Shown: piece after piece, positions 1 through 64,000 of the stretch
Layout of the letters: each line of letters opens with the position of its first letter
Numbering within the stretch: the first letter of the stretch is position 1
DNA from: Pseudomonadota bacterium
Lineage (GTDB): Bacteria; Pseudomonadota; Gammaproteobacteria; Burkholderiales; SG8-39
Direction of reading: 5' to 3'
Assembly: GCA_021811085.1 (NCBI GenBank)
Contig: JAJZPQ010000005.1
Coordinates: 60,480-124,479 of the forward strand
DNA: 64,000 nucleotides
Made by a program: the position numbers and the translations under genes
Notes under the pieces: model-generated
What the model was told of the DNA's origin: nothing
Databases searched by the model: none
What the model saw: only the letters and a program-made list of their open reading frames with translations

Positions 1-38
1 GTATGGTCTGGCTCAAACACAGCGTGCTCGGAGCATGA
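1..38 (+). CDS. 3' end of an upstream gene (truncated by window edge)
   Basis: An open frame entering from the left edge ends with a TGA at 36-38 and encodes a tail reading MVWLKHSVLGA. Its stop overlaps the ATG of the ABC transporter gene in an ATGA arrangement. Such overlap is typical of translationally coupled genes, so an unknown gene probably precedes the transporter in one operon. Too little protein is present to name a family. Confidence 0.4.
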   Translation, partial: MVWLKHSVLGA

Positions 39-1702
39 GCGATCTGCGGGCGCTGCTCGCCCTGGCCGCGCCGCAGCGCGCGCTGCTCGCGCTCGGCACG
101 GTGCTGATGCTGCTCGAGAGCGCGGCGGCGCTGCTGGTGCCCTGGGCCGGCGGTTTGTTGACCGAGGCCATGCTGCGCTCCGCCGAGCCGACGCCGGGCG
201 GCGCAGCAGCGGCCGGCGTCGGCGTCGTACTCGCAGGCATGCTGGGCTTATTCGCGCTGCAGGCGCTGCTCAAGTTCGGCAACACCTATATCCTCGAAAA
301 TGCGGCCGACAGGATCGTCTCCGACCTGAAGATCAGGCTGTACGATCATCTGCAGGCGCTGCCCCTGACCTACTATCACGAGCGGCGCCTGGGCGATACG
401 CTCGCGCTGCTCACCAACGACGTCTATGTCCTGAGCGGTTTCATGAGCGGTACGGCGCTAGCGCTGGTGCCGCTGCTGTTCACCGCGAGCGGGGCGGTGA
501 TGCTGATGTTTGGCATCCGACCCGCCTTGGCGCTGTCGGCAGTGATCCTCATCCCTGTGTTTTATCTGCTGACTAAAGTCGTCGGCCGCCGCATCCGGCC
601 GCTCGCGGCGCAACTGCAGGAGGAGTACGCGACTGCGATTGCTATCGCCCAGGAAAACCTGAGCATGCTGCCAGCGATAAAAACCTTCACGCGCGAAGCG
701 CAGGAATCAGCGCGTTACCGCGAGCAGATCGGCCGCGTTTTTCAATTGAACGTAAGGCAGCGCCGAATCTACGCGGCGCTGGAGCCGGCGTCGCAACTCA
801 TCGCGGCAGCAGGCATCGTGCTGGTGCTGGCGCTGGCGAGCTCGGATCTGGGGGAAGGCAGGCTGCTGCCCTCGCAATTGGTGAGTTTCCTGCTGTACGC
901 GGCCTTGCTTACGCGCCCGGTTGCCGGGCTCGCCGATGTTTACGGCCGCACGCAAATGGCGCGGGGCGCATTCGCCAGGCTGCAGCAGGCGATGGAAGAG
1001 CCGCCGGAAGCAGCAGGGCATGCCGGCATCGCGCTTGCGGCGGTGCGCGGCGAGATCGAATTCCGCGCAGTGCACTTCGGCTATGGCGGCGGGCGCCCAC
1101 CCGCGTTGGAGCAGCTCGACCTGCATATCGCCGCGGGCGAGACCATTGCCATCGTCGGTCCTAACGGTGCGGGCAAAAGCACGCTCGGGCATCTGCTGCT
1201 GCGCCTGCATCTGCCGTCCGCGGGGCAGATCCTGATCGACGGCGTCGACATCGCTGGCGTGTCGCTCGCGAGCCTGCGCCGCCAGATCGGCGTGGTGCCG
1301 CAGCATGTGCTGCTGTTCAACGCTTCGGTGCGCGACAACATCGCCTACGGGCGGCCCGATCCCAGCCAGGCCGAAATCGAAAGCGCGGCCGTTGCCGCCC
1401 GGGCCCACGATTTCATCACGGCCCTGCCCCAGGGCTACGATACGCTGATCGGCGATCGCGGCGTGAAGCTCTCGGGCGGGCAACAGCAGCGCCTCTCGCT
1501 CGCGCGCGCGCTGCTCAAGGACCCGGCCATCCTGATACTCGACGAAGCCACGGCGATGTTCGATCCTGCGGGCGAAGCGGAATTTCTGCATGCCTGCCGC
1601 GATGCGCTCCGGCGCCGCACGGTGCTGCTGATCACGCATCGGCCGGCGAGCCTGGCGGTGGCGGACCGGGTCGTGCGATTGGATCAGGGGCGGATAATCT
1701 AG
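35..1702 (+). CDS. ABC half-transporter (membrane domain fused to ATPase), candidate lasso-peptide exporter
   Basis: A 555-residue MsbA/MdlB-type half transporter that would work as an inner-membrane homodimer. Hydrophobic segments fill about residues 1-310. The nucleotide-binding domain follows, with Walker A GPNGAGKST at about 375, signature LSGGQQQR at about 479 and Walker B ILILDEAT around Asp503. The substrate cannot be read from sequence. Exporters of this shape are the D component of lasso peptide clusters, and a lasso locus begins about 790 bases downstream, but a convergent cysC lies between. It could equally belong to the operon entering from the left, whose last gene overlaps its start. 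The ABC exporter call is firm; the lasso role is inference. Confidence 0.88.
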   Translation: MSDLRALLALAAPQRALLALGTVLMLLESAAALLVPWAGGLLTEAMLRSAEPTPGGAAAAGVGVVLAGMLGLFALQALLKFGNTYILENAADRIVSDLKIRLYDHLQALPLTYYHERRLGDTLALLTNDVYVLSGFMSGTALALVPLLFTASGAVMLMFGIRPALALSAVILIPVFYLLTKVVGRRIRPLAAQLQEEYATAIAIAQENLSMLPAIKTFTREAQESARYREQIGRVFQLNVRQRRIYAALEPASQLIAAAGIVLVLALASSDLGEGRLLPSQLVSFLLYAALLTRPVAGLADVYGRTQMARGAFARLQQAMEEPPEAAGHAGIALAAVRGEIEFRAVHFGYGGGRPPALEQLDLHIAAGETIAIVGPNGAGKSTLGHLLLRLHLPSAGQILIDGVDIAGVSLASLRRQIGVVPQHVLLFNASVRDNIAYGRPDPSQAEIESAAVAARAHDFITALPQGYDTLIGDRGVKLSGGQQQRLSLARALLKDPAILILDEATAMFDPAGEAEFLHACRDALRRRTVLLITHRPASLAVADRVVRLDQGRII

Positions 1703-1746
1703 AACTGACGCAGCGCATCGGGCTAGCGCAGGTCGGAATTACGTCC

Positions 1747-2307
1747 TCAGCGCTGCATCTTCAGGAAACTGACGATGGTCTCGGCGGCCTCAAGCGCAGA
1801 TGTCAGCGTGGTGTCGATGCGAATTTCCGGATTTTCCGGCGCCTCATAGGGGGAATCGATGCCGGTGAAATCCTTGAGCTCGCCGCGCCGCGCTTTTTTG
1901 TAGAGACCTTTCGGATCGCGGGCTTCCGCGACCGCGATCGGGGTATCGACAAAGATCTCGATAAACTCGCCCGGACCCACGAGGCTGCGCGCCATGGCTC
2001 GCTCACGGCGAAATGGCGAAATGAATGCCACGATGACAATCAGCCCGGCGTCGACCATCAATGCCGCGACCTCGGCTACCCTGCGGATGTTTTCGACGCG
2101 GCCGGAGGCGCTGAATCCGAGATCCTTGTTGAGCCCCATGCGTATATTGTCGCCATCGAGGAGATAGGTATGCCTGCCCAGGGCGTGCAGCCGCATATCG
2201 ACGAGATTGGCGATGGTCGATTTGCCTGCTGCCGATAGGCCGGTAAGCCACAGAATCCTGGCTTCCTGGCCCTTCAGGTCCGAACGGGATTTCTTGTTTA
2301 CGTCCAT
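1747..2307 (-). CDS. cysC: Adenylylsulfate kinase (APS kinase)
   Basis: A 186-residue stand-alone APS kinase that phosphorylates adenosine 5'-phosphosulfate with ATP to give PAPS, the sulfate donor for reductive assimilation or sulfotransfer. Family marks are the P-loop GLSAAGKST near residue 23, the DGDNIR motif, the FISPFR segment, and the C-terminal [12 protein letters not shown] and FTGIDSPYE motifs. Length is normal and no ATP sulfurylase domain is fused. It is transcribed against both neighbours and is flanked by the ABC transporter and the lasso locus. No sulfotransferase gene was seen nearby, so its link to either neighbour is unclear. Confidence 0.93.
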
Positions 2308-2490
2308 GGTGTGCGAGCGGATATTATCGATTTGAAGCGGGAACCAATGCGTGGCCGCCGGATGCCTGGCGCGAACTGCGTAAGGTCTGTGGAATTGTTG
2401 TCTGCCATAATGACACAGCCCGAATCGTACTATATTGGGCCGGTCATTCTACTACCGGCGCCGGGGTAAACTGGCGCACCGAACTCATTG

Positions 2491-3792
2491 ATGGAACTGC
2501 CAAGTACGTCCAACCGGCGTGAGAACCTGAGCCCGGGCGCGCGCGCGCTGCTCGCGCTTCTTCGGCCTGCTGGTGGGGCAGCGGCCGCCCGGGTGCAGGA
2601 ATTTCCGCCGCAGGTCTGGAATGAAATTCTCGAGCTGGCGCAACGGCACGGCGTCGCGCCGCTGCTAGATCGCGCCCTGCAGTCGGCTGCCGCGCCCGCC
2701 GCGTTCCCGCAGCGAGTGCGCACGCGCCTCGCGGAAGAGCGCCGCGCGACCGCGCTCGTCAATCTGCGCAATCTAGGCGAATTCCGGCGCATCGCGCAGG
2801 CGCTGCGCGAGCGGGACATTCCGGTCATTGCGCTCAAGGGACTGCACCTCGCCGAGCTCGTGTACCGCGATATCAGCCTGCGGCCGATGATCGATGTGGA
2901 TCTTCTGGTATCGCGCTCGCAGCGCGAGCAGGCGATTGCGGTTTTGCGCCGCCACGGTTATGGTTGCGAAGAGGAAACCCTGGAGTACGCTTTCCAGGAA
3001 CGCCGGCCCGACGCCGCCGAAGCGATGCTCGACGGAAAATACCATGTCGGTCTGATCCATCGCCAAGCCGGCACCGTGGTCGAAATACACTGGACGCTGG
3101 ACGATCCGCTCCACCCCTACGGTCCGCCGTTGGCGGACATCTGGCGCAGCGCCGTTTCGGCTCGCCTCGGCGACGCCGAAACGCTCATCATGTCGCCGGA
3201 GTTCCTGCTGTTGCACGTTTGCGCACACCTTGCCTACAACCATATTTTTGCGTTCAGCCTGCGCGCGCTATGCGACATCGCCGAGATCGTGCGCGCGCAT
3301 CCCGAGCTCGATTGGACTGTGGTGGTTAACCAGGGTCGGCGCCACGGCTGGAGGATTGGTGTCGCGGCGGCCTTGCGGCTCGCGCGGGACCACCTCGGTG
3401 TACAGATATCCGCGGATGCGCTCGCGGCACTTGGCGGCAATGCGCTCGATGCCGGACTGCTCGCCGAGGCGCTGGTGCATCTGGTCGCTCTTGCCGAGAT
3501 TCCGGACGAAATGCGCGCCGCGCCCAATCTCATGGCTTTCGCGGGCAGGCGCGGGCTGGTGGCAAAGATTGGGATCGCTTGGAACAGGCTATTCGTGCCG
3601 CGCGCGGAGATGGCGTTGATCTACGGCATCCCGGAACATTCGGCGCGCCTAAGTCTTTATTACGCGGTCCGGCTGCGCGACCTCGTTCGAACCTACGCCG
3701 CGAGCGCCTGGGCGTTCAGCGTATCGGACCCGCAGCTGGCGGCAACTACTGCACGTCATGCGCGGCTGGCGAAATGGATCAACGAGGCCTGA
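2491..3792 (+). CDS. Nucleotidyltransferase family protein (NTP_transf_5 type) of the lasso locus
   Basis: A 433-residue protein with the features of the uncharacterised NTP_transf_5 nucleotidyltransferases. It has an ALKGLHLAELVY segment near residue 116 and the acidic metal-binding motif LRPMIDVDLLV near residue 132, then a helical C-terminal half with conserved histidines (HVCAHLAYNH). I chose the ATG at 2491; a TTG at 2488 is directly adjacent. Genes of this family recur in lasso peptide clusters, where they are thought to modify the peptide. Here it is the first gene of a same-strand series B2, cyclase, precursor, kinase, RRE. The substrate and the exact reaction are not known. Confidence 0.78.
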   Translation: MELPSTSNRRENLSPGARALLALLRPAGGAAAARVQEFPPQVWNEILELAQRHGVAPLLDRALQSAAAPAAFPQRVRTRLAEERRATALVNLRNLGEFRRIAQALRERDIPVIALKGLHLAELVYRDISLRPMIDVDLLVSRSQREQAIAVLRRHGYGCEEETLEYAFQERRPDAAEAMLDGKYHVGLIHRQAGTVVEIHWTLDDPLHPYGPPLADIWRSAVSARLGDAETLIMSPEFLLLHVCAHLAYNHIFAFSLRALCDIAEIVRAHPELDWTVVVNQGRRHGWRIGVAAALRLARDHLGVQISADALAALGGNALDAGLLAEALVHLVALAEIPDEMRAAPNLMAFAGRRGLVAKIGIAWNRLFVPRAEMALIYGIPEHSARLSLYYAVRLRDLVRTYAASAWAFSVSDPQLAATTARHARLAKWINEA

Positions 3793-3877
3793 GAAACACT
3801 TCTCTACCGGGATCCGATATGGCCCGGATGCCGCAGAGATCAGCAAGTAGTCACTGACGCGGGATCAAGGCAATATA

Positions 3878-4387
3878 ATGGGGGCCTCTCCACCGCATCC
3901 GGGCAACCGGCGCCTCTTCCGCATGATGAATGGCATCACCACGAAATGGGCAAGCTTCCACGCGCTTACCTGGCCTGAGCGGCGCACACTGCTCGCCGCG
4001 ATAGGGTGGCTGCCGTTGTTCTCTCTTGGGCTGCGCGTCCTCGGGCCGCGCCGTTTTCAGGTTTGGCTGCAACGCGATAACCCACCGATCGGGAGCAAGG
4101 TTTCGCTCGATGACATCGTTCGCATCGCCACGCTGGTCAATATCGCTGCCCGGCAGGCTCCTGTCCCCGCGACCTGCCTCACACGTTCCTTGCTGCTGGG
4201 CTGGGTGTTGCGGCGTCGGGGTGTCGCCAACCAGTTGCGTATCGGCGTGCGTCTGACCCAGGGTGCCCTCGACGCCCATGCCTGGGTCGAATACGCGGGC
4301 ATCCCCATCAACGACCGACCGGATGTGGGCGAGCAGTTCGCGCCGTTTGCCGAAGTCCTGCTTCCCGGGGCCTTCCAGTCGCCATGA
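3878..4387 (+). CDS. Lasso peptide biosynthesis B2 protein (leader peptidase, transglutaminase-like fold)
   Basis: A 169-residue member of the B2 family, the cysteine protease that removes the leader peptide from a lasso precursor once the RRE protein B1 delivers it. The expected Cys-His-Asp triad is visible: Cys in PATCLTRSLLLGWVL (about residue 105), His in LDAHAWVEYAG (about 135), and Asp in PINDRPD. An AAGG Shine-Dalgarno sequence lies about 8 bases before the ATG at 3878; an in-frame ATG at residue 16 is an alternative start. The gene ends in ATGA overlap with the asparagine synthetase-like cyclase, which indicates coupled translation. B1 (RRE) is encoded separately at 7841-8113, the split arrangement usual outside the classic microcin J25 type. 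Confidence 0.88.
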   Translation: MGASPPHPGNRRLFRMMNGITTKWASFHALTWPERRTLLAAIGWLPLFSLGLRVLGPRRFQVWLQRDNPPIGSKVSLDDIVRIATLVNIAARQAPVPATCLTRSLLLGWVLRRRGVANQLRIGVRLTQGALDAHAWVEYAGIPINDRPDVGEQFAPFAEVLLPGAFQSP

Positions 4388-6276
4388 GCGGTATCGCCGG
4401 AATCATTCATTTTGACGGCGCGCCCGTTGCGCCGGGGCTGGTGGAGAAGATGACCAAGGCCATGGCGTACCGTGGCCCGGACGGCATCAACCACTGGGTC
4501 AAAGGCGCGGTGGCGTTAGGGCAGTGCATGCTACGCACTACACCAGAATCACTCGAAGAAACGCAGCCGCTCACCAACGAGGACCAAAGCCTGGTGCTCG
4601 TTATGGATGGCCGGGTGGACAACTGGGACGAGCTACGAAAGGAATTGCTGGGGCGTGGCGTGGTGCTGCGGAACCGGTCCGATGCCGAGTTAGTGCTAAG
4701 GGCTTTCGAAAGCTGGGGTCAAGAATGCTTGCGCCACATTGATGGCGATTTTGCGCTGGTGATCTGGGATGCGCGGCGGCAAATGGCATTCTGCGCGCGC
4801 GATCGCATGGGTAACAAACCGTTCAACTATCACTGGAATGGAAAAACGCTTGCCTTTGCCTCCGAACTGCACGCGATTCTGGCGATGCCCTGGGTGAAGC
4901 AGGAACTCAATGAGGGCATCGTCGCGGATTATTTGAACCAAAACTGGCTTTCCCGGGACGAAACGCCATGGAACGGAATCTCGCGCTTGGTGGCAGCACA
5001 TTGGATGGAAATTGCGCACGAAGGTGTGCGCTCGGGCGAATATTGGCAGCCAGAACTTCATTCGCCATTGCGGTATCCGGTCGACGATGAGTATGTGGAG
5101 CATTATCGCGCGTTGTTTGCCGACACTGTCCGCCGGATGTCGCGTTCGCAGCAGAAGCTGGCGATTGAGGTAAGTGGCGGGCTCGATTCATCCGCCATCT
5201 TTTCGGTTGCGGCGAAACTGCGCCGCGACCAACATTTTCTGGCCCCGGATCTTGCCGGTTATACCCTCGCGTTTGACGACGATCCCGACGCCAATGATCT
5301 GGAATACGCCCGTGCGGTAAGGGAGCATGTGGGAATCCCCGTTCATGAAGTGAATCCGAGGAAACGGCCATTGTCCTGGTATCAGGATCGAGCGCGAATC
5401 TATAGGGAATTTCCGGGGTATCCAAACGGGGTCATGGGCGCAGACATCAGGGAATTGGCTCGGGAGCAGGGATGCCGGGCGCTTCTAGTAGGAGTGGGAG
5501 GCGATGAATGGCTGGGCGGCGACCTTACTTACTATGCGGAGGAGCTGGCATTGGGGCAATGGCGAAATGTTTATGGTTTCTTGAAGACAGACTGTCGGGA
5601 GGTCGGAACGCTGCGCGCCTGCTGGCGGTTGGCTCGTTATGGCGTAGTGCCGCTGTTGCCGAATTGCGCCAAAGACATTGTGCGGAAGGCGCTCGCAATT
5701 CACAGGCGGCACACGACCGATTTCGAGGGATGGCTTTCGCCGCAATTCCATCAGATTGCCTCACAACGCATGAGGAAACCCGCCGTTTCGTTTGACGGCG
5801 CGCGCTTCGGCCGTGCTGGACAGCGTCGGCAGTATTGGATATTGCACGGGCCTTATTCCGCTTTGGCGCGGGAGATGGAAGAGCGCCTTGCCGCGAATCT
5901 GGGCATGGAACTGCGACGACCGTTCTGGAATACTGCGATGGTGCAGTTTGCCTTTTCAATCCCTGAGCGATTTCGGCGTCTCGGGGGGGAAGATAGGGTC
6001 TTGCATCGCCGCGCCATGCAAGGTCTGTTGCCCACGCTTGTGCTGGACAGGAAAATCAAGGCGGACTTTATGATCGCTTTCAGAAGGCACGCAGAGGATA
6101 TGAAACTAGCCATGGCGGTCGAGACAGTGCAACAACAGCGGCGCATGTGGGTTCTGCCGGAACTAATGCAAAGGACGTATACTGAGTTTGGAGATAAGTC
6201 ATTCGAAGGGGTGCCGGAATGGCTGGTTTGGAGTTTGTTTGGCTGCAGCGCGCTGGCTGCTGGCAGCGACAGCTGA
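4384..6276 (+). CDS. Asparagine synthetase-like lasso cyclase (C protein)
   Basis: A 630-residue protein of the asparagine synthetase B fold. An N-terminal glutamine-amidotransferase-like domain (about 1-210) is followed by an ATP-pyrophosphatase synthetase domain with the PP-loop SGGLDSS at about 264-270. The N-terminus begins MSGIAGI, so the catalytic Cys2 of true glutamine-dependent enzymes is absent. That fits lasso cyclases, which adenylate an Asp/Glu side chain of the core and join it to the free N-terminus instead of using glutamine. It overlaps the B2 gene by 4 bases and lies 56 bases upstream of the precursor. The family call is firm; the macrolactam role rests on context. Confidence 0.88.
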   Translation: MSGIAGIIHFDGAPVAPGLVEKMTKAMAYRGPDGINHWVKGAVALGQCMLRTTPESLEETQPLTNEDQSLVLVMDGRVDNWDELRKELLGRGVVLRNRSDAELVLRAFESWGQECLRHIDGDFALVIWDARRQMAFCARDRMGNKPFNYHWNGKTLAFASELHAILAMPWVKQELNEGIVADYLNQNWLSRDETPWNGISRLVAAHWMEIAHEGVRSGEYWQPELHSPLRYPVDDEYVEHYRALFADTVRRMSRSQQKLAIEVSGGLDSSAIFSVAAKLRRDQHFLAPDLAGYTLAFDDDPDANDLEYARAVREHVGIPVHEVNPRKRPLSWYQDRARIYREFPGYPNGVMGADIRELAREQGCRALLVGVGGDEWLGGDLTYYAEELALGQWRNVYGFLKTDCREVGTLRACWRLARYGVVPLLPNCAKDIVRKALAIHRRHTTDFEGWLSPQFHQIASQRMRKPAVSFDGARFGRAGQRRQYWILHGPYSALAREMEERLAANLGMELRRPFWNTAMVQFAFSIPERFRRLGGEDRVLHRRAMQGLLPTLVLDRKIKADFMIAFRRHAEDMKLAMAVETVQQQRRMWVLPELMQRTYTEFGDKSFEGVPEWLVWSLFGCSALAAGSDS

Positions 6277-6332
6277 GTACTGGGCGTGCGTCTCGATGAA
6301 TTGGCTCGGATAAGATAGATCTGGAGGTCAGC

Positions 6333-6740
6333 ATGAAGCAAGAAAAGATGTCACGAGAACCCAATCCGGTGAAACCGATCCTGGATTCGGCTCCCAAGAA
6401 GACGTATCAGCGACCCGTCCTGCGCACTTTTGGTTCGCTTCATCGTATGACCCAGGGTTCCGCAGGCAAGGCCAGTGACGGTGCCGGATTCAAAAGACCT
6501 GCTGGTTCCGATCGAAGCATCAAGGAAAACATTGTCAGAATCGGAGATCATCCGCTTGGAATTGGCCTCTACCTGTTTGACTACAAGCCGGGATTCGGTG
6601 GTGCATCAGGAAATGGCAGGCAGTTTGGCGTTATGGCTGATGAGGTTGAAGCGGTGTTGCCCGAGGCGGTATCAAGCCATCCAGATGGCCATAAGATGGT
6701 CAATTACGCGATGCTGGGGATAGACAATCCTGCTCAATGA
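6333..6740 (+). CDS. Lasso-type precursor fused to an S74 self-cleaving chaperone domain
   Basis: A 135-residue protein with two parts. Residues 1-41 form a lasso leader with the RRE/B2 recognition pattern Y25-x2-P28-x-L30-x3-G34 and the diagnostic Thr40 at position -2. The predicted core begins at Gly42: GSAGKASDGAGFKRPAG, with Asp49 at core position 8, allowing an eight-residue Gly1-Asp8 ring. Residues 59-130 resemble the Peptidase_S74 / intramolecular chaperone domain of phage tail fibres, with SDRSIKENI, GLYLFDYKP, RQFGVMADEVEAVLPEAV and MVNYAMLGI. The Ser59-Lys64 pair has the spacing of the endosialidase Ser-Lys dyad (Ser911/Lys916), so cleavage just before Ser59 is predicted. A strong GGAGG at 6323-6327 supports the start. 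Both domain calls are pattern-based. Confidence 0.82.
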   Translation: MKQEKMSREPNPVKPILDSAPKKTYQRPVLRTFGSLHRMTQGSAGKASDGAGFKRPAGSDRSIKENIVRIGDHPLGIGLYLFDYKPGFGGASGNGRQFGVMADEVEAVLPEAVSSHPDGHKMVNYAMLGIDNPAQ

Positions 6741-6919
6741 GCCTGGCAGAAACGCGGGATATGTTGTTCCCGTCGGAGAATTTGATCCAGGCTAACCCAG
6801 ACCGCGTTCCGCAATTGAGGCATGACATATAGGCTGGAAGGTTGATGCCAGGCTACTCTGATGGAAAAAGTACAGCGCGTGAAGTAGGGCAAGCGGCCTC
6901 GCGCGATCATCCTGATTCG

Positions 6920-6938
6920 TTTCCGTCGTCAACGGAAA
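6920..6938 (+). terminator. Short hairpin between precursor and kinase genes
   Basis: A 7-base perfect stem (TTTCCGT / ACGGAAA, loop CGTCA) is followed by TTT. It sits just ahead of the kinase start in the 205-base gap after the precursor gene. It could be a weak terminator or attenuator that makes the precursor transcript more abundant than the downstream enzymes. The stem is AT-rich and weak, so the call is tentative. Confidence 0.3.
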
Positions 6939-6945
6939 TTTCGGA

Positions 6946-7854
6946 TTGCAGTCTGCGTGTGCTTGGTCGGGATACAGAATAGTGTCCGGTTTCAGTCTCA
7001 CCCATTCGCGGCGGCAAGTGCCTTTGAGTATTTTGCCATTCCACGAATGGGTTTGCCCGGACGGTACTTTATGGACGCGGTTCTTCCGGACAAATGCGGG
7101 TTACCTGCTGCGTTTTCCTGAACTGGCCGACTTTCGGGTTTCGCCCGATGGTTTGTCTGTGGCTTGTTCGCTCGCACCGGGTGTGACCGATTCGACCGCG
7201 CATCACCTCTATCTGAACCATGTGTTACCTTTAATACTAAGCAAGCAAGGGAAATTGGTTTTTCATGCGAGCGCTGTTGAAATCGCAGACAGTGCGGTTG
7301 CCTTTGTGGCAGTGTCCGGCCGCGGCAAGTCGACCTTGGCGGCCAGTTTCGCAATAAGCGGGTTTCGTTTCCTGAGTGACGATGGGCTAGTGTTAGAGCC
7401 ATCCGGCGACGGTTATCAGGCGTTGGCCAGCCATCCTTCCATTCGCCTATGGGAAGATAGCGAGAATGCGCTGATTCCTGCCGAGGTGGAGACTGCGCCA
7501 GCACTGAGGTTTACTTCCAAAGCTCGTTTTCTGGCGGGCGAGAGTATCTCGTTTTGCGATAAGGTCCGGCCTTTGCGTCGGGTATATTTCTTGGGCGATG
7601 GCCGTACGCCGGAGATAATCTTCCAGCGCATGAACGCCGCGGAGGCTTTGGTTGAGTGGGTGAAGCATTCTTTCTTGCTCGATGTGGAAGAAAAGCCGCT
7701 ACTGGCTTCGCACTTCGATGAAGTGGCAAAATTGGCGAATCATCCGATTCACTACCGCCTCGATTATCCGCGTCGCTTTGAAGACTTGGTGCGTGTCCGG
7801 CAGGCCATTGCTGAGCATGCAACGGAAGAAGTGAAGACGCATGAACTTGACTGA
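6946..7854 (+). CDS. HprK-related lasso peptide kinase
   Basis: A 302-residue protein of the HPr kinase-like (HprK-related kinase A) family, with P-loop VSGRGKST at about 123-130 and the downstream FLSDDGLVLEP strand-loop. Homologues in lasso clusters (PadeK, ThcoK) phosphorylate a serine at the C-terminus of the precursor. The only in-frame start after the preceding stop that keeps the conserved N-terminal YRI strand is a TTG at 6946; a GTG at 6982 would shorten it by 12 residues. Its 3' end overlaps the PqqD-like gene by 14 bases. Which serine of this precursor is the target is not evident, because the S74 domain follows the core. Confidence 0.8.
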   Translation: MQSACAWSGYRIVSGFSLTHSRRQVPLSILPFHEWVCPDGTLWTRFFRTNAGYLLRFPELADFRVSPDGLSVACSLAPGVTDSTAHHLYLNHVLPLILSKQGKLVFHASAVEIADSAVAFVAVSGRGKSTLAASFAISGFRFLSDDGLVLEPSGDGYQALASHPSIRLWEDSENALIPAEVETAPALRFTSKARFLAGESISFCDKVRPLRRVYFLGDGRTPEIIFQRMNAAEALVEWVKHSFLLDVEEKPLLASHFDEVAKLANHPIHYRLDYPRRFEDLVRVRQAIAEHATEEVKTHELD

Positions 7855-8113
7855 CAAAGTGACCATCCCGGAGCAGGTGCTGGCACGGCAGGTCGGTGAA
7901 GAGACGGTGATTCTGGATCTCGCCAGCGGAACTTACTTCGGCCTGGACCCCGTCGGTGCGCGTATCTGGCAACTGTTGACTGAGGGCAAGACCATCGACG
8001 AGGTTTGCGCGACTATGCTTGCGGAATATGAAGTGACGCCGGAGGACCTCGAGCGCGACGTACTCAGGCTGGCGGAGGAACTGCGCGCGAAGCAGTTGAT
8101 CAGCCTTATCTAG
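7841..8113 (+). CDS. PqqD-like RRE protein (lasso B1)
   Basis: A 90-residue winged-helix PqqD-family protein that would bind the precursor leader and present it to the B2 peptidase and probably the kinase. The family pattern is clear: ETVILDLASGTYFGLDPVGA, then IWQLL, then a helical tail ending ELRAKQLI. It overlaps the 3' end of the kinase gene by 14 bases, consistent with coupled expression. It is the last gene of the locus, and the next gene lies on the opposite strand. HprK-like kinase plus PqqD pairs are often labelled an HPr-rel-A system; here they sit with complete B2, C and A components, which supports a lasso role. Confidence 0.86.
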   Translation: MNLTDKVTIPEQVLARQVGEETVILDLASGTYFGLDPVGARIWQLLTEGKTIDEVCATMLAEYEVTPEDLERDVLRLAEELRAKQLISLI

Positions 8114-8152
8114 GCTGGATTTGCCCTGCTTTACTCTGCGACATCCCAAGCT

Positions 8153-9529
8153 TCAAGAGTCGGCGCTCTCGTGATAGAGCGAGATCCAGGCGAACGCAAG
8201 CAGCAGCATGAATGTCAATGCGTTCGCTGGAATCTGCAGGCCGAAATCGACGAAGCTGTGGAGCATCAGTGCCGTAATTCCCATGATTGCCGCGAAGGAC
8301 AAGCCGCGCATCAGCGGGTCGCGGCGCAGGTATTGCGCGCGCACGGCGGCCGCCAACGACATCGACACCATCAGCGCCAGCAGCGACAGCCCTATTGCCC
8401 CGGTCTCGGCGCCGAATTCCAGATAGTCGTTGTGCGCGTGGGTATAGGTCCACCAGGATTTTTGCCCGGCATAGCGCGGATACACCACCGGGAATGAGCC
8501 TAGGCCCGATCCGAATACCGGGTAATCCTTCCACATGTTGAGGGTCCAAGCGGCGACCTCGCCGCGGTCCTCGGATTGCGTGCTGGTCTGCGCGATCCTC
8601 TCGATCACACGTTCCGTGCCGAAATACGCGCCGACGAGAAACACGTCAACCGCGACCAGACTGACGAGCAGTACAACCATGGATTTGGTCGCGCGCTTTG
8701 CCAGCAGCAGGCCGATTCCCCCTGCGCTCATCAGGCTGACGAAAAACGAGATGTTACCCATCCTCGATCGTGTGAGCACCAGCGCAACGACCGTAACCAC
8801 GAGCCCAAGGCGCAGAGCCATTTTCGGGGTAATGATCCATTGAATCAGATCGCGAAAAAAGTGCCCCCAGGAGCGGCTCTGCGCGCCGGAAAGGTTTGCG
8901 ATCATTACGCCGATGCCTACGGACAAGCACATCACGAGATAGGCGGCATAGTGATTGCGATTCGCAAACGTACCGGTGGCGACATGTTCCAGGTTTTGGA
9001 ATCTGCTCAACACGCCATACAAAGCCTGTAATACGCCTGACGTGATCAGTACATACGCGGCGCTGCGAATCCGACCGCGGTCGCGCAGCAGGATCAGGCT
9101 CAGCGCGAAGAACGCGATATAGGCCGTACTCTTGCACGCTGCCTCCAGCGTGGCGTAACGATCCAGAGTCAGCGGTGCGGCGTACAGCGCGCCGGGGGCC
9201 GCTGCCGCGAGATGCCAACGCGCGGCTTCAGGCGAGAGCGTTTGCAGAATGCCGATCGGCAGCGGCAGCAACTGCAGCCAGACGTAACACAGCCAGTACA
9301 GGCCGCACCAGAGCATAGGCCGCGCATCGTCGAGCATCGCGGGGTGGGAATATTTCCCGCGAATGCGGCCGACCAACCAGCCCAGGGCGAGCAGCAGCAC
9401 CCATAGCGCGAGTACGGCCCAGGCCCAAGGCCGGTTGCTGCCTAACGGGACGGGTGCCCAGATGAGCAGTGCCAGGTACAGGCCGTAGATCCAACGAGTG
9501 CCGCCGGCTGTTTGGCGCATGGTACGCAC
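8153..9529 (-). CDS. O-antigen ligase / polysaccharide polymerase family membrane protein
   Basis: A 458-residue integral membrane protein with about a dozen hydrophobic segments and the Wzy_C-type periplasmic loop containing the HNDYLEFGAETGAIG motif (about residues 365-380). Such proteins polymerise or ligate lipid-linked glycans on the periplasmic face. GTG at 9529 and ATG at 9520 are both possible starts. It is the third gene of a minus-strand group with the TPR-like protein and the FecR protein, but a hairpin terminator separates it from the FecR gene. It is distinct from the second protein of this family at 33123-34355. Whether it acts as polymerase or ligase cannot be told from sequence. 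Confidence 0.85.
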   Translation of the reverse strand: MRTMRQTAGGTRWIYGLYLALLIWAPVPLGSNRPWAWAVLALWVLLLALGWLVGRIRGKYSHPAMLDDARPMLWCGLYWLCYVWLQLLPLPIGILQTLSPEAARWHLAAAAPGALYAAPLTLDRYATLEAACKSTAYIAFFALSLILLRDRGRIRSAAYVLITSGVLQALYGVLSRFQNLEHVATGTFANRNHYAAYLVMCLSVGIGVMIANLSGAQSRSWGHFFRDLIQWIITPKMALRLGLVVTVVALVLTRSRMGNISFFVSLMSAGGIGLLLAKRATKSMVVLLVSLVAVDVFLVGAYFGTERVIERIAQTSTQSEDRGEVAAWTLNMWKDYPVFGSGLGSFPVVYPRYAGQKSWWTYTHAHNDYLEFGAETGAIGLSLLALMVSMSLAAAVRAQYLRRDPLMRGLSFAAIMGITALMLHSFVDFGLQIPANALTFMLLLAFAWISLYHESADS

Positions 9530-9555
9530 CTAGGGCCGTTGCCGGCGCTCAAATG

Positions 9556-9590
9556 AACAGGCCCGGCAACTTGCGCTGTCGGGCCTGGTT
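9556..9590 (-). terminator. Hairpin terminator downstream of the FecR gene
   Basis: A strong GC-rich stem (CAGGCCCG / CGGGCCTG at 9558-9565 and 9580-9587, extended outward by AAC/GTT with a bulge) lies just after the stop of the minus-strand FecR gene. There is no clear U-tract, so it may be a weak or bidirectional terminator or an mRNA-stabilising hairpin. Confidence 0.5.
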
Positions 9591-9606
9591 GAGTTGGAAC
9601 TCGATT

Positions 9607-11325
9607 TCAGCACTTGCTGCCTACGCACGTGCCCCCTCCGCCGGGTGTGACCGTGGGGTTGATCGGCGCAGCCGGGGGGGCTAGCGCCGGGGCTGGCGGG
9701 GGCACTTGCACTTGCGCCGGACCCGCTGCAGTCGCGGGCAAGCTTGCCAGCGTGCTGGCGAAGACCGTCGCTTCGACCGCTTGCGCGGCGGTGGTGGCGG
9801 CCTGAGTCGCAACGTTCGCCTGCTCCACTGCAGCTTGCGCAGCGGCACGCAACTGCGCGTTATCCGGATTCGCGCCGGCAGCTGCCTGCGCGCGGCTGGC
9901 TGTCTCGGCTGCGGCTGCCGCGCGCGCGGCAGCAACAACTGCGACGGGCGAATTGTCCGGTACCGTCACTGCTGCCAACGCGCTGATCGCGGCCTGAACG
10001 GCCGCGGGCGCTGCAGCCAGCGGTTCAGGAGCTTGCGACGTCCGGCCGGGCTGCCAGGGCACGGCCTGTCCCGGTTCTATCTTGCTGATCGGGCCGTAGG
10101 GCGTATGCACCGAAACCGCGCCGGCGGCTACAGACGCGATGCCTATCTCCTGCGCTTTGGCCTTGCTGTCGACGACGACGCTGAAGTCGGCGAGCCCGGT
10201 GTTCAGAATATCGACCAGGGAGGCGCCCGCGGAAATGCTCACGCCCTCGCGATTTTCCGCATGAATGGCACCGGAGACATAGCGCATCGCACCGTCGGCG
10301 AGATCGAGCGCCGTACTGCTCGCCTTGAGGTCGTGCGGATCGAAATGATATTGATCCACGCCCAGAGTCGAGGCTGGACCCAGCACCACCAACTGCCCGT
10401 CTGCGAACTTGAGCACTACCTGTCCGTCGGTGCCTGTATTGAACGTCGTGCCGGGTCGGAAGGTGTCGCCTGGCTTCGCGGCAATCGTCTTGCCCGAGGG
10501 AGTGCGCACGGACACCTTGTTCGAGACCGCATAGACGTATCCGATTAGCTGCAGGTCGGGGCTGGCGGAGGATTCGGGCTGGCTGGCGGCGGCTGCCATT
10601 GCGGCCATGCGCGCAGTCGAGGCGACCACTACCGGCGTATTGACCGGGACTATGGTCGTCCACAGTTCGGCCACTGCGGCCTGCACCACGGCTGGCGCCG
10701 CCGCGACCGGCATGGGCTGCGATAGCTTGCGCTCAGGCTGCCAGGGGGCATACTGGCTCGGCTCGACCCTGTAGATCGGGCCGTAAGGCGTGTGCACCGA
10801 AATTTCGCCCAGTGCGACCACTGCCGCGCCGGTTTCCGCAGGGCCCGGATTCACTTGCACGGTAAAGTCGGCGCCGCCGGCGCTTTGAATGCGCACGCTC
10901 GAGTCGCCCGCCGCAATGTGCACGCCCTCGCGATGGGTGGCGCCTATGAGGCCGGCCACAAAGCGCATTTCGCCGTGCATCAATTCTATGCTGCTGTTGC
11001 TTTGCCTGAGGTCATGCGCGACGTAATTGTATTTGCCGATGCGCACGCCCGAGTCCGCACCCAAGGCCACTACCTGGCCATCGGCGAATTTCAGCACCAT
11101 TTTTCCGTCGGCGCCGGTGCTGAATACCGTGTCGGCGTCGAAGGTTTCACCGACCTTTGCCGGCACCGCTTTGGCGCCGCCCTTGCTGATGAAAATCGAG
11201 CCGGAAATCTCATGCACGTATCCGGCTTGGGACCATGCGATGGACGAAAAGAGCGCAAGCGCGAGCGAAATGAACCCAGCGCTGAACGCCTTTACCGCTT
11301 TCCGCGCATTTCCCGTCGCAATCAT
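9607..11325 (-). CDS. Secreted protein with two tandem FecR domains
   Basis: A 572-residue exported protein. A signal peptide of about 32 residues is followed by two copies of a FecR-type beta domain, about residues 45-200 and 280-430. The copies share paired blocks such as VLKFADGQ, HDL, REGV, VHTPYGPI and W-Q-P. An Ala-rich segment then leads to a Pro-rich tail ending GGGGTCVGSKC. Proteins of this kind sit with exopolysaccharide genes in betaproteobacteria and may bind glycan or act at the envelope; a classical FecI signalling role is not supported because no sigma factor gene is adjacent. Its start overlaps the stop of the upstream TPR-like gene by four bases. The C-terminal Cys pair is unusual. 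Confidence 0.8.
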   Translation of the reverse strand: MIATGNARKAVKAFSAGFISLALALFSSIAWSQAGYVHEISGSIFISKGGAKAVPAKVGETFDADTVFSTGADGKMVLKFADGQVVALGADSGVRIGKYNYVAHDLRQSNSSIELMHGEMRFVAGLIGATHREGVHIAAGDSSVRIQSAGGADFTVQVNPGPAETGAAVVALGEISVHTPYGPIYRVEPSQYAPWQPERKLSQPMPVAAAPAVVQAAVAELWTTIVPVNTPVVVASTARMAAMAAAASQPESSASPDLQLIGYVYAVSNKVSVRTPSGKTIAAKPGDTFRPGTTFNTGTDGQVVLKFADGQLVVLGPASTLGVDQYHFDPHDLKASSTALDLADGAMRYVSGAIHAENREGVSISAGASLVDILNTGLADFSVVVDSKAKAQEIGIASVAAGAVSVHTPYGPISKIEPGQAVPWQPGRTSQAPEPLAAAPAAVQAAISALAAVTVPDNSPVAVVAAARAAAAAETASRAQAAAGANPDNAQLRAAAQAAVEQANVATQAATTAAQAVEATVFASTLASLPATAAGPAQVQVPPPAPALAPPAAPINPTVTPGGGGTCVGSKC

Positions 11326-12107
11326 TGAGGAATTCCCTGGTTCGCCGGCTCACCCGGCCTGGCGGTCTGCGCCGCTTTGGTGCAGTCCGGACCGCCAATA
11401 CGCCTGTATTCCTCTATAGCACAAACGAGATCGAAGCGCGTGTAACTTTTAACGATTTGAAAAATCTTCTCTGGATTGCGTTCAGCGCCGCGGCGGATCG
11501 TACGCAGCAAGGCCTGCCGCGCATCGGGGTCGAGATCCTGCCACGCGGCGAGCCCGACGAACACCACCGTCTGCTGTATGGTTTGCTCCCATGGTCCGAG
11601 CTCTTCGGCGTGGCGCAAGGCCGTGGACAATTCGGCGTCGATTTCGTCGAGATAGAGCTTGGTCAGCGCGAGATTCGCCCAGAGGTAAGGCGAGGTCGGC
11701 CGCTGACGCAGCGCCTGGCGGAAGCGCAAATTCGCATCCCTGGTTGCGGCGAGCGCCGCGCGCGGGATTTTGGAGGCGCGCATTTTGGCCAAATCCATCG
11801 CGCCCACGCCTTCGAGCGCCCAGGGGTTGTCGGAAACGTACTTCAGACTGTCGGAGTAATGCCTGGCCACGCGCTCGACATTGTGCGCGCTCGGCGCGCG
11901 CGACTCCGGCGTCCATTGCTCGCTTTCGTTTTGACCCAGCTGCACAAAAAAACCAGCCATTCCCAGCCGCGCGGTTTGTGCCGCAATCAGCGCGAGCAGA
12001 ACGAACAGGACCACATAGGCCGACTTGCCGCGCGCGCGCACGGGCCGTTGCTGGTCTGCGCGGGCCGTGCCTTTAGCTGCAGGCCGCGCTGATGGCCTAA
12101 ATGACAT
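11322..12107 (-). CDS. Membrane-anchored TPR-like protein, polysaccharide-associated
   Basis: A 261-residue protein with a short basic N-terminus, one transmembrane segment (about residues 30-50), and a helical periplasmic domain that reads like degenerate TPR units (ALRQRPTSPYLWANLALTKL). It resembles the VpsP-like accessory proteins annotated near polysaccharide polymerases, but I recognise no catalytic motif. The gene overlaps the FecR gene by 4 bases and starts 18 bases after a tRNA on the same strand. Co-expression with the FecR protein is likely. Function unknown. Confidence 0.65.
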   Translation of the reverse strand: MSFRPSARPAAKGTARADQQRPVRARGKSAYVVLFVLLALIAAQTARLGMAGFFVQLGQNESEQWTPESRAPSAHNVERVARHYSDSLKYVSDNPWALEGVGAMDLAKMRASKIPRAALAATRDANLRFRQALRQRPTSPYLWANLALTKLYLDEIDAELSTALRHAEELGPWEQTIQQTVVFVGLAAWQDLDPDARQALLRTIRRGAERNPEKIFQIVKSYTRFDLVCAIEEYRRIGGPDCTKAAQTARPGEPANQGIPQ

Positions 12108-12125
12108 TTCTCAGAAGAGTGAAAT

Positions 12126-12202
12126 TGGTGGGCCCACCTGGACTCGAACCAGGGACCAAAGGATTATGAGTCCTCTGCTCTAACCAACTGAGCTATAGGC
12201 CC
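12126..12202 (-). tRNA. tRNA with CAU anticodon, probably tRNA-Ile2 (or elongator Met)
   Basis: A complete 77-base cloverleaf on the minus strand. The acceptor stem is GGGCCTA paired to TGGGCCC with one G-U, the D arm is AGCTCAGTTGGTTAGAGC, the anticodon loop is CTCATAA (CAU), the T arm is CTGGTTCGAGTCCAG, the discriminator is A and CCA is encoded. The anticodon-stem and variable region favour the lysidine-modified Ile2 type, but the CAU anticodon alone does not separate Ile2 from elongator Met. It lies between rpoD and the TPR-like gene. Confidence 0.93.
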
Positions 12203-12247
12203 TACGGGAAATGATACAGGGTTTGGGAAGGCTCCTCACCCACCTCT

Positions 12248-12304
12248 TCGGGTGGTCCCGCCCTTCGGGCTCCCACCCAACCCTCTCCCCGCGGGGGAGA
12301 GGGG
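12248..12304. repeat. Cluster of palindromes downstream of rpoD
   Basis: Three hairpins follow each other between the tRNA and the 3' end of rpoD. One is a CCACC/GGGTGG stem with a TCTTC loop, one a GCCC/GGGC stem, and the last a long CCCTCTCCCC / GGGGAGAGGG stem at 12281-12303. The last is a common dispersed palindrome type in proteobacteria. It probably ends rpoD transcription and may also be a repeat-family member. Confidence 0.6.
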
Positions 12305-12314
12305 CATGTTTCTT

Positions 12315-14642
<2,328 letters not shown>

Positions 14643-14685
14643 GAGCTTGTCCTAAGTCGGTGAAGTATTGGAAAAAAGCCGGTGA

Positions 14686-16464
14686 TTATACCACAGGGCG
14701 CTTCGTTCCCGGGCGCCGATCCAACCCCGCGAGGCGCTTAGTCAGTGCGTTCATCTGTTCTATGTCCGCGGGGCTGAGTACCCCTGTCTTGTTCCTGCGC
14801 TGCAATTCATTCAACTGCTCGTGGATGCGCCGGCGTTCGAGCCCGGGCAGCGCGTCGCGGAACTCGCCTTCGGCCTGCTCCGGCGTCAGACCCAGGATCA
14901 TGAGCTCGGAACGAACCTGTTTGAGCAGCGTTTCGTAGGGGCTGCCGCGAAAATGGTCGATCAACATGATCTCGGAGCTTACGTCGGGGTTGGCGCGCAC
15001 ATACTCGCCCAGCCCGAGTAGGGCTTGCGCCTCGAGGTTGTCGCCGCGGATGATTTCGCCGGACAGTTCGCCCGCAAGCGCCGGCTTAACTAAGACACAT
15101 TCCAGCAGGCGCAGTTCAAAACTCTTGACTGCGGCGCGCGCGACCTTGGACGGAGCGGGACGCTGCCATGCGCCCGGCGCAGGCGTGCTGCGCATTTCGC
15201 ATAGGCGCTCGGCTTCCTGCTGGGTCATGCCGGCGATATCCGCCACTTGTTTCAGCAATTGCAGCTGCAGCCCGGGCGCGGCCACGCTCTTGAGCAGCGG
15301 CTTGGCTTCGTGCACCAGGCGCGAGCGGCCTTCCGCGGTATTGGTGTCGGTGCGCGTACGCAGCTGCGACAGCAGATAGGCCGACAGCGGCTCGGCGTGC
15401 CCGACCAAGTCCTCGAACGCCGCCTTGCCCTTGCTGCGCACGTAGCTGTCCGGATCCTCGCCTTCGGGCAGGAACAGGAAACGTATCGTCTTGCTGTCCT
15501 GCGTCGCGGGGAGACACACTTCCAGGGCGTGCCAGGCCGCTTTCCTGCCCGCCGCATCGCCATCGAAGCTGAACACGATTTCATCGGTCTGGCGCAGCAG
15601 CTTTTGCACGTGCACCGGCGTGGTTGCCGTGCCCAGCGTCGCCACCGCATAGCCTACGCCGTGCTGCGCCAGCGCCACCACGTCCATATAGCCTTCGACC
15701 ACCAGCGCGCGGCCGGCATCGCGTATCGCCTGGCGCGCCTGCGGCAAGCCGTAGAGCTCGCGCCCCTTCTCGAACAAGGGCGTCTCCGGCGAGTTGAGGT
15801 ATTTGGGCTCGCCCGCGCCGATGACGCGCCCGCCGAATCCGATGACGAAGCCGCGCTGGTTGATGATCGGGAACATGATGCGGTCGCGGAAACGGTCGTA
15901 GCGCTTGCCCGCTTCGTTCTCGATCACGAGGCCGACTTCCTTCAAGCTCTTGTCGTTGTAATCGGGAAATGCGGCCTGCAAATTCTGCCAGCCGTCCGGG
16001 GCATAGCCGATGCCGAAGTGCGCCGCGATCTGGCCCGACAGGCCGCGTTGCTTGAGGTATTCGATCGCCTGCGGCGAAGCCTTCAGCTGCTCGCGGTAGT
16101 ACTGCATCGCGCGCCGCATGAGCTCGTACAGATCGGGGCCGGTTTCTTCCTTCTTCTTGCCGAAGCGCGGCTCGAATTCCGGCATGGTCATGCCGGCGCC
16201 CGCGGCGAGTTCCTTGATCGCTTCGATATAGCCCAGGCCCGAATACTCCATGAGGAAGCCGATCGCGTCGCCGTGCGCGCCGCAGCCGAAGCAATGATAG
16301 AACTGCTTCGACGGGCTGACCGTGAACGAGGGCGATTTTTCGTTATGGAAGGGACAGCAGGCGCTGTAGTTGGCGCCGGCTTTTTTCAGCTGCAGATGGC
16401 GCTGAATGATATCGACGATATCGACGCGATTGAGCAAATCGCGTTTAAAGGAGTCGGGTATCAC
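14686..16464 (-). CDS. dnaG: DNA primase
   Basis: A 592-residue DnaG primase that makes RNA primers at the replication fork. The N-terminal zinc-binding domain shows CPFHNEKSPSF and HCFGCGAHGDAI (Cys-His-Cys-Cys ligands, about residues 37-65). The catalytic TOPRIM core carries VVEGYMDVVALAQHG (about 256-270) and the FSFDGDAAG acidic motif. A C-terminal helicase-interacting region completes it. Length is normal. It lies 43 bases upstream of rpoD and downstream of yqeY and rpsU, the classical macromolecular-synthesis order. A REP-like palindrome lies between yqeY and dnaG. Confidence 0.98.
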   Translation of the reverse strand: MIPDSFKRDLLNRVDIVDIIQRHLQLKKAGANYSACCPFHNEKSPSFTVSPSKQFYHCFGCGAHGDAIGFLMEYSGLGYIEAIKELAAGAGMTMPEFEPRFGKKKEETGPDLYELMRRAMQYYREQLKASPQAIEYLKQRGLSGQIAAHFGIGYAPDGWQNLQAAFPDYNDKSLKEVGLVIENEAGKRYDRFRDRIMFPIINQRGFVIGFGGRVIGAGEPKYLNSPETPLFEKGRELYGLPQARQAIRDAGRALVVEGYMDVVALAQHGVGYAVATLGTATTPVHVQKLLRQTDEIVFSFDGDAAGRKAAWHALEVCLPATQDSKTIRFLFLPEGEDPDSYVRSKGKAAFEDLVGHAEPLSAYLLSQLRTRTDTNTAEGRSRLVHEAKPLLKSVAAPGLQLQLLKQVADIAGMTQQEAERLCEMRSTPAPGAWQRPAPSKVARAAVKSFELRLLECVLVKPALAGELSGEIIRGDNLEAQALLGLGEYVRANPDVSSEIMLIDHFRGSPYETLLKQVRSELMILGLTPEQAEGEFRDALPGLERRRIHEQLNELQRRNKTGVLSPADIEQMNALTKRLAGLDRRPGTKRPVV

Positions 16465-16594
16465 GCGCGCTTGGACTTGGGTTCGAGGGCCTGGAAAAAA
16501 ACGTTCCCCGGCGGTGGTGCCCAGGGAAGATGTCTTATTTATAGGCCATTTCGGCCAAAACGCAAGTGAAACCTAGGACTGTGGGCGCGACGCT

Positions 16595-16664
16595 GTGGGA
16601 GGCCCGCCCTCGGGCCGATCAGACTTCGATTCGGCAGCGATCGGGGCGAGGGCGCCCCTCCTAC
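16595..16664. repeat. REP-like 70-bp palindromic element, copy 1
   Basis: The element starts GTGGGAGGCCCGCCC and ends with the complementary GGGCGCCCCTCCTAC, with GATC near the inner edge of each half. It is one of the family of about 70-bp inverted pairs found at 17530, 20051, 42574, 42708 and 52501. It sits in the yqeY-dnaG gap. Confidence 0.8.
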
Positions 16665-16698
16665 GCCCCGAAGGAAGTCCTCTTGGAGGACGAATTCT

Positions 16699-17145
16699 CT
16701 AACTGCCGAGCTTGGCTTTGACCAAGGAAGACACTTTGGCCATGTCGGCGCGGCCGGCCAGCTTGGGCTTGAGCAGCGCCATGACCTTGCCCATGTCCTG
16801 CATCGCTTTGGCACCGGCCGCTGTGACTGCCGCGGCCACTTCGGCGGCAATTTCGGCCTCCGACAACTGCTGCGGCATATAGCCCGAGAGCACGCCAATT
16901 TCGAATCTTTCCACGTCGGCCAGGTCTTGCCGGCCGCCCGCTTCGTATTGCGCCACCGAATCGCGGCGCTGCTTCAGCATTTTTTCGATGATGGCGAGGA
17001 TGTCCGCATCCGTGAGTTCGATGCGCTCGTCCACTTCGCGCTGCTTCATCGCCGCGAGGAGCAGGCGGATCGCCGACAGGCGCGCCGCATCCTTGGCGCG
17101 CATCGCGGCCTTCATGTCTTCGGTGATTTTTGCCTTGAGCGACAT
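16699..17145 (-). CDS. yqeY: GatB/YqeY domain-containing protein
   Basis: A 148-residue YqeY-family protein, all-helical and related to the tail domain of GatB. Recognisable stretches are MKAAMRAKDAARLSAIRLLLAAMKQ at the N-terminus and MQDMGKVMALLKPKLAGRADM near the C-terminus. The family is thought to influence tRNA aminoacylation but has no settled reaction. It sits between rpsU and dnaG as in many betaproteobacteria, with a 234-base REP-containing gap before dnaG. Confidence 0.93.
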   Translation of the reverse strand: MSLKAKITEDMKAAMRAKDAARLSAIRLLLAAMKQREVDERIELTDADILAIIEKMLKQRRDSVAQYEAGGRQDLADVERFEIGVLSGYMPQQLSEAEIAAEVAAAVTAAGAKAMQDMGKVMALLKPKLAGRADMAKVSSLVKAKLGS

Positions 17146-17225
17146 GCGCGCGATGGCGACGCTTGACCGGCCGGGCAGGAGCGGGCTGTTGCCCGGCGCC
17201 TATGGCCGCTTAGTTATATCAGGGC

Positions 17226-17438
17226 TTAGAACAGCTTGGGCGGGAGTTGCTGGCTGCGGATGCGCTTGTAGTGGCGCTTGACCGCTGCGGCCAGCTTGCG
17301 CTTGCGCTCGGCGGTGGGCTTTTCATAGAATTCGCGCGCGCGCAGTTCGGTCAACAGACCGGTTTTTTCGATGGTGCGCTTGAAGCGGCGCAGCGCGACT
17401 TCAAACGGCTCGTTTTCCTTGACTCGTACAGTAGGCAT
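17226..17438 (-). CDS. rpsU: 30S ribosomal protein S21
   Basis: A 70-residue S21 of the small ribosomal subunit, starting [21 protein letters not shown] and rich in Lys/Arg throughout. I chose the ATG at 17438, the family's usual N-terminus, over the TTG one codon upstream. It heads the rpsU-yqeY-dnaG-rpoD block, and a good sigma-70 promoter lies 37 bases upstream of the start. Confidence 0.97.
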
Positions 17439-17474
17439 CAATACTCCGGCTTTTACTTGGGCGGAAAACCGTGA

Positions 17475-17504
17475 ATTATATCAGCACTTTCCGCCGCCGG
17501 ACAA
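17475..17504 (-). promoter_or_regulatory. Sigma-70 promoter of rpsU
   Basis: Read on the minus strand there is a -35 TTGTCC (17499-17504), an 18-base spacer and a perfect -10 TATAAT (17475-17480). The -10 is about 37 bases before the rpsU ATG. It is the best promoter match upstream of the macromolecular-synthesis block. Confidence 0.7.
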
Positions 17505-17529
17505 GGGCTGTTTCAGGCCGGCTTTTTGA

Positions 17530-17599
17530 GTGGGAGGCCCGCCCTCGGGCCGATATCGCTTCGGCCTGGCACCGATCGCGGCGAGGGCGTCGCTCCCAC
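17530..17599. repeat. REP-like 70-bp palindromic element, copy 2
   Basis: Starts GTGGGAGGCCCGCCC and ends GGCGTCGCTCCCAC, with GATC/GATA at the inner edges. It lies just upstream of the rpsU promoter and downstream of the TolC-like gene, which is also on the minus strand, so transcription entering from that gene would pass through it. Confidence 0.8.
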
Positions 17600-17687
17600 A
17601 GGCCCACTCCTACAGACACTCGTGGCGGTGGCGCTTGGCCTTGAAGCGGTAGCGGTAGACCTCGCCTATCAATGTGTTGTGTGGTGC

Positions 17688-18965
17688 CTACTGCGCTGCG
17701 CCCAGTCCCGCCTCCCAGGCCGCCAGCGCTTTGGCATGATCCGCCTGCGCCGCAGCCGCATCCAACTGTATCGCCCGCAGCGTGCGCCGCGCATCGAGCA
17801 GATCCATCACGCCGATGGCGCCGTTCTTGTAGGCGAATTCGGCCGAGTCGGCCGATTTTTTCGCTTCACCGAGCATGCTGTCGCGGTAGCGCGCGAGGCG
17901 CTCGGCCGCGGCATCTACGTCCGAACGCGCCTTGGCGATATCGGATCGCGCCAATGCGCGGGTGCGCTTGAGATTGTCGGCAGCGGCATCGTAGGCGACT
18001 TCGGCGCTCCGGATTTCGCCCTCGAAGTAGTACCGGGTAAATAAGGGAACACTCACGAACACGCCCCAGGTGTTGCCGGTGCCGGCGCCGCTGCCTGCCG
18101 CGTAATTGGGATTCACCGGGTAGTGGTCGAACTGCGCGCCCAGCGTGAGGTCGCGCTTGCGCAGGCTTTTTGCCAAGTCGAGCGCGGCGCTCGCCGCTTC
18201 CACGCGCGCGCGCGCGGCGCGCACGTCCGGCCGGCGCTCGATCATTTGGTCTGGGTCTGCTGTCGGTGTCGCCTGCGGCGCGGGCCAAGGGTCGGTCGCC
18301 TTGATCGCCTCAGCCTGCTGCTCCGCGCCTATCAGGTAGGCGAGCGCAAACTGGGCGCGCCTGCGGTCGGCTTCGGCAGCGCGGGCGTCGTTTTGCGCGC
18401 GCAGTGCATCGACGCGAATGCGCGCCACGTCGGAACTGGCGATGTCGCCGGCTTTCAGGCGCAGTTCCGCCGCCTGCAGGCTGCGCTGGTACAACTCGGC
18501 GGTATCGACGCTGATCGCGAGCCGGTCCTGCGCGGCCAGCAGGTCGTAATAGCCGCCACGCAAGGCGAGGCGCTGCTGGCGCAGGATGTCGGCCAGATCG
18601 TCGCTGCTGGCCGTCTCCAGTTTTTTCGCCGTGGCCACGCGCAACCCCAGCTTGTTGCCGCGCTCGACCAATTGGTCGATGCGGATCGAGCTGTCGACGA
18701 CTTTATCGCGCAGCCCGCCGGCGCCGACCCCGACCTGCGGATTGATGGAGCCGACGCCGAGGCTGAGATTCGGATTGGGACGCGCACCGGCACTGAGCGT
18801 AGCGGCCTGCGCTGCCTCGACCGCGCGCCGTGCCGCCTGCAATTCGCGGTTTTTCTGCAATAGCAGCGCGTCGGCCGTGGACAGGCTCAGATGAGCCAGG
18901 TCCGGCGTCTGGCCTTGTGCTCCGGCCATCAGGCCAAACAACAACAGAGTGATCAAGTACCGCAT
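17688..18965 (-). CDS. TolC-family outer-membrane efflux channel (CzcC-like)
   Basis: A 425-residue outer-membrane efflux protein with a cleavable signal peptide ([19 protein letters not shown]) and the two repeated helical/strand halves of the TolC family, seen as paired alanine-rich coiled stretches (residues about 35-220 and 240-420). Such channels dock with an RND or ABC pump. The sequence reads closest to heavy-metal (CzcC) types, but no pump or membrane-fusion gene is adjacent, so the substrate is open. It is divergent from tsaD and shares a 122-base promoter region with it. Confidence 0.87.
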
Positions 18966-19087
18966 TTCGCTTCCAAGTTCCGACGTGCGACGGGCCGCGC
19001 GCCCGATGCAGAAACTCGCGTATTATATCTGTTCACGTCTGCGCTTTCTTCATTGGTGACAACCCCGAACGCCTGCAAGCCCGCACT

Positions 19088-20176
19088 ATGCTGATCCTGG
19101 GCATCGAGACTTCCTGCGACGAGACCGGCATCGCGCTGTATCACAGCGAGCGCGGCCTGCTCGCGCATGCCTTGCACACCCAGATCGCGATGCACCAGGA
19201 CTACGGCGGCGTGGTGCCCGAACTCGCTTCGCGCGACCACATCCGGCGCGTGCTGCCGCTGATACGCCAGGTCATGCGCGAGGCCGGCGCCGAACTCGCG
19301 CACGTCGATGCCGTCGCCTACACGCAAGGGCCGGGGCTGGCCGGCGCGCTGCTCGTAGGCACCAGCGTCGCCAATGCGCTCGCGTTCACGCTCGGCATTC
19401 CGGCCATCGGCATACACCATCTCGAAGGGCATCTGCTCTCGCCGCTGCTCGCCGCGAAGCCGCCGCAATTTCCGTTTGTCGCGCTGCTGGTCTCGGGCGG
19501 ACATACGCAGCTCATGCGCGTGGGCGCCGTGGGCGAATACGAACTGCTCGGCGAGACCGTGGACGACGCCGCCGGCGAAGCCTTCGACAAGACCGCGCAG
19601 CTGCTGGGTTTGGGCTATCCGGGTGGGCCGGCGCTGGCGCAGCTGGCCGGGCAGGGCAGGGCGAACCGCTACAGGCTGCCGCGGCCCATGCTCGAGCAAA
19701 TGCACCAGACCGGCAATCTGGATTTTTCCTTCAGCGGCCTGAAGACCGCGGTAATGCTGCTAGTGCGCAAAGAAGCGCCCGATGCCGCGGCGCGGGCCGA
19801 CGTCGCCGAATCGTTCCAGGAAGCGATCGTCGACGTGCTGGTGGCGAAATCGCTGTACGCGCTGGAGCAGACCGGGCTCACACAGCTCGTGGTTGCCGGC
19901 GGCGTCGGCGCCAACCGCCGCCTGCGCGAGCGGCTCGACCGCGCGGCGGCGGAGCAGGGGTATTTCGTGTTCTATCCGGAATTCGAATTCTGCACCGACA
20001 ATGGGGCGATGATTGCGCTAGCCGGTGCCCTGCGTTTGGGTGCCGGTGTTGTGGGAGCGGCGCCCCCGCCGCGACCGGTGCCAAATCGAAAACCGATCGG
20101 CCCGAAGGCGGGCCTCCCACAATCCTACGCCTTCACCGTCAAACCGCGTTGGGACTTGTCGGCGATGAGTTTGTAG
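19088..20176 (+). CDS. tsaD: tRNA N6-threonylcarbamoyladenosine synthase subunit TsaD, with internal REP insertion
   Basis: A 362-residue TsaD, the metal-binding catalytic subunit that transfers threonylcarbamoyl to A37 of ANN-decoding tRNAs. It carries the family start [12 protein letters not shown], the metal-binding IHHLEGH motif (about 110-116), [10 protein letters not shown], and [12 protein letters not shown]. Around residues 321-345 about 25 residues ([11 protein letters not shown] ... GLPQ) are foreign: they are the translation of a 70-bp REP element at 20051-20120 plus a few bases. Removing them leaves 337 residues, the usual length, and joins RLGAG to [12 protein letters not shown] as expected. 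The frame is kept, so the protein is probably functional with a loop near its C-terminus. Confidence 0.95.
20051..20120. repeat. REP-like 70-bp element inside tsaD, copy 3
   Basis: The same family as the intergenic copies, with GTGGGAGCGGCGCCC at one end and GGCGGGCCTCCCAC at the other. It lies wholly inside the tsaD reading frame, and with flanking bases it contributes 75 translated bases without a stop. Confidence 0.85.
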
Positions 20177-20197
20177 AAGCACCCCCGACTCTGCGCA

Positions 20198-20506
20198 TCA
20201 CCACTGCGATGGCGGTTTGCGCGCGGTATGGAAAATACGCAGGATTTCGATAGATTTTCCGCGCACGCGGTACGGGATCAAGTAATGAGTGTCGGCAACA
20301 GGCAATTCGCGCGTTCCCGGTACCCGACCAGGTCGCCCCAATCCGGGTTGGTGTCTCAGCAGGTCGACGGCGCGAATAATGCGTAAGACAACTTGCTGTG
20401 CGGCCTGCGGATTGTCCTGTGCGATATACGTTGCTTCTTCGTCAAGATTGAGCAGAGCCTTGCGCAGCCAGACGACTTCCAGGGGCTTTATGCCGGCTTG
20501 CGCCAT
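20198..20506 (-). CDS. ParE/RelE-superfamily toxin
   Basis: A 102-residue small basic protein of the ParE/RelE fold. Key stretches are VVWLRKALLNLDEEATYIAQDNPQAA, LLRHQPGLGRPGR, and the C-terminal strand pair YLIPYRVRGKSIEILRIFHTAR, which ends in the typical H-T-A-R motif. ParE members poison gyrase while RelE members cut mRNA; the sequence favours ParE. Its start overlaps the antitoxin gene by 19 bases. Confidence 0.85.
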   Translation of the reverse strand: MAQAGIKPLEVVWLRKALLNLDEEATYIAQDNPQAAQQVVLRIIRAVDLLRHQPGLGRPGRVPGTRELPVADTHYLIPYRVRGKSIEILRIFHTARKPPSQW

Positions 20507-20736
20507 TTGCCTAAAACCTTATTCACTTCGGCGGGCTTTGCGAAGTCTCCCGCATCCGCTTCTTGTAGGGCGGTCTGAATTTCGTGAATCTGCCATTCAT
20601 TGAGTTCGACAAAAGCGCGAATGGCTTCGGCAGCGAGGAAGGACTTGCTGCGGTGAGTGGCGTCGGCCAAGTGATCAAGACGCGCCTTCACGGCCGCCTC
20701 GAGACGGATGGAAATCGTAGTGGAGGATTCAGCCAT
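20488..20736 (-). CDS. ParD/CopG-like antitoxin
   Basis: An 82-residue ribbon-helix-helix protein, with TTISIRLEAAVKARLDHLADATHRSKSFLAAEAIRAFVE as the DNA-binding half and a C-terminal helix for toxin binding (QIHEIQTALQEADAGDF). I chose the ATG at 20736 because it begins exactly at the domain; a longer open frame upstream has no family match. It precedes and overlaps the ParE toxin gene, as in other parDE modules, and probably represses its own promoter. Confidence 0.87.
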   Translation of the reverse strand: MAESSTTISIRLEAAVKARLDHLADATHRSKSFLAAEAIRAFVELNEWQIHEIQTALQEADAGDFAKPAEVNKVLGKWRKPA

Positions 20737-20930
20737 AATGAGCCTTTGTATCGGAATGTGTACATTCTCGCACAATGCGGCTGCGTATTCCAGCCAAAAT
20801 GGCGCATGCGCTGAACTTGCTGCGGCGCCGTGGATGCGACGACACTGAAGATGTGGGGGCTTCTGTTGACCGTACCATCTCCTATAGTGGTGGGTTATAC
20901 GAGACGCGGCCCATCCCCAACCCCGTGAAT

Positions 20931-20959
20931 TTGACGTATATGCATTGCATGCATATACT
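20931..20959 (+). promoter_or_regulatory. Promoter and palindromic operator of brnTA
   Basis: A near-consensus sigma-70 promoter: -35 TTGACG (20931-20936), 17-base spacer, -10 TATACT (20954-20959). A perfect 10-base inverted repeat GTATATGCAT-TGC-ATGCATATAC (20936-20958) fills the spacer and overlaps the -10. This is what is expected of an operator for a self-repressing antitoxin. The brnT ATG begins only 6 bases after the -10, so transcripts from it would start at or inside the start codon region (leaderless) or at a downstream ATG/GTG. Confidence 0.75.
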
Positions 20960-20965
20960 GCTTTC

Positions 20966-21238
20966 ATGCCAGCCGAGTTCGATCCGAAGAAGGATGCGGC
21001 AAATTTAAAGAAACACGGTGTTTCTCTTTCCGAGGGTGACGGTGTGCTGAACGACCCGCTTGCGCTCTCCGTGGAGGATGATTTTGCGCAAGGCGAACAG
21101 CGTTTTGTCACCATCGGCATGAACGTATTCGGCTCGTTGATGGTCGTTGTCTATACACATCGCGGCGACAATGCACGAATTATTTCGGTTCGAAAGGCCG
21201 ATCCAAAGGAGCGCAGAGCATATGAAAAAAATATATGA
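20966..21238 (+). CDS. brnT: BrnT-family toxin
   Basis: A 90-residue BrnT, a ribonuclease toxin of the RelE-like fold. The family's pattern is intact: FDPKKDAANLKKHGVSL near the start, DDFAQGEQRFVTIG, LMVVVYTHRGDNARIISVRKA, and a C-terminal RRAYEKN. I chose the ATG at 20966, matching the usual family start; an in-frame ATG at 20945 lies inside the promoter. The gene overlaps brnA by 17 bases. Confidence 0.93.
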   Translation: MPAEFDPKKDAANLKKHGVSLSEGDGVLNDPLALSVEDDFAQGEQRFVTIGMNVFGSLMVVVYTHRGDNARIISVRKADPKERRAYEKNI

Positions 21239-21473
21239 CTTCTCCAAAGGCAAACGCGGAGCCGTGATTCCCACGACCGGGAAAACGCGTATCACCATCT
21301 ACCTTGACGACGCCGTCCTCGAGCGCTTCAAAGTCCAATCCGAGAAGAACGGAAAGGGGTATCAGACGCTGATCAACGACGCGTTGAAGGCCTATCTTGG
21401 GCTAGCCGAGCAACCGATTACGCATGAGCTCGTGCGCAAGATCGTGCGTGAAGAACTCGCGGCCCAAAGTTGA
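21222..21473 (+). CDS. brnA: BrnA-family antitoxin
   Basis: An 83-residue BrnA antitoxin with a ribbon-helix-helix core (KTRITIYLDDAVLERFKVQSEKNGKGYQTLINDAL). It neutralises BrnT and represses the operon, and the palindrome upstream of brnT is its likely binding site. The ATG at 21222 is preceded by AGGAG-like GGAGCG. Its stop overlaps the TTG start of the downstream epimerase gene (TTGA), so the first polysaccharide gene may be translated together with it. Confidence 0.92.
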   Translation: MKKIYDFSKGKRGAVIPTTGKTRITIYLDDAVLERFKVQSEKNGKGYQTLINDALKAYLGLAEQPITHELVRKIVREELAAQS

Positions 21474-22501
21474 ATCCCAAGTTGAAGATCGAAGCGCGCA
21501 GCGCTACGAACCAGCGCATCCTCGTAACCGGCGGCGCCGGTTACATCGGTAGCCATGTGGTGAAGCAACTCGGCGACGCCGGGCACGCAGTGACGGTCCT
21601 TGACAACCTCTCCACCGGCCGTCGCGAAGCGGTCCTCCACGCCGAGCTAGTCGTGGGCGAGCTCGCCGATGCCGCGTTGCTCGACAGCGTCCTCGGCCAG
21701 GGGCGGTTCGATGCGGTGATGCATTTCGCCGGCTCCATCGTAGTGCCCGAGTCCGTCGTCGATCCGATCAAGTATTACGCCAACAACACCGCGAATACGC
21801 TGCAGCTGCTCGGCGCCTGCGTCAGGCACGGGGTCAGCCGCTTTATCTTCTCTTCCACCGCTGCGGTCTACGGCATGGCCGACAAGGCGCTGGTGTCGGA
21901 GGACGAGCCCTTGGCGCCGATCAATCCCTACGGTGCCTCGAAGCTGATGAGCGAGCGGATGATCGCGGACATTGCGGCGGCGCATCCTTTGAAATACGTG
22001 ATCCTGCGCTACTTCAATGTCGCCGGCGCCGAAGCCGGCGGGCGCCTGGGACAATCGGGCGCGGGGGCGACGCACCTGATCCGTGTCGCCTGCCAGACTG
22101 CGCTAGGTATGCGGCCGGAGATGACCATATACGGGGATGACTATCCCACGCCGGACGGCACCTGCATCCGCGACTACATCCACGTCGAAGACCTTGCGCA
22201 AGCGCACCTCCAAGCGCTGGGCTACCTCCAGCGCGGCGGCGAATCCGCCGTGCTCAATTTCGGCTACGGCCGCGGCCACAGTGTGCGCGAGGTGATCGCA
22301 GCCGTGAAACAGGCCTCGGGCGTGGATTTCGCGGTGCGCCTGGGCGCGCGGCGCGCGGGGGACCCGGCGCGACTGGTCGCAAGCAACGCAAAATTGAAAG
22401 AGGCTTTCGGCTGGGAGCCGCGCGGCACCAGCTTGGACGAGATTACGCGGTCGGCGTTGGTTTGGGAAAAGCGGCTGCTCGGGAGCATCCTCAATCCTTG
22501 A
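21470..22501 (+). CDS. galE: UDP-glucose 4-epimerase
   Basis: A 343-residue extended SDR epimerase interconverting UDP-Glc and UDP-Gal (or the N-acetyl forms) for glycan synthesis. It shows the NAD-binding GGAGYIGSH near residue 22, the catalytic Tyr/Lys in NPYGASKLMSE, FSSTAAVYG, and the DYPTPDGTCIRDYIHVEDLA substrate loop of true GalE. No ATG is available: the only usable start is a TTG at 21470, overlapping the brnA stop and adding about 16 residues before the usual N-terminus. It opens the polysaccharide island. Confidence 0.92.
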   Translation: MNPKLKIEARSATNQRILVTGGAGYIGSHVVKQLGDAGHAVTVLDNLSTGRREAVLHAELVVGELADAALLDSVLGQGRFDAVMHFAGSIVVPESVVDPIKYYANNTANTLQLLGACVRHGVSRFIFSSTAAVYGMADKALVSEDEPLAPINPYGASKLMSERMIADIAAAHPLKYVILRYFNVAGAEAGGRLGQSGAGATHLIRVACQTALGMRPEMTIYGDDYPTPDGTCIRDYIHVEDLAQAHLQALGYLQRGGESAVLNFGYGRGHSVREVIAAVKQASGVDFAVRLGARRAGDPARLVASNAKLKEAFGWEPRGTSLDEITRSALVWEKRLLGSILNP

Positions 22502-22527
22502 TTGCTGCTCTCCTGGGACGCTCAAGC

Positions 22528-23502
22528 ATGAAATGCAGAATATGTGACAACGAAGCCAATAACCAGCTGTATGAAGTCCGAGAAATGATGTATGGATACA
22601 GAGATGTATTTAGATATTTTCAGTGTCCAAGTTGTGGGTGTCTACAAATTGAAGAAATTCCCGTAGATATCTTCAAGTATTACCGCGACGATTACTACTC
22701 CTTAAAACCGGTCACTCGACCGACAAAGAGAAAATTCAAGAATGCCTTGATACGGCTGAGGGATCGCTACGCCGCTTTTGGTGAGGGATTGATTGGTCGC
22801 TTCTTATGCGTCAGGTATCCCAACGCGTCACTAAAGTGGGCTTCCCTTGTTCCCATAAATAGGGATGCACACATTCTGGACGTCGGATGTGGCTCAGGAG
22901 CGCTATTGTTTCTTCTCGGCGATTTGGGTTGCAAGAATCTTCTGGGAATTGATCCCTTTATCGCGACAGATGTCGAATACGAAAGCGGGTTGCGAATTCT
23001 GAAAAAATCAGTCCATGAGGTGGGCGGAAAATGGAATCTGATAATGTTTCATCACTCCTTCGAGCACGTACCTGACCCGCTCGCCACTTTGCAGGCTGTT
23101 TCCGGATTGCTGACACCTAACGGTTGTTGCGTCATCAGAGTTCCGACCGTATCCTCTTATGCGTGGGAACATTACAGAGTAAATTGGGTGCAACTCGATG
23201 CGCCTAGACATTGCTATCTTCATTCTGTCGAAAGCATGCGATTCTTAGCTCAGAGGGCGGGGCTGGAGTTATGCAAAACGGTGTACGACTCCACCTCTTT
23301 CCAGTTTTCTGGGAGCGAGCAATACAGAATGGACATCCCCCTTTTGGGCGAGCTTGCTGAATACAAAAAGCCGCGGGCGCCAATATTTACGAAACGACAA
23401 CTCGCCGCTTTCGCAGTGCGGGCGGCGGAGCTAAATGAATGCGCTCGTGGAGATCAAGCAGCATTCTATTTGAGAAAGCCACAGGCGGTTAAGCAACTCT
23501 AA
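22528..23502 (+). CDS. Class I SAM-dependent methyltransferase with N-terminal zinc-ribbon-like motif
   Basis: A 324-residue protein with an N-terminal Cys pair set (CRICDN ... CPSCGC, about residues 3-45), then a class I methyltransferase domain with the SAM motif ILDVGCGSGALLF (about 118) and the acidic/His motif FHHSFEHVPDP. This two-part form is common in glycan and sugar-nucleotide modification clusters. The ATG at 22528 starts exactly at the Cys motif. The gene is noticeably less GC-rich than galE upstream. The substrate is unknown. Confidence 0.85.
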   Translation: MKCRICDNEANNQLYEVREMMYGYRDVFRYFQCPSCGCLQIEEIPVDIFKYYRDDYYSLKPVTRPTKRKFKNALIRLRDRYAAFGEGLIGRFLCVRYPNASLKWASLVPINRDAHILDVGCGSGALLFLLGDLGCKNLLGIDPFIATDVEYESGLRILKKSVHEVGGKWNLIMFHHSFEHVPDPLATLQAVSGLLTPNGCCVIRVPTVSSYAWEHYRVNWVQLDAPRHCYLHSVESMRFLAQRAGLELCKTVYDSTSFQFSGSEQYRMDIPLLGELAEYKKPRAPIFTKRQLAAFAVRAAELNECARGDQAAFYLRKPQAVKQL

Positions 23503-23605
23503 GCGGGTCGTAGTCTATTGCTGGACAGCGCCAAGAGCGGGAAGCTTACACAACGATGTGGAGGCGGCACCCGCGATTCGGTCAAAAGGAAATAGAGATC
23601 AAGAA

Positions 23606-24559
23606 ATGATTTCAATCATTATCGTTTCATTCAATACAAGTGATTTGCTGGCTAACTGTATTCGTTCAATTTATGGTTCAAATATTAGGGCAGATTTTGA
23701 AATCATCGTTGTCGATAATAATTCAAAGGACGATTCGGTTGCGATGTGCAGAACACAATTCCCTAATGTTCAGGTTATCGAAAACAAAGTGAATAACATG
23801 TTTGCCAAGGCCAACAACCAGGGAATTGCAATTGCACGGGGAGATGCTGTATTGCTTTTGAACAGCGACACCGTCGTGGACCTTGACGTTGTTGATACCC
23901 TATATCGTTTCATGCGAGGCAACCACATGGTCGCTGCCGTCGGCCCCCGGTTAATCAATGTTGATGGATCGCTGCAGAGCCAAGGCTATCCTTTAAAGCC
24001 CATGCTTTGGACGGTCATCAGAAATTTTAGTCTGGACAACGCATTGCCGCCGTCTATTAGGCACAGGTTAATGCCATGGACAAATCCGGTGAATACAAAT
24101 GCTATGCGAGTCGGATGGGTTGGCGGCGCATGCATGCTAATTAGCAAGCAAGCTATAGGAAAAGTGGGCGGCTTGTGTGAGGCCCTTTATTTTTATGGTG
24201 AAGAAGTGGAGTGGTGCTGGCGAGCGCGGAACGGTGGCATGCAAATTTGGTGTTTGCCGCAAGTTTCAGTTTTGCATCTTGGCGGGGCATCCACTAAGAG
24301 TCCCCAAGCGCCTATTGAATTGAAGATAAATGAACATCGAATGGCGAGTACCCTAGAATTGGTTAAAAAAACAACTGGTGTTCCTTATAACTTGGTTCTT
24401 GGTCTGGTGATAGTTTCGGCACTCCTGATAAAACTGCCGATAGCCTATTTATTGCGCCCTCCTCCAAATCCGCTTTCGAAGGATATCTTGGTTCGGCTAT
24501 TGAATGAATTAAGATTCATGCGGTATCAGGCTAACTGGCTGTTGAAGATCAAGCGTTGA
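23606..24559 (+). CDS. Glycosyltransferase family 2 (rhamnosyltransferase-like)
   Basis: A 317-residue GT2 of the WbbL/rhamnosyltransferase subgroup. It begins ISIIIVSFNTSDLL, has the DXD-like motif LLLNSDTVV (about 95), the acceptor-side GGACMLISKQA, and the base-containing FYGEEVEWCWRARN motif (about 205), plus a C-terminal hydrophobic segment. The ATG at 23606 matches the family N-terminus; an upstream in-frame ATG at 23558 adds 16 unrelated residues. It would add a sugar to a lipid-linked acceptor in the cytoplasm. The sequence is AT-rich for this genome. Confidence 0.88.
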   Translation: MISIIIVSFNTSDLLANCIRSIYGSNIRADFEIIVVDNNSKDDSVAMCRTQFPNVQVIENKVNNMFAKANNQGIAIARGDAVLLLNSDTVVDLDVVDTLYRFMRGNHMVAAVGPRLINVDGSLQSQGYPLKPMLWTVIRNFSLDNALPPSIRHRLMPWTNPVNTNAMRVGWVGGACMLISKQAIGKVGGLCEALYFYGEEVEWCWRARNGGMQIWCLPQVSVLHLGGASTKSPQAPIELKINEHRMASTLELVKKTTGVPYNLVLGLVIVSALLIKLPIAYLLRPPPNPLSKDILVRLLNELRFMRYQANWLLKIKR

Positions 24560-24740
24560 ACCGTGCCTTGGTAGCGCGGAATAAGGTAGGTATTGACGCA
24601 ACTTGGGTTAGTTATGCTGGTCAGCGCGGCCGTCGCGGGGACGCCATAGGACTGAATCACGGTCATGCGGAATTTCCGCAGTAGTTTTGCGCTTCCGGCT
24701 TACCGTTCCATATAATGGATTTCTTCAATGGTGACCTCTA

Positions 24741-26216
24741 ATGTCTCCTGACTTACGGGAAAAAACGGTCACAAATATTGCGTATAGCGCGATTGGAAAA
24801 GGTGTATCCGTCGTCGCATCGGTGGCAACCAGCATTGTGCTCGCTAGGTACCTGAGCGCCCGCGACTTCGGCATCTACGGGTTCGCTGTCATCTTTATCA
24901 CTTTCCTTGCACAGTTCAGTGATTTCGGGCTAAGCGCTGCAGTTGTTCAACGAAAAGACCTCAGTCGGGAATCCCTTACTGTGGCATTTACCATAAGGTT
25001 CTTGCTTGGGGTTGTTTTGTGCGCCCTGGCATTTGTCCTTGCGCCATTTGTAAGCATTGTCTTCGAAAGCCACGAAGTGGTCCGTGTAGTGCAGGTACTT
25101 GGAATAACGTTCCTGACCGGCGCTCTAAGCTTCCTGCCGCAAACACAGCTAACACGTGGCGCGCGGTTCGATTTGCTGAGTGCCAGTCAGTCAATTAGCT
25201 CAATCGTGAACGCCGCAGTAGCGATCGCGCTCGCAGTAGCTGGAAAGGGTTATTGGAGCATAGTTGTGGCGATTGTTGCTTCTGCAATGGCAAGCGCGGT
25301 ATTCGTTAATGCCGTTCATTGGGAAAGACCAAGATTTCACCTAAAGGGAGACGACCTTTCCGAATTGATCAGCTTCGGGGGCAAGGTCTTTCTTTCGGGA
25401 TTGGTAATGTTTTCGATCTTCAGCTTCGACAATGCGGTCGTGGGCGCAATTGGCGGGGCACAAGCGCTTGGCTATTATTCCCTTGCCTTTAGCTGGGGAA
25501 GCATTCTCTCCGGCCTGCTTCAGGGGGTCGTCTTGAATGTCCTCTTCCCAATGCTATCGAGTATTCAGAACGATAGACGAACCATAAGAAAGATCTACCT
25601 CGAATTACTGGAGTATGCGGCTTTTTTTGCCGTGCTTTTGCATATTTGCCTATTTTGGGGGGCAAATGAATTTCTCCGGGTCGTTCTTGGTCATGGGTCG
25701 GATAAATGGGCGCCAGCACTAGGCACGTTTCGTATCATGTGCTTGTATGGAATTATTTCTACTATATTGGTTCCCGTTGGGCCTGTCATAGTGGCGATAG
25801 GTAAGGCTGATGTCCAACTAAAGGCAATAGCGTCTGCAAGTCTAATTCAGACATTACTTCTTTATCCCGTTTTTCGGTTCTGGGGGATTGAAGGTGTAGC
25901 GGTACTGGTCACGGCGAGCTATGGGACGCAGTTTCTTATTTACCTGCCGGCCATTGGAGCCGAAATTGATGTGCGCATCGTTGAGTTCGTTCAAGCAGTC
26001 GCCAGGCCGATAATCGCGGGCTTTGTCGTCATATCCCTGGCGTTGGTTCTCTCCGATATTGTGCCATCTCGAATGAACTGGGCAACGCTTGTGGTCAAGG
26101 TAAGTCTTTGCGGGGTCTCCTTTATAATCTTGCACGGATTGATTGGTAAATGGAGATTGGAAAAGGGCGTAATAGCTCTGATAATGACGGCAGCCCAGCG
26201 ACGAACTGTACGTTGA
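24741..26216 (+). CDS. Lipopolysaccharide/exopolysaccharide flippase (Wzx/MATE-like)
   Basis: A 491-residue polytopic membrane protein of the polysaccharide transporter (MOP) superfamily, with about 12-14 transmembrane segments and the N-terminal hallmark NIAYSAIGKGVSVVASVATSIVLARYLSARDFGIYG. It probably flips the lipid-linked repeat unit across the inner membrane to the periplasmic polymerase. It sits among the glycosyltransferases, with a 181-base gap before it. The exact substrate is unknown. Confidence 0.9.
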   Translation: MSPDLREKTVTNIAYSAIGKGVSVVASVATSIVLARYLSARDFGIYGFAVIFITFLAQFSDFGLSAAVVQRKDLSRESLTVAFTIRFLLGVVLCALAFVLAPFVSIVFESHEVVRVVQVLGITFLTGALSFLPQTQLTRGARFDLLSASQSISSIVNAAVAIALAVAGKGYWSIVVAIVASAMASAVFVNAVHWERPRFHLKGDDLSELISFGGKVFLSGLVMFSIFSFDNAVVGAIGGAQALGYYSLAFSWGSILSGLLQGVVLNVLFPMLSSIQNDRRTIRKIYLELLEYAAFFAVLLHICLFWGANEFLRVVLGHGSDKWAPALGTFRIMCLYGIISTILVPVGPVIVAIGKADVQLKAIASASLIQTLLLYPVFRFWGIEGVAVLVTASYGTQFLIYLPAIGAEIDVRIVEFVQAVARPIIAGFVVISLALVLSDIVPSRMNWATLVVKVSLCGVSFIILHGLIGKWRLEKGVIALIMTAAQRRTVR

Positions 26217-26501
26217 TTCCGATCTCCGCCGCGCTGAAATTAGGGGAACACTATGTACAAGAAGAAAATCAATCGCCAATCTGCACGAGGGATTCCACTT
26301 CGACGAGTATATCGATGCCCTGAAGTAGGTTCGATATAATCTGCTCGCTCAATTGGCGTGAGGGAGTCGCTAAGAAAAGCCTGAAACCGCTCCTCTGGAG
26401 ATTGATTATGCTGGCCTCAAATTGCGCTGGCGCATATTTCTGTTATGCGCTGCTCAGCCTTCGCAGAAGGGCTCTCTTCCATATTTCTTGGAAAATGGAA
26501 A

Positions 26502-27509
26502 ATGATTGTATCGGTAATAATCTGCACATATGACCCCGGCGCATTTCTGAGGGAGCAATTAGCCGCACTCAATGCACAAATCTTGCCCAGTGAGTTGTAC
26601 ATGGAAGTTATCATCGCAGACAATCATCCATCGGGACTCAACAAATCCATAGTCGAAGAATTTGAGTTCAAGCGGCTTCATTGCGCGTATCTTCACGAGA
26701 AGCGCGTGGGAAAATGTTTCGCCGCAAACGCTGGAATATTGGCGTCCAAAGGTGAAGTACTCATATTTACTGACGACGATGTGCTCCCGCCACCGAGATG
26801 GGTAACTGCCATGGCCGAGCCGATCCTATCTGGCCTGGCTGACGTGGTAGCCGGCGGCGTGAAGATCCCGGAACAATTACGCAGCCGCTTGATAGGAACC
26901 GCCGAGAAGGGGATCGTGCTTGACAATGTCCAAAGCTACTCTTTCGACGAAGGTCTAATTGGCGCAAACATGGCGATATCTCGAAGATGCTTAGAGATCG
27001 TCCGAGGATTTGATCCAGAGCTTGGGCCAGGACGGTTAGGCTGCGGAGAGGATAGCTTATTTGGAATGCAACTGAGAGAAGCTGGATACAGGTTCCGGTG
27101 GGCGTCGACAGAAGGAACGGTTTGTCACCATTTCGCAACGGAAAGACTCAAGAAAAGCGCGTTAATTCAGTATGCGATAAACCTCGGGAAAGTGCGAGCT
27201 TACTTAAATCATCACTGGCATCATAAAGATACGAGATTCCCTCGGGTTCGATTGCTGATTTCAGTCCTGGGTCTAATATACGTGCGGTTACGCTGGGCAA
27301 ATGAAACCAATAAGGTCGAGGGTATATTTGACAAGGAAATGCACCAGTACATAAATATGGGCTACTTCAGACACTATATTTACGAGCGACGACGAATTCG
27401 GAACTATGAGACCCATGGCCTGGAAAAAATAGCTGGCGTTAAGGACGCAAGGCTAATGCGGGGCGCTGCAATAGATGCCGATGGACAATTTGCAAAAGGT
27501 GACCATTGA
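26502..27509 (+). CDS. Glycosyltransferase family 2
   Basis: A 335-residue GT2 with the nucleotide-sugar fold: MIVSVIICTYDPGAFL at the start, the metal motif LIFTDDDVLPP (about 101), and the acceptor motif LGCGEDSLFGMQLREAGY with the catalytic Glu-Asp pair. I chose the ATG at 26502, right at the first beta strand, over an upstream ATG at 26445. The 285 bases before it hold no recognisable gene. It ends in a TTGA overlap with the next methyltransferase. Confidence 0.85.
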   Translation: MIVSVIICTYDPGAFLREQLAALNAQILPSELYMEVIIADNHPSGLNKSIVEEFEFKRLHCAYLHEKRVGKCFAANAGILASKGEVLIFTDDDVLPPPRWVTAMAEPILSGLADVVAGGVKIPEQLRSRLIGTAEKGIVLDNVQSYSFDEGLIGANMAISRRCLEIVRGFDPELGPGRLGCGEDSLFGMQLREAGYRFRWASTEGTVCHHFATERLKKSALIQYAINLGKVRAYLNHHWHHKDTRFPRVRLLISVLGLIYVRLRWANETNKVEGIFDKEMHQYINMGYFRHYIYERRRIRNYETHGLEKIAGVKDARLMRGAAIDADGQFAKGDH

Positions 27510-28111
27510 GAATTTTAAATCCTGCAGTAAAACTATGCATTAATGAGGGTGAACTCATCAGCCTGGATATCGGCTGCGGCCCAAAGCCGATCTCCAAGTG
27601 CTTCGGCGTCGATAGAATGCTCTTTCCAAATCTCGATATACAGGCAGACCTGAATCAACCGCTCGATGACCTGCCTGACAGTTGCGTCCAAAAGATCTTT
27701 TCGTACCATACTCTAGAGCACGTCGAAAATGTGGTTGGTTTGATAGAGGAGTTTTACCGAATACTATGCCCTGGTGGAACGCTTGATGTCTATGTGCCAC
27801 ATTTCTCAAATCCGTACTATTACTCGGATATTACTCATCGCCAGCCATTCGGCTTATATTCCATGTATTACTTTGTGGACGAGAAAGACCAACCATCCCG
27901 CAAGGTTCCAACGTTCTATTCGGACGCAAGGTTCAGGGTGTTGGATATCCACGTAACGCTTTTAGACCGTAAATGGATAGATCGACTGGCGTTCCCACTA
28001 ATGGAGACTGTCATCAACTCCAGTCGAGTATGGCAGGACCGATATGAAAGAAGGCTCTGCCGAATTTGGCCTGCGGAAAATATTAGGTACCTAATGACGT
28101 GTGTCAAGTAA
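27506..28111 (+). CDS. Class I SAM-dependent methyltransferase
   Basis: A 201-residue methyltransferase with SAM motif LDIGCGPKPIS (about 21), VDRMLFPNLDIQADL, the post-motif YHTLEHVEN and the CPGGTLDVYVPHFSN strand. It starts at a TTG that overlaps the stop of the preceding glycosyltransferase by three bases, so the two are translationally coupled. It may methylate a sugar of the repeat unit or cap chain growth. Substrate unknown. Confidence 0.83.
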   Translation: MRILNPAVKLCINEGELISLDIGCGPKPISKCFGVDRMLFPNLDIQADLNQPLDDLPDSCVQKIFSYHTLEHVENVVGLIEEFYRILCPGGTLDVYVPHFSNPYYYSDITHRQPFGLYSMYYFVDEKDQPSRKVPTFYSDARFRVLDIHVTLLDRKWIDRLAFPLMETVINSSRVWQDRYERRLCRIWPAENIRYLMTCVK

Positions 28112-28230
28112 TGCTTCTACGCGCCGTTCTCACGCCAAATTTGGATTAATTGAAAATATGGACAAGGCCGTACCGGAATCGAATTGGATAAGAGCGAATG
28201 TTCCACATACTCTGAGAATCCTGTAAGCCT

Positions 28231-29145
28231 ATGCCAGCCGTAAGCGTCATACTGCCAACCTACAACAGAGCATCATTGATTGAAGAAGCAATTCAAAGTG
28301 TCTTGTCGCAAACGTACGTGGACTTTGAACTTATCCTTCTTAATGATGGCAGTACCGATGGTACGACGGACATCGTCAGGAAGATATCCGATCGGCGTAT
28401 TAGATGTATCCGGCACGAGTCGAACATCGGATTTACCGCCAATTGGACCTATGGGGTACGAGCTGCAAGAAGTGAATTCCTTTCAATTTTAGGCGACGAT
28501 GATTTATACAAGCCCAATTTTCTAGGTAACAGGATGCTCGCATTCCAGGAAAAACCGGAACTTTGCGCGGTAACGGGGGCTTTCGACTGCTGTGATCTGG
28601 AGGGCAATGTAACAAGAAAATCTCTGCTTCCCTGTGCGGCGGACAAAGTATTCGCCGATAGGGAACTGATTGACCTGACCCTCGGATTTTCTGGGGAATG
28701 GTTCAATGGCGCAACAGTGTATAGGACCGCCGTGGTGCATCTGCTCTGGGAGCAAGTAATATTTGCACGCACGGCACTTGACCTTGCCTTACATGTGCTC
28801 ATCTCGCTGATGACCGGCTCAAGGGTGATGTTTCTCGCCGAGCCGGACGTCTGTCTGCGTGTCCATGTTGATCAGGAAAGTCAGAGCAATAATTTTTCCT
28901 TATCGGAATCTGCGGCGTTGATGGCCATAAAACTTTGGCATTTCAACGTTAAACATGACCGTAGGTATAACGAGCTTTTTAGAAAGCGATTCTCCTCGGA
29001 TCTCAATCGTTTTGGCAGAATGCTGTGGGATAAAGGATTGATTGCCGAATCGCGCGCTATGTTCCTGCAGGAGCTTTGTATCAATCCGTACACCGCTGCG
29101 ACGTGGCTGCGCTATCTAAGAACCTATTTCACCGCTCCATCGTAA
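28231..29145 (+). CDS. Glycosyltransferase family 2
   Basis: A 304-residue GT2 with the typical N-terminus AVSVILPTYNRASLIEEAIQSVLSQ, the DDGST-like LLNDGSTDGTTD, and the metal-binding FLSILGDDDLYKPNF (about 91). The C-terminal part is less conserved. It sits 120 bases after the methyltransferase on the same strand. It would transfer an unknown sugar from a nucleotide donor. Confidence 0.88.
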   Translation: MPAVSVILPTYNRASLIEEAIQSVLSQTYVDFELILLNDGSTDGTTDIVRKISDRRIRCIRHESNIGFTANWTYGVRAARSEFLSILGDDDLYKPNFLGNRMLAFQEKPELCAVTGAFDCCDLEGNVTRKSLLPCAADKVFADRELIDLTLGFSGEWFNGATVYRTAVVHLLWEQVIFARTALDLALHVLISLMTGSRVMFLAEPDVCLRVHVDQESQSNNFSLSESAALMAIKLWHFNVKHDRRYNELFRKRFSSDLNRFGRMLWDKGLIAESRAMFLQELCINPYTAATWLRYLRTYFTAPS

Positions 29146-29157
29146 CATCCATGGAGA

Positions 29158-30540
29158 ATGCAATGGCAAGTAACGCTTAGAGCGTTCAAATTGGCGATAA
29201 CAGAAGAACTAAGACGCGTCTGCATGCCGATACGGGGAAGCTTTGACGCGGCCTATGGCGGCGGGCAGACGTACGTCCGGGACCTTGCATATGCGCTCCG
29301 TCAAAACGGTTGCGACGTGACGGTCCTGGAATGCATTAGGAATCCCAATGGAGGCCAGGTAGATAGCGCGAATATCGGCGTGTCAGATAGGAATGGTATC
29401 CGGCTACTCAGACTGTATCTCGCAGAGGGCAGCGCGCAGCCTCAGGTGGAGGCTGCCCTTCGGGAGGGGATTACGCTTGCAAACCCAGACATCGTTCACG
29501 CGCATGGCCTGAAGGCGTTCGTAGCGCGCGTTTGCGCCGAGATGGGGATACCCTGCATAGTTACCGCGCATCACGGCGGCTTGGTTTGTCCAGCCGGTGC
29601 GCTGCTTGATGACAAGGACGCGATATGTCATCGCGCCCTGGAGCAGCAAGTTTGCACGAACTGTTGCGCCAGGCAGCAACCGCTTGGACGATTATGGAGT
29701 GCGATCCTCTCTTTTATGCCATTCGGGCTGCAGCTCAGTGTAGGGCGCCTTCTCCGACGGGTGCCGTTAGTTCCTTACCTGACCCCAGCCCTAACAATTC
29801 CGCTGCAGGTGCAGAAAAAGATGCTGGAGGTCGAGGAACTGATTGCGAAGTCCGATCGTGTAATTGTGCCTTCCAAAGCCATGCGGGGCGCGCTCTTGCT
29901 AAACCGCTGGCGCACCGAGCGCGTGGTGGTTATTCCGCACGGTATTCCCGAACTAGGAAGGACCGAAATTCCCTCACCTTCGGGCCGCCACGTCACCCGC
30001 TTTGCATATGTAGGACGATTGAGCCGCGTAAAAGGCCTCCATGTGCTCATTCAAGCGCTAAACCGATTGACCGGGGACGTGGAACTTCACGTCGTCGGAA
30101 GGGCAGATTCAAAGTGGGAGAAGCGGTATTGGACCTCTGTGCTCAAGCAGGTTCGTCGTCCGGAGCAAGTGATCCAGCACGGCTATTTGTCAGGATCGGA
30201 TTATCGAAAGGTTGTAGCCGGATGCGACGCGGTGATCTTGCCAAGCATATGTCTGGAGGTTTTTGGGCTCAGCATAGCGGAAGCGTTTTCTCTGGGACGC
30301 CCCGTCATCGCTACCGATTCAGGCGGCCCCGCCGAGCAGGTCAGAAATGGGCTAGACGGGATTATCGTGCCCCCTAATGATGTGGCGGCCCTGGCTGAAG
30401 CGATGCAGGGGTTCTTGGACGATCCTACCAAAGCGCGTTCCCTTGCGGAAAACGTACGTGAACCGATCGCGATTGAGACCCATGTTGCGGCGCTTGGCGG
30501 CCTTTACACGCAGTGCCTGAATCAGGACGACTCGGCATGA
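29158..30540 (+). CDS. Glycosyltransferase family 4
   Basis: A 460-residue GT4 (GT-B fold). The N-terminal acceptor domain has YGGGQTYVRDLAYALRQNG and PDIVHAHGLKAF. The C-terminal donor domain has FAYVGRLSRVKGLHVLIQAL and the E-x7-E region PSICLEVFGLSIAEAFSLGRPVIAT. The region around residues 140-165 carries four cysteines (CPAG ... CHRALEQQVCTNCC), seen in a subset of GT4 enzymes and possibly metal-binding. The ATG at 29158 is used; an ATG at 29224 would remove 22 residues including part of the first strand. It overlaps the next gene in ATGA. Confidence 0.9.
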   Translation: MQWQVTLRAFKLAITEELRRVCMPIRGSFDAAYGGGQTYVRDLAYALRQNGCDVTVLECIRNPNGGQVDSANIGVSDRNGIRLLRLYLAEGSAQPQVEAALREGITLANPDIVHAHGLKAFVARVCAEMGIPCIVTAHHGGLVCPAGALLDDKDAICHRALEQQVCTNCCARQQPLGRLWSAILSFMPFGLQLSVGRLLRRVPLVPYLTPALTIPLQVQKKMLEVEELIAKSDRVIVPSKAMRGALLLNRWRTERVVVIPHGIPELGRTEIPSPSGRHVTRFAYVGRLSRVKGLHVLIQALNRLTGDVELHVVGRADSKWEKRYWTSVLKQVRRPEQVIQHGYLSGSDYRKVVAGCDAVILPSICLEVFGLSIAEAFSLGRPVIATDSGGPAEQVRNGLDGIIVPPNDVAALAEAMQGFLDDPTKARSLAENVREPIAIETHVAALGGLYTQCLNQDDSA

Positions 30541-31793
30541 CCGGTGCTAAGGTCTGCTTTGCGCGTACTCTGGACGAAATCCGCGCAATCGAAGCCAAGC
30601 ACGAGGCGCGTGGACTGCAATATCGAATCGCCCGCTTGCTCGTTGGGGCGTGGGTGATCGCCGCAAATGGCGCGGTGACCGTGCTTAAACTCTGTCTGTT
30701 TCGACGGGGCTCCTTGCCCCGCAGGCAAGTGCACGATATCGTCACCTACACCGCCGGTACCCTCGGTGACAATGTCATAACACTTTCCTCCTTAGCGGGA
30801 TTGAGGAGAGCTTTTCCCAACGCGACCATTACGGTTATTGTGAATGCGACGGGATATGATCCTGAGCTGTCGCGCAAGCTTCTTCAAGAAATGCATTGGT
30901 TGGATAGGATTGTCGTTGTTCGGGACGACCCGGTAGGACGGAAAGGGTTGAGAATAGTGGTCACTTACCCTGTTGCAGAACGGATTCCTTGCGATCTCTT
31001 TGTAAATTTTTCGCGCTTCGGAAATACCGGGTGGCTCGGCGCTGTGGTTCGCGAAATCATCTTCGCCAAATGGTTGGGTGCAAAGTGGACGATCGGATTT
31101 TGCATCAATGCATATAATCGCCCTGCTGCAGCCATAAATAGGGTCAAGCATCATTTTGTGCGAAATGAGCCGCGTAGAGCAGCCGAGGTTCTGCGCGAAA
31201 TTGGGCTAACACCGGTCAATTGCGCTCAAGCGCTGCCAAGGAGCGCAATGGCTCTTGCGGCAATAAGCGCAAAATTGGGAAGCGCGGCCGGCGGAAGGCC
31301 GTTATTCGTAATTAATCCGGGGGCAAAATTCAAAATGAAATGCTGGCCTGCAGAGCGCTTCGCAGCGCTGGCAGCGCGCTTGCGCCGCGAGTATGCGGCG
31401 TGCGTTGTCGTCACCGGCACCGCATCGGAGCGATCGGTTGGGGATGAAATACTGCGGTGCGCGGGCGACGTCGGCATAAACCTTGCCGGGCAGACTAGCG
31501 TACAAGAGTTGATCGAGTTGCTGCGATTGTGCACTGCATGTATTACAAATGATACTGGAACGATGCATATTGCAGCGGAGCTTGACAAGCCTACTGTCGC
31601 TATTTTTACGACAAGGGTTAGCCCGACCCACTGGTTCCCTAAGGGTAAGAAGGTCATCGCCCTTTTTAGCTTCGGTAATGACAGCTATTCCTATAAGAAT
31701 GACGGTGATGCGCCCTGTGAGTGCCTTATGAAAATTGAGGTGGAGGACGTGATTAATGGGCTTCAGCAGGTGCTGTCACCCCACTCTTCCTAG
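30537..31793 (+). CDS. Glycosyltransferase family 9 (heptosyltransferase-like)
   Basis: A 418-residue GT9, the ADP-heptose:LPS heptosyltransferase family. Marks are YTAGTLGDNVITLSSLAGL, the donor-site VINPGAKFKMKCWPAERFAAL, and the C-terminal NDTGTMHIAAELDKPTVAIF. Here the usual 'GDxxxxxP' start is preceded by about 65 extra residues. The ATG at 30537 overlaps the stop of the upstream GT4. It may transfer heptose or another sugar to an LPS or EPS acceptor. Confidence 0.87.
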   Translation: MTGAKVCFARTLDEIRAIEAKHEARGLQYRIARLLVGAWVIAANGAVTVLKLCLFRRGSLPRRQVHDIVTYTAGTLGDNVITLSSLAGLRRAFPNATITVIVNATGYDPELSRKLLQEMHWLDRIVVVRDDPVGRKGLRIVVTYPVAERIPCDLFVNFSRFGNTGWLGAVVREIIFAKWLGAKWTIGFCINAYNRPAAAINRVKHHFVRNEPRRAAEVLREIGLTPVNCAQALPRSAMALAAISAKLGSAAGGRPLFVINPGAKFKMKCWPAERFAALAARLRREYAACVVVTGTASERSVGDEILRCAGDVGINLAGQTSVQELIELLRLCTACITNDTGTMHIAAELDKPTVAIFTTRVSPTHWFPKGKKVIALFSFGNDSYSYKNDGDAPCECLMKIEVEDVINGLQQVLSPHSS

Positions 31794-33037
31794 TGATAAT
31801 GCGCTCACACAACTCGACCAAGCGATTGGCGAAATTGGATAGGTCGAAAAACAGAGCTCCGCGCCTACCTGGCGGCAGGAAAGTTATGCTTTGCATACCT
31901 GTGCTTTTGCTTGGTGGCACGGAAATGCAAGTTTTATCTACGGTGCGTGTCCTGGTGGCGGCTGACTATGCCGTCACCGTTTGCTGCTATTACGAGATTG
32001 ACGAGGACGTTGTCAAACTCATGGAGAATTCTGGGGCCACCGTCGTGCTGCTACGGTTAAAGCGCGACGGGCCCAATTATGGATTGAACGATATGTTCGC
32101 GCTCGTGAAGACCATTGTTGCCACAATTCGCCACTACCGACCCGATATAGTGCACATACAGTATCTTGCGCCGGGATTGCTCCCCATATTGGGCGCGCGT
32201 TTGGCTCGTGTGAAAGTTGTTTTTTCGACCGTGCACATCGCGGGTAGCAGCGCATATGGGCGGAGGCACAAGTTTCTTTTGCGAATCGCTGCACGGCTGT
32301 GTACCGCATTTTTTTGTGTTTCCAGAGGAGTGGAAGAGTTTTGGTTTGGAACAAGCGAGTTGCTTCGCCCGGGCAGCTTGCATGGGCGACGGCACTGGAC
32401 GATTTACAACGGTGTTGATACGGACTCGATCAAGAACGCTACTTTATTGGCTAACCGCAGACGGATAATTGGAGAACTAGAGTTAGTCGGTGAGAATGTG
32501 TTAGGAATTGTAGGACGACTGGCGCCGCAAAAAGGGCATGTCGTGCTGCTGGATGCACTGGTTGAGGTTGTTCGACATTTTCCTAATGCTGTTCTTGTCG
32601 TCGTCGGGGAAGGGGCTGAAAAGCTTGCGCTTCAGGACAGAGCCCACCACCTGGGAGTAGGCAAGCATATTCGCTGGCTGGGCGCGAAGGCGCACAATGA
32701 GGTTTGGGAGCTTTACTCTGTTATGAACGTGCTAGCCATGCCATCATTATTTGAGGGATTTGGGCTTACCGCAGTTGAGGCAATGGCTGCGGGAATACCT
32801 GTCGTCGGCTCCAAAGTCGAGGGACTGAAGGAAATAATTGACCATGGTGTTACGGGTTACCTGGTTCCCGCAGGCGATAGCGCCGCGCTCGCGGAGGCGA
32901 TTCGCCGTTTACTTTCAAATCCGGCAGAAGCGCGACGGATGGGCGAGCGTGGCCAGGGCCGGGCGGAGCGCTTATTCTCTCTTGATCGATTTTCTAAATC
33001 GATCCTATATGCATACCAGAAATGGGGGCGGGGATAG
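31793..33037 (+). CDS. Glycosyltransferase family 4
   Basis: A 414-residue GT4. The N-terminal domain has VMLCIPVLLLGGTEMQVLSTVRVL and PDIVHIQYLAPGLLPI. The donor domain has LGIVGRLAPQKGHVVLLDALVE, VVVGEGAEKLAL, and the E-x7-E region LFEGFGLTAVEAMAAGIPVVGSKVEGL. The GTG at 31793 overlaps the stop of the previous gene; an ATG at 31799 is equally possible. It belongs to the same operon. Confidence 0.9.
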   Translation: MIMRSHNSTKRLAKLDRSKNRAPRLPGGRKVMLCIPVLLLGGTEMQVLSTVRVLVAADYAVTVCCYYEIDEDVVKLMENSGATVVLLRLKRDGPNYGLNDMFALVKTIVATIRHYRPDIVHIQYLAPGLLPILGARLARVKVVFSTVHIAGSSAYGRRHKFLLRIAARLCTAFFCVSRGVEEFWFGTSELLRPGSLHGRRHWTIYNGVDTDSIKNATLLANRRRIIGELELVGENVLGIVGRLAPQKGHVVLLDALVEVVRHFPNAVLVVVGEGAEKLALQDRAHHLGVGKHIRWLGAKAHNEVWELYSVMNVLAMPSLFEGFGLTAVEAMAAGIPVVGSKVEGLKEIIDHGVTGYLVPAGDSAALAEAIRRLLSNPAEARRMGERGQGRAERLFSLDRFSKSILYAYQKWGRG

Positions 33038-33122
33038 CAGTGATATTAACCATCCGCGGACATGCACTATTCATGTCTAGGCAGCCGACATAGGAGGGTA
33101 GCCCAGCAAGGCTCATCATCGA

Positions 33123-34355
33123 ATGGGATTCTGGAGAACGTCAAGTTACGCGCCGGCGAATGCTTTACCGGAACAGCAAAGCGCCCCTGTTATCGTGTGG
33201 GTCATCGGGATCGCCACTTTGGTGTCGAATTTGACCGGGGAGTCGATTTTCGGCTTCCAGGTCTCCGGATTCGGGTGGTTCATCCCTTTGGTTTTTTCCC
33301 TTTATGTGTTGTTCACGACCCCAGGTGTGCTGAGGTTTCCATTTTGGATCTGGGTGCCTTGGTTTGGCATGACCATCGGCTACTTGCTGTTCGCGGGAGC
33401 AGAAAGTGCGCTTCAGCGCACGATCATGTTGATTACTCCGATGGTTATCGGCACGGCTGTTTCCAAGGCCGCGATTGGCGAAGCAGAACTATCGCGCATC
33501 GGATCGCTACTCGACAAATTTTCGGTCGCATTTTTCATTGCCATTCTCGTAAACTCGGGCCTCGCTGCAACTGGCGTTCTTCCAGAGGTAACGGGTTTGG
33601 CCCCCCAGGCGACTACCGCCGCGCTGTTTGGAGCGTTCTTCGCGGCGGAATATGCGCTCGGCAAAAAAGGGGCAGCGATCAAATGGTTGCTTTTCGCTAC
33701 CGTGCCGGTAATCGCGGTGACACGAACCGGAATCGCGGCGATGGGGCTCACATTGCCCCTGACCTGCGCTCCCCTTCCTGCGTGGAAGAGAATTGCGATC
33801 TTGTTAGGTGTCGCGTTCCTTGGATTCGTGGTGTTCAATACAGAAAGAGTACAGACCAAAATGTTCTACTCCGGGGAGGGAACGATATGGGACCTTACTT
33901 GGGATAACCCGGATCTCAGAACGACAGGAAGAAAAGCTATCCAGGAAGCCATGGAGCGAGGGATCGAGGATTCGCCATGGTTCGGACACGGAGCCAATGC
34001 CTCGGAGCAATTCGTATTGGACCGAACCGACGATCAACTAACTCATCCGCACGACGACTACTTGAGGCTCGCGTTCGACTACGGCTATGTTGGGGCGCTA
34101 GTATTTCTTGTCTGCATGATTCTTCAACTGCTGCATGCGTTGCGCGCGGGCTATCGCAGTGCCGGAGCTGCACGCCTGTTTCTTATCGCGGGGGCGGGAG
34201 CGTTCTTCCCGTTCGCCATGTTCATGGCGACCGATAACATAATCCTCTACGCAGCGTTTTTTGGAAATCTGCAATTTATGATGTTAGGCGCCGGATATGC
34301 GGCGTCGGTGAATGAGGATGAATTAGTTCCCTCCGCCGGATTGACGTACCGGTAA
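33123..34355 (+). CDS. O-antigen ligase / polymerase family membrane protein (second copy of the family)
   Basis: A 410-residue polytopic membrane protein with about ten hydrophobic segments and a Wzy_C-type loop containing HPHDDYLRLAFDYGYVGALVF (about 310-330). It probably polymerises the repeat unit or ligates it in the periplasm. It lies in the middle of the glycosyltransferase run, the position expected for the island's own polymerase, and differs clearly from the polymerase-like gene at 8153-9529. Confidence 0.83.
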   Translation: MGFWRTSSYAPANALPEQQSAPVIVWVIGIATLVSNLTGESIFGFQVSGFGWFIPLVFSLYVLFTTPGVLRFPFWIWVPWFGMTIGYLLFAGAESALQRTIMLITPMVIGTAVSKAAIGEAELSRIGSLLDKFSVAFFIAILVNSGLAATGVLPEVTGLAPQATTAALFGAFFAAEYALGKKGAAIKWLLFATVPVIAVTRTGIAAMGLTLPLTCAPLPAWKRIAILLGVAFLGFVVFNTERVQTKMFYSGEGTIWDLTWDNPDLRTTGRKAIQEAMERGIEDSPWFGHGANASEQFVLDRTDDQLTHPHDDYLRLAFDYGYVGALVFLVCMILQLLHALRAGYRSAGAARLFLIAGAGAFFPFAMFMATDNIILYAAFFGNLQFMMLGAGYAASVNEDELVPSAGLTYR

Positions 34356-34372
34356 GCAATCTCGCACCCATC

Positions 34373-35359
34373 ATGACCCCCTGCGTGTCTGTAGTAATGC
34401 CTCTCTATAACAAGGGGGGAGAGATACGGAGGGCCATTAAGTCGGTCATCGGCCAGGAGTTCTGCGATTTCGAGTTAATCGTGGTGGATGACGGCTCGAC
34501 GGATTCTGGTCCGGAGATCGTTCGCGGATATCGTGATCCGCGGATTCGGGTCGTATCGCAGGCCAATGCCGGCGTGTCTGTGGCACGCAATCGTGGGATC
34601 GAGTTGGCGCGAACCGACCTAATTGCGTTCTTGGACGCGGACGACGAGTGGCAGTCGCAATTTCTTGCGACGATTTTGGGTCTTTCGGTGAAATTCCCGG
34701 AGTGCGGCGTGTTTGCGACGAGCTATTACATTGCAAACAACAAGACCGGGATTAGGCGAGCGGTGCTCAATGGGTTACCGCCAGTTTTGGAAGAAGGCAT
34801 ACTTCAGCGCTATTTCCAGGTTGCCGCGCAATCCGACCCGCCCCTTTGTTCCTCGGCGATTGTCGTGCGCAGCGCAGCCATCCGCGCTGTTGGCGGATTT
34901 CCCGTTGGAATCGCTACCGGCGAGGATCTGTTAACCTGGGCTAAGCTTGCTGTTGACTACAAGATCGGCTATCGCAATGTGCCGCTAGCGACCTTTTGGG
35001 AGCCAGAGGAAATTTCGAGCAGACCCGGGCGCGTCCCCGCTGTGCCTGATCGTGTAGGAGAAGAGTTGGCGCGGTTACTCGATCGCCGTGAATTGACAGC
35101 CGTCGCAGGCCTTCCTGAATATATCGCCCACTGGCATCGAATGCGCGGAGTAATCTTCCTGCGCTTGGCTGACAGCCGGAGCGCCAGGGAGGAGCTTGGA
35201 AGGGCCTTGCACCTCGCCGGCTTGCGCGGGAAATTGCCGGCCCTGTTCCTGATAAGCCTGCTGCCTGGACTGAGTGCGCGGCTCTTCTATGAAACAATGA
35301 AGCGTCTATTTACCGGCAGGGTGCGACGCGGCTGGCGCGGTAATTCAGGGGCTTCGTGA
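34373..35359 (+). CDS. Glycosyltransferase family 2
   Basis: A 328-residue GT2 with CVSVVMPLYNKGGEIRRAIKSVIGQ, VVDDGSTDSGPEIV and the metal motif IAFLDADDEWQSQFL (about 88). A TGEDLLTWAKLA motif near residue 184 supplies the likely catalytic Glu-Asp. It begins 17 bases after the polymerase gene and is followed at 16 bases by a methyltransferase. Confidence 0.9.
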   Translation: MTPCVSVVMPLYNKGGEIRRAIKSVIGQEFCDFELIVVDDGSTDSGPEIVRGYRDPRIRVVSQANAGVSVARNRGIELARTDLIAFLDADDEWQSQFLATILGLSVKFPECGVFATSYYIANNKTGIRRAVLNGLPPVLEEGILQRYFQVAAQSDPPLCSSAIVVRSAAIRAVGGFPVGIATGEDLLTWAKLAVDYKIGYRNVPLATFWEPEEISSRPGRVPAVPDRVGEELARLLDRRELTAVAGLPEYIAHWHRMRGVIFLRLADSRSAREELGRALHLAGLRGKLPALFLISLLPGLSARLFYETMKRLFTGRVRRGWRGNSGAS

Positions 35360-35375
35360 AATCAAGGACAGAAAC

Positions 35376-36179
35376 GTGACCACCATCAACGAAGCGCGTG
35401 ATCGACATCGGAAGGAGTTTTACGAAAACATTGACCGGGAAAGCGAATACGCTCCCGGCGACGATCCGGTACAACACCCATTCCACGAACTGCTGACGAC
35501 GTTCATCGACAAATGGAATCTGCAGCAAAAGAAGTGCCTGGAGATCGGAAGCGCGAAGGGGCTATTTCAGGACTTAGTGGTGGATTACACAGGGGTGGAT
35601 CTTGCTTCGAGCCTTTCCAAGTATTATCACAAGCCGTTTTTTCCAGTCGCAGATGCGAGACTCCCATTCCCGAACGCAACCTTTGATGCCGTATTTTCAT
35701 ATGCGACATATGAGCATATTCCGGATATCGATATCGCACTCGAGGAACTTGTGCGGGTGATGAAGGCGGGAGCGGTGTGCCTGCTGGCCCCTGCCTGGCA
35801 TACGCGAGCCTGGTTTGCCGACGGCTATTCGGTTCGGCCTTTTTCCGACCTCACTTTCAGCCAAAAGCTTATCAAGGCTTCTATCCCCATTAGGGACAGT
35901 CCTCTGATCAGGTATCCGTTCGTCATCCTTAGAAGGCTGGCGCGCTTGGGAGGATATCTTCTTGGTCGTGGGCGACCAGCCGTTCTAAAACACCGAAAAC
36001 TTAAAGCGAATTACCAGGAGTACTGGCAATCGGATTCCGATGCCTGCAACAGCCTAGATCCCTTCGATGTCATTCTGTGGTTCAGGAGCAGGGGATTTGT
36101 GTGCCACGGTTACACGAATCTTGCGAAATGCTTGCTCGTAAGAACTTATGCACTCGAACTTCAAAAACCCCCGTGTTGA
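35376..36179 (+). CDS. Class I SAM-dependent methyltransferase
   Basis: A 267-residue methyltransferase, the third in the island. The SAM motif reads CLEIGSAKGLFQDLV (about 53), followed by YTGVDLASSL and the FDAVFSYATYEHIPDIDIALEELVRVMKAGA core. A GTG at 35376 is the only start at the beginning of the conserved part. Substrate unknown, presumably a sugar or acyl group of the glycan. Confidence 0.83.
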   Translation: MTTINEARDRHRKEFYENIDRESEYAPGDDPVQHPFHELLTTFIDKWNLQQKKCLEIGSAKGLFQDLVVDYTGVDLASSLSKYYHKPFFPVADARLPFPNATFDAVFSYATYEHIPDIDIALEELVRVMKAGAVCLLAPAWHTRAWFADGYSVRPFSDLTFSQKLIKASIPIRDSPLIRYPFVILRRLARLGGYLLGRGRPAVLKHRKLKANYQEYWQSDSDACNSLDPFDVILWFRSRGFVCHGYTNLAKCLLVRTYALELQKPPC

Positions 36180-36203
36180 TTTGCGCTTGGGTTTCCGGGT
36201 TCG

Positions 36204-38627
36204 GTGAGCAGGACGTTTGAATTGCAAGCACGCGTCCTCATAGTCCAGCGCCGCCTGACCGAATATCGGGTACCGCTATTTGAAAAACTGCATCGAAAAC
36301 TCGCAGCTGCAGGTATCCGGCTCCAAATAATCTACGGCACGGCGACGCGCGCGGAGGAAATGCGCGGCGATCAAGGTTCGCTGCCTTGGGGAATTCCAAT
36401 CCCGTGCCGTTATCTGGCTCTGGATGGTTCCTTCCTGGTTTTGCAGCGCATTCCGGCGGAGCTGCTGGAGCAGCAAGACCTGGTGGTGCTTCCGCACGAG
36501 AACAGCATGCTCAGCAATTATGTCTTGTTGCTGTTGCGGCGGCCGTGGCGTACACGGCTGGCTTTTTGGGGGCACGGCGCAAATTTTCAGGCGATCGCGC
36601 GTAAGCGCGTGCGTGAGAAGTTCAAGGCCTGGGTCTCCAGACGGTGTCAGTGGTGGTTTGCCTACACGGCACTTTCGGCGCAGCGCGTGGCCGGGAACGG
36701 GTTCCCTGCGCAGCGCATCACCTGTCTAAACAACGCGGTCGACACGCAGTCCTTGGCCGATTGGCGCAACAGTCTGTCGCGGGCGGAGGTTGATGCTGTG
36801 CGTTCAAGCCTGGGATTCCAGGGTAAGAATATTGGGGTGTTCATCGGGAGCCTGCACCGTGACAAACGCATTGAGTTTCTATTGGCAGCCGCGGCGCGTT
36901 TGCGTGAGCGGATTCCGGGGTTCGAGCTGCTCGTGATCGGCGACGGACCGTTGCGCCAAGTGGTGCACGATTTTGCAGCCGCTCAGCCTTGGTGCAAGTG
37001 GGTGGGCGCGCGGCATGGGCGCGAAAAAGCGCTGTATATGTCGCTGGGGCAGGTGCTGCTCAATCCGGGCATGGTTGGGGTGGGAATACTCGACGGTTTC
37101 GCGATGCGGTTGCCGCTGGTGACGACCGATTGCGGCATCCACTCTCCTGAGATCGCCTATCTCGAACCGGGCAGGAATGGCCTGATGACTACAGACCATG
37201 TTCCGGCTTTCGTCGAAGGGGTTGCCGGGCTGTTCGAGGACCCAGAATTGCGCGAGCGACTGGCCAGCGGCTGCGATGCGTCGTCGTCCCGCTACACGCT
37301 CGATCTGATGGCTGAGAATTTTTGCGCAGGCATTGTGCGTGCGCTCGATGCGCCGCGGCGCGCAGCGCCGGCCCCCGATAGCGAACAGGCGAAATCGATA
37401 CAGCGGCGTGGTGCGATCGCAGAATGGCATATCGCCGTTGTGTGGCAGCGCTTCCTCCCCTATCACGTCGCGCGCATCAGGCGCCTGCGCGAGCGCTGCG
37501 CCGCGCTCGGGTATCGATTGACGGCGATCGAGGCCGCATCCCAGGACGCTTCGTATGGATTCGACGCGGCTATGTCGGATGCGGGTTTTGATCACGTCTG
37601 CTGTTTTCCCGGGACGTCCTACCACGATCATCGCGCCCCAGCGATTCACGCTGCTGTGCTGGCAGCCTTGAAGCGCGCGCAGCCGGATGTGGTCTTCGCT
37701 CCTGCGACGCCTTTTCCGGAAGGCATGGCCGCGGTGGCGTATCGCCGCCACTCCGGCAACCGCACATTTATGATGGATGATGCCTGGGAGCACACCGACC
37801 GCAGGGGCTCCATAGTGTCCGGAGTGAAGCGGCTGGTTCACGCCAATATCGACGGGGTCTTCATTCCTGCGCCATCGCACGCGGCGTATTACGGCAGGCT
37901 CGGGTTCCCGCCAGACAAGATGGTCTTCGGCGTGGATGTGGTCGATAACGACTTCTTCGCGCGAGGCGCGGACCGGGCGCGCGCCGAGGCCGCGCCGATC
38001 AAGATTGCCGGCGCACCGCTGCAGGATTATTTCCTCTATGTTGGCAGGTTCCTGCCGCGCAAAGGCCTGGAGACCCTGCTTGCGGCCTACGCGGGCTACC
38101 GCAAGCGCGCTCGCGGCAATCCCCGGGATCTGGTCCTGGTCGGAGGCGGCGACTATCTGCAGACGATCTGGCACATGGCGGCCGACATCGAAGGGGTGCA
38201 TTTTGCCGGCGCGCAGTTTGGGGACGACCTCTGCCGCTACTATGGAATGGCGCAGGCGCTGATCGTGCCTAGCGCGTCCGATCCCTGGGCGCTGGTGGTC
38301 AACGAGGGTCTCGCTGCGGGGCTGCCGGTCATAGTCAGCAGCGGCTGCGGCGCTGCTCGCACTCTGGTTTCCGAGGGCGAGAACGGCTGGTGCTTTCCTC
38401 CGGAGGACGCGGACGCGCTGACCGAACTCCTGCTGCGCACAGGTGCTTCTTCCCCCGATTCCCTTGCGCAAATGGGCAGGAAGTCGAGAGAGATCGTTGC
38501 TGCCTGGTCGCTGGACCGCTTCGCCGACGGTGTCCTGCAGGCGATGCAACTGCCGCGCTCCATGCCGGCCGGAATCGTTTCCGACTTGGCGGTCCGGCTG
38601 TGGAAAGGACGGGTCAGCGTCAACTGA
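36204..38627 (+). CDS. Double glycosyltransferase: two GT4 domains in one chain
   Basis: An 807-residue protein with two complete GT4 (GT-B) units. Unit 1 (about 1-390) begins VLIVQRRLTEYRVPLFEKL and has FIGSLHRDKRIEFLLAAA and LDGFAMRLPLVTTD. Unit 2 (about 405-800) begins WHIAVVWQRFLPYHVARI and has YVGRFLPRKGLETLLAAYAGY and the VVNEGLAAGLPVIVSSGCGA donor motif. Such tandem proteins can add two sugars in succession. The donor Glu of unit 1 is less canonical than that of unit 2. The start is a GTG at 36204. GC is back to the genome norm here. Confidence 0.88.
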   Translation: MSRTFELQARVLIVQRRLTEYRVPLFEKLHRKLAAAGIRLQIIYGTATRAEEMRGDQGSLPWGIPIPCRYLALDGSFLVLQRIPAELLEQQDLVVLPHENSMLSNYVLLLLRRPWRTRLAFWGHGANFQAIARKRVREKFKAWVSRRCQWWFAYTALSAQRVAGNGFPAQRITCLNNAVDTQSLADWRNSLSRAEVDAVRSSLGFQGKNIGVFIGSLHRDKRIEFLLAAAARLRERIPGFELLVIGDGPLRQVVHDFAAAQPWCKWVGARHGREKALYMSLGQVLLNPGMVGVGILDGFAMRLPLVTTDCGIHSPEIAYLEPGRNGLMTTDHVPAFVEGVAGLFEDPELRERLASGCDASSSRYTLDLMAENFCAGIVRALDAPRRAAPAPDSEQAKSIQRRGAIAEWHIAVVWQRFLPYHVARIRRLRERCAALGYRLTAIEAASQDASYGFDAAMSDAGFDHVCCFPGTSYHDHRAPAIHAAVLAALKRAQPDVVFAPATPFPEGMAAVAYRRHSGNRTFMMDDAWEHTDRRGSIVSGVKRLVHANIDGVFIPAPSHAAYYGRLGFPPDKMVFGVDVVDNDFFARGADRARAEAAPIKIAGAPLQDYFLYVGRFLPRKGLETLLAAYAGYRKRARGNPRDLVLVGGGDYLQTIWHMAADIEGVHFAGAQFGDDLCRYYGMAQALIVPSASDPWALVVNEGLAAGLPVIVSSGCGAARTLVSEGENGWCFPPEDADALTELLLRTGASSPDSLAQMGRKSREIVAAWSLDRFADGVLQAMQLPRSMPAGIVSDLAVRLWKGRVSVN

Positions 38628-38628
38628 C

Positions 38629-39840
38629 ATGAAAGTCCTGCTCGCCCACAATTTCTACGGCTCGGAAGCCCCCAGCGGCGAGAACGCCGTCTACGAGGCG
38701 GAGCGCGATTTGCTGCGCGCACAAGGACATCAGCTGATCGAATTCACGCGCCATAGCGACGATATCAGGCGCAGCGGCGCGGCGGGCTTGCTGCGCGGCG
38801 CGCTGGCGACGCCATGGAACCCGTTCAGCGCGCGTGCGCTGCGCCGGCTGATAGCGCGCGAGCGGCCAGACGTGGTGCACGCCCACAATACGTTTCCGCT
38901 GATCTCGCCTTCGATATTTTCCGCAGCGCATGAGCTGGGCGTGCCGACTGTGCTCACGCTGCACAATTACCGCACATTTTGCGCAGCGGGGATTCCGCTG
39001 CGCGAGAACCGGCCGTGCACCGATTGCCTGGACCGGCATAGCGTTACGCCGGCCTTGCGCTACGGCTGCTATCGCGCCAGCCGCTTGGCTACGCTGCCGC
39101 TGGCGGCGATGATCGCCCTGCACCGTAGCCTGCACACTTGGCAGCGCCAGGTCGATGCGTTCATCGCACTGACTGCGTTTCAGCGCGACCAACTGGTCGC
39201 GGCGGGCTTGCCGGCTCAGCGCGTGCATCTCAAGCCGCATTTTTATCCGGCACCGCCCATGCCGCTGCCCTGGGCCGCGCGCGCGGGCAAGGTCGTGTAT
39301 ATCGGCAGGCTGGGACCGGAGAAGGGGTTGCATTCGCTCGTCGAAGCCTGGAAGCTCTGGGGCGACGCGGCGCCGCCCCTGGAGCTGATAGGAGACGGAC
39401 CCGAGCGCGCGGCGCTGACGCGCGCGATTGCTGCTGCGGGTCTGGGCGGCAAGATCGCGCTACTGGGGCAGGTCTCGTTCGCCGTTACCCAGGAACGGCT
39501 GGCGCAGGCGCGGCTGCTGGTGCTGCCCTCGCTGTGCTACGAAGGATTTCCGATGGCCATCCGCGAGGCGTTCGCGCTGGGCGTACCGGTCGCGGGTTCG
39601 CGCCTGGGCTCGATTCCCTGCATCGTCGAGGACGCGCGCACGGGCGTGCTGTTCGCGCCGGGCGAGGCACGCGATCTACAGCGTGCGCTCGGTGCGATTT
39701 GGAACGATGCAGCCCGACTGGAAGCCATGGGCGCGGCCGCGCGCGCGGAGTTCGAGGGCAAGTACACCGCCGAGCGCAATTACGCCACGCTCATGGACAT
39801 CTACGCCGCAGCCATAGCGCAGCAAAAGGCGGGCGCATGA
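38629..39840 (+). CDS. Glycosyltransferase family 4
   Basis: A 403-residue GT4 that starts MKVLLAHNFYGSEAPSGENAVYEAE. Marks are PDVVHAHNTFPLISPSIF, YRTFCAAGIPL with CTDCLDRH (a Cys pair), the donor region VVYIGRLGPEKGLHSLVEAW, and LCYEGFPMAIREAFALGVPVAGS. The ATG lies one base after the stop of the double GT4, and its own stop overlaps the WecG-like gene (ATGA). It is part of the same operon. Confidence 0.92.
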   Translation: MKVLLAHNFYGSEAPSGENAVYEAERDLLRAQGHQLIEFTRHSDDIRRSGAAGLLRGALATPWNPFSARALRRLIARERPDVVHAHNTFPLISPSIFSAAHELGVPTVLTLHNYRTFCAAGIPLRENRPCTDCLDRHSVTPALRYGCYRASRLATLPLAAMIALHRSLHTWQRQVDAFIALTAFQRDQLVAAGLPAQRVHLKPHFYPAPPMPLPWAARAGKVVYIGRLGPEKGLHSLVEAWKLWGDAAPPLELIGDGPERAALTRAIAAAGLGGKIALLGQVSFAVTQERLAQARLLVLPSLCYEGFPMAIREAFALGVPVAGSRLGSIPCIVEDARTGVLFAPGEARDLQRALGAIWNDAARLEAMGAAARAEFEGKYTAERNYATLMDIYAAAIAQQKAGA

Positions 39841-40625
39841 CGCCCTCGGCTGCTCTGCTCGCGCCGGATCGCAACGACGAAGACATACTTGGCTATCGCA
39901 TCACGACGATTTCGCAAGACGATTGCCTGTGCCGGATTCTGGCCTGGATCGAAGGCAAGTCCAAGGGCAGGTATCTCGCCTGCCTCAATCCGCATTCCCT
40001 CGAGATCGCGCTCCGCGACGCCGCGTTCTCTGTGGCGCTGCAGGATGCTGACCTTCCCGTGCCCGATGGGGTGGGGATACTGATCGCATCGCGCATCCTC
40101 GGCGGACGCATCCGGCAGCGCATCACCGGCAGCGACATTTTCTGGGGCTTGAACAGCCGCCTGAATGCGCGCGGCGGCTGCAGTGTGTTTTTCCTGGGCG
40201 CGACGGCCGAGACGCTGGCGCGGATCGTCGAGCGCATGGGCCGGGATTACCCGAACCTACGTGTCGCAGGCGTGTATTCCCCCCCGTTCAGAGAGGCGTT
40301 TTCCGCCGAGGAGAATGCAGCGATGGTGGATGCCATCAACCGTGCAAAGCCGGACGTACTCTGGGTCGGAATGACGGCGCCGAAACAGGAGAAATGGGTG
40401 CGGCAGCACCGCGACCGGCTCGAGGTGCGCTTCATCGGTCCGGTGGGCGCGGTGTTCGACTTCTTTATCGGCCGCGTGCAGCGCTCGCATCCGCTGTTCC
40501 AGCGCCTGGGGCTGGAGTGGTTGCCGCGTCTGCTGCAGGAACCGCGCCGTCTCTGGCGCAGGAACTTCATCTCGAACCCGAGCTTTCTGCTGCGCGTGCT
40601 CAGGGCGCGGCTGGCGCGCTCTTGA
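39837..40625 (+). CDS. WecG/TagA/CpsF family glycosyltransferase
   Basis: A 262-residue member of the WecG/TagA/CpsF (GT26) family, which adds the second sugar to undecaprenyl-PP-linked intermediates. The family motifs are present: CLNPHSLEIALRD, LPVPDGVGILIASRILG, RITGSDIFW, LWVGMTAPKQEKWV and FIGPVGAVFDFFIGRVQRSHPLFQRLGLEWLPRL. This pairs logically with the WecA-like initiating transferase at 46018-47112. The ATG overlaps the previous stop. It is the last gene of the island. Confidence 0.93.
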   Translation: MTPSAALLAPDRNDEDILGYRITTISQDDCLCRILAWIEGKSKGRYLACLNPHSLEIALRDAAFSVALQDADLPVPDGVGILIASRILGGRIRQRITGSDIFWGLNSRLNARGGCSVFFLGATAETLARIVERMGRDYPNLRVAGVYSPPFREAFSAEENAAMVDAINRAKPDVLWVGMTAPKQEKWVRQHRDRLEVRFIGPVGAVFDFFIGRVQRSHPLFQRLGLEWLPRLLQEPRRLWRRNFISNPSFLLRVLRARLARS

Positions 40626-40751
40626 CGCGTCGTCGATCGCGCCGTCGAACTGCCTCGATTCTGGGCCACAACGGATGAACGATCGTGGCTGGACAAATTC
40701 GCCCAGAAGTTATAACATTGTTCTTACTCTGGAACTGCGGGAGCACCACAC

Positions 40752-41000
40752 ATGAAGATCGCGATCAGGAGAATGGGCAATTCCCAGGGAGTGATTATTC
40801 CCAAGCCGGTTTTGACCCAGTTGGGACTTGACGGCGAGGCCGAGATGTCGATCGAACGCGATGCGATCGTTTTGCGCAAGCCTCGAAACGGCGTACGCGA
40901 GGGTTGGGCCGAGGCGAGCAAGGCGATCGCAGCGAGCGGTGATGATAGGCTGGTGTGGCCGGAATTCGGCAACGCCGGAGACTCGGAGCTTGCGTGGTGA
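40752..41000 (+). CDS. mazE: MazE-like AbrB-fold antitoxin
   Basis: An 82-residue antitoxin with the swapped-hairpin AbrB start MKIAIRRMGNSQGVIIPKPVLTQLGLDGEAEMSIERDAIVL and a C-terminal toxin-binding tail (WAEASKAIAASGDDRLVWPEF). It overlaps the toxin gene by 4 bases (GTGA). The 126 bases upstream hold no gene and presumably its promoter. Confidence 0.92.
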   Translation: MKIAIRRMGNSQGVIIPKPVLTQLGLDGEAEMSIERDAIVLRKPRNGVREGWAEASKAIAASGDDRLVWPEFGNAGDSELAW

Positions 41001-41314
41001 AGCGAGGCGAAATCTGGCTCGCGACGCTCGACCCGACGATAGGCAGTGAAATCCGCAAAGCGCGCCCTTGCGTGATCATCTCTCCGGCCGAGATGCATGA
41101 TTACTTGCGCACCGTTATCGTGGCGCCGATGACTACGGGGAGCCGGCCAGCCCCGTTCCGGATTGCGGTGAGCTTCGAGGGCAAGAAGGGACTGATTCTG
41201 CTGGACCAAATTCGGACTCTCGACAAGAGCCGGCTCGTCAAGCGATTGGGAGCGGTCACGTCCAAGACGCTATCAGATATATTGGCCACTTTGCAGGTGG
41301 TATTTGCAGCCTGA
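40997..41314 (+). CDS. mazF: MazF/PemK-family mRNA-interferase toxin
   Basis: A 105-residue MazF/PemK toxin, a sequence-specific endoribonuclease. It begins VKRGEIWLATLDPTIGSEIRKARPCVIISP, has TVIVAPMTTGSRPAPFRI and ILLDQIRTLDKSRLVKRLGAV, all family hallmarks. I chose the GTG at 40997, which overlaps the antitoxin stop, over a longer frame with no match. It marks the right edge of the polysaccharide island. Confidence 0.93.
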   Translation: MKRGEIWLATLDPTIGSEIRKARPCVIISPAEMHDYLRTVIVAPMTTGSRPAPFRIAVSFEGKKGLILLDQIRTLDKSRLVKRLGAVTSKTLSDILATLQVVFAA

Positions 41315-41364
41315 TCACGGCGGACTGGTACCAAATGCGTTTGTGGGCGCGCGTAAGCTCTCTC

Positions 41365-42531
41365 CTACCGAACAGCCTTGCCGATAATGCGCCGCGCTTC
41401 CTGATTCCCGCGTTCGGCCGCCTTCTGATAATAGCGAAACGCTTCATCGAGGTTGCGCGCGACACTACGCCCTTCCTCGTACATATAGCCCACGTTGAAT
41501 AGCGCGGTAGGCTCATCCTGGCCGGCCGCCTTCAGGTACCAGGCAAACGCCTGTTTGTAATCGCGCGGCACGCCCAGCCCTTCGTTGTAGAGATAGCCGA
41601 TGTCGTTCTGTGCCGTGGCATTTCCTTGTTCGGCGGACTTTCTATACCACTCGAGCGCGGTGGTGTAGCTTTGCGCTACGCCCAGCCCCTGCTGGTACAG
41701 CCAGCCAAGAAACAGCTGCCCCACCGGATCGCCGCCGGCGGCAGCCTGTTCGTAATGGGCGCGCGCGGCGTCCAGGTCGCGCGGCACGCCCAGGCCTTGC
41801 TGGTACAGCTGCCCCAGCAGGGCTACGGCTTCGAGTTCGCCTCGCGCGGCGGCCTTCTCGTACCAGTTCTTCGCTTCGGCATAGTCGCGCGCGACGCCTT
41901 GTCCGGTCTGGTACTGCCAGCCGATCGCGCGCAGGGCGGGCGCATAGGCGCGGTCCGCCGCCTGCCGGTAGAGTTCGAGCGCGTGCTGCGGATTGCGCAC
42001 CACGCCGATGCCGCCGGCGTAGAGGTAGCCCAGGTTGTAGAGCGCCGCCGGCAATTCCTTGTCCGCGGCGCGCTCGAACCACTCTTTCGCCAGTGCCGGA
42101 CTCTTGCCGCTGCCGTAGCCCTTGAAGTAGAGCCAGCCGAGGTTGTTGGCCGCTGCCGCGAGCCCGGCCTCAGCGGCCTGCCGGTACCACAGTCGCGCCT
42201 GACCGTAATCCTGCGGCACGCCCAGGCCTTCCTGGTACAAATGCCCGATCAGGTTCATCGCCTGGGGCTGGCCTCGGGCCGCGGCCTTGCGCAACCACTC
42301 TAGGGCCAGTGCGAAATTACGCTCTACGATTTGCCCCTGGTAGTACAGCCAAGCCACGCGCAGCTCCGCTTCGGCATCGCCTGCCCGCGCCTGCTCGAGC
42401 AGCTGCGCGATCGCCGCTGGCTCGCGCTTGGCGACGCGTTGGGCGAGGGCGTCCGCGTCTTCGGCCGTAGCTGCGAACGCCGCCGCGGAAGCGGTCGCTA
42501 GCTGCAGCGCGACAAGCAATGCGAACGCCAT
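41365..42531 (-). CDS. Secreted Sel1-repeat (SLR/TPR-like) protein
   Basis: A 388-residue protein with a signal peptide (MAFALLVALQLATASAAAFA) followed by about nine Sel1-like 36-residue repeats, seen as recurrent A-x-L-x-Y-x-G and G-V-P-R-D-Y/L blocks with WYRKAA or WYLKAA. Such proteins mediate protein-protein contacts at the envelope. The reading frame continues 104 codons upstream through REP repeats; I chose the ATG at 42531 because the signal peptide begins there. It is downstream of mltD on the same strand. Confidence 0.87.
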   Translation of the reverse strand: MAFALLVALQLATASAAAFAATAEDADALAQRVAKREPAAIAQLLEQARAGDAEAELRVAWLYYQGQIVERNFALALEWLRKAAARGQPQAMNLIGHLYQEGLGVPQDYGQARLWYRQAAEAGLAAAANNLGWLYFKGYGSGKSPALAKEWFERAADKELPAALYNLGYLYAGGIGVVRNPQHALELYRQAADRAYAPALRAIGWQYQTGQGVARDYAEAKNWYEKAAARGELEAVALLGQLYQQGLGVPRDLDAARAHYEQAAAGGDPVGQLFLGWLYQQGLGVAQSYTTALEWYRKSAEQGNATAQNDIGYLYNEGLGVPRDYKQAFAWYLKAAGQDEPTALFNVGYMYEEGRSVARNLDEAFRYYQKAAERGNQEARRIIGKAVR

Positions 42532-42540
42532 CGATGCTCG

Positions 42541-42808
42541 AGCAAACGCGCGCAATGTCGAAGTCGCAATGTTGTTGGAGGCCCGCCCTCGGGTCGATCG
42601 GCGCTCGGTCATGGCACATGTCGGGGCGAGGGCGCCCCTCCCACAACACCCACGGCATTCGCCACGAATTCGGGAGCGAACGCACGCAATATCGATGCAG
42701 CATTGTTGTTGGAGGCCCGCCCTCGGGCCGATCGGCGCTCGGTCATGGCAGGTGTCGGGGCGAGGGCGCCCCTCCCACGACACCGGCACGGCTTGCGCGC
42801 TTGGGCGG
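42541..42808. repeat. 134-bp tandem duplication carrying two REP-like elements (copies 4 and 5)
   Basis: Two direct units with a 134-base offset (about 42541-42674 and 42675-42808) share the AGC(A/G)AACGC start and the full palindromic element. The REP parts are at 42574-42644 and 42708-42778, both beginning GTTGGAGGCCCGCCC and ending CGCCCCTCCCAC. The right unit overlaps the 3' end of mltD. The second unit is imperfect toward its end. Confidence 0.85.
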
Positions 42809-43843
42809 CTCGGTATAGTTGTCCAGATTGTTGATGAATGCATCGACCTTGTCCACGGGCAGCACGATCTGAGTGCCCGGGCCGTTGAACATCAGGTTCA
42901 AATTGAATGCCGGATTGAGCGCGAGAAACTCGTTCAGCGGCACGCCCGCCAACCTGGCTGCGATATCGACGTCGAGATAGCGCTCGCTCGCGACCGTGGC
43001 AAAGTAAGGCTTGTTCGGCACCGGCTCGATCTGGAGGTTGAAGGCGCCGGGATTGGCGACGATGTTTTTCAGCGCCTGCAGCTTGGGCAGGTAGTTGCGC
43101 GTTTCCTCCGGCAGCGGCAGCGCCTGATAGTCGGTAGGCAGGCCCCGGGATTTATTGCGTGCGATCGCCCGCGCCACCGCGGCTTCGCCCGAATTGTAGG
43201 CGGCGAGCGCGAGTTGCCAGTCGCCGAAGCGCGCGTATAGCGTTGTGAGGTAATCCAGGGCCGCGGCAGTCGAAGCGATGATGTCGCGCCGGTTGTCATA
43301 GACGAAACCCTGCCCCAGCTTGTAGGCCTTGCCGGTGGAGGGAATGAACTGCCATAGCCCGGAGGCTTGCGCCGAAGACAGGGCCGCCGGGCTATAGCCG
43401 CTTTCCACCATGGGCAGGAAGGCGAGCTCGGTCGGCAGTTTGCGTTTGTCCAATTCCTCGACCACGTAATAGACGTAGATCCGGCTGCGCTCGAACATGG
43501 CCTTGAGCAGTTGCGGGTGATCGAGATACCAGCGTTGCCAATGGGCCACGCGCGCGCCGCCGAGCGCGGGCAGCGTGAATCCGGCGCGCACGCGGTCCCA
43601 GACGTAAAGGAATGGAGCGCCGGACGCCGCCTCAGTTGGCGCTGCAGGGGCCGGGGCCGGCGGCTGCGGCGGCGGCACATATTCCTCGAGTCGGCGCGGC
43701 AGCGGCGCTGCCGCCGCGGGCAGGTGGAAGGATGGCTGATCCACGCGGTAGGCGAGATCGAGTTCGCTGCCGCCGGCCTGCCCGACTAGGACGCAGCCGG
43801 CTGCCGCAGCGACTAAAGCAAACAGCCGGGGACGCAGGCTCAT
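42743..43843 (-). CDS. mltD: Membrane-bound lytic murein transglycosylase D-like
   Basis: A 366-residue exported SLT-family transglycosylase that cleaves peptidoglycan glycan strands. It has an N-terminal signal peptide, a Pro-rich linker, and the catalytic core: ELAFLPMVESGYSP with the catalytic Glu, ASGLWQFIPSTGKAYKL, YDNRRDIIASTAAALDYL and LALAAYNSGE. MltD proteins normally carry C-terminal LysM domains. None is seen here, and the last about 12 residues (VVGGAPSPRHLP) and the stop codon come from the REP element. The C-terminus is probably truncated, but the catalytic domain is whole. Confidence 0.9.
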   Translation of the reverse strand: MSLRPRLFALVAAAAGCVLVGQAGGSELDLAYRVDQPSFHLPAAAAPLPRRLEEYVPPPQPPAPAPAAPTEAASGAPFLYVWDRVRAGFTLPALGGARVAHWQRWYLDHPQLLKAMFERSRIYVYYVVEELDKRKLPTELAFLPMVESGYSPAALSSAQASGLWQFIPSTGKAYKLGQGFVYDNRRDIIASTAAALDYLTTLYARFGDWQLALAAYNSGEAAVARAIARNKSRGLPTDYQALPLPEETRNYLPKLQALKNIVANPGAFNLQIEPVPNKPYFATVASERYLDVDIAARLAGVPLNEFLALNPAFNLNLMFNGPGTQIVLPVDKVDAFINNLDNYTEPPKRASRAGVVGGAPSPRHLP

Positions 43844-43898
43844 CGCCGGTCAGCTAGGAATTGCAAACGTACTTGCCGCGCACGGGCGAATAGCTGCG

Positions 43899-44513
43899 CT
43901 AAAAGAAACTTTCGCCGACGGTGATGGTATCGCCCGGACGTACCGGCGTATTGAGGTCGGCCTTGACCGGGGTATTGCTCGGGTCGCCGTCGTGCACGAT
44001 GGTGATCTTGCTCTGCGAGGCGCGTTCCTTGAAGCCTCCGGCCACCGTTACCGCCTTGCGTACGGTCAATCCAGGCTGGAACGGAAAGCTGCCGTTACTG
44101 GTGACCTGGCCGTTGATGAAAAAAGGCCGGTATTCGTCTATGGTCACGGCCACTCGCGGATTCACCAGGTAGCTTCCGCGCAAGCCGTCGGTAATGATTT
44201 TCTCCAGCTCGCCTACGGTCTTGCCGCGCACCTGGATTTCACCGAGCACCGGATAGGAAATGGTGCCGGCGTCGCTGAGGCGCACCTTGTCGCGCTTGAG
44301 GTCGTCTTCGCCGAATACGCTGATGCTGATCACGTCGCCGGTCGACAGGCGGTATTTGGATAGCGTGTCGGCCTTGGAATCCGCCTCGGTCTCGGGCTGT
44401 ACGGGAGCGGCCGCGGCGGCAGGCGCGCCCGAGACCGCCGGCGCCTGCGCGCAGGAGATCAAGCCGAACAGGCAAAAACCGAGAACAAACGCGAAACGGC
44501 TGGGACGAACCAT
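43899..44513 (-). CDS. Polysaccharide export lipoprotein (Wza/EpsE-like, short form)
   Basis: A 204-residue outer-membrane polysaccharide export protein. A lipobox-like LISCAQAP around residue 21 suggests a lipoprotein. The Poly_export domain starts YRLSTGDVISISVFGEDDLKRDKVRLSDAGTISYPVLG and is followed by one SLBB-type domain. It is shorter than Wza, as in EpsE-type systems. It would form the channel for the polymer together with the EpsL barrel upstream on the same strand. No Wzc-like chain-length kinase gene is seen in the window. Confidence 0.9.
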   Translation of the reverse strand: MVRPSRFAFVLGFCLFGLISCAQAPAVSGAPAAAAAPVQPETEADSKADTLSKYRLSTGDVISISVFGEDDLKRDKVRLSDAGTISYPVLGEIQVRGKTVGELEKIITDGLRGSYLVNPRVAVTIDEYRPFFINGQVTSNGSFPFQPGLTVRKAVTVAGGFKERASQSKITIVHDGDPSNTPVKADLNTPVRPGDTITVGESFF

Positions 44514-44532
44514 AGAAAGCCTATTTCAAAAT

Positions 44533-44550
44533 GAGGGGAGCTGCCCCCTC
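44533..44550 (-). terminator. Weak terminator between epsL and the export lipoprotein gene
   Basis: On the minus strand GAGGGG pairs with CCCCTC across a short loop and is followed by ATTTTG. It lies in the 136-base gap between the two genes and may cause partial termination. Confidence 0.35.
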
Positions 44551-44649
44551 AAACTCCCCTAATCCGGGGGCCGTTTCGCTCATGCTGAAATAGCCCACTA
44601 CGCTTAGTACCTGCGGGCCGGCATCGGTTCCAACGGATGACCGATTCTA

Positions 44650-45936
44650 TCAGAGCGCCGCATTCAAAAACAGCATGAAAACATTGCGTTGGTAATCGAA
44701 ATTGCCGTCGTCGGAGCGGCGCTTGCTGTGCGCGTAGTCGCCGCCGAAACTGAGCCAGCGCCGCATCTTGAAATTCGCGTTGATGCCGTAGCTCTGGGTG
44801 TTGTCGGTGCGCGCCGCACCTTGATAAGCGTCGGTCGCGTAGGCAGCCGAAGTCGCGGTGGTGAAGCGGCTGGACCAGTCGTGCGTCCAGCGCAGCCCGG
44901 TGTTGGTCCGGTCGATGAAATTGCCGACGCCGCCGGTGGTTTCGGCCGGCGCGCGGTTGAGGCTCAGCGCGACATGCGAATACGTGCGCGGGCTCCAGTC
45001 CACTTCGCCGGTCCAGCTGAGGTTCGTGGAACTGGCTCGCGCGGCATCATCGAAATCTTTTTTCACCATGCCGATTCTGAACGCCACCTTGGTCTTCGCC
45101 GACGCCTCCCACATCGCGCCGGCGAGCAAAGAGTTTTCGACGCTGCCCAGCGTGGAGCTGGAAAGCGTGTAGTCCACCCTGCTGTGCTTGCCTTGGACGA
45201 GCAGCGTGGTCTTCGGTTCTATGCGCCAGTTGAAGGTGGCGCCGATGTCGTCGACGATGCGGTCCTCGGCCGCGGTGATCGCGCGGTTGTTGTAGTAATT
45301 GCGCCGCAGTTGCCCGAGTTCCAAATCGATGCGCCCCTTGGCGCCGCGCGCACCATAGGAGAAGATGCTCCGCCCCTGAACCTGGTGGTAATGATCGGGT
45401 GTGGGCGACAGCGGATTGTTGGTGGAGCCGCGCGGATCGATGCCGTCGAGATAGTCGGCGCTCAGGTTCGCGCGCAGCCGCGTGCCCAGGTCGAGATCGG
45501 CCACGGCGCCGATGTTGTAGCTGCTGTAATTGTCTGCCGTGTTCTTCTGGTACTGGCCCAGGGTCATGCTCAGGCGCAGGCCGAACGTGTTGTTTGCCTG
45601 CCTTGCCTCCAGGCTCAGCGCCGGGGTCAGCACCAGGATCTGGTCGGAGGCGCGGTTATTCGGGGCGAGGTAGAGGTTGTCGTCGTGGCGCAGGTCCACC
45701 TTGATCGATGGGTGGACCGTGACCAGCGCACCCATGAGCTTCAGCGCAATGCCGCCCGTCTGGGCCGGCCCGCTTTGCGCCGCCGCCGCAGCAGAAGGCG
45801 AATAGGGCAGTGCCGGCTCGACCGGTCCTGGCGGCACATCGGGCCGCGGCTGCTGCGCCAAGGCGGTCGAGGCCAGCGCCGCCATGCCCGCCAGGGCAAG
45901 GAGCGGCGCCGGATGCATGTGTCCACGTTTGCGCAT
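44650..45936 (-). CDS. EpsL-like outer-membrane beta-barrel protein of exopolysaccharide synthesis
   Basis: A 428-residue protein with a signal peptide (LLALAGMAALASTALAQ) and then a run of amphipathic strands typical of a beta-barrel, ending in a C-terminal strand with aromatic and Leu residues. It matches the EpsL family of betaproteobacterial EPS clusters. I use the ATG at 45936; ATGs at 45918 and 46011 are alternatives. It follows the WecA-like gene in a minus-strand operon with the export protein. Confidence 0.8.
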   Translation of the reverse strand: MRKRGHMHPAPLLALAGMAALASTALAQQPRPDVPPGPVEPALPYSPSAAAAAQSGPAQTGGIALKLMGALVTVHPSIKVDLRHDDNLYLAPNNRASDQILVLTPALSLEARQANNTFGLRLSMTLGQYQKNTADNYSSYNIGAVADLDLGTRLRANLSADYLDGIDPRGSTNNPLSPTPDHYHQVQGRSIFSYGARGAKGRIDLELGQLRRNYYNNRAITAAEDRIVDDIGATFNWRIEPKTTLLVQGKHSRVDYTLSSSTLGSVENSLLAGAMWEASAKTKVAFRIGMVKKDFDDAARASSTNLSWTGEVDWSPRTYSHVALSLNRAPAETTGGVGNFIDRTNTGLRWTHDWSSRFTTATSAAYATDAYQGAARTDNTQSYGINANFKMRRWLSFGGDYAHSKRRSDDGNFDYQRNVFMLFLNAAL

Positions 45937-46017
45937 CAAGTCCTGATTTTCGTGCTTCGCCTGAATCGCGCTGGCAAGGCAAGCGATTTTAGTCCATGCG
46001 CCATTGCGCACGCTGCC

Positions 46018-47112
46018 TTAGCCGTCATGCAATTGTGAAATTTTGTGTATGCCTGCAGCTGCGCCAGCGCGCGCGGCCACGCGCCGCAGCCCCAGCCCGA
46101 CCAGGAAAATATACAGCGCGAACACCGCCATGGCGCTGTAGAACATGTGGTGCTCGCGCACCTGCAGCGCCCAGCCGGCGACGCCGGCAGCGGCGAGCGC
46201 GAATGCGATCAAGAGGATCACGGCGACGGCGCGTCCGACCGGCAGGCCGAGATCGATCAGGATGTGGTGCAGATGCGTGCGGTCGGCGTGAAACGGGTTT
46301 CGCCCTTTAAGCAGCCGCCGGCTCATGCACACGATGGTGTCGCTGATCGGAATCGCCACCAGCCAGATCGCCGTGACCGGCGGAAACAATTGCGCCTGCG
46401 GTTGCGCTGCGTCTATGCTGAGCCAGGCGAGCGCAAAGCCCAGCGACAGGCTGCCGGCATCGCCGAGAAATGTCGCGGCGCGAGTGCGCCATGGCGAGCG
46501 CAGATTGAAGACAAGGAAGGCCGCGATGCAGCCCAGCAATCCCAGCGCGAGCGCGAGCGTGTCCGTATGCGCCGACAGCGCGCTCATTAGCGCGATCCAG
46601 AATAGCGCGATGAACACCAGGCCGCCGCTGAGCCCGTCGGCGCCGTCGCAGAGGTTGATCGCGTTGACCACGCCGATCAGCGCGAACACGGTGAGCGGTA
46701 TGGCGAAGCGGCCGAGGATCAGGGGTTCGGCGCTCACCAGATTGCCGAGGGAATGCAAATACAGTCCGCCCCAATAGATCATCAGCAGCGCGGCGGTGAT
46801 CTGCGCGGCGAATTTGATCGTGGGTTGCAGGTCGATGAGATCGTCGGCCAAGCCGATGAGCGCGATCAGGAGCAGGCCGGCCCAGAAAGCGGGGTGCACC
46901 TGACCCGCGAACTGCGCCAGCAGCGCACTCAGCGCGAGCCCGCCGACAATCGCCAGGCCGCCGACGGTGGACGTGGCGCTGCCGTGATCCTTGCGCCCGC
47001 CACGCGGATGATCGATCAGGCCATAGCGCTCCGCTCGCGGGGAGAGAAAACGGATCAGGCCCAGTGTCAGGCCGAACCCGAGCAGCGCCGCCGCGAGGGC
47101 AGCCAGGTTCAC
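46018..47112 (-). CDS. WecA/MraY-family undecaprenyl-phosphate sugar-1-phosphate transferase
   Basis: A 364-residue polytopic membrane enzyme that starts lipid-linked glycan synthesis by transferring a sugar-1-phosphate (probably GlcNAc-1-P) to undecaprenyl phosphate. Motifs are GLADDLIDLQPTIKF, NAINLCDGADGLSGG, FLGDAGSLSLGF and the WecA-type His cluster FHADRTHLHHIL. The start is a GTG at 47112 that overlaps the plsY stop by four bases. It complements the WecG-type enzyme of the island. Confidence 0.92.
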   Translation of the reverse strand: MNLAALAAALLGFGLTLGLIRFLSPRAERYGLIDHPRGGRKDHGSATSTVGGLAIVGGLALSALLAQFAGQVHPAFWAGLLLIALIGLADDLIDLQPTIKFAAQITAALLMIYWGGLYLHSLGNLVSAEPLILGRFAIPLTVFALIGVVNAINLCDGADGLSGGLVFIALFWIALMSALSAHTDTLALALGLLGCIAAFLVFNLRSPWRTRAATFLGDAGSLSLGFALAWLSIDAAQPQAQLFPPVTAIWLVAIPISDTIVCMSRRLLKGRNPFHADRTHLHHILIDLGLPVGRAVAVILLIAFALAAAGVAGWALQVREHHMFYSAMAVFALYIFLVGLGLRRVAARAGAAAGIHKISQLHDG

Positions 47113-47726
47113 GCCGTATCCTGTTTCTTCGCGCCGATGCGGCTTTCCGTGCCCGCGATCAGGCGCTGGATATTTTCCTTGTGCCGGTAGATCAGCAATG
47201 CCGCAATTGCAAGCACCGCCGGCAGCAGCGGGCTCAGTGTGCCGAACAGCAAGGCGGTGTAGAACGGCGCAAACACCGCGGCGATGATGGAGGCGAGCGA
47301 GACCATGCGAAAAATGAGCACGATCACGAGCCAGCTCGCGAGCGTTGCCAGGCCGAGCCAGAGGTTGAGCGAGCACAGGATGCCGAGCGCGGTCGCCACG
47401 CCCTTGCCGCCTTTGAAGCCGAAAAACAGCGGATACACATGGCCGAGGAACACCGCCAGCGCCACCAGCGCGAGTCCGCTCGGGTCCACGCCGTAGTCCG
47501 CGGCGAAATGCCTGGCGAGCAGCACCGCCAGGACGCCTTTGCCGGTGTCTCCGGCGAGCGTCAGCGCGGCAGCGAGTTTTTTGCCTGTGCGCAGCACATT
47601 GGTCGCGCCCGGGTTGCCCGAGCCGTAGCTGTGCGGGTCGGGCAGGCCGAACAGCCGGCTCACGATTACGGCGAAGGAAAGCGAGCCGATGAGATAGGCC
47701 GCAACTGCAAATACCAGGGTTGCCAT
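47109..47726 (-). CDS. plsY: Glycerol-3-phosphate acyltransferase PlsY
   Basis: A 205-residue inner-membrane acyltransferase that moves an acyl group from acyl-phosphate to glycerol-3-phosphate in phospholipid synthesis. Marks are YGSGNPGATNVLRTG, GDTGKGVLAVLLA and FGFKGGKGVATALG. Length is normal. It lies back to back with folB and overlaps the WecA-like gene. Confidence 0.96.
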   Translation of the reverse strand: MATLVFAVAAYLIGSLSFAVIVSRLFGLPDPHSYGSGNPGATNVLRTGKKLAAALTLAGDTGKGVLAVLLARHFAADYGVDPSGLALVALAVFLGHVYPLFFGFKGGKGVATALGILCSLNLWLGLATLASWLVIVLIFRMVSLASIIAAVFAPFYTALLFGTLSPLLPAVLAIAALLIYRHKENIQRLIAGTESRIGAKKQDTA

Positions 47727-47816
47727 CTGTAGGGTCTTGGGGCCTGTTAGAATGTGCTGCCCATTTTACGCGGGAACCGTTTCCCGCCCTAGCCCCCGTC
47801 TCATTCTGCCCCCGAC

Positions 47817-48170
47817 ATGGATATCATCTTTCTGCGCGAAATCAGGCTCGATGCGCGCATCGGCATCTACAAGCGCGAGCGCTCCATCACCCAGACGGTG
47901 GAACTGGATCTGGAAATCGGGCTGCCCGACGATCGCGTATTCAAGAGCGGCAAGGTCGCCGACACCATCGATTACGCGGTGGTGATAGAGCGCATCCGCA
48001 CGGTCCTGATCGAACAGCATTACGGCCTGGTCGAAAATCTGGCCGAGCATGTGGCGCAGATCCTGCTCGGCGAATTCCACGCGCCCTGGGTGCGCGTCAG
48101 CATCGCCAAAGTCGGCGCCCAGCGCAGCGCGCGCCGCGTCGGCGTGGTAATTGAGAGAAGCAAGAAATAG
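47817..48170 (+). CDS. folB: Dihydroneopterin aldolase
   Basis: A 117-residue FolB, converting 7,8-dihydroneopterin to 6-hydroxymethyl-dihydropterin and glycolaldehyde in folate synthesis. It has the conserved start MDIIFLREIRLDARIGIYKRER, the DTIDYAVV segment and the VENLAEHVAQILL helix with the active-site Glu. The ATG at 47817 is at the usual place. It is divergent from plsY. Confidence 0.95.
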   Translation: MDIIFLREIRLDARIGIYKRERSITQTVELDLEIGLPDDRVFKSGKVADTIDYAVVIERIRTVLIEQHYGLVENLAEHVAQILLGEFHAPWVRVSIAKVGAQRSARRVGVVIERSKK

Positions 48171-48196
48171 TAATTCGTTTCGGATAGTCCCAATGC

Positions 48197-48277
48197 TGTC
48201 ATTCCGAGCGACGCGAGGAATCTGCTTTTCAGCGGGCGAGAAAAACAGATTCCTCGGCCTTGGGCCTCGGAATGACA
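48197..48277. repeat. 81-bp palindromic MITE-like repeat
   Basis: Ends are perfect 12-base inverted repeats (TGTCATTCCGAG / CTCGGAATGACA), with an inner GAGGAATCTG / CAGATTCCTC pair. Elements with this TGTCATTCCGAG core occur in many bacterial genomes. It is in the gap between the 3' ends of folB and ybaK. Confidence 0.8.
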
Positions 48278-48295
48278 ATTGCGCGGATACGCCTT

Positions 48296-48787
48296 TCAGT
48301 CCTCGAGCGCCACTTCCACGGTCTTCGCACCCAGCAGCCGCACGAGTTCTCCCGGATCGATTTCAACCAGATAGCCGCGCCGGCCGCCGTTGATGTAGAT
48401 CTTCTCCAGACCGAGCACGCTCGTTTCGACATAGACCGGCAGGCGCTTGCGCGTGCCGAAGGGCGAAGTGCCGCCGACCAGATAGCCGGTATGGCGGTTC
48501 GCGGCCTCGGGCGTGCAGGGCTCGACTTTTTTCACGCCGATCTGCCGCGCGAGATTCTTGGTCGAGACTTTGCGGTCGCCATGCATCAGCACCAGCAGCG
48601 GCCGCTTCGCCTCGTCCTCCATGACCAGCGTTTTCACCACCGCGTGCTCGGACACCCCCAGTTCGCGCGCCGATACCGCGGTGCCGCCGTGCTCCTCGTA
48701 CGCATACAGGTGTTCCGTATAGCCTACGCCCTGTTGCTTGAGGAAGGCGGTCGCCGGCGTTTCCGACGCGTGTTCTTTTTTGCTCAT
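48296..48787 (-). CDS. ybaK: Cys-tRNA(Pro)/Cys-tRNA(Cys) deacylase YbaK
   Basis: A 163-residue YbaK/EbsC protein that hydrolyses mischarged Cys-tRNA(Pro). It shows the family ETPATAFLKQQG start, VVKTLVMEDEA, the catalytic-region Lys in RKVSTKNLARQI, and the GTSPFGTRKRLPVYVE motif. The ATG at 48787 fits the family. It is 2 bases downstream of xerD, with which it may be co-transcribed. Confidence 0.94.
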   Translation of the reverse strand: MSKKEHASETPATAFLKQQGVGYTEHLYAYEEHGGTAVSARELGVSEHAVVKTLVMEDEAKRPLLVLMHGDRKVSTKNLARQIGVKKVEPCTPEAANRHTGYLVGGTSPFGTRKRLPVYVETSVLGLEKIYINGGRRGYLVEIDPGELVRLLGAKTVEVALED

Positions 48788-48789
48788 GC

Positions 48790-49692
48790 TTATCCGCGCG
48801 GATGATGCTTCTGGTGCAGCTGCTTCAAGCGTTCGCGCGCCACATGCGTATAGATCTGGGTGGTGGAAATGTCGGCATGGCCGAGCAGCATCTGCACCAC
48901 GCGCAGGTCGGCGCCGTGGTTCAAGAGGTGGGTGGCGAAGGCGTGGCGCAGCGTGTGCGGCGACAGCGGCTTGCCCGGCACCGCCGCGCGCGCATGCTTC
49001 TTGATCAGATACCAGAATGCCTGGCGCGTCATCGCCGCGCCGCGCGCGGTGACGAACGCCGCATCGGACTGCGCGCGCGCGAGCAGCCGCGGCCGTGCCT
49101 CGCTCAGGTAGCGTGTGAGCCAGGCCGACGCCTCCTCGCCCATGGGCACCATGCGCTCCTTGCCGCCTTTGCCGAACACGCGCACCACGCCCATGTCCTG
49201 GCTGATTTCGATCAGCTTCAGCGCCACCAGTTCGGACACGCGCAGCCCGGTGGCGTAGAGCATTTCCAGCATCGCGCGGTCGCGCAGGCCGAGCGCGGAT
49301 TCCACATCCGGCGCGCCGAGCAGCGCTTCCACGTCGGCTTCCGTCAGCGACTTGGGAAAGCGCTGCGGTTTTTTCGGCGTGTCCAGCTTGAGCGTGGGAT
49401 CGGCGGCGAGCCGGCTTTCGCGCAGCGCATACTGGAAGAAACGTTTCAGGCTGGAATGCAGCCTGGCCTGCGAACTCGCGCGCAGGCGCGCCTGGGTGTA
49501 GCGAAAAGCGAAGTACGCCGACAGATCCTCCTCGCTGGTTTCGAGCAGCGCGCGCGCGCGCGCGCGCGCGAGCCAGTCTGCGTACAGCGCGAGATCGCGC
49601 CGGTATGCGGCCAGCGTGTTCTTGGACAGGCCATCTTCCAGCCACAGATGGTCGCAGAATTCATCGAGCAAGGCCGAGTCGGTTTCTTTCAT
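48790..49692 (-). CDS. xerD: Tyrosine recombinase XerD
   Basis: A 300-residue site-specific recombinase that with XerC resolves chromosome dimers at dif. It has the N-terminal SAM-like domain (DEFCDHLWLEDGLSKNTLAAYRRDL) and the catalytic residues Arg (ATGLRVSEL), Lys (GKGGKERMVP), His-x-x-Arg (HTLRHAFATHLL), His (LGHADIST) and Tyr (TQIYTHV). Context and length fit a housekeeping Xer rather than an island integrase. A (GC)n run in its 5' part could slip. It overlaps the upstream Ogt-like gene by 4 bases. Confidence 0.95.
   Translation of the reverse strand: MKETDSALLDEFCDHLWLEDGLSKNTLAAYRRDLALYADWLARARARALLETSEEDLSAYFAFRYTQARLRASSQARLHSSLKRFFQYALRESRLAADPTLKLDTPKKPQRFPKSLTEADVEALLGAPDVESALGLRDRAMLEMLYATGLRVSELVALKLIEISQDMGVVRVFGKGGKERMVPMGEEASAWLTRYLSEARPRLLARAQSDAAFVTARGAAMTRQAFWYLIKKHARAAVPGKPLSPHTLRHAFATHLLNHGADLRVVQMLLGHADISTTQIYTHVARERLKQLHQKHHPRG
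49548..49570. repeat. 23-bp alternating GC run inside xerD
   Basis: (GC)11G lies within the xerD coding region and encodes an Ala-Arg repeat near residues 40-48. Alternating purine-pyrimidine runs like this slip in replication and can adopt Z-DNA; a 2-base change would frameshift xerD. Confidence 0.7.
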
Positions 49693-50327
49693 AGCGCTTG
49701 CGGCGCGCGCGGCTCAAGATGCGACTCATGCCGCAGCAGCCAGCGCTTGACCTCGAGCAGGTAGCCGCCGCTCGTATGCGCGAAGCCGCCCAAACCCGTG
49801 GCTGCGACCACGCGATGGCAGGGAATCACCAGCGGAAAATAATTGCTGCCGCAGGCCTGGCCCACCGCGCGCGGCGCGGAGCGCAAGGCGCGCGCGAGGT
49901 CACCGTAGGTCCGGGTCTCGCCTCGTGGAATCGCCGCAATCTGTTCCCATACGCGGCGCTGGAACGCGGTGCCGATTTCCTTCAGCGGCAGCTTGAAGCG
50001 GTAGTCCGGGTCGCGCACATATTTTTCGATCTGCCTGCAGACCCGCTCGGCCAGCGCATTGGCCGGAGCCAGGGTGCCGGCACTGGGCGGCAAATACACG
50101 ATCTCCGCCACCGTCGCGCCTTCGGTGCGCACGCCCACCAGGCCGAAGGGCGTGTCGAGCTTCGCCTGAAAGCCGGGCACGCGCGAAACGCCGTGCGTAG
50201 CCAGTCCCTGCATGTCGGCGGCGACCAGCGCGCGCGCCGTCGTTTTGGCCATCGCGGCGCCGGCCCCGCCCTGTTGCAGGGCGCGCTCGGCGAGGTCGGT
50301 CAAGGCGGCGGCAGACAGGCTAGGCAT
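49689..50327 (-). CDS. ogt: Methylated-DNA-protein-cysteine methyltransferase with an N-terminal malate/lactate dehydrogenase fragment
   Basis: A 212-residue chimera. Residues 1-53 (ALVAADMQGLATHGVSRVPGF at the end) match the N-terminus of the Ldh_2 malate/L-lactate dehydrogenase family, which normally runs to about 340 residues. From residue 54 a complete Ogt/MGMT begins (FQAKLDTPFGLVGV), with the DNA-binding helix-turn-helix and the alkyl-acceptor motif IPCHRVV near residue 169. Ogt repairs O6-alkylguanine by suicide transfer to the Cys. The join is in frame with no internal start. This looks like a deletion that fused a dehydrogenase start to an ogt gene. The Ogt part is probably active. 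Confidence 0.88.
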   Translation of the reverse strand: MPSLSAAALTDLAERALQQGGAGAAMAKTTARALVAADMQGLATHGVSRVPGFQAKLDTPFGLVGVRTEGATVAEIVYLPPSAGTLAPANALAERVCRQIEKYVRDPDYRFKLPLKEIGTAFQRRVWEQIAAIPRGETRTYGDLARALRSAPRAVGQACGSNYFPLVIPCHRVVAATGLGGFAHTSGGYLLEVKRWLLRHESHLEPRAPQAL

Positions 50328-50604
50328 GGATAACTCGATGTTTTATATATAATAAATGTAGCGACGACGCTGCCGCAGGCTTCACGGATTATACAAGTAA
50401 GCCGGAAAAACAGCCCAATTCGCGCAAATCGTGCTAACATATTGAATTTTCTGGCCTTCCAAAGCCGCGACGGGCTTGCCCCAAGCAAACTTTGGTCCAG
50501 GTATTTCAACCCAGTTTCGAGCAAGATCAGGCGGGGGCAGGATGCAATATGCTCTCGTGCCGGTTCGCGACACGAGCTGCGATTCTCTTTATAGACTGCT
50601 TTCC

Positions 50605-52461
<1,857 letters not shown>

Positions 52462-52473
52462 GACACCGCGGCT

Positions 52474-52489
52474 GTCCCCCAAGGGGGAC
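52474..52489 (+). terminator. Hairpin after typA
   Basis: A perfect stem GTCCCCC-AA-GGGGGAC, 13 bases after the stop and followed by TTCCTTT, may be the typA terminator. Such a two-base loop is tight and the T-tract is interrupted, so the call is moderate. Confidence 0.45.
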
Positions 52490-52500
52490 TTCCTTTGGGC

Positions 52501-52644
52501 GTGGGAGCGGCGCCCTCGCCGCGATCAGTTGTAGGAGGGGCGCCCTCGCCCCGATCAGTGCCGGCGCGGGGTCCGATCGGCCCGAGGGCGGGCCTCCCAC
52601 AAAGCTACATCGAAGTCCGATCGGCCCGAGGGCGGGCCTCCCAC
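52501..52644. repeat. REP-like cluster of four half-elements (copy 6)
   Basis: Two forward half-units (GTGGGAGCGGCGCCC at 52501 and GTAGGAGGGGCGCCC at 52531) face two reverse ones (GGCGGGCCTCCCAC ending at 52600 and 52644). They form a BIME-like array between the 3' ends of typA and the convergent TRAP gene. Confidence 0.85.
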
Positions 52645-52653
52645 GCTTGCCGC

Positions 52654-54693
52654 TCAGGCAGGCGCGACGGGCATCGCGCGGCGCCGCACGACCTGCAGCC
52701 CGAGCGCGGCTGCCACGAGACCGAAGCCGATCAAATCGGCGACGGCGGTGGGGTAGACCAGCGCGAACCCGGCGACGATCAGCATGCAGCGTTCGACCAG
52801 ATTGGTTTTGATCAGCGCCCAGCCCTGAAAGCCGCCGGCCAGTGCGGCGATGCCGACGGCCGCACTCAGCGTGACCTCCGCGATCGACCACCAGTTGGCC
52901 GTGGCTAAAGCCTTGGTCGAACCCATCAGCAGCAATCCTTGGCCGGCGGGATCGAGCACGAACATGAACGGCACCAGGAACGCCGGCACGGTGTACTTCC
53001 AGCATTGCATGGTCGTCTTGTACGGATCGCCGCCGGTGATCGCCGCTGCGGCGAACGGGGACAGCGCCGTCGGCGGCGAGACCTCGGACAGCACGGCGTA
53101 ATAGAAAATGAACATGTGCGCGGCGAAGTCGGGCACGCCGAGCTTGATCAGCGCCGGCGCGGCGATCACCGCGCAGATGATGTAGGAGGCGGTCACCGGC
53201 ACCGCCAGCCCGACGATCCACACCACCAGCGAGGTGTAGATCGCGGTCATCAACAGCGAGCCGCCGGCGTAGTCGATCACGATCGAGCTGAACTTGAGTC
53301 CCAGTCCAGTGAGCGTCACCACGCCGACGATAATGCCGGCGCCGGCGCAGGTCGCGGCGACGTTGAGCACGCCCATCGAGCCGCCTTCCATTGCCTTGAC
53401 GAACGGCGACTTGAAGATCAGCGGCAGCAGCGGGCCTTTGCCGCGGAACAGGTCGTAGGAAAAGAGCGAGGTATCGCTGCGCAGGAAACTGGTGACGAAC
53501 GATACCACCGTCGCCCAGAACACCGACAGCACCGGCGAGAAGCCCCACATCATGAACGCGACGATCGAAATCAGCGACAGGAAGTGATACCAGTAATGCT
53601 TGGTCAGGTTCCACACCGTATCGGCCTTCTCGATCAGCAAATCGCCCATGTGGTATTTGCGCGCGTCGATCTCGACCATCAGGAACAGCGCGAGGTAGAA
53701 CAGGACGGTCGGGATGCAGGCCATCAGCAGCACATCGAGATAGGAAATCTTGAGGAACTCGGCAATCAGGAACGCTGCCGCGCCGAGCACCGGCGGCGAG
53801 ATGATCGCGCCCAGGCCGCCCGCGGCGAGCAGGCCGCCGGCGGCGTTCTTCTCGTAGCCGGCTTTGGCCAGCATCGGCCAGGCCACCGCGCCCAGCGTCA
53901 CCGTGGTCGCGACCCCCGACCCCGAGGGGCCGCCGAGCAGGAACGAGGCGAGCACCACGGTGCGTCCGGCGCCGGTGGGCTTGCCGCCCATCGCGGCGAA
54001 GGAGAAGTCGATATAGAACTTGCCCGCGCCCGAATACTGCAGGAACGCTCCGAATATGGTGAACAGGATGATCAGCGAGGACGACACGTCCACGGCCACG
54101 CCGTAGATTCCCTCCAGTGTCATGTACATGTGCCCGACCAGCCGGCCGACTTCGTAGCCCTTGTGCGTCCACGGGTGGGGCAGGTAGGCGCCGAACAGCG
54201 CGTAGAGGATGAACGCGCTGGTGATCGCAGGCATGATCCAGCCGTTGGTGCGGCGCATGACTTCCATCACCATGAGGATCAGCGCGACGCCGAAGAAAAT
54301 GTCCCAATTGTTGGGCGAGGTGTTGCGGTCGGTGAAGTCGTCGCCGCCCTGGATCAGGTATACCGCCACGGCAACCGACAACAGCGCGAGGGCCCAGTCC
54401 CACCACATGATGCGATGGCGATAGCGCTGCGCCACCGGAAACACCAGGAATCCGAGGAACAGGACCATGGCGACGTGTACCGGCCGCAGCGTCTGCGTTG
54501 CGACGATGCCATAGGCGGTGTACAAATGGAACGCGGACATCGCTACCGCGGCAAAGGTGATGAATCCGGCCAGCCAGCCGCTCAGCTTGTTGGCCGCGCC
54601 TTCTTCCTCCTCGATGAATTCCTCTGCCTTTTTCAGCGCCTCGTCGCTGATGACGGGCTCGAGGTTCTCCCCCGTTTTGGATTGTTCACTCAT
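52654..54693 (-). CDS. TRAP transporter fused permease (DctQ-DctM type)
   Basis: A 679-residue inner-membrane protein combining the small (DctQ, about 1-200) and large (DctM, about 200-660) TRAP subunits. About 16 hydrophobic segments are seen, with the DctM hallmarks GGPSGSGVATTVTLGAVAWPML and GGLGAIISPPVLGAAAFLIAEFL. With the TAXI receptor it makes a tripartite uptake system for organic acids or amino acids driven by sodium or proton gradients. It is downstream of the receptor gene but separated by a strong terminator. Confidence 0.93.
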   Translation of the reverse strand: MSEQSKTGENLEPVISDEALKKAEEFIEEEEGAANKLSGWLAGFITFAAVAMSAFHLYTAYGIVATQTLRPVHVAMVLFLGFLVFPVAQRYRHRIMWWDWALALLSVAVAVYLIQGGDDFTDRNTSPNNWDIFFGVALILMVMEVMRRTNGWIMPAITSAFILYALFGAYLPHPWTHKGYEVGRLVGHMYMTLEGIYGVAVDVSSSLIILFTIFGAFLQYSGAGKFYIDFSFAAMGGKPTGAGRTVVLASFLLGGPSGSGVATTVTLGAVAWPMLAKAGYEKNAAGGLLAAGGLGAIISPPVLGAAAFLIAEFLKISYLDVLLMACIPTVLFYLALFLMVEIDARKYHMGDLLIEKADTVWNLTKHYWYHFLSLISIVAFMMWGFSPVLSVFWATVVSFVTSFLRSDTSLFSYDLFRGKGPLLPLIFKSPFVKAMEGGSMGVLNVAATCAGAGIIVGVVTLTGLGLKFSSIVIDYAGGSLLMTAIYTSLVVWIVGLAVPVTASYIICAVIAAPALIKLGVPDFAAHMFIFYYAVLSEVSPPTALSPFAAAAITGGDPYKTTMQCWKYTVPAFLVPFMFVLDPAGQGLLLMGSTKALATANWWSIAEVTLSAAVGIAALAGGFQGWALIKTNLVERCMLIVAGFALVYPTAVADLIGFGLVAAALGLQVVRRRAMPVAPA

Positions 54694-54758
54694 GGCTAGC
54701 GCGCCTCTTCTATGCGGCGCGGATGCGCCGCGGGTCTGCCGGGCGGCAGGCTAAAACG

Positions 54759-54783
54759 AAAAAACCCCGCCGCTTGGCGGGGT
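54759..54783 (-). terminator. Rho-independent terminator between TAXI receptor and permease
   Basis: On the minus strand a CCCCGCC/GGCGGGG stem with an AAGC loop is followed by six T. It lies 30 bases after the receptor gene and about 66 bases before the permease start. Partial readthrough would make the receptor more abundant than the permease. Confidence 0.88.
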
Positions 54784-54812
54784 CGTGACGGGCAAGCAAA
54801 TCAACCGGGTTC

Positions 54813-55778
54813 TCAGTTGAGCTTGATACCATGCTCGGCGAAGTACTTCACCGCACCCGGGTGCCACGGGATCGGCGAGGCGGAGGCCTTCTGGTTCTCG
54901 AGCTTGAAATTCGCGGCTTCCTTGTGCACGTTGATCAGGTCCTGGCGCTTATCGAAAATGGTCTTGACGATGTTGTAAGCGGTCTGGTCGTCCATGTTTG
55001 CGTTGGCGACCAGGATGTTCATTACCGTTGCCTGCTTGTTATCGGCGTCCATGCCGCGGTAGGTCGCCTTCGGGATCGCGTCCTCGACATACAGGTTGCC
55101 GTATTTCTTGTTCATCGCCGGGACCAGCTCGGCATGATCGATCATCTTGATTTTGGTGCCGGGCGTGTTGGCGAGATCGGTCACTCCCGCGGTGGGCAGG
55201 CCGCCGACCCAGAAGAAGGCGTCGATCTTGCCGTCTTTCATCGCGTTTACCGATTCGGCCACGCCCAGGCGCTCGCGCCGCATGTCCTTGTCCTTGTCCA
55301 GGCCGGCCGCTTCGATCACGCGAAAGGCCATCACTTCGGTGGCGCTGCCGGGTGAGCCGGTCGATACGTGCTTGCCCTTCAGGTCGGCTATTTTGTTGAC
55401 GCCGCGGCCCTCCACCGACACCACGTGCATGCGGTTCGGATACAGGATCATCAGCGTGCGCACCGGAATCTTGTTGCCTTTGAACTTATCCTCCCCCTTG
55501 TATGCGTCCAGGGTCGCGTCGGCCATGGTCAGCGCGATGTAGGGTTTGCCGCTGCCGATCAGCTTGAGGTTGTCGACCGAGCCGCCGGTGACTTCGGCGG
55601 TGGCCTCCATCCCGGGGACATACTTGGACAACTCGGCAGCGATGCCGCCGCCGAGCGGGTAATACACGCCGCCGGTGCCGCCGGTGGCGATGGAAAGGTT
55701 GACTTTGTTCTGGGCCGCGAGCGGCGCGGACAGGGCAACCAGAGTGGCGGCGCCCAGGGCTAGCATAAACTTCTTCAT
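54813..55778 (-). CDS. TAXI-family TRAP transporter solute-binding protein
   Basis: A 321-residue periplasmic receptor with a signal peptide (MKKFMLALGAATLVALSAPLAA) and the TAXI family start VNLSIATGGTGGVYYPLGGGIAAELSKYVPG. DAFFWVGGLPTAGVTDLANT is in the middle and the length is typical. It captures a small organic anion, probably a dicarboxylate or glutamate-like ligand, for the fused permease downstream. The ligand is not readable from sequence. Confidence 0.94.
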   Translation of the reverse strand: MKKFMLALGAATLVALSAPLAAQNKVNLSIATGGTGGVYYPLGGGIAAELSKYVPGMEATAEVTGGSVDNLKLIGSGKPYIALTMADATLDAYKGEDKFKGNKIPVRTLMILYPNRMHVVSVEGRGVNKIADLKGKHVSTGSPGSATEVMAFRVIEAAGLDKDKDMRRERLGVAESVNAMKDGKIDAFFWVGGLPTAGVTDLANTPGTKIKMIDHAELVPAMNKKYGNLYVEDAIPKATYRGMDADNKQATVMNILVANANMDDQTAYNIVKTIFDKRQDLINVHKEAANFKLENQKASASPIPWHPGAVKYFAEHGIKLN

Positions 55779-55951
55779 CTCAATCTCCTCAAACAGGGTT
55801 GAAGTCCATTGCGGACAGCGGGTGGCGGTTCTAGGTGCCGCACTGGCGCAGATTATATACGAGTTTACCCGTGCCCCGACTGGCGCCGGCCTGCCGGCGC
55901 CGGAGGGCGAACGGCTATACTTCGTTTTTCATATCCGGGACTTGAGCCATC

Positions 55952-56650
55952 ATGGGCGCTTTTAAATGGATATTCTCCGCGCTGGCGCTGGTGCTGGCCG
56001 GCAGCGCGCTCGCGGCCGACCCGGCGCCGCGTTACAACATGGTCGAGTTGCAGGCCGAGGCGCAGCGCGAGCTCGCAAACGATACGGTGAGCGCGAGTCT
56101 GTACGTGGAATTGAACGACGCGAATCCGGCGGCGCTCGCCGCCGCGTTGAACAAGGCCGCGAACGAGGCTTTGCGCACGGCGCGCGAGTATCCGGCCGTA
56201 CATGCCCGCTCGGGCAACAACCAGACCTATCCGGTGTACGCGAAGGGCAATGTGCTGCAGGGCTGGCGTGGCCGCGCCGAGATCCGCCTCGAGAGCAAGG
56301 ATTTCGAGGCGGCCTCGCGCCTGATCGGCAAGCTGCAGGCGGGCATGCAGCTGGCCAATACGGCCTTTTCGGTTTCGTCCGAGGCGCGGCGCCAGGCGGA
56401 GAACGAACTGATTGCGGAGGCGATCGCCGCGTTCAAAGTGCGCGCGGACATCGTGCGGCGCGCGCTAGCAGGGCGCAGCTACAAGATCCAGCGCCTGAAT
56501 GTGAGCACCGGCTACAGCGCGCCGCCGCCGCGCTTCGCCATCGCGCGCGCCATGGCGGCCGCTGCGCCGGAGGTCGCGCCGCCCAATCTCGAGGGCGGCG
56601 TAAGCATGGTCACAGTGAATGTGGGCGGTGCGATTGAAGTGCTCGACTAG
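55952..56650 (+). CDS. SIMPL-domain (DUF541) exported protein
   Basis: A 232-residue protein with a signal peptide (MGAFKWIFSALALVLAGSALA) and a SIMPL domain, VELQAEAQRELANDTVSASLYVEL at the start and MVTVNVGGAIEVL at the end. SIMPL proteins are periplasmic and have been linked to oxidative or envelope stress. The activity is unknown. It is 21 bases upstream of an MFS gene and may share its operon. Confidence 0.88.
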   Translation: MGAFKWIFSALALVLAGSALAADPAPRYNMVELQAEAQRELANDTVSASLYVELNDANPAALAAALNKAANEALRTAREYPAVHARSGNNQTYPVYAKGNVLQGWRGRAEIRLESKDFEAASRLIGKLQAGMQLANTAFSVSSEARRQAENELIAEAIAAFKVRADIVRRALAGRSYKIQRLNVSTGYSAPPPRFAIARAMAAAAPEVAPPNLEGGVSMVTVNVGGAIEVLD

Positions 56651-56671
56651 CATGCTGCTTGCGGTCCGCGC

Positions 56672-57880
56672 ATGAATGGCGTGGTCCTGCCGCTGGCGAT
56701 CACGCTCGCGGTGCAAGCCTTGACCTCGATGGCGATGATCGCGCCCTCGGTGATGGCGCCGGTTGCCGCGCGCGAGCTCGGCGTTTCCGCTCAGGCCATA
56801 GGCTGGTTCGTCGCGCTGGAATATTTGTTCGCGATGCTCTCGGGGCTGGCCTGCGGCGCGCTGATCGGCCGCTTCGGTCCGCTGCGCGTGTGCCAGATTT
56901 CGGTCTGCCTGGCGGCTGCCGGCCTCGCCGTGGGAACCGGCGCGGTGATGGTATTGGTGTTTGCCGCTGCCGCCCTGATCGGAAGCGGTTACGGCATGGT
57001 CAATCCGGTGAGTTCGCACATACTCGCGAGCGCGGCGCCGCCGCGCATGATGTCGCTGATTTTTTCGATCAAGCAGACCGGCGTGCCCCTGGGCGGCGCG
57101 CTTGCCGGCGCCCTGGTCCCGTCCTTGGTCCTGGCCTTGAGCTGGCGTTGGAGTGCGGCGGCGGTGGCGCTGTTGTGCCTCGTGGCTGCGCTCCTGATCC
57201 AGCCGGCGCGCGCCGCCGACGCGGCTGCACCGCGGGTCAGGCAAAGCGGCTCGGCGCGGGATTTTTTCGCGCCGCTGGGGATGGTGATCGCGAATCCGGC
57301 CATGCTGGAGCTTGCGATTGTCTCGATGATCTTCGGTTCGGCCCAGCTCTCGCTCATCGCCTATTTCGTCAGCTATCTGAACCTGGAGCTGGGATACGGC
57401 CTGGTCGCTGCGGGCTTGATCTACTCCGCGGCTCATGTTTCCGGCATCGTCGGACGCATCGTCTGGGGCGCGGTCGCCGATCGCTGGCTGTCGCCGCGCA
57501 GCATGCTCGGACTGCTGGGCCTGATGATGGCGCTCTCCGGCGTGGGCGTGGCCAGCCTCAGCGCGGATTGGCCGCTGCCGCTGGTCCTATTCCTGAGCGC
57601 CTTGTTCGGTGCCTCCGCAGTGGGCTGGAATGGCGTCTATCTGGCCGAGGTGGCGCGGCGCGCTCCGTCCGGCCAGGTCGGCGCGATTACCGGCGGCACG
57701 CAGTTTTTCACGTTCATCGGCGCGCTCGCGGCGCCGCCGCTGTTCGGCTTCGTGGCCGGGCTCGCCGGCGGCTACGGCAGGGCTTATCTTGCGTTTTGTC
57801 TGCTGCCCGCGCTCGCCGGCTTGCGCCTGCTGCTCGGCGCGGGCGCCGAGCCGTGGAGGAAAGCGTGCACGAAGCCGTAA
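56672..57880 (+). CDS. Major facilitator superfamily transporter
   Basis: A 402-residue MFS protein with 12 predicted membrane segments and the loop 2-3 motif ALIGRFGPLRVCQI, then a matching GRIVWGAVADRWLSPR in the second half. The shape fits YbfB/CynX-like transporters or sugar/organic acid transporters, but the substrate is open. It overlaps the alpha/beta hydrolase gene by 16 bases and probably forms an operon with it. Confidence 0.88.
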   Translation: MNGVVLPLAITLAVQALTSMAMIAPSVMAPVAARELGVSAQAIGWFVALEYLFAMLSGLACGALIGRFGPLRVCQISVCLAAAGLAVGTGAVMVLVFAAAALIGSGYGMVNPVSSHILASAAPPRMMSLIFSIKQTGVPLGGALAGALVPSLVLALSWRWSAAAVALLCLVAALLIQPARAADAAAPRVRQSGSARDFFAPLGMVIANPAMLELAIVSMIFGSAQLSLIAYFVSYLNLELGYGLVAAGLIYSAAHVSGIVGRIVWGAVADRWLSPRSMLGLLGLMMALSGVGVASLSADWPLPLVLFLSALFGASAVGWNGVYLAEVARRAPSGQVGAITGGTQFFTFIGALAAPPLFGFVAGLAGGYGRAYLAFCLLPALAGLRLLLGAGAEPWRKACTKP

Positions 57881-58569
57881 TCCTGGTGCACGGACTGTGG
57901 ATGCGCGGTTGGGTGATGCAGGGCCTGCGTCTGCGGCTCGCGCGCTGCGGTTACGCGGCCTATACGTTCACTTACCCCTCGATGGCGCAAAGCCTGGACG
58001 AGCATGCGCGGCGGCTCGCCGGGCGCATCGCCGAGCTGCAGGAGCCCGTGATCCATCTGGTCGGCCACAGCCTCGGCGGCTTGGTGATCCTGCGCTGCCT
58101 GAGAGAACAGGGCGAGCGGCGCATCGGCCGCGTGGTGCTGATCGGCACGCCGGTGCGCGCCTGCATGGCGGGGCGGCGCATGGAGCACTTGCCCGCGGGC
58201 AAGCGGCTGCTGGGCGCGAGCCGCGACATCTGGCGCAGTCTGCCCGAGCTGTTCCGGCCGCGATGCGAACTGGGCGTGATCGCCGGCAGCCGGCCCTGGG
58301 GCCTGGGGCGCGTGTTGATGCACCTGCCGGGCACCAACGACGGCGTGGTGCGCCTGGAGGAGACCGAGGCTGCGGGGATGCGCGACCGCATCGTGCTGCC
58401 GCTCAGCCACAGCGGCATGCTGGTTTCGGCGCAGGTCGCGCGCGAGGTCGCGGCTTTCCTCGAACGCGGAGCGTTCGACCACAAGGGGCGCGGAGCGTTC
58501 GACCACAAGGGGCGCGGAGCGTTCGACCGCAAAAGTCGCGCAGCGCCTGAATGGCGCGAGGGCCGCTGA
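57865..58569 (+). CDS. Alpha/beta hydrolase (lipase-like) with C-terminal tandem repeats
   Basis: A 234-residue alpha/beta hydrolase with the start EAVILVHGLWMRGWVM, the nucleophile elbow LVGHSLGGLVIL (Ser about 66), the Asp in GTNDGVV and the His in LPLSHSGML. I chose the GTG at 57865 because GGAGGA precedes it by four bases; a GTG at 57853 is the alternative. The C-terminus ends in three copies of an eight-residue block (GAFDHKGR type) from a 24-bp tandem repeat. The acceptor lipid or ester is unknown. Confidence 0.87.
   Translation: MHEAVILVHGLWMRGWVMQGLRLRLARCGYAAYTFTYPSMAQSLDEHARRLAGRIAELQEPVIHLVGHSLGGLVILRCLREQGERRIGRVVLIGTPVRACMAGRRMEHLPAGKRLLGASRDIWRSLPELFRPRCELGVIAGSRPWGLGRVLMHLPGTNDGVVRLEETEAAGMRDRIVLPLSHSGMLVSAQVAREVAAFLERGAFDHKGRGAFDHKGRGAFDRKSRAAPEWREGR
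58465..58536. repeat. Three-copy 24-bp tandem repeat inside the hydrolase gene
   Basis: Units start at 58465, 58489 and 58513 and read as CGCGGAGCGTTCGACCRC plus a variable end; the third is degenerate. It is in frame (8 codons), so copy number changes would alter length without frameshift. Confidence 0.88.
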
Positions 58570-59615
58570 TGCGCATACGCTGGTTCCTGCTCGCTGCGCT
58601 CCTGCCCTTGCTTGGCGGCTGTGCCACGCTTGGCTACTACTCGCAGGCGGTACGCGGGCAAATCGATCTCCTGCGCCGCGCCACGCCTATAGAACAAGAA
58701 CTCGCGAGCGCTTCCGTGCCAGAGGCACTCAAAGCGAAGCTGCGCGCGGCATTGCGCATCCGCGAGTTTGCCAGCCGCGAGCTTGCGCTGCCCGACAACG
58801 GCAGCTTCAGGAGCTACGCCGATCTGGGGCGGCCCTACGTCCTGTGGAACGTGTTCGCCGCGCCGGAATTTTCGATCGATCCGGTCACCTCCTGCTTTCC
58901 GATCGCCGGTTGCGTCGGCTACCGCGGTTATTTCGGCGAGGCCGACGCGCAGGCCGCGGGCGCCGCGCGGCGCGAACGCGGCTACGATGTCTTTGTCGGC
59001 GGCGTGCCGGCCTACTCGACTCTGGGCTGGTTCGACGACCCGGTCCTGAGCACCTTCATCCGGTACCCCGAAGTCGAACTCGCCCGCCTCATGTTCCATG
59101 AACTCGCGCATCAGCTGGTTTATGTCAGGGACGATACCCGCTTTAACGAATCCTTCGCGGTAACGGTGGAGCGGGCGGGGGTGGAGCGCTGGCTCGCGCA
59201 AAACGGCAACGACCAGGAGCGTGCAAGCTACGCGCGCCTGCGCGCGATACGCCGCGGCTTCGTTGCGCTGCTGGTGAAGTATCAGGCTATCCTGGCGCAA
59301 TATTACCGGCAGGATTTGCCGGCCGACGAAATGCGCGTGGGCAAGGCGCAGCGCTTCGCCCAGATGGAGGAAGAGTATCGCGCGCTCAAGGCCTCATGGG
59401 GCGGCTTTGCCGGCTACGATCGCTGGTTTGCCGGCAAGCCCAACAACGCTACGCTGGCCTCGGTGGCGCTCTACAACGAGTTCGTTCCAGCCTTCACTGC
59501 GCTGCTCGCGCGCGAAGGCGGCGACCTGCCGCGCTTCTATGCCGCGGTGAAACAATTGGCGAAACTGCCCAAGGACGAGCGCGATGCCCGCTTACGTGCC
59601 GTACTCAAGAACTGA
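58569..59615 (+). CDS. Predicted aminopeptidase lipoprotein (COG4324/Aminopep family)
   Basis: A 348-residue protein with a lipobox (LLPLLGGCATL) and a zinc-protease motif LMFHELAHQLVY (about residues 176-187) followed by NESFAVTVE supplying the third ligand. It also has the family segment TCFPIAGCVGYRGYF. It is a putative outer-membrane or periplasmic aminopeptidase of unknown physiological substrate. The ATG at 58569 overlaps the hydrolase stop (TGATG). Confidence 0.85.
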   Translation: MRIRWFLLAALLPLLGGCATLGYYSQAVRGQIDLLRRATPIEQELASASVPEALKAKLRAALRIREFASRELALPDNGSFRSYADLGRPYVLWNVFAAPEFSIDPVTSCFPIAGCVGYRGYFGEADAQAAGAARRERGYDVFVGGVPAYSTLGWFDDPVLSTFIRYPEVELARLMFHELAHQLVYVRDDTRFNESFAVTVERAGVERWLAQNGNDQERASYARLRAIRRGFVALLVKYQAILAQYYRQDLPADEMRVGKAQRFAQMEEEYRALKASWGGFAGYDRWFAGKPNNATLASVALYNEFVPAFTALLAREGGDLPRFYAAVKQLAKLPKDERDARLRAVLKN

Positions 59616-59688
59616 AGCGAATCGCAGGCGCGAGGTGTTATGTACGGCGCGGTGCAACCGACGAAAGGCCTTGCGCGCTGCGCGCGCC

Positions 59689-59739
59689 AACCGTGTTTTC
59701 TGAACGGATAAAAAGCGCATCCGTTCAGAAAACACGGTT
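59689..59739. repeat. Perfect 21-bp inverted repeat with 9-base loop
   Basis: Left arm 59689-59709 and right arm 59719-59739 are exact reverse complements. The arms start AACCGTG and the loop is AAAAAGCGC. It sits in the 214-base gap between the aminopeptidase gene (plus) and the 3-hydroxybutyrate dehydrogenase gene (minus), so a bidirectional terminator is the simplest reading. It lacks the U-tract of a classic terminator and is longer than usual. Confidence 0.9.
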
Positions 59740-59829
59740 ATTGACAAAAACAAGGACGCTGCCGGGGTTTTACACAAGATCGATCACTGCAGCTCGGTGT
59801 ATCGTCTGCGCCAGGTTTATCGGGGGGCG

Positions 59830-60603
59830 TTAACGTGCAGTCCAGCCCAGATCCATGGTCAGGGCGGCACCGGTAATCACGCCCGCGCTCTCGCCGCACA
59901 GATAGGCGGCGAAGTCCGCCACTTCCGCCGGTTCGATCAGGCGCTTGACCGCGGCCGGCTCGAGCATGATTTTCTCGATCACTTCCTCGGCCGGAATGCC
60001 GCGCGTGCGCGCCTGATCGGCGATCTGCGCATCGACCAGCGGCGTGCGCACGTAGGCGGGGCAGATCGCGTTCGCGGTAATGCCGAACGCGCCGCCTTCG
60101 AGCGCGGCGGTCTTGGTCAGGCCTACCAGCCCGTGCTTGGCGCTGATATAGGAACTCTTGTTGGGCGAGGCGATGAGGCCGTGGATGGAGGAGATGTTGA
60201 CGATGCGTCCCCAGCGCTGTTGCTTCATCGCCGGCCAGACGTACTTGGTCAGCAGGAAAGGCGCGGTCAGCATCACCGCCTGCATCTTGTCCCATACGTC
60301 CTCGGGGAACGCCTCGATCGTCTCTACGTGCTGGAAGCCGGCGTTGTTGACCAGGATGTGCACGGTGCCATAGGCCGCGAGCGCCTGGTCGACGAGGGCG
60401 CGGCAATCGGCGCGCTTCGCCATGTCGGCCTGCACGAAGCTTCCGCCCAGCCGCGCGGCGACGGCTTTGCCGGCGTCGGCGTTGATGTCGGACACGACCA
60501 CCTTCGCGCCGTCGGCGGCGAGCCGCTCGGCAATCGCGAGGCCGAGGCCGCTCGCGGCGCCGGTGACGACCGCGATCTTGCCTTTGAATGGTAATTGAGC
60601 CAC
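59830..60603 (-). CDS. bdhA: 3-hydroxybutyrate dehydrogenase (SDR)
   Basis: A 257-residue classical short-chain dehydrogenase oxidising D-3-hydroxybutyrate to acetoacetate with NAD. The Rossmann motif VVTGAASGLGLAIAERLA is at the start, NNAG at about 89, and the catalytic Ser-Tyr-Lys is in ISSIHGLIASPNKSSYISAKHGL. It also has the family C-terminus VITGAALTMDLGWTAR. This points to polyhydroxybutyrate degradation. It is preceded by a GST gene on the same strand. Confidence 0.94.
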   Translation of the reverse strand: MAQLPFKGKIAVVTGAASGLGLAIAERLAADGAKVVVSDINADAGKAVAARLGGSFVQADMAKRADCRALVDQALAAYGTVHILVNNAGFQHVETIEAFPEDVWDKMQAVMLTAPFLLTKYVWPAMKQQRWGRIVNISSIHGLIASPNKSSYISAKHGLVGLTKTAALEGGAFGITANAICPAYVRTPLVDAQIADQARTRGIPAEEVIEKIMLEPAAVKRLIEPAEVADFAAYLCGESAGVITGAALTMDLGWTAR

Positions 60604-60607
60604 GGCT

Positions 60608-61231
60608 TTAGCTCAGCGGCAGCAGCACGCTTTTCTTGAATGCTTCGCGCTGGGACAGGCGCTTGAACCAGGCTTCCACGTTGGGTCGCGCCGGCCGTTC
60701 CAACTCCTTTACGCCGAACCAGCGCCAGCTGATGCAGCCCAGCGGAATATCGCCGATGCTGAGCGTGCTGCCGGCGATATAGTCGCGGTCGGCGAGCGCG
60801 GCGTCGAGCATGGTCAGGACTTCAGCCGATTTTTTGCGTGCGGCTTCGATCTCTTCCATATTGCGCTTCCCCGGCGGCGTTCTGACCAGCCCCCAGAAGA
60901 TCGTGCGCATCGGCGGCCAGTACGTGGTCGCGCACCAGTCCATCCATTTGTCCGAGTGCGCGCGCGCGACCGGATCTTCCGGCCACAGCATCCCCTTGCC
61001 GTATTTCGCGGCCAGGTAACGCACGATCGCATTCGACTCCCACAGCACGGTGCCGCCATCGTCGATCACCGGCACCAGGCCGTTCGGATTCATGTTGCGG
61101 AATTCGGGCGTGTTGACCACGCCGTACTGCATGCCTGCGTCTATGCGCTCGTAGGGCAACTTCAGTTCTTCCAGGCACCAGATCGCCTTCTGCACGTTGA
61201 CCGAATTATTGCGCCCCCAAAGCTTGATCAT
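60608..61231 (-). CDS. Glutathione S-transferase
   Basis: A 207-residue cytosolic GST with an N-terminal thioredoxin-like domain (MIKLWGRNNSVNVQKAIWCLEELKLPYERID), the cis-Pro region NPNGLVPVIDDGGTVLWESNAIVRYLA, and an all-helical C-terminal domain. The Ser/Asn at the active site suggests a beta- or theta-like class. It is 5 bases upstream of bdhA. The substrate is not known. Confidence 0.9.
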   Translation of the reverse strand: MIKLWGRNNSVNVQKAIWCLEELKLPYERIDAGMQYGVVNTPEFRNMNPNGLVPVIDDGGTVLWESNAIVRYLAAKYGKGMLWPEDPVARAHSDKWMDWCATTYWPPMRTIFWGLVRTPPGKRNMEEIEAARKKSAEVLTMLDAALADRDYIAGSTLSIGDIPLGCISWRWFGVKELERPARPNVEAWFKRLSQREAFKKSVLLPLS

Positions 61232-61280
61232 GACCTCTCCCGATGCTGTCTTTATGTTTTGAAGCGAACTCGATCTGATA

Positions 61281-62870
61281 CTAGAAACCCACGGCCTGCC
61301 CGTCGCGGCGCGGATCGGAGGCGCCGAGATAACCGTCTTCGAGCTTGTAGATCAGCTGCGCGCTGCCGAAATCCAGATAGCCCTGCGCCAGTTCCTCCAG
61401 CTGATGGCCGCGGCGCTCGAGTTCGGCCAGCGTCTCGCGCGGGAATCCGGGCTCTACGTTGACGCGCAGGCCCTCGACCACGCGATAGCGCGGGCCGTCG
61501 GAGCAGGCCTGCGGGTTCTGCCCGTAGTCGGCGAGCCGCACCATGACTTGCGCATGGCCTTGCGGTTGCATGCTGCCGCCCATGACGCCGAAACTCATGA
61601 GCGCCTTGCCGTCCTTGGTGACGAAGCCCGGGATGATGGTCTGGAACGGGCGTTTGCCCGGACCCACCTGGTTCGGATGCCCCGCCTTCAGCGTGAACGT
61701 ATGGGCGCGATTCTGCAGGCTGACGCCGGTGCCGGGCACCACCACGCCCGAGCCGAAGCCCATGTAGTTGGATTGGATGAAGGACACCATCATGCCGCTC
61801 GCGTCGGCCGCGGTCAGATAGATCGTCCCGCCTTTGGGCGGCGTGCCGTGATTGAAATTCTGCGCGCGCTTCATGTCGATCAGCTTCGCTCGCGCGGCGA
61901 GGTAGGCGGGGTCGAGCAATTCCGCATTGCGCACGCTCATGCTCGCTGGATCGGACACATAGCGGTAGACGTCGGCGAACGCGACTTTCATCGCCTCGAT
62001 TTGCACATGCACGCTGTCGGCCGAATCGACCGGAAAGCTCGCGACGTCGAAATGCTGCAGGATGCCCAGCGCCATCAGCGCAGCGATGCCCTGGCCATTG
62101 GGTGGCAGCTCGTGCAGCGTGTAACCGCGGTAATCCTGCGCCAGCGGTGCGACCCAGTCGTTGGTGTGCGCGGCGAAATCGGCTGCGGTCATGAGCGCGC
62201 CGTGCGCTTTGGCGTGAGCGGCGATCTTGCGCACGATGTCGCCGCGGTAGAAGGCGTCGCCGCGGGTTTCGGCAATCAGTTCGAGCGTTTTCGCCTGGTC
62301 GGGAAAGCTGAACTTTTCGCCCGGCAGCGGCGCGCGGCCGCGCGGCATGAACGCTTCCTTGAAGCCGGGTTGCGCCTGCAGTTCCGCCACCTGATTGGCC
62401 CACTGCTTGGCGATGGTGGGCGAGACCAGATAGCCGTCGCGCGCGTAGCCTATGGCCGGCTGGAACAGCTCGGCGAACGGCAGTTTGCCGAAGCGCTCCG
62501 ACAGCGTCACCCAGGCCGAGACGCAGCCGGGCACGCTCACCGAGTTCCAGCCGCGCTGCGGCATGGCCTTATGGTCTTTGAAAAACTCCGGCGTCCAGGC
62601 CGCAGGCGAACGGCCCGATGCGTTCATGCCGTGCAGCTGCTTCCCGTCCCAGACGATCGCGAACGCGTCGCTGCCGATGCCGTTGGAAACCGGTTCGAGT
62701 ACCGTCAACGCGATCGCGGTGGCCAGTGCCGCATCCATGGCGCTGCCGCCCTGCTGCAGCATGCGCAGCCCGGCCTGCGCCGCGAGCGGCTGCGCGGTCG
62801 CGACGATATTGCGCGCGAGGATGGGTTTGCGATATGAGGCATAGGGAAACTGCCAGTCGAAAGCGGACAT
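61281..62870 (-). CDS. ggt: Gamma-glutamyltransferase family protein
   Basis: A 529-residue Ntn hydrolase of the gamma-glutamyltransferase family without a signal peptide, so probably cytosolic. The likely catalytic Thr is in KGGTIYLTAADASGMMVSFIQSN (about residue 356), where the precursor would self-cleave into two subunits. Downstream NYMGFGSGVVVPGTGVSLQNR and GVMGGSMQPQGHAQ are family motifs. It may degrade glutathione or other gamma-glutamyl compounds, or hydrolyse gamma-glutamyl amides. Confidence 0.92.
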   Translation of the reverse strand: MSAFDWQFPYASYRKPILARNIVATAQPLAAQAGLRMLQQGGSAMDAALATAIALTVLEPVSNGIGSDAFAIVWDGKQLHGMNASGRSPAAWTPEFFKDHKAMPQRGWNSVSVPGCVSAWVTLSERFGKLPFAELFQPAIGYARDGYLVSPTIAKQWANQVAELQAQPGFKEAFMPRGRAPLPGEKFSFPDQAKTLELIAETRGDAFYRGDIVRKIAAHAKAHGALMTAADFAAHTNDWVAPLAQDYRGYTLHELPPNGQGIAALMALGILQHFDVASFPVDSADSVHVQIEAMKVAFADVYRYVSDPASMSVRNAELLDPAYLAARAKLIDMKRAQNFNHGTPPKGGTIYLTAADASGMMVSFIQSNYMGFGSGVVVPGTGVSLQNRAHTFTLKAGHPNQVGPGKRPFQTIIPGFVTKDGKALMSFGVMGGSMQPQGHAQVMVRLADYGQNPQACSDGPRYRVVEGLRVNVEPGFPRETLAELERRGHQLEELAQGYLDFGSAQLIYKLEDGYLGASDPRRDGQAVGF

Positions 62871-62948
62871 GCTGAAAATCCTTTGCTATTGGGTTCGGTA
62901 GTCTGGAATCTGCCGGCCGTCGGGCCGTGCGGAAGTTGCGGTCTCTAC

Positions 62949-64000
62949 TTAAGCTTTCGCTGCGGCGGCCAGCGCCTGATCCAAGTCCCAGAGGATATCA
63001 TCGATTTCCTCCAGTCCGACCGAGATGCGCACCATGTCGGGCGTGACGCCGGCCTTGACCTGCTCTTCCTCGGACAGCTGGCGGTGCGTGGTCGAGGCCG
63101 GATGGATCACCAGCGTGCGCGCGTCGCCGACGTTGGCGAGGTGGCTCATGAACTGCGCCGCGTCGATGAAAGCCTCGCCCGCCCGGGCTCCGCCCTTGAC
63201 GCCGAACGTCATGATGCCGGCGCAGCCCCGCGGCAGGTATTTTGCCGCGAGCGCATGGTAGCGGTTCGACGGCAGGCCGGGATAGTTGACCCAGCTCACC
63301 TGCGCGTGCGCTTCGAGGAACTGCGCCACCTTGAGCGCGTTGGCGCAATGCGCTTTCATGCGCAGGTGCAAGGTCTCCAGGCCCTGCAGCAGCATCCATG
63401 CGTTGAACGGCGACAGCGCCGGACCGAAAGTCCGCAGCGTCTCCATGCGCGCCTTCATGGTGTAGCCGAAATCGCCGAACGTCTCGTAGAAGCGCACCCC
63501 GTGATAACCGCGCGAGGGCTCGGTCATGCCGGGGAAGTTGCCGTTGTCCCAGGGGAATTTCCCCGACTCGACGATTACCCCGCCCATGGTAGTGCCGTGC
63601 CCGCCGATGTATTTGGTGGCCGAGTGCACCACGATGTCGGCGCCGAACTCGAACGGCCGGCATAGATACGGGGACGCGAAAGTGTTGTCGACGATCAGCG
63701 GAACGCCGGCCTCGTGCGCGATGTCCGCCACCGCGGCGATGTCGAGCACGTTGATCAGCGGGTTGCCCAGCGTCTCGGCGTACAGCGCCTTGGTCTTCTT
63801 GGTGATCGCGCGGCGAAAATTTTCCGGATCAATCGGATCGACGAAGGTGGTGTTGATGCCGAGCTTGCGGAAATTCACCTCGAACAGGGAATAGGTGCCG
63901 CCGTACAGGGTCGAGGCCGACACGATTTCGTCGCCCTGTTCGCACAGCGTCAGGAGCGCCGTCATTTCCGCGGCCTGGCCGGTGGCGAGCGCGAGCGCCG
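62949..64000 (-). CDS. metY: O-acetylhomoserine aminocarboxypropyltransferase (MetY), N-terminus beyond window
   Basis: The C-terminal 350 or so residues of a PLP-dependent Cys/Met metabolism enzyme that makes homocysteine from O-acetylhomoserine and sulfide. The frame runs on to base 64000, so the start is outside. It shows [38 protein letters not shown] with the PLP Lys, and [18 protein letters not shown]. It could also be a cystathionine synthase-like enzyme, but the MetY match is closer. Confidence 0.94.

What the first reader, a model, noticed from the sequence alone, without database searches (positions are those of the whole stretch)
6333..6740. Lasso precursor fused to an S74 self-cleaving domain
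Residues 1-58 read as a lasso leader plus core (Y25, P28, L30, G34, T40 at -2, G42 as core residue 1, D49 as core residue 8). Residues 59-135 read as a tail-fibre-type S74 chaperone with the Ser59-Lys64 dyad spacing kept. I know of no described lasso precursor with an autoproteolytic follower. It would need two cuts, B2 at the leader and S74 at the follower, to free a 17-residue peptide.
Basis: partly seen in the sequence, partly recalled or inferred. Interest (0 to 1): 0.95.

Follow-up and report, generated by a model that had tools for sequence, protein, structure and literature searches.

The report
Lasso precursor with self-cutting phage domain
A bacterial gene cluster encodes a predicted lasso-peptide precursor fused at its tail end to a small phage-type domain that likely cuts itself off, which would free a 17-residue lasso peptide, and the same fusion sits beside lasso-type genes in several groups of proteobacteria.

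Summary
ORF 6333-6740 is one protein: lasso leader (Y25, P28, T40 at -2), a core with Asp at position 8, and a C-terminal Peptidase_S74 domain from Ser59 (PF13884, E 2.6e-9, over cut-off). B2, cyclase C, PqqD/B1, an exporter and an HprK-type kinase surround it. It is a family: 1690 similar proteins, and 16 genome loci (Alpha-, Beta-, Gammaproteobacteria), 15 with C or B2 in reach and the other with the kinase. Across 130 rows T40, K64 and an acid at core position 7-9 never vary, Ser59 is Ser in 129 (Cys in 1), and the core varies freely. Eight S74-less relatives carry cores of 16-21 residues, like the fused ones, and one locus has a stop exactly at the Ser codon. Likely mechanism: B2 cut and ring closure in front, Ser-Lys self-cleavage before Ser59 behind. 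Cleavage is untested, and one finding speaks against it: the C-terminal coiled coil that MyRF's S74-type domain needs to trimerise and cleave is missing. Searches of the open-licence PMC library showed no paper on lasso peptides with S74.

The parts
6323..6327 (+). GGAGG, likely ribosome-binding site of the precursor gene
   Evidence: read from the sequence, 5 bases before the ATG
6333..6455 (+). lasso leader, residues 1-41 (Y25, P28, G34, T40 at -2)
   Evidence: Y25, P28, T40 identical in 130 of 130 rows; profile matches TbiA leader (E 0.55)
6456..6506 (+). predicted lasso core, residues 42-58 (17 residues; G1, D8)
   Evidence: acid at core position 7-9 in 130 of 130 rows; 129 distinct cores in 130 rows
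6507..6737 (+). Peptidase_S74 follower, residues 59-135 (Ser59 at 6507-6509, Lys64 at 6522-6524)
3878..4387 (+). lasso B2 leader peptidase (Cys in ATCLTRS, His in AHAW)
   Evidence: NF033537 E 1.3e-21, over cut-off
4384..6276 (+). lasso cyclase C (asparagine-synthase type; SGGLDS motif; starts MSG, no Cys2)
   Evidence: PF00733 E 1.8e-37; NF033535 E 9.7e-116 (below cut-off)
7841..8113 (+). PqqD-type leader-binding protein (B1/RRE)
   Evidence: PF05402 E 1.2e-21; NF033536 E 7.7e-16 (below cut-off)
6946..7854 (+). HprK-related kinase
   Evidence: TIGR04352 E 2.4e-12 (below cut-off); match in 14 of 16 loci
6776..6979 (+). decayed C-terminal remnant of a methyltransferase gene found at this place in relatives
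   Evidence: 59% identity over 68 residues, E 1e-17, one internal stop
35..1702 (+). ABC exporter
   Evidence: PF00664 E 1.1e-41, PF00005 E 6.7e-35; match in 11 of 16 loci
2488..3792 (+). NTP_transf_5 nucleotidyltransferase; a nucleotidyltransferase (PsmN) is known in the pseudomycoidin cluster (PMC9266682 passage)
   Evidence: PF14907 E 3.6e-60; match in 7 of 16 loci, some weak

Best explanation
This gene encodes a predicted lasso-peptide precursor whose C-terminal Peptidase_S74 domain likely acts as a self-removing follower, cutting before Ser59 by its Ser-Lys pair so that, after predicted leader cleavage and ring closure by B2 and C, a 17-residue lasso peptide would be freed. Shown: the fusion, its place in a lasso cluster, the conservation of leader, ring acid and Ser/Lys across the family, and free variation of the core between them. 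Inferred: (1) the PqqD protein binds the leader and B2 cuts after residue 41; (2) C closes Gly42 to Asp49 (8-residue ring) while the follower hangs on the threaded tail as a large stopper; (3) the follower folds, Lys64 activates Ser59, and an N-to-O acyl shift (mechanism recalled) and hydrolysis release GSAGKASDGAGFKRPAG with a free C-terminus and a 77-residue follower; (4) the ABC protein exports the peptide. I expect the follower to keep the core out of action, or the tail in place, until maturation; this last role is the least supported step.
For: Dyad and context residues: S59 129/130 (+1 Cys), D60 128/130, K64 130/130, F82 and Y84 columns aromatic in 130 of 130, G99 129/130. By my mapping through the alignments these match MyRF S587, D588, K592, Y615, Y617, G635, whose mutation stops or lowers cleavage (PMC8326128 section 7; PMC3742443 passages, human numbering). 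The residue before Ser varies and is Pro in 15 of 130 rows; MyRF cuts Pro-Ser. Region identity: S74 73%, core 29%. S74-less relatives end where the cut would be: 8 cores of 16-21 residues against 14-24 (96 of 130 at 16-18) in fused ones; a pair from one genus, Aurantiacibacter, reads GDGGIMTMAM|SDP fused (L013) and GDGGFMTMV-stop (P0122). L017 has a TAG exactly at the Ser codon with the rest of the frame open. Some lasso peptides tolerate C-terminal protein fusions (passage in PMC13352647). C or B2 in reach in 15 of 16 loci.
Confidence: 0.62

Rival explanations
1. The follower is not cut off: the mature product is a lasso ring carried on a folded S74 domain (a lasso-tipped small protein), and the Ser-Lys pair is kept for the fold or because S74 domains in general keep it.
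For: No trimer helix, while cleavage of MyRF needs the trimer; C-terminal fusions are tolerated by some lasso enzymes; 19 of 19 S74-only domains, most of them also short, keep the pair, with no cleavage shown.
Against: Eight S74-less relatives make stand-alone cores of the same length; L017 stops at the Ser codon. A carrier that is never cut would not obviously need Ser and Lys kept so strictly (argument, not a test).
Confidence: 0.2
2. The S74 part works as a chaperone or recognition handle for the maturation enzymes (kinase, methyltransferase, cyclase) and is removed by another protease, not by itself.
For: S74/ICA domains are intramolecular chaperones (PMC3742443 passages); HprK-type kinase in 14 and methyltransferase in 13 of 16 loci.
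Against: Five S74-less precursors sit in clusters with the same kinase, methyltransferase and PqqD, so these enzymes do not always need it. I did not scan the loci for other proteases, so this rival is only weakly tested.
Confidence: 0.12
3. A phage tail-fibre fragment fused by accident, or an annotation or assembly artefact.
For: S74 is typical of phage proteins.
Against: 1690 relatives of similar length, the same order of parts in separate assemblies, 73% mean identity of the S74 part; none of the seven neighbouring proteins scanned is a phage protein.
Confidence: 0.02

Closest known systems
Kinase-type lasso clusters (paeninodin PadeK/ThcoK, SyanK; pseudomycoidin PsmK/PsmN), seen as passages of PMC9266682
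   Same: B1, B2 and C with a kinase, and in pseudomycoidin a nucleotidyltransferase, beside the precursor
   Different: those kinases act on a conserved C-terminal Ser of the precursor; here a 77-residue S74 follower comes after the core, and the last core residue is Ser in 6 of 130 fused and 0 of 8 S74-less cores
Phage and MyRF S74/ICA autoproteases (endoNF, MyRF 7dc3)
   Same: Ser-x4-Lys pair at the domain start, D after Ser, aromatic pair, GV(M/I)A(D/Q)EV segment, an upstream partner to be released
   Different: no C-terminal coiled coil; what precedes it is a short RiPP core, not a beta-helix
Short S74 of PHROG 6121 (virion structural protein) and 4287 (DNA ejection protein)
   Same: first and third of the PHROG matches; the matched stretch ends 6 and 4 positions before the profile's end
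   Different: stands at the end of profiles of 392 positions, not on a RiPP precursor
Follower-bearing RiPPs such as bottromycin (passage of PMC10885120)
   Same: a C-terminal follower is removed after modification
   Different: bottromycin's follower is removed by a separate amidohydrolase; here the follower would be its own protease

Membership tests
Lasso peptide precursor | leader with YxxP motif and Thr at -2 | tested here: met
   Y25, P28, T40 in 130 of 130 rows; TbiA leader match (weak)
Lasso peptide precursor | core residue 1 with Asp/Glu at 7-9 | tested here: met
   acid at 7, 8 or 9 in 130 of 130; first residue Gly in 106, else A 9, S 8, N 3, P 2, K 1, T 1
Lasso peptide precursor | encoded with B1, B2 and C | tested here: met
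   (window: all three); 16 loci: C 14, PqqD 13, B2 8 by tblastn
Lasso peptide precursor | threaded macrolactam product | not testable with these tools
   needs expression and mass spectrometry
Pfam Peptidase_S74 domain | match over the curated cut-off | tested here: met
   37.7 bits, cut-off 22, positions 1-57 of 58
Trimeric ICA autoprotease (endoNF/MyRF) | Ser-Lys dyad, spacing 5 | tested here: met
   15 of 16 loci keep Ser and Lys, L017 has a stop at Ser
Trimeric ICA autoprotease (endoNF/MyRF) | C-terminal coiled-coil helix for trimerisation | tested here: not met
   last predicted helix 125-128, protein ends at 135; not filed as a member of this trimeric type
Trimeric ICA autoprotease (endoNF/MyRF) | self-cleavage | not testable with these tools
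   experiment needed
PadeK-type phosphorylated lasso peptides | conserved C-terminal Ser of the core | tested here: not met
   last core residue Ser in 6 of 130 rows (window: Gly); 0 of 8 S74-less cores

The most novel reading that the evidence does not exclude
A phage folding-sensor protease has been recruited, in a compact form without the trimer helix, as the follower of a whole class of lasso peptides: it would hold the tail through the ring as a giant stopper and cut itself off only once the lasso is made, so that a RiPP precursor carries its own release protease and folding checkpoint.
Probability: 0.3. Interest if true: 0.92.

Novelty: new variant of a known kind. Interest (0 to 1): 0.77.

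Why it matters
Lasso precursors known to me (recalled) end with the core. A large class whose core is followed by a conserved self-cleaving-type domain would add a second, built-in proteolytic step to lasso maturation, would turn proteins now named 'tail fiber domain-containing protein' into lasso precursors, and would open many unseen lasso peptides to genome mining. It would also make it testable whether S74 domains can cleave without the trimer helix, and offers a traceless C-terminal fusion for lasso engineering.

Tried and rejected
Phage remnant: rejected; none of the seven neighbours scanned is a phage protein and it is the only S74 match in the genome. Lone freak: rejected. Kinase target at a C-terminal Ser, as in paeninodin: not supported, the last core residue is Ser in 6 of 130. 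Searching for more S74-less relatives: P0121 gave 4 proteins including itself, the L021 precursor gave only itself. Foldseek and VIA-align put only the MyRF ICA domain clearly ahead; endoNF's chaperone (3gw6) appears low and is not in the list of the second model, which does not exclude it. A protein comparison failed on coordinates and was not repeated. I did not scan the loci for proteases other than B2.

Papers: ten searches. 'Lasso peptide' with 'S74' gave 1 paper, on travel-related illness by its title; with 'endosialidase' 0; with 'precursor' and 'tail fiber' 2, both broad reviews by their titles. The looser searches listed only part of their hits. The RODEO lasso paper is not held, and most subscription papers are outside this library.

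Rows: the 130-row counts use 120 listed of 1690 homologues and 10 of the 16 loci (L004, L006, L007, L008, L010-L013, L015, L016). L002, L003 and L005 were left out as the same as, or nearly the same as, P0041, P0067 and P0088; L009, L014 and L017 were left out too. All 16 were read for Ser and Lys.

Full report
What is there. The frame 6333-6740 (+) encodes 135 residues, with a GGAGG five bases before the ATG. Residues 1-41 read as a lasso leader, 42-58 as a core, 59-135 as Peptidase_S74. Pfam finds PF13884 at 59-113 with 37.7 bits against a cut-off of 22. NCBIfam's lasso_cyano leader model matches residues 22-41 below its cut-off. PHROGs give 21 families, most of them tail proteins, with a virion structural protein first and a DNA ejection protein third.

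Surroundings. On the same strand lie an ABC exporter (35-1702), an NTP_transf_5 protein (2488-3792), B2 (3878-4387), cyclase C (4384-6276), then the precursor, an HprK-related kinase (6946-7854) and a PqqD-type B1 (7841-8113); an APS kinase lies on the other strand (1747-2307). B2 keeps Cys and His motifs, and C keeps SGGLDS and begins MSG rather than with a glutaminase Cys (the meaning of these motifs is recalled). Between precursor and kinase, 6776-6979 is a decayed end of a methyltransferase gene (59% identity over 68 residues with an internal stop). A match to that enzyme lies in 13 of 16 relatives, downstream of the precursor, with a broken frame in L003 and L010. It has a SAM-methyltransferase core with PRMT_C matches below the cut-off. 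This window's cluster seems to have lost one tailoring enzyme.

The family. A search of 5.8 billion proteins returned 1690 relatives with E <= 0.001 among 1711 candidates of similar length (120 listed). A scan of genome contigs gave 16 loci, among them Thiobacillaceae, Competibacteraceae, Burkholderiales, Mesorhizobium and Sphingomonadales by their record titles. In these 16, tblastn with the window's proteins and two relatives' methyltransferases finds C in 14, HprK-type kinase in 14, PqqD in 13, methyltransferase in 13, ABC in 11, B2 in 8; C or B2 in 15. The one without, L008, starts 130 bases before the precursor and has kinase and methyltransferase; L007 and L009 are also cut close to the precursor and L012 is only 3 kb long. 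In an even sample of 398 genomes of the phylum, 21 match the family profile: 3 carry leader, core and S74 (the own genome, G189, G146), one carries leader and core only (G185), and the other 17 match from profile position 38 or later, inside other proteins. Among 60 relatives 5 match: the own genome, G010 (full fusion), G015 (leader and core only), G031 (S74 remnant), G038 (S74 only).

Conservation. In the 130-row alignment Y25, P28, T40, K64, H73, Y80, P110, A112 and V123 do not vary; the D49 column is D in 123 and E in 7; S59 is S in 129 and C in 1. Core length, from two residues after T40 to the residue before Ser, is 14-24 with 96 of 130 at 16-18, and 129 of 130 cores are distinct. Mean pairwise identity is 73% for the S74 part, 49% for leader residues 22-41, 29% for the core. 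That is the pattern of a precursor: constant handles, free cargo, here with a constant domain behind it. Much of the S74 domain is conserved, and S74-only domains elsewhere keep the pair as well (19 of 19 read by eye), so the invariant Lys and near-invariant Ser are not by themselves proof of catalysis.

Natural variants without the follower. L021/L050 (G015) has the same kind of cluster but its precursor stops after SGSGIATEGASGMAMA. P0121 (G185), L053 (G146's cluster), L059 (G013) and L060 (G002) likewise end after cores of 17, 21, 21 and 20 residues, each followed by methyltransferase and kinase; P0122-P0124 are short precursors found by similarity to P0121 (their clusters were not read). 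The eight core lengths do not differ from the fused ones (Mann-Whitney p 0.96; so small a test has little power, and lasso cores in general have such lengths, recalled). The neatest case is L017: the frame runs through leader, core and S74, interrupted only by TAG at the codon where relatives have the catalytic Ser; it is a MAG and this may be a sequencing error. L020/L049 has leader and core, a stop, and a decayed S74. A tree of the methyltransferases needs 3 changes of the S74 label, at least 2 of them forced by well-supported branches, which fits one gain and two losses but does not show it; one row counted as S74-less, L053, is from G146, which also holds an orphan S74-fused precursor. So the follower is shared across Alpha-, Beta- and Gammaproteobacteria and dispensable in places.

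The weak point. MyRF cleaves only as a trimer held by its C-terminal alpha4 coiled coil (passages and section 7 of PMC8326128). That helix does not exist here: the protein ends right after the conserved VNYAMLGI. Of the 19 S74-only domains, 18 also end within 21 residues of the domain (L043 has 32), and PHROG 6121 and 4287 end 6 and 4 positions after the match, so short S74 domains are common; whether they cleave is not known to me. If they cannot, the product would be a lasso carried on an S74 domain.

Relation to known things. It is a lasso precursor by every sequence feature I could test; the follower matches the Pfam domain but is not of the trimeric ICA type. Literature: ten searches in the open-licence PMC library showed no paper on lasso peptides with S74; three reviews were looked at by passage. 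Subscription papers are mostly outside this library, so novelty in print is likely, not proven. A source names two members 'tail fiber domain-containing protein' (P0027, P0088).

Noticed in passing
window 6776-6979 (+): Decayed C-terminal piece of a ~375-residue methyltransferase (PRMT_C matches below cut-off) that is found downstream of the precursor in 13 of 16 relatives; a lasso-associated methyltransferase family of unknown target.
   Followed up: partly
L017:8231-8233: TAG stop exactly at the codon of the catalytic Ser of the follower, rest of the frame open: a possible natural 'pre-cut' precursor, or a sequencing error.
   Followed up: partly
L046:9282-9674 (G146): Orphan S74-fused lasso precursor about 200 kb from the genome's lasso cluster, which itself holds an S74-less precursor; it may be matured in trans.
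   Followed up: partly
L049:8730-9160 (G031): Leader plus 24-residue core with two Cys, then a stop and a decayed S74 remnant.
   Followed up: no
window 1747-2307 (-): APS kinase (CysC) next to the cluster, also matched in L005, L059 and L060 (taken to be the same genus); relation to the lasso product unclear.
   Followed up: no
P0029, P0057, P0059; P0036, P0037: Different S74-fused precursors listed with equal longest-contig lengths (4877 and 6507), suggesting several precursors in one cluster.
   Followed up: no
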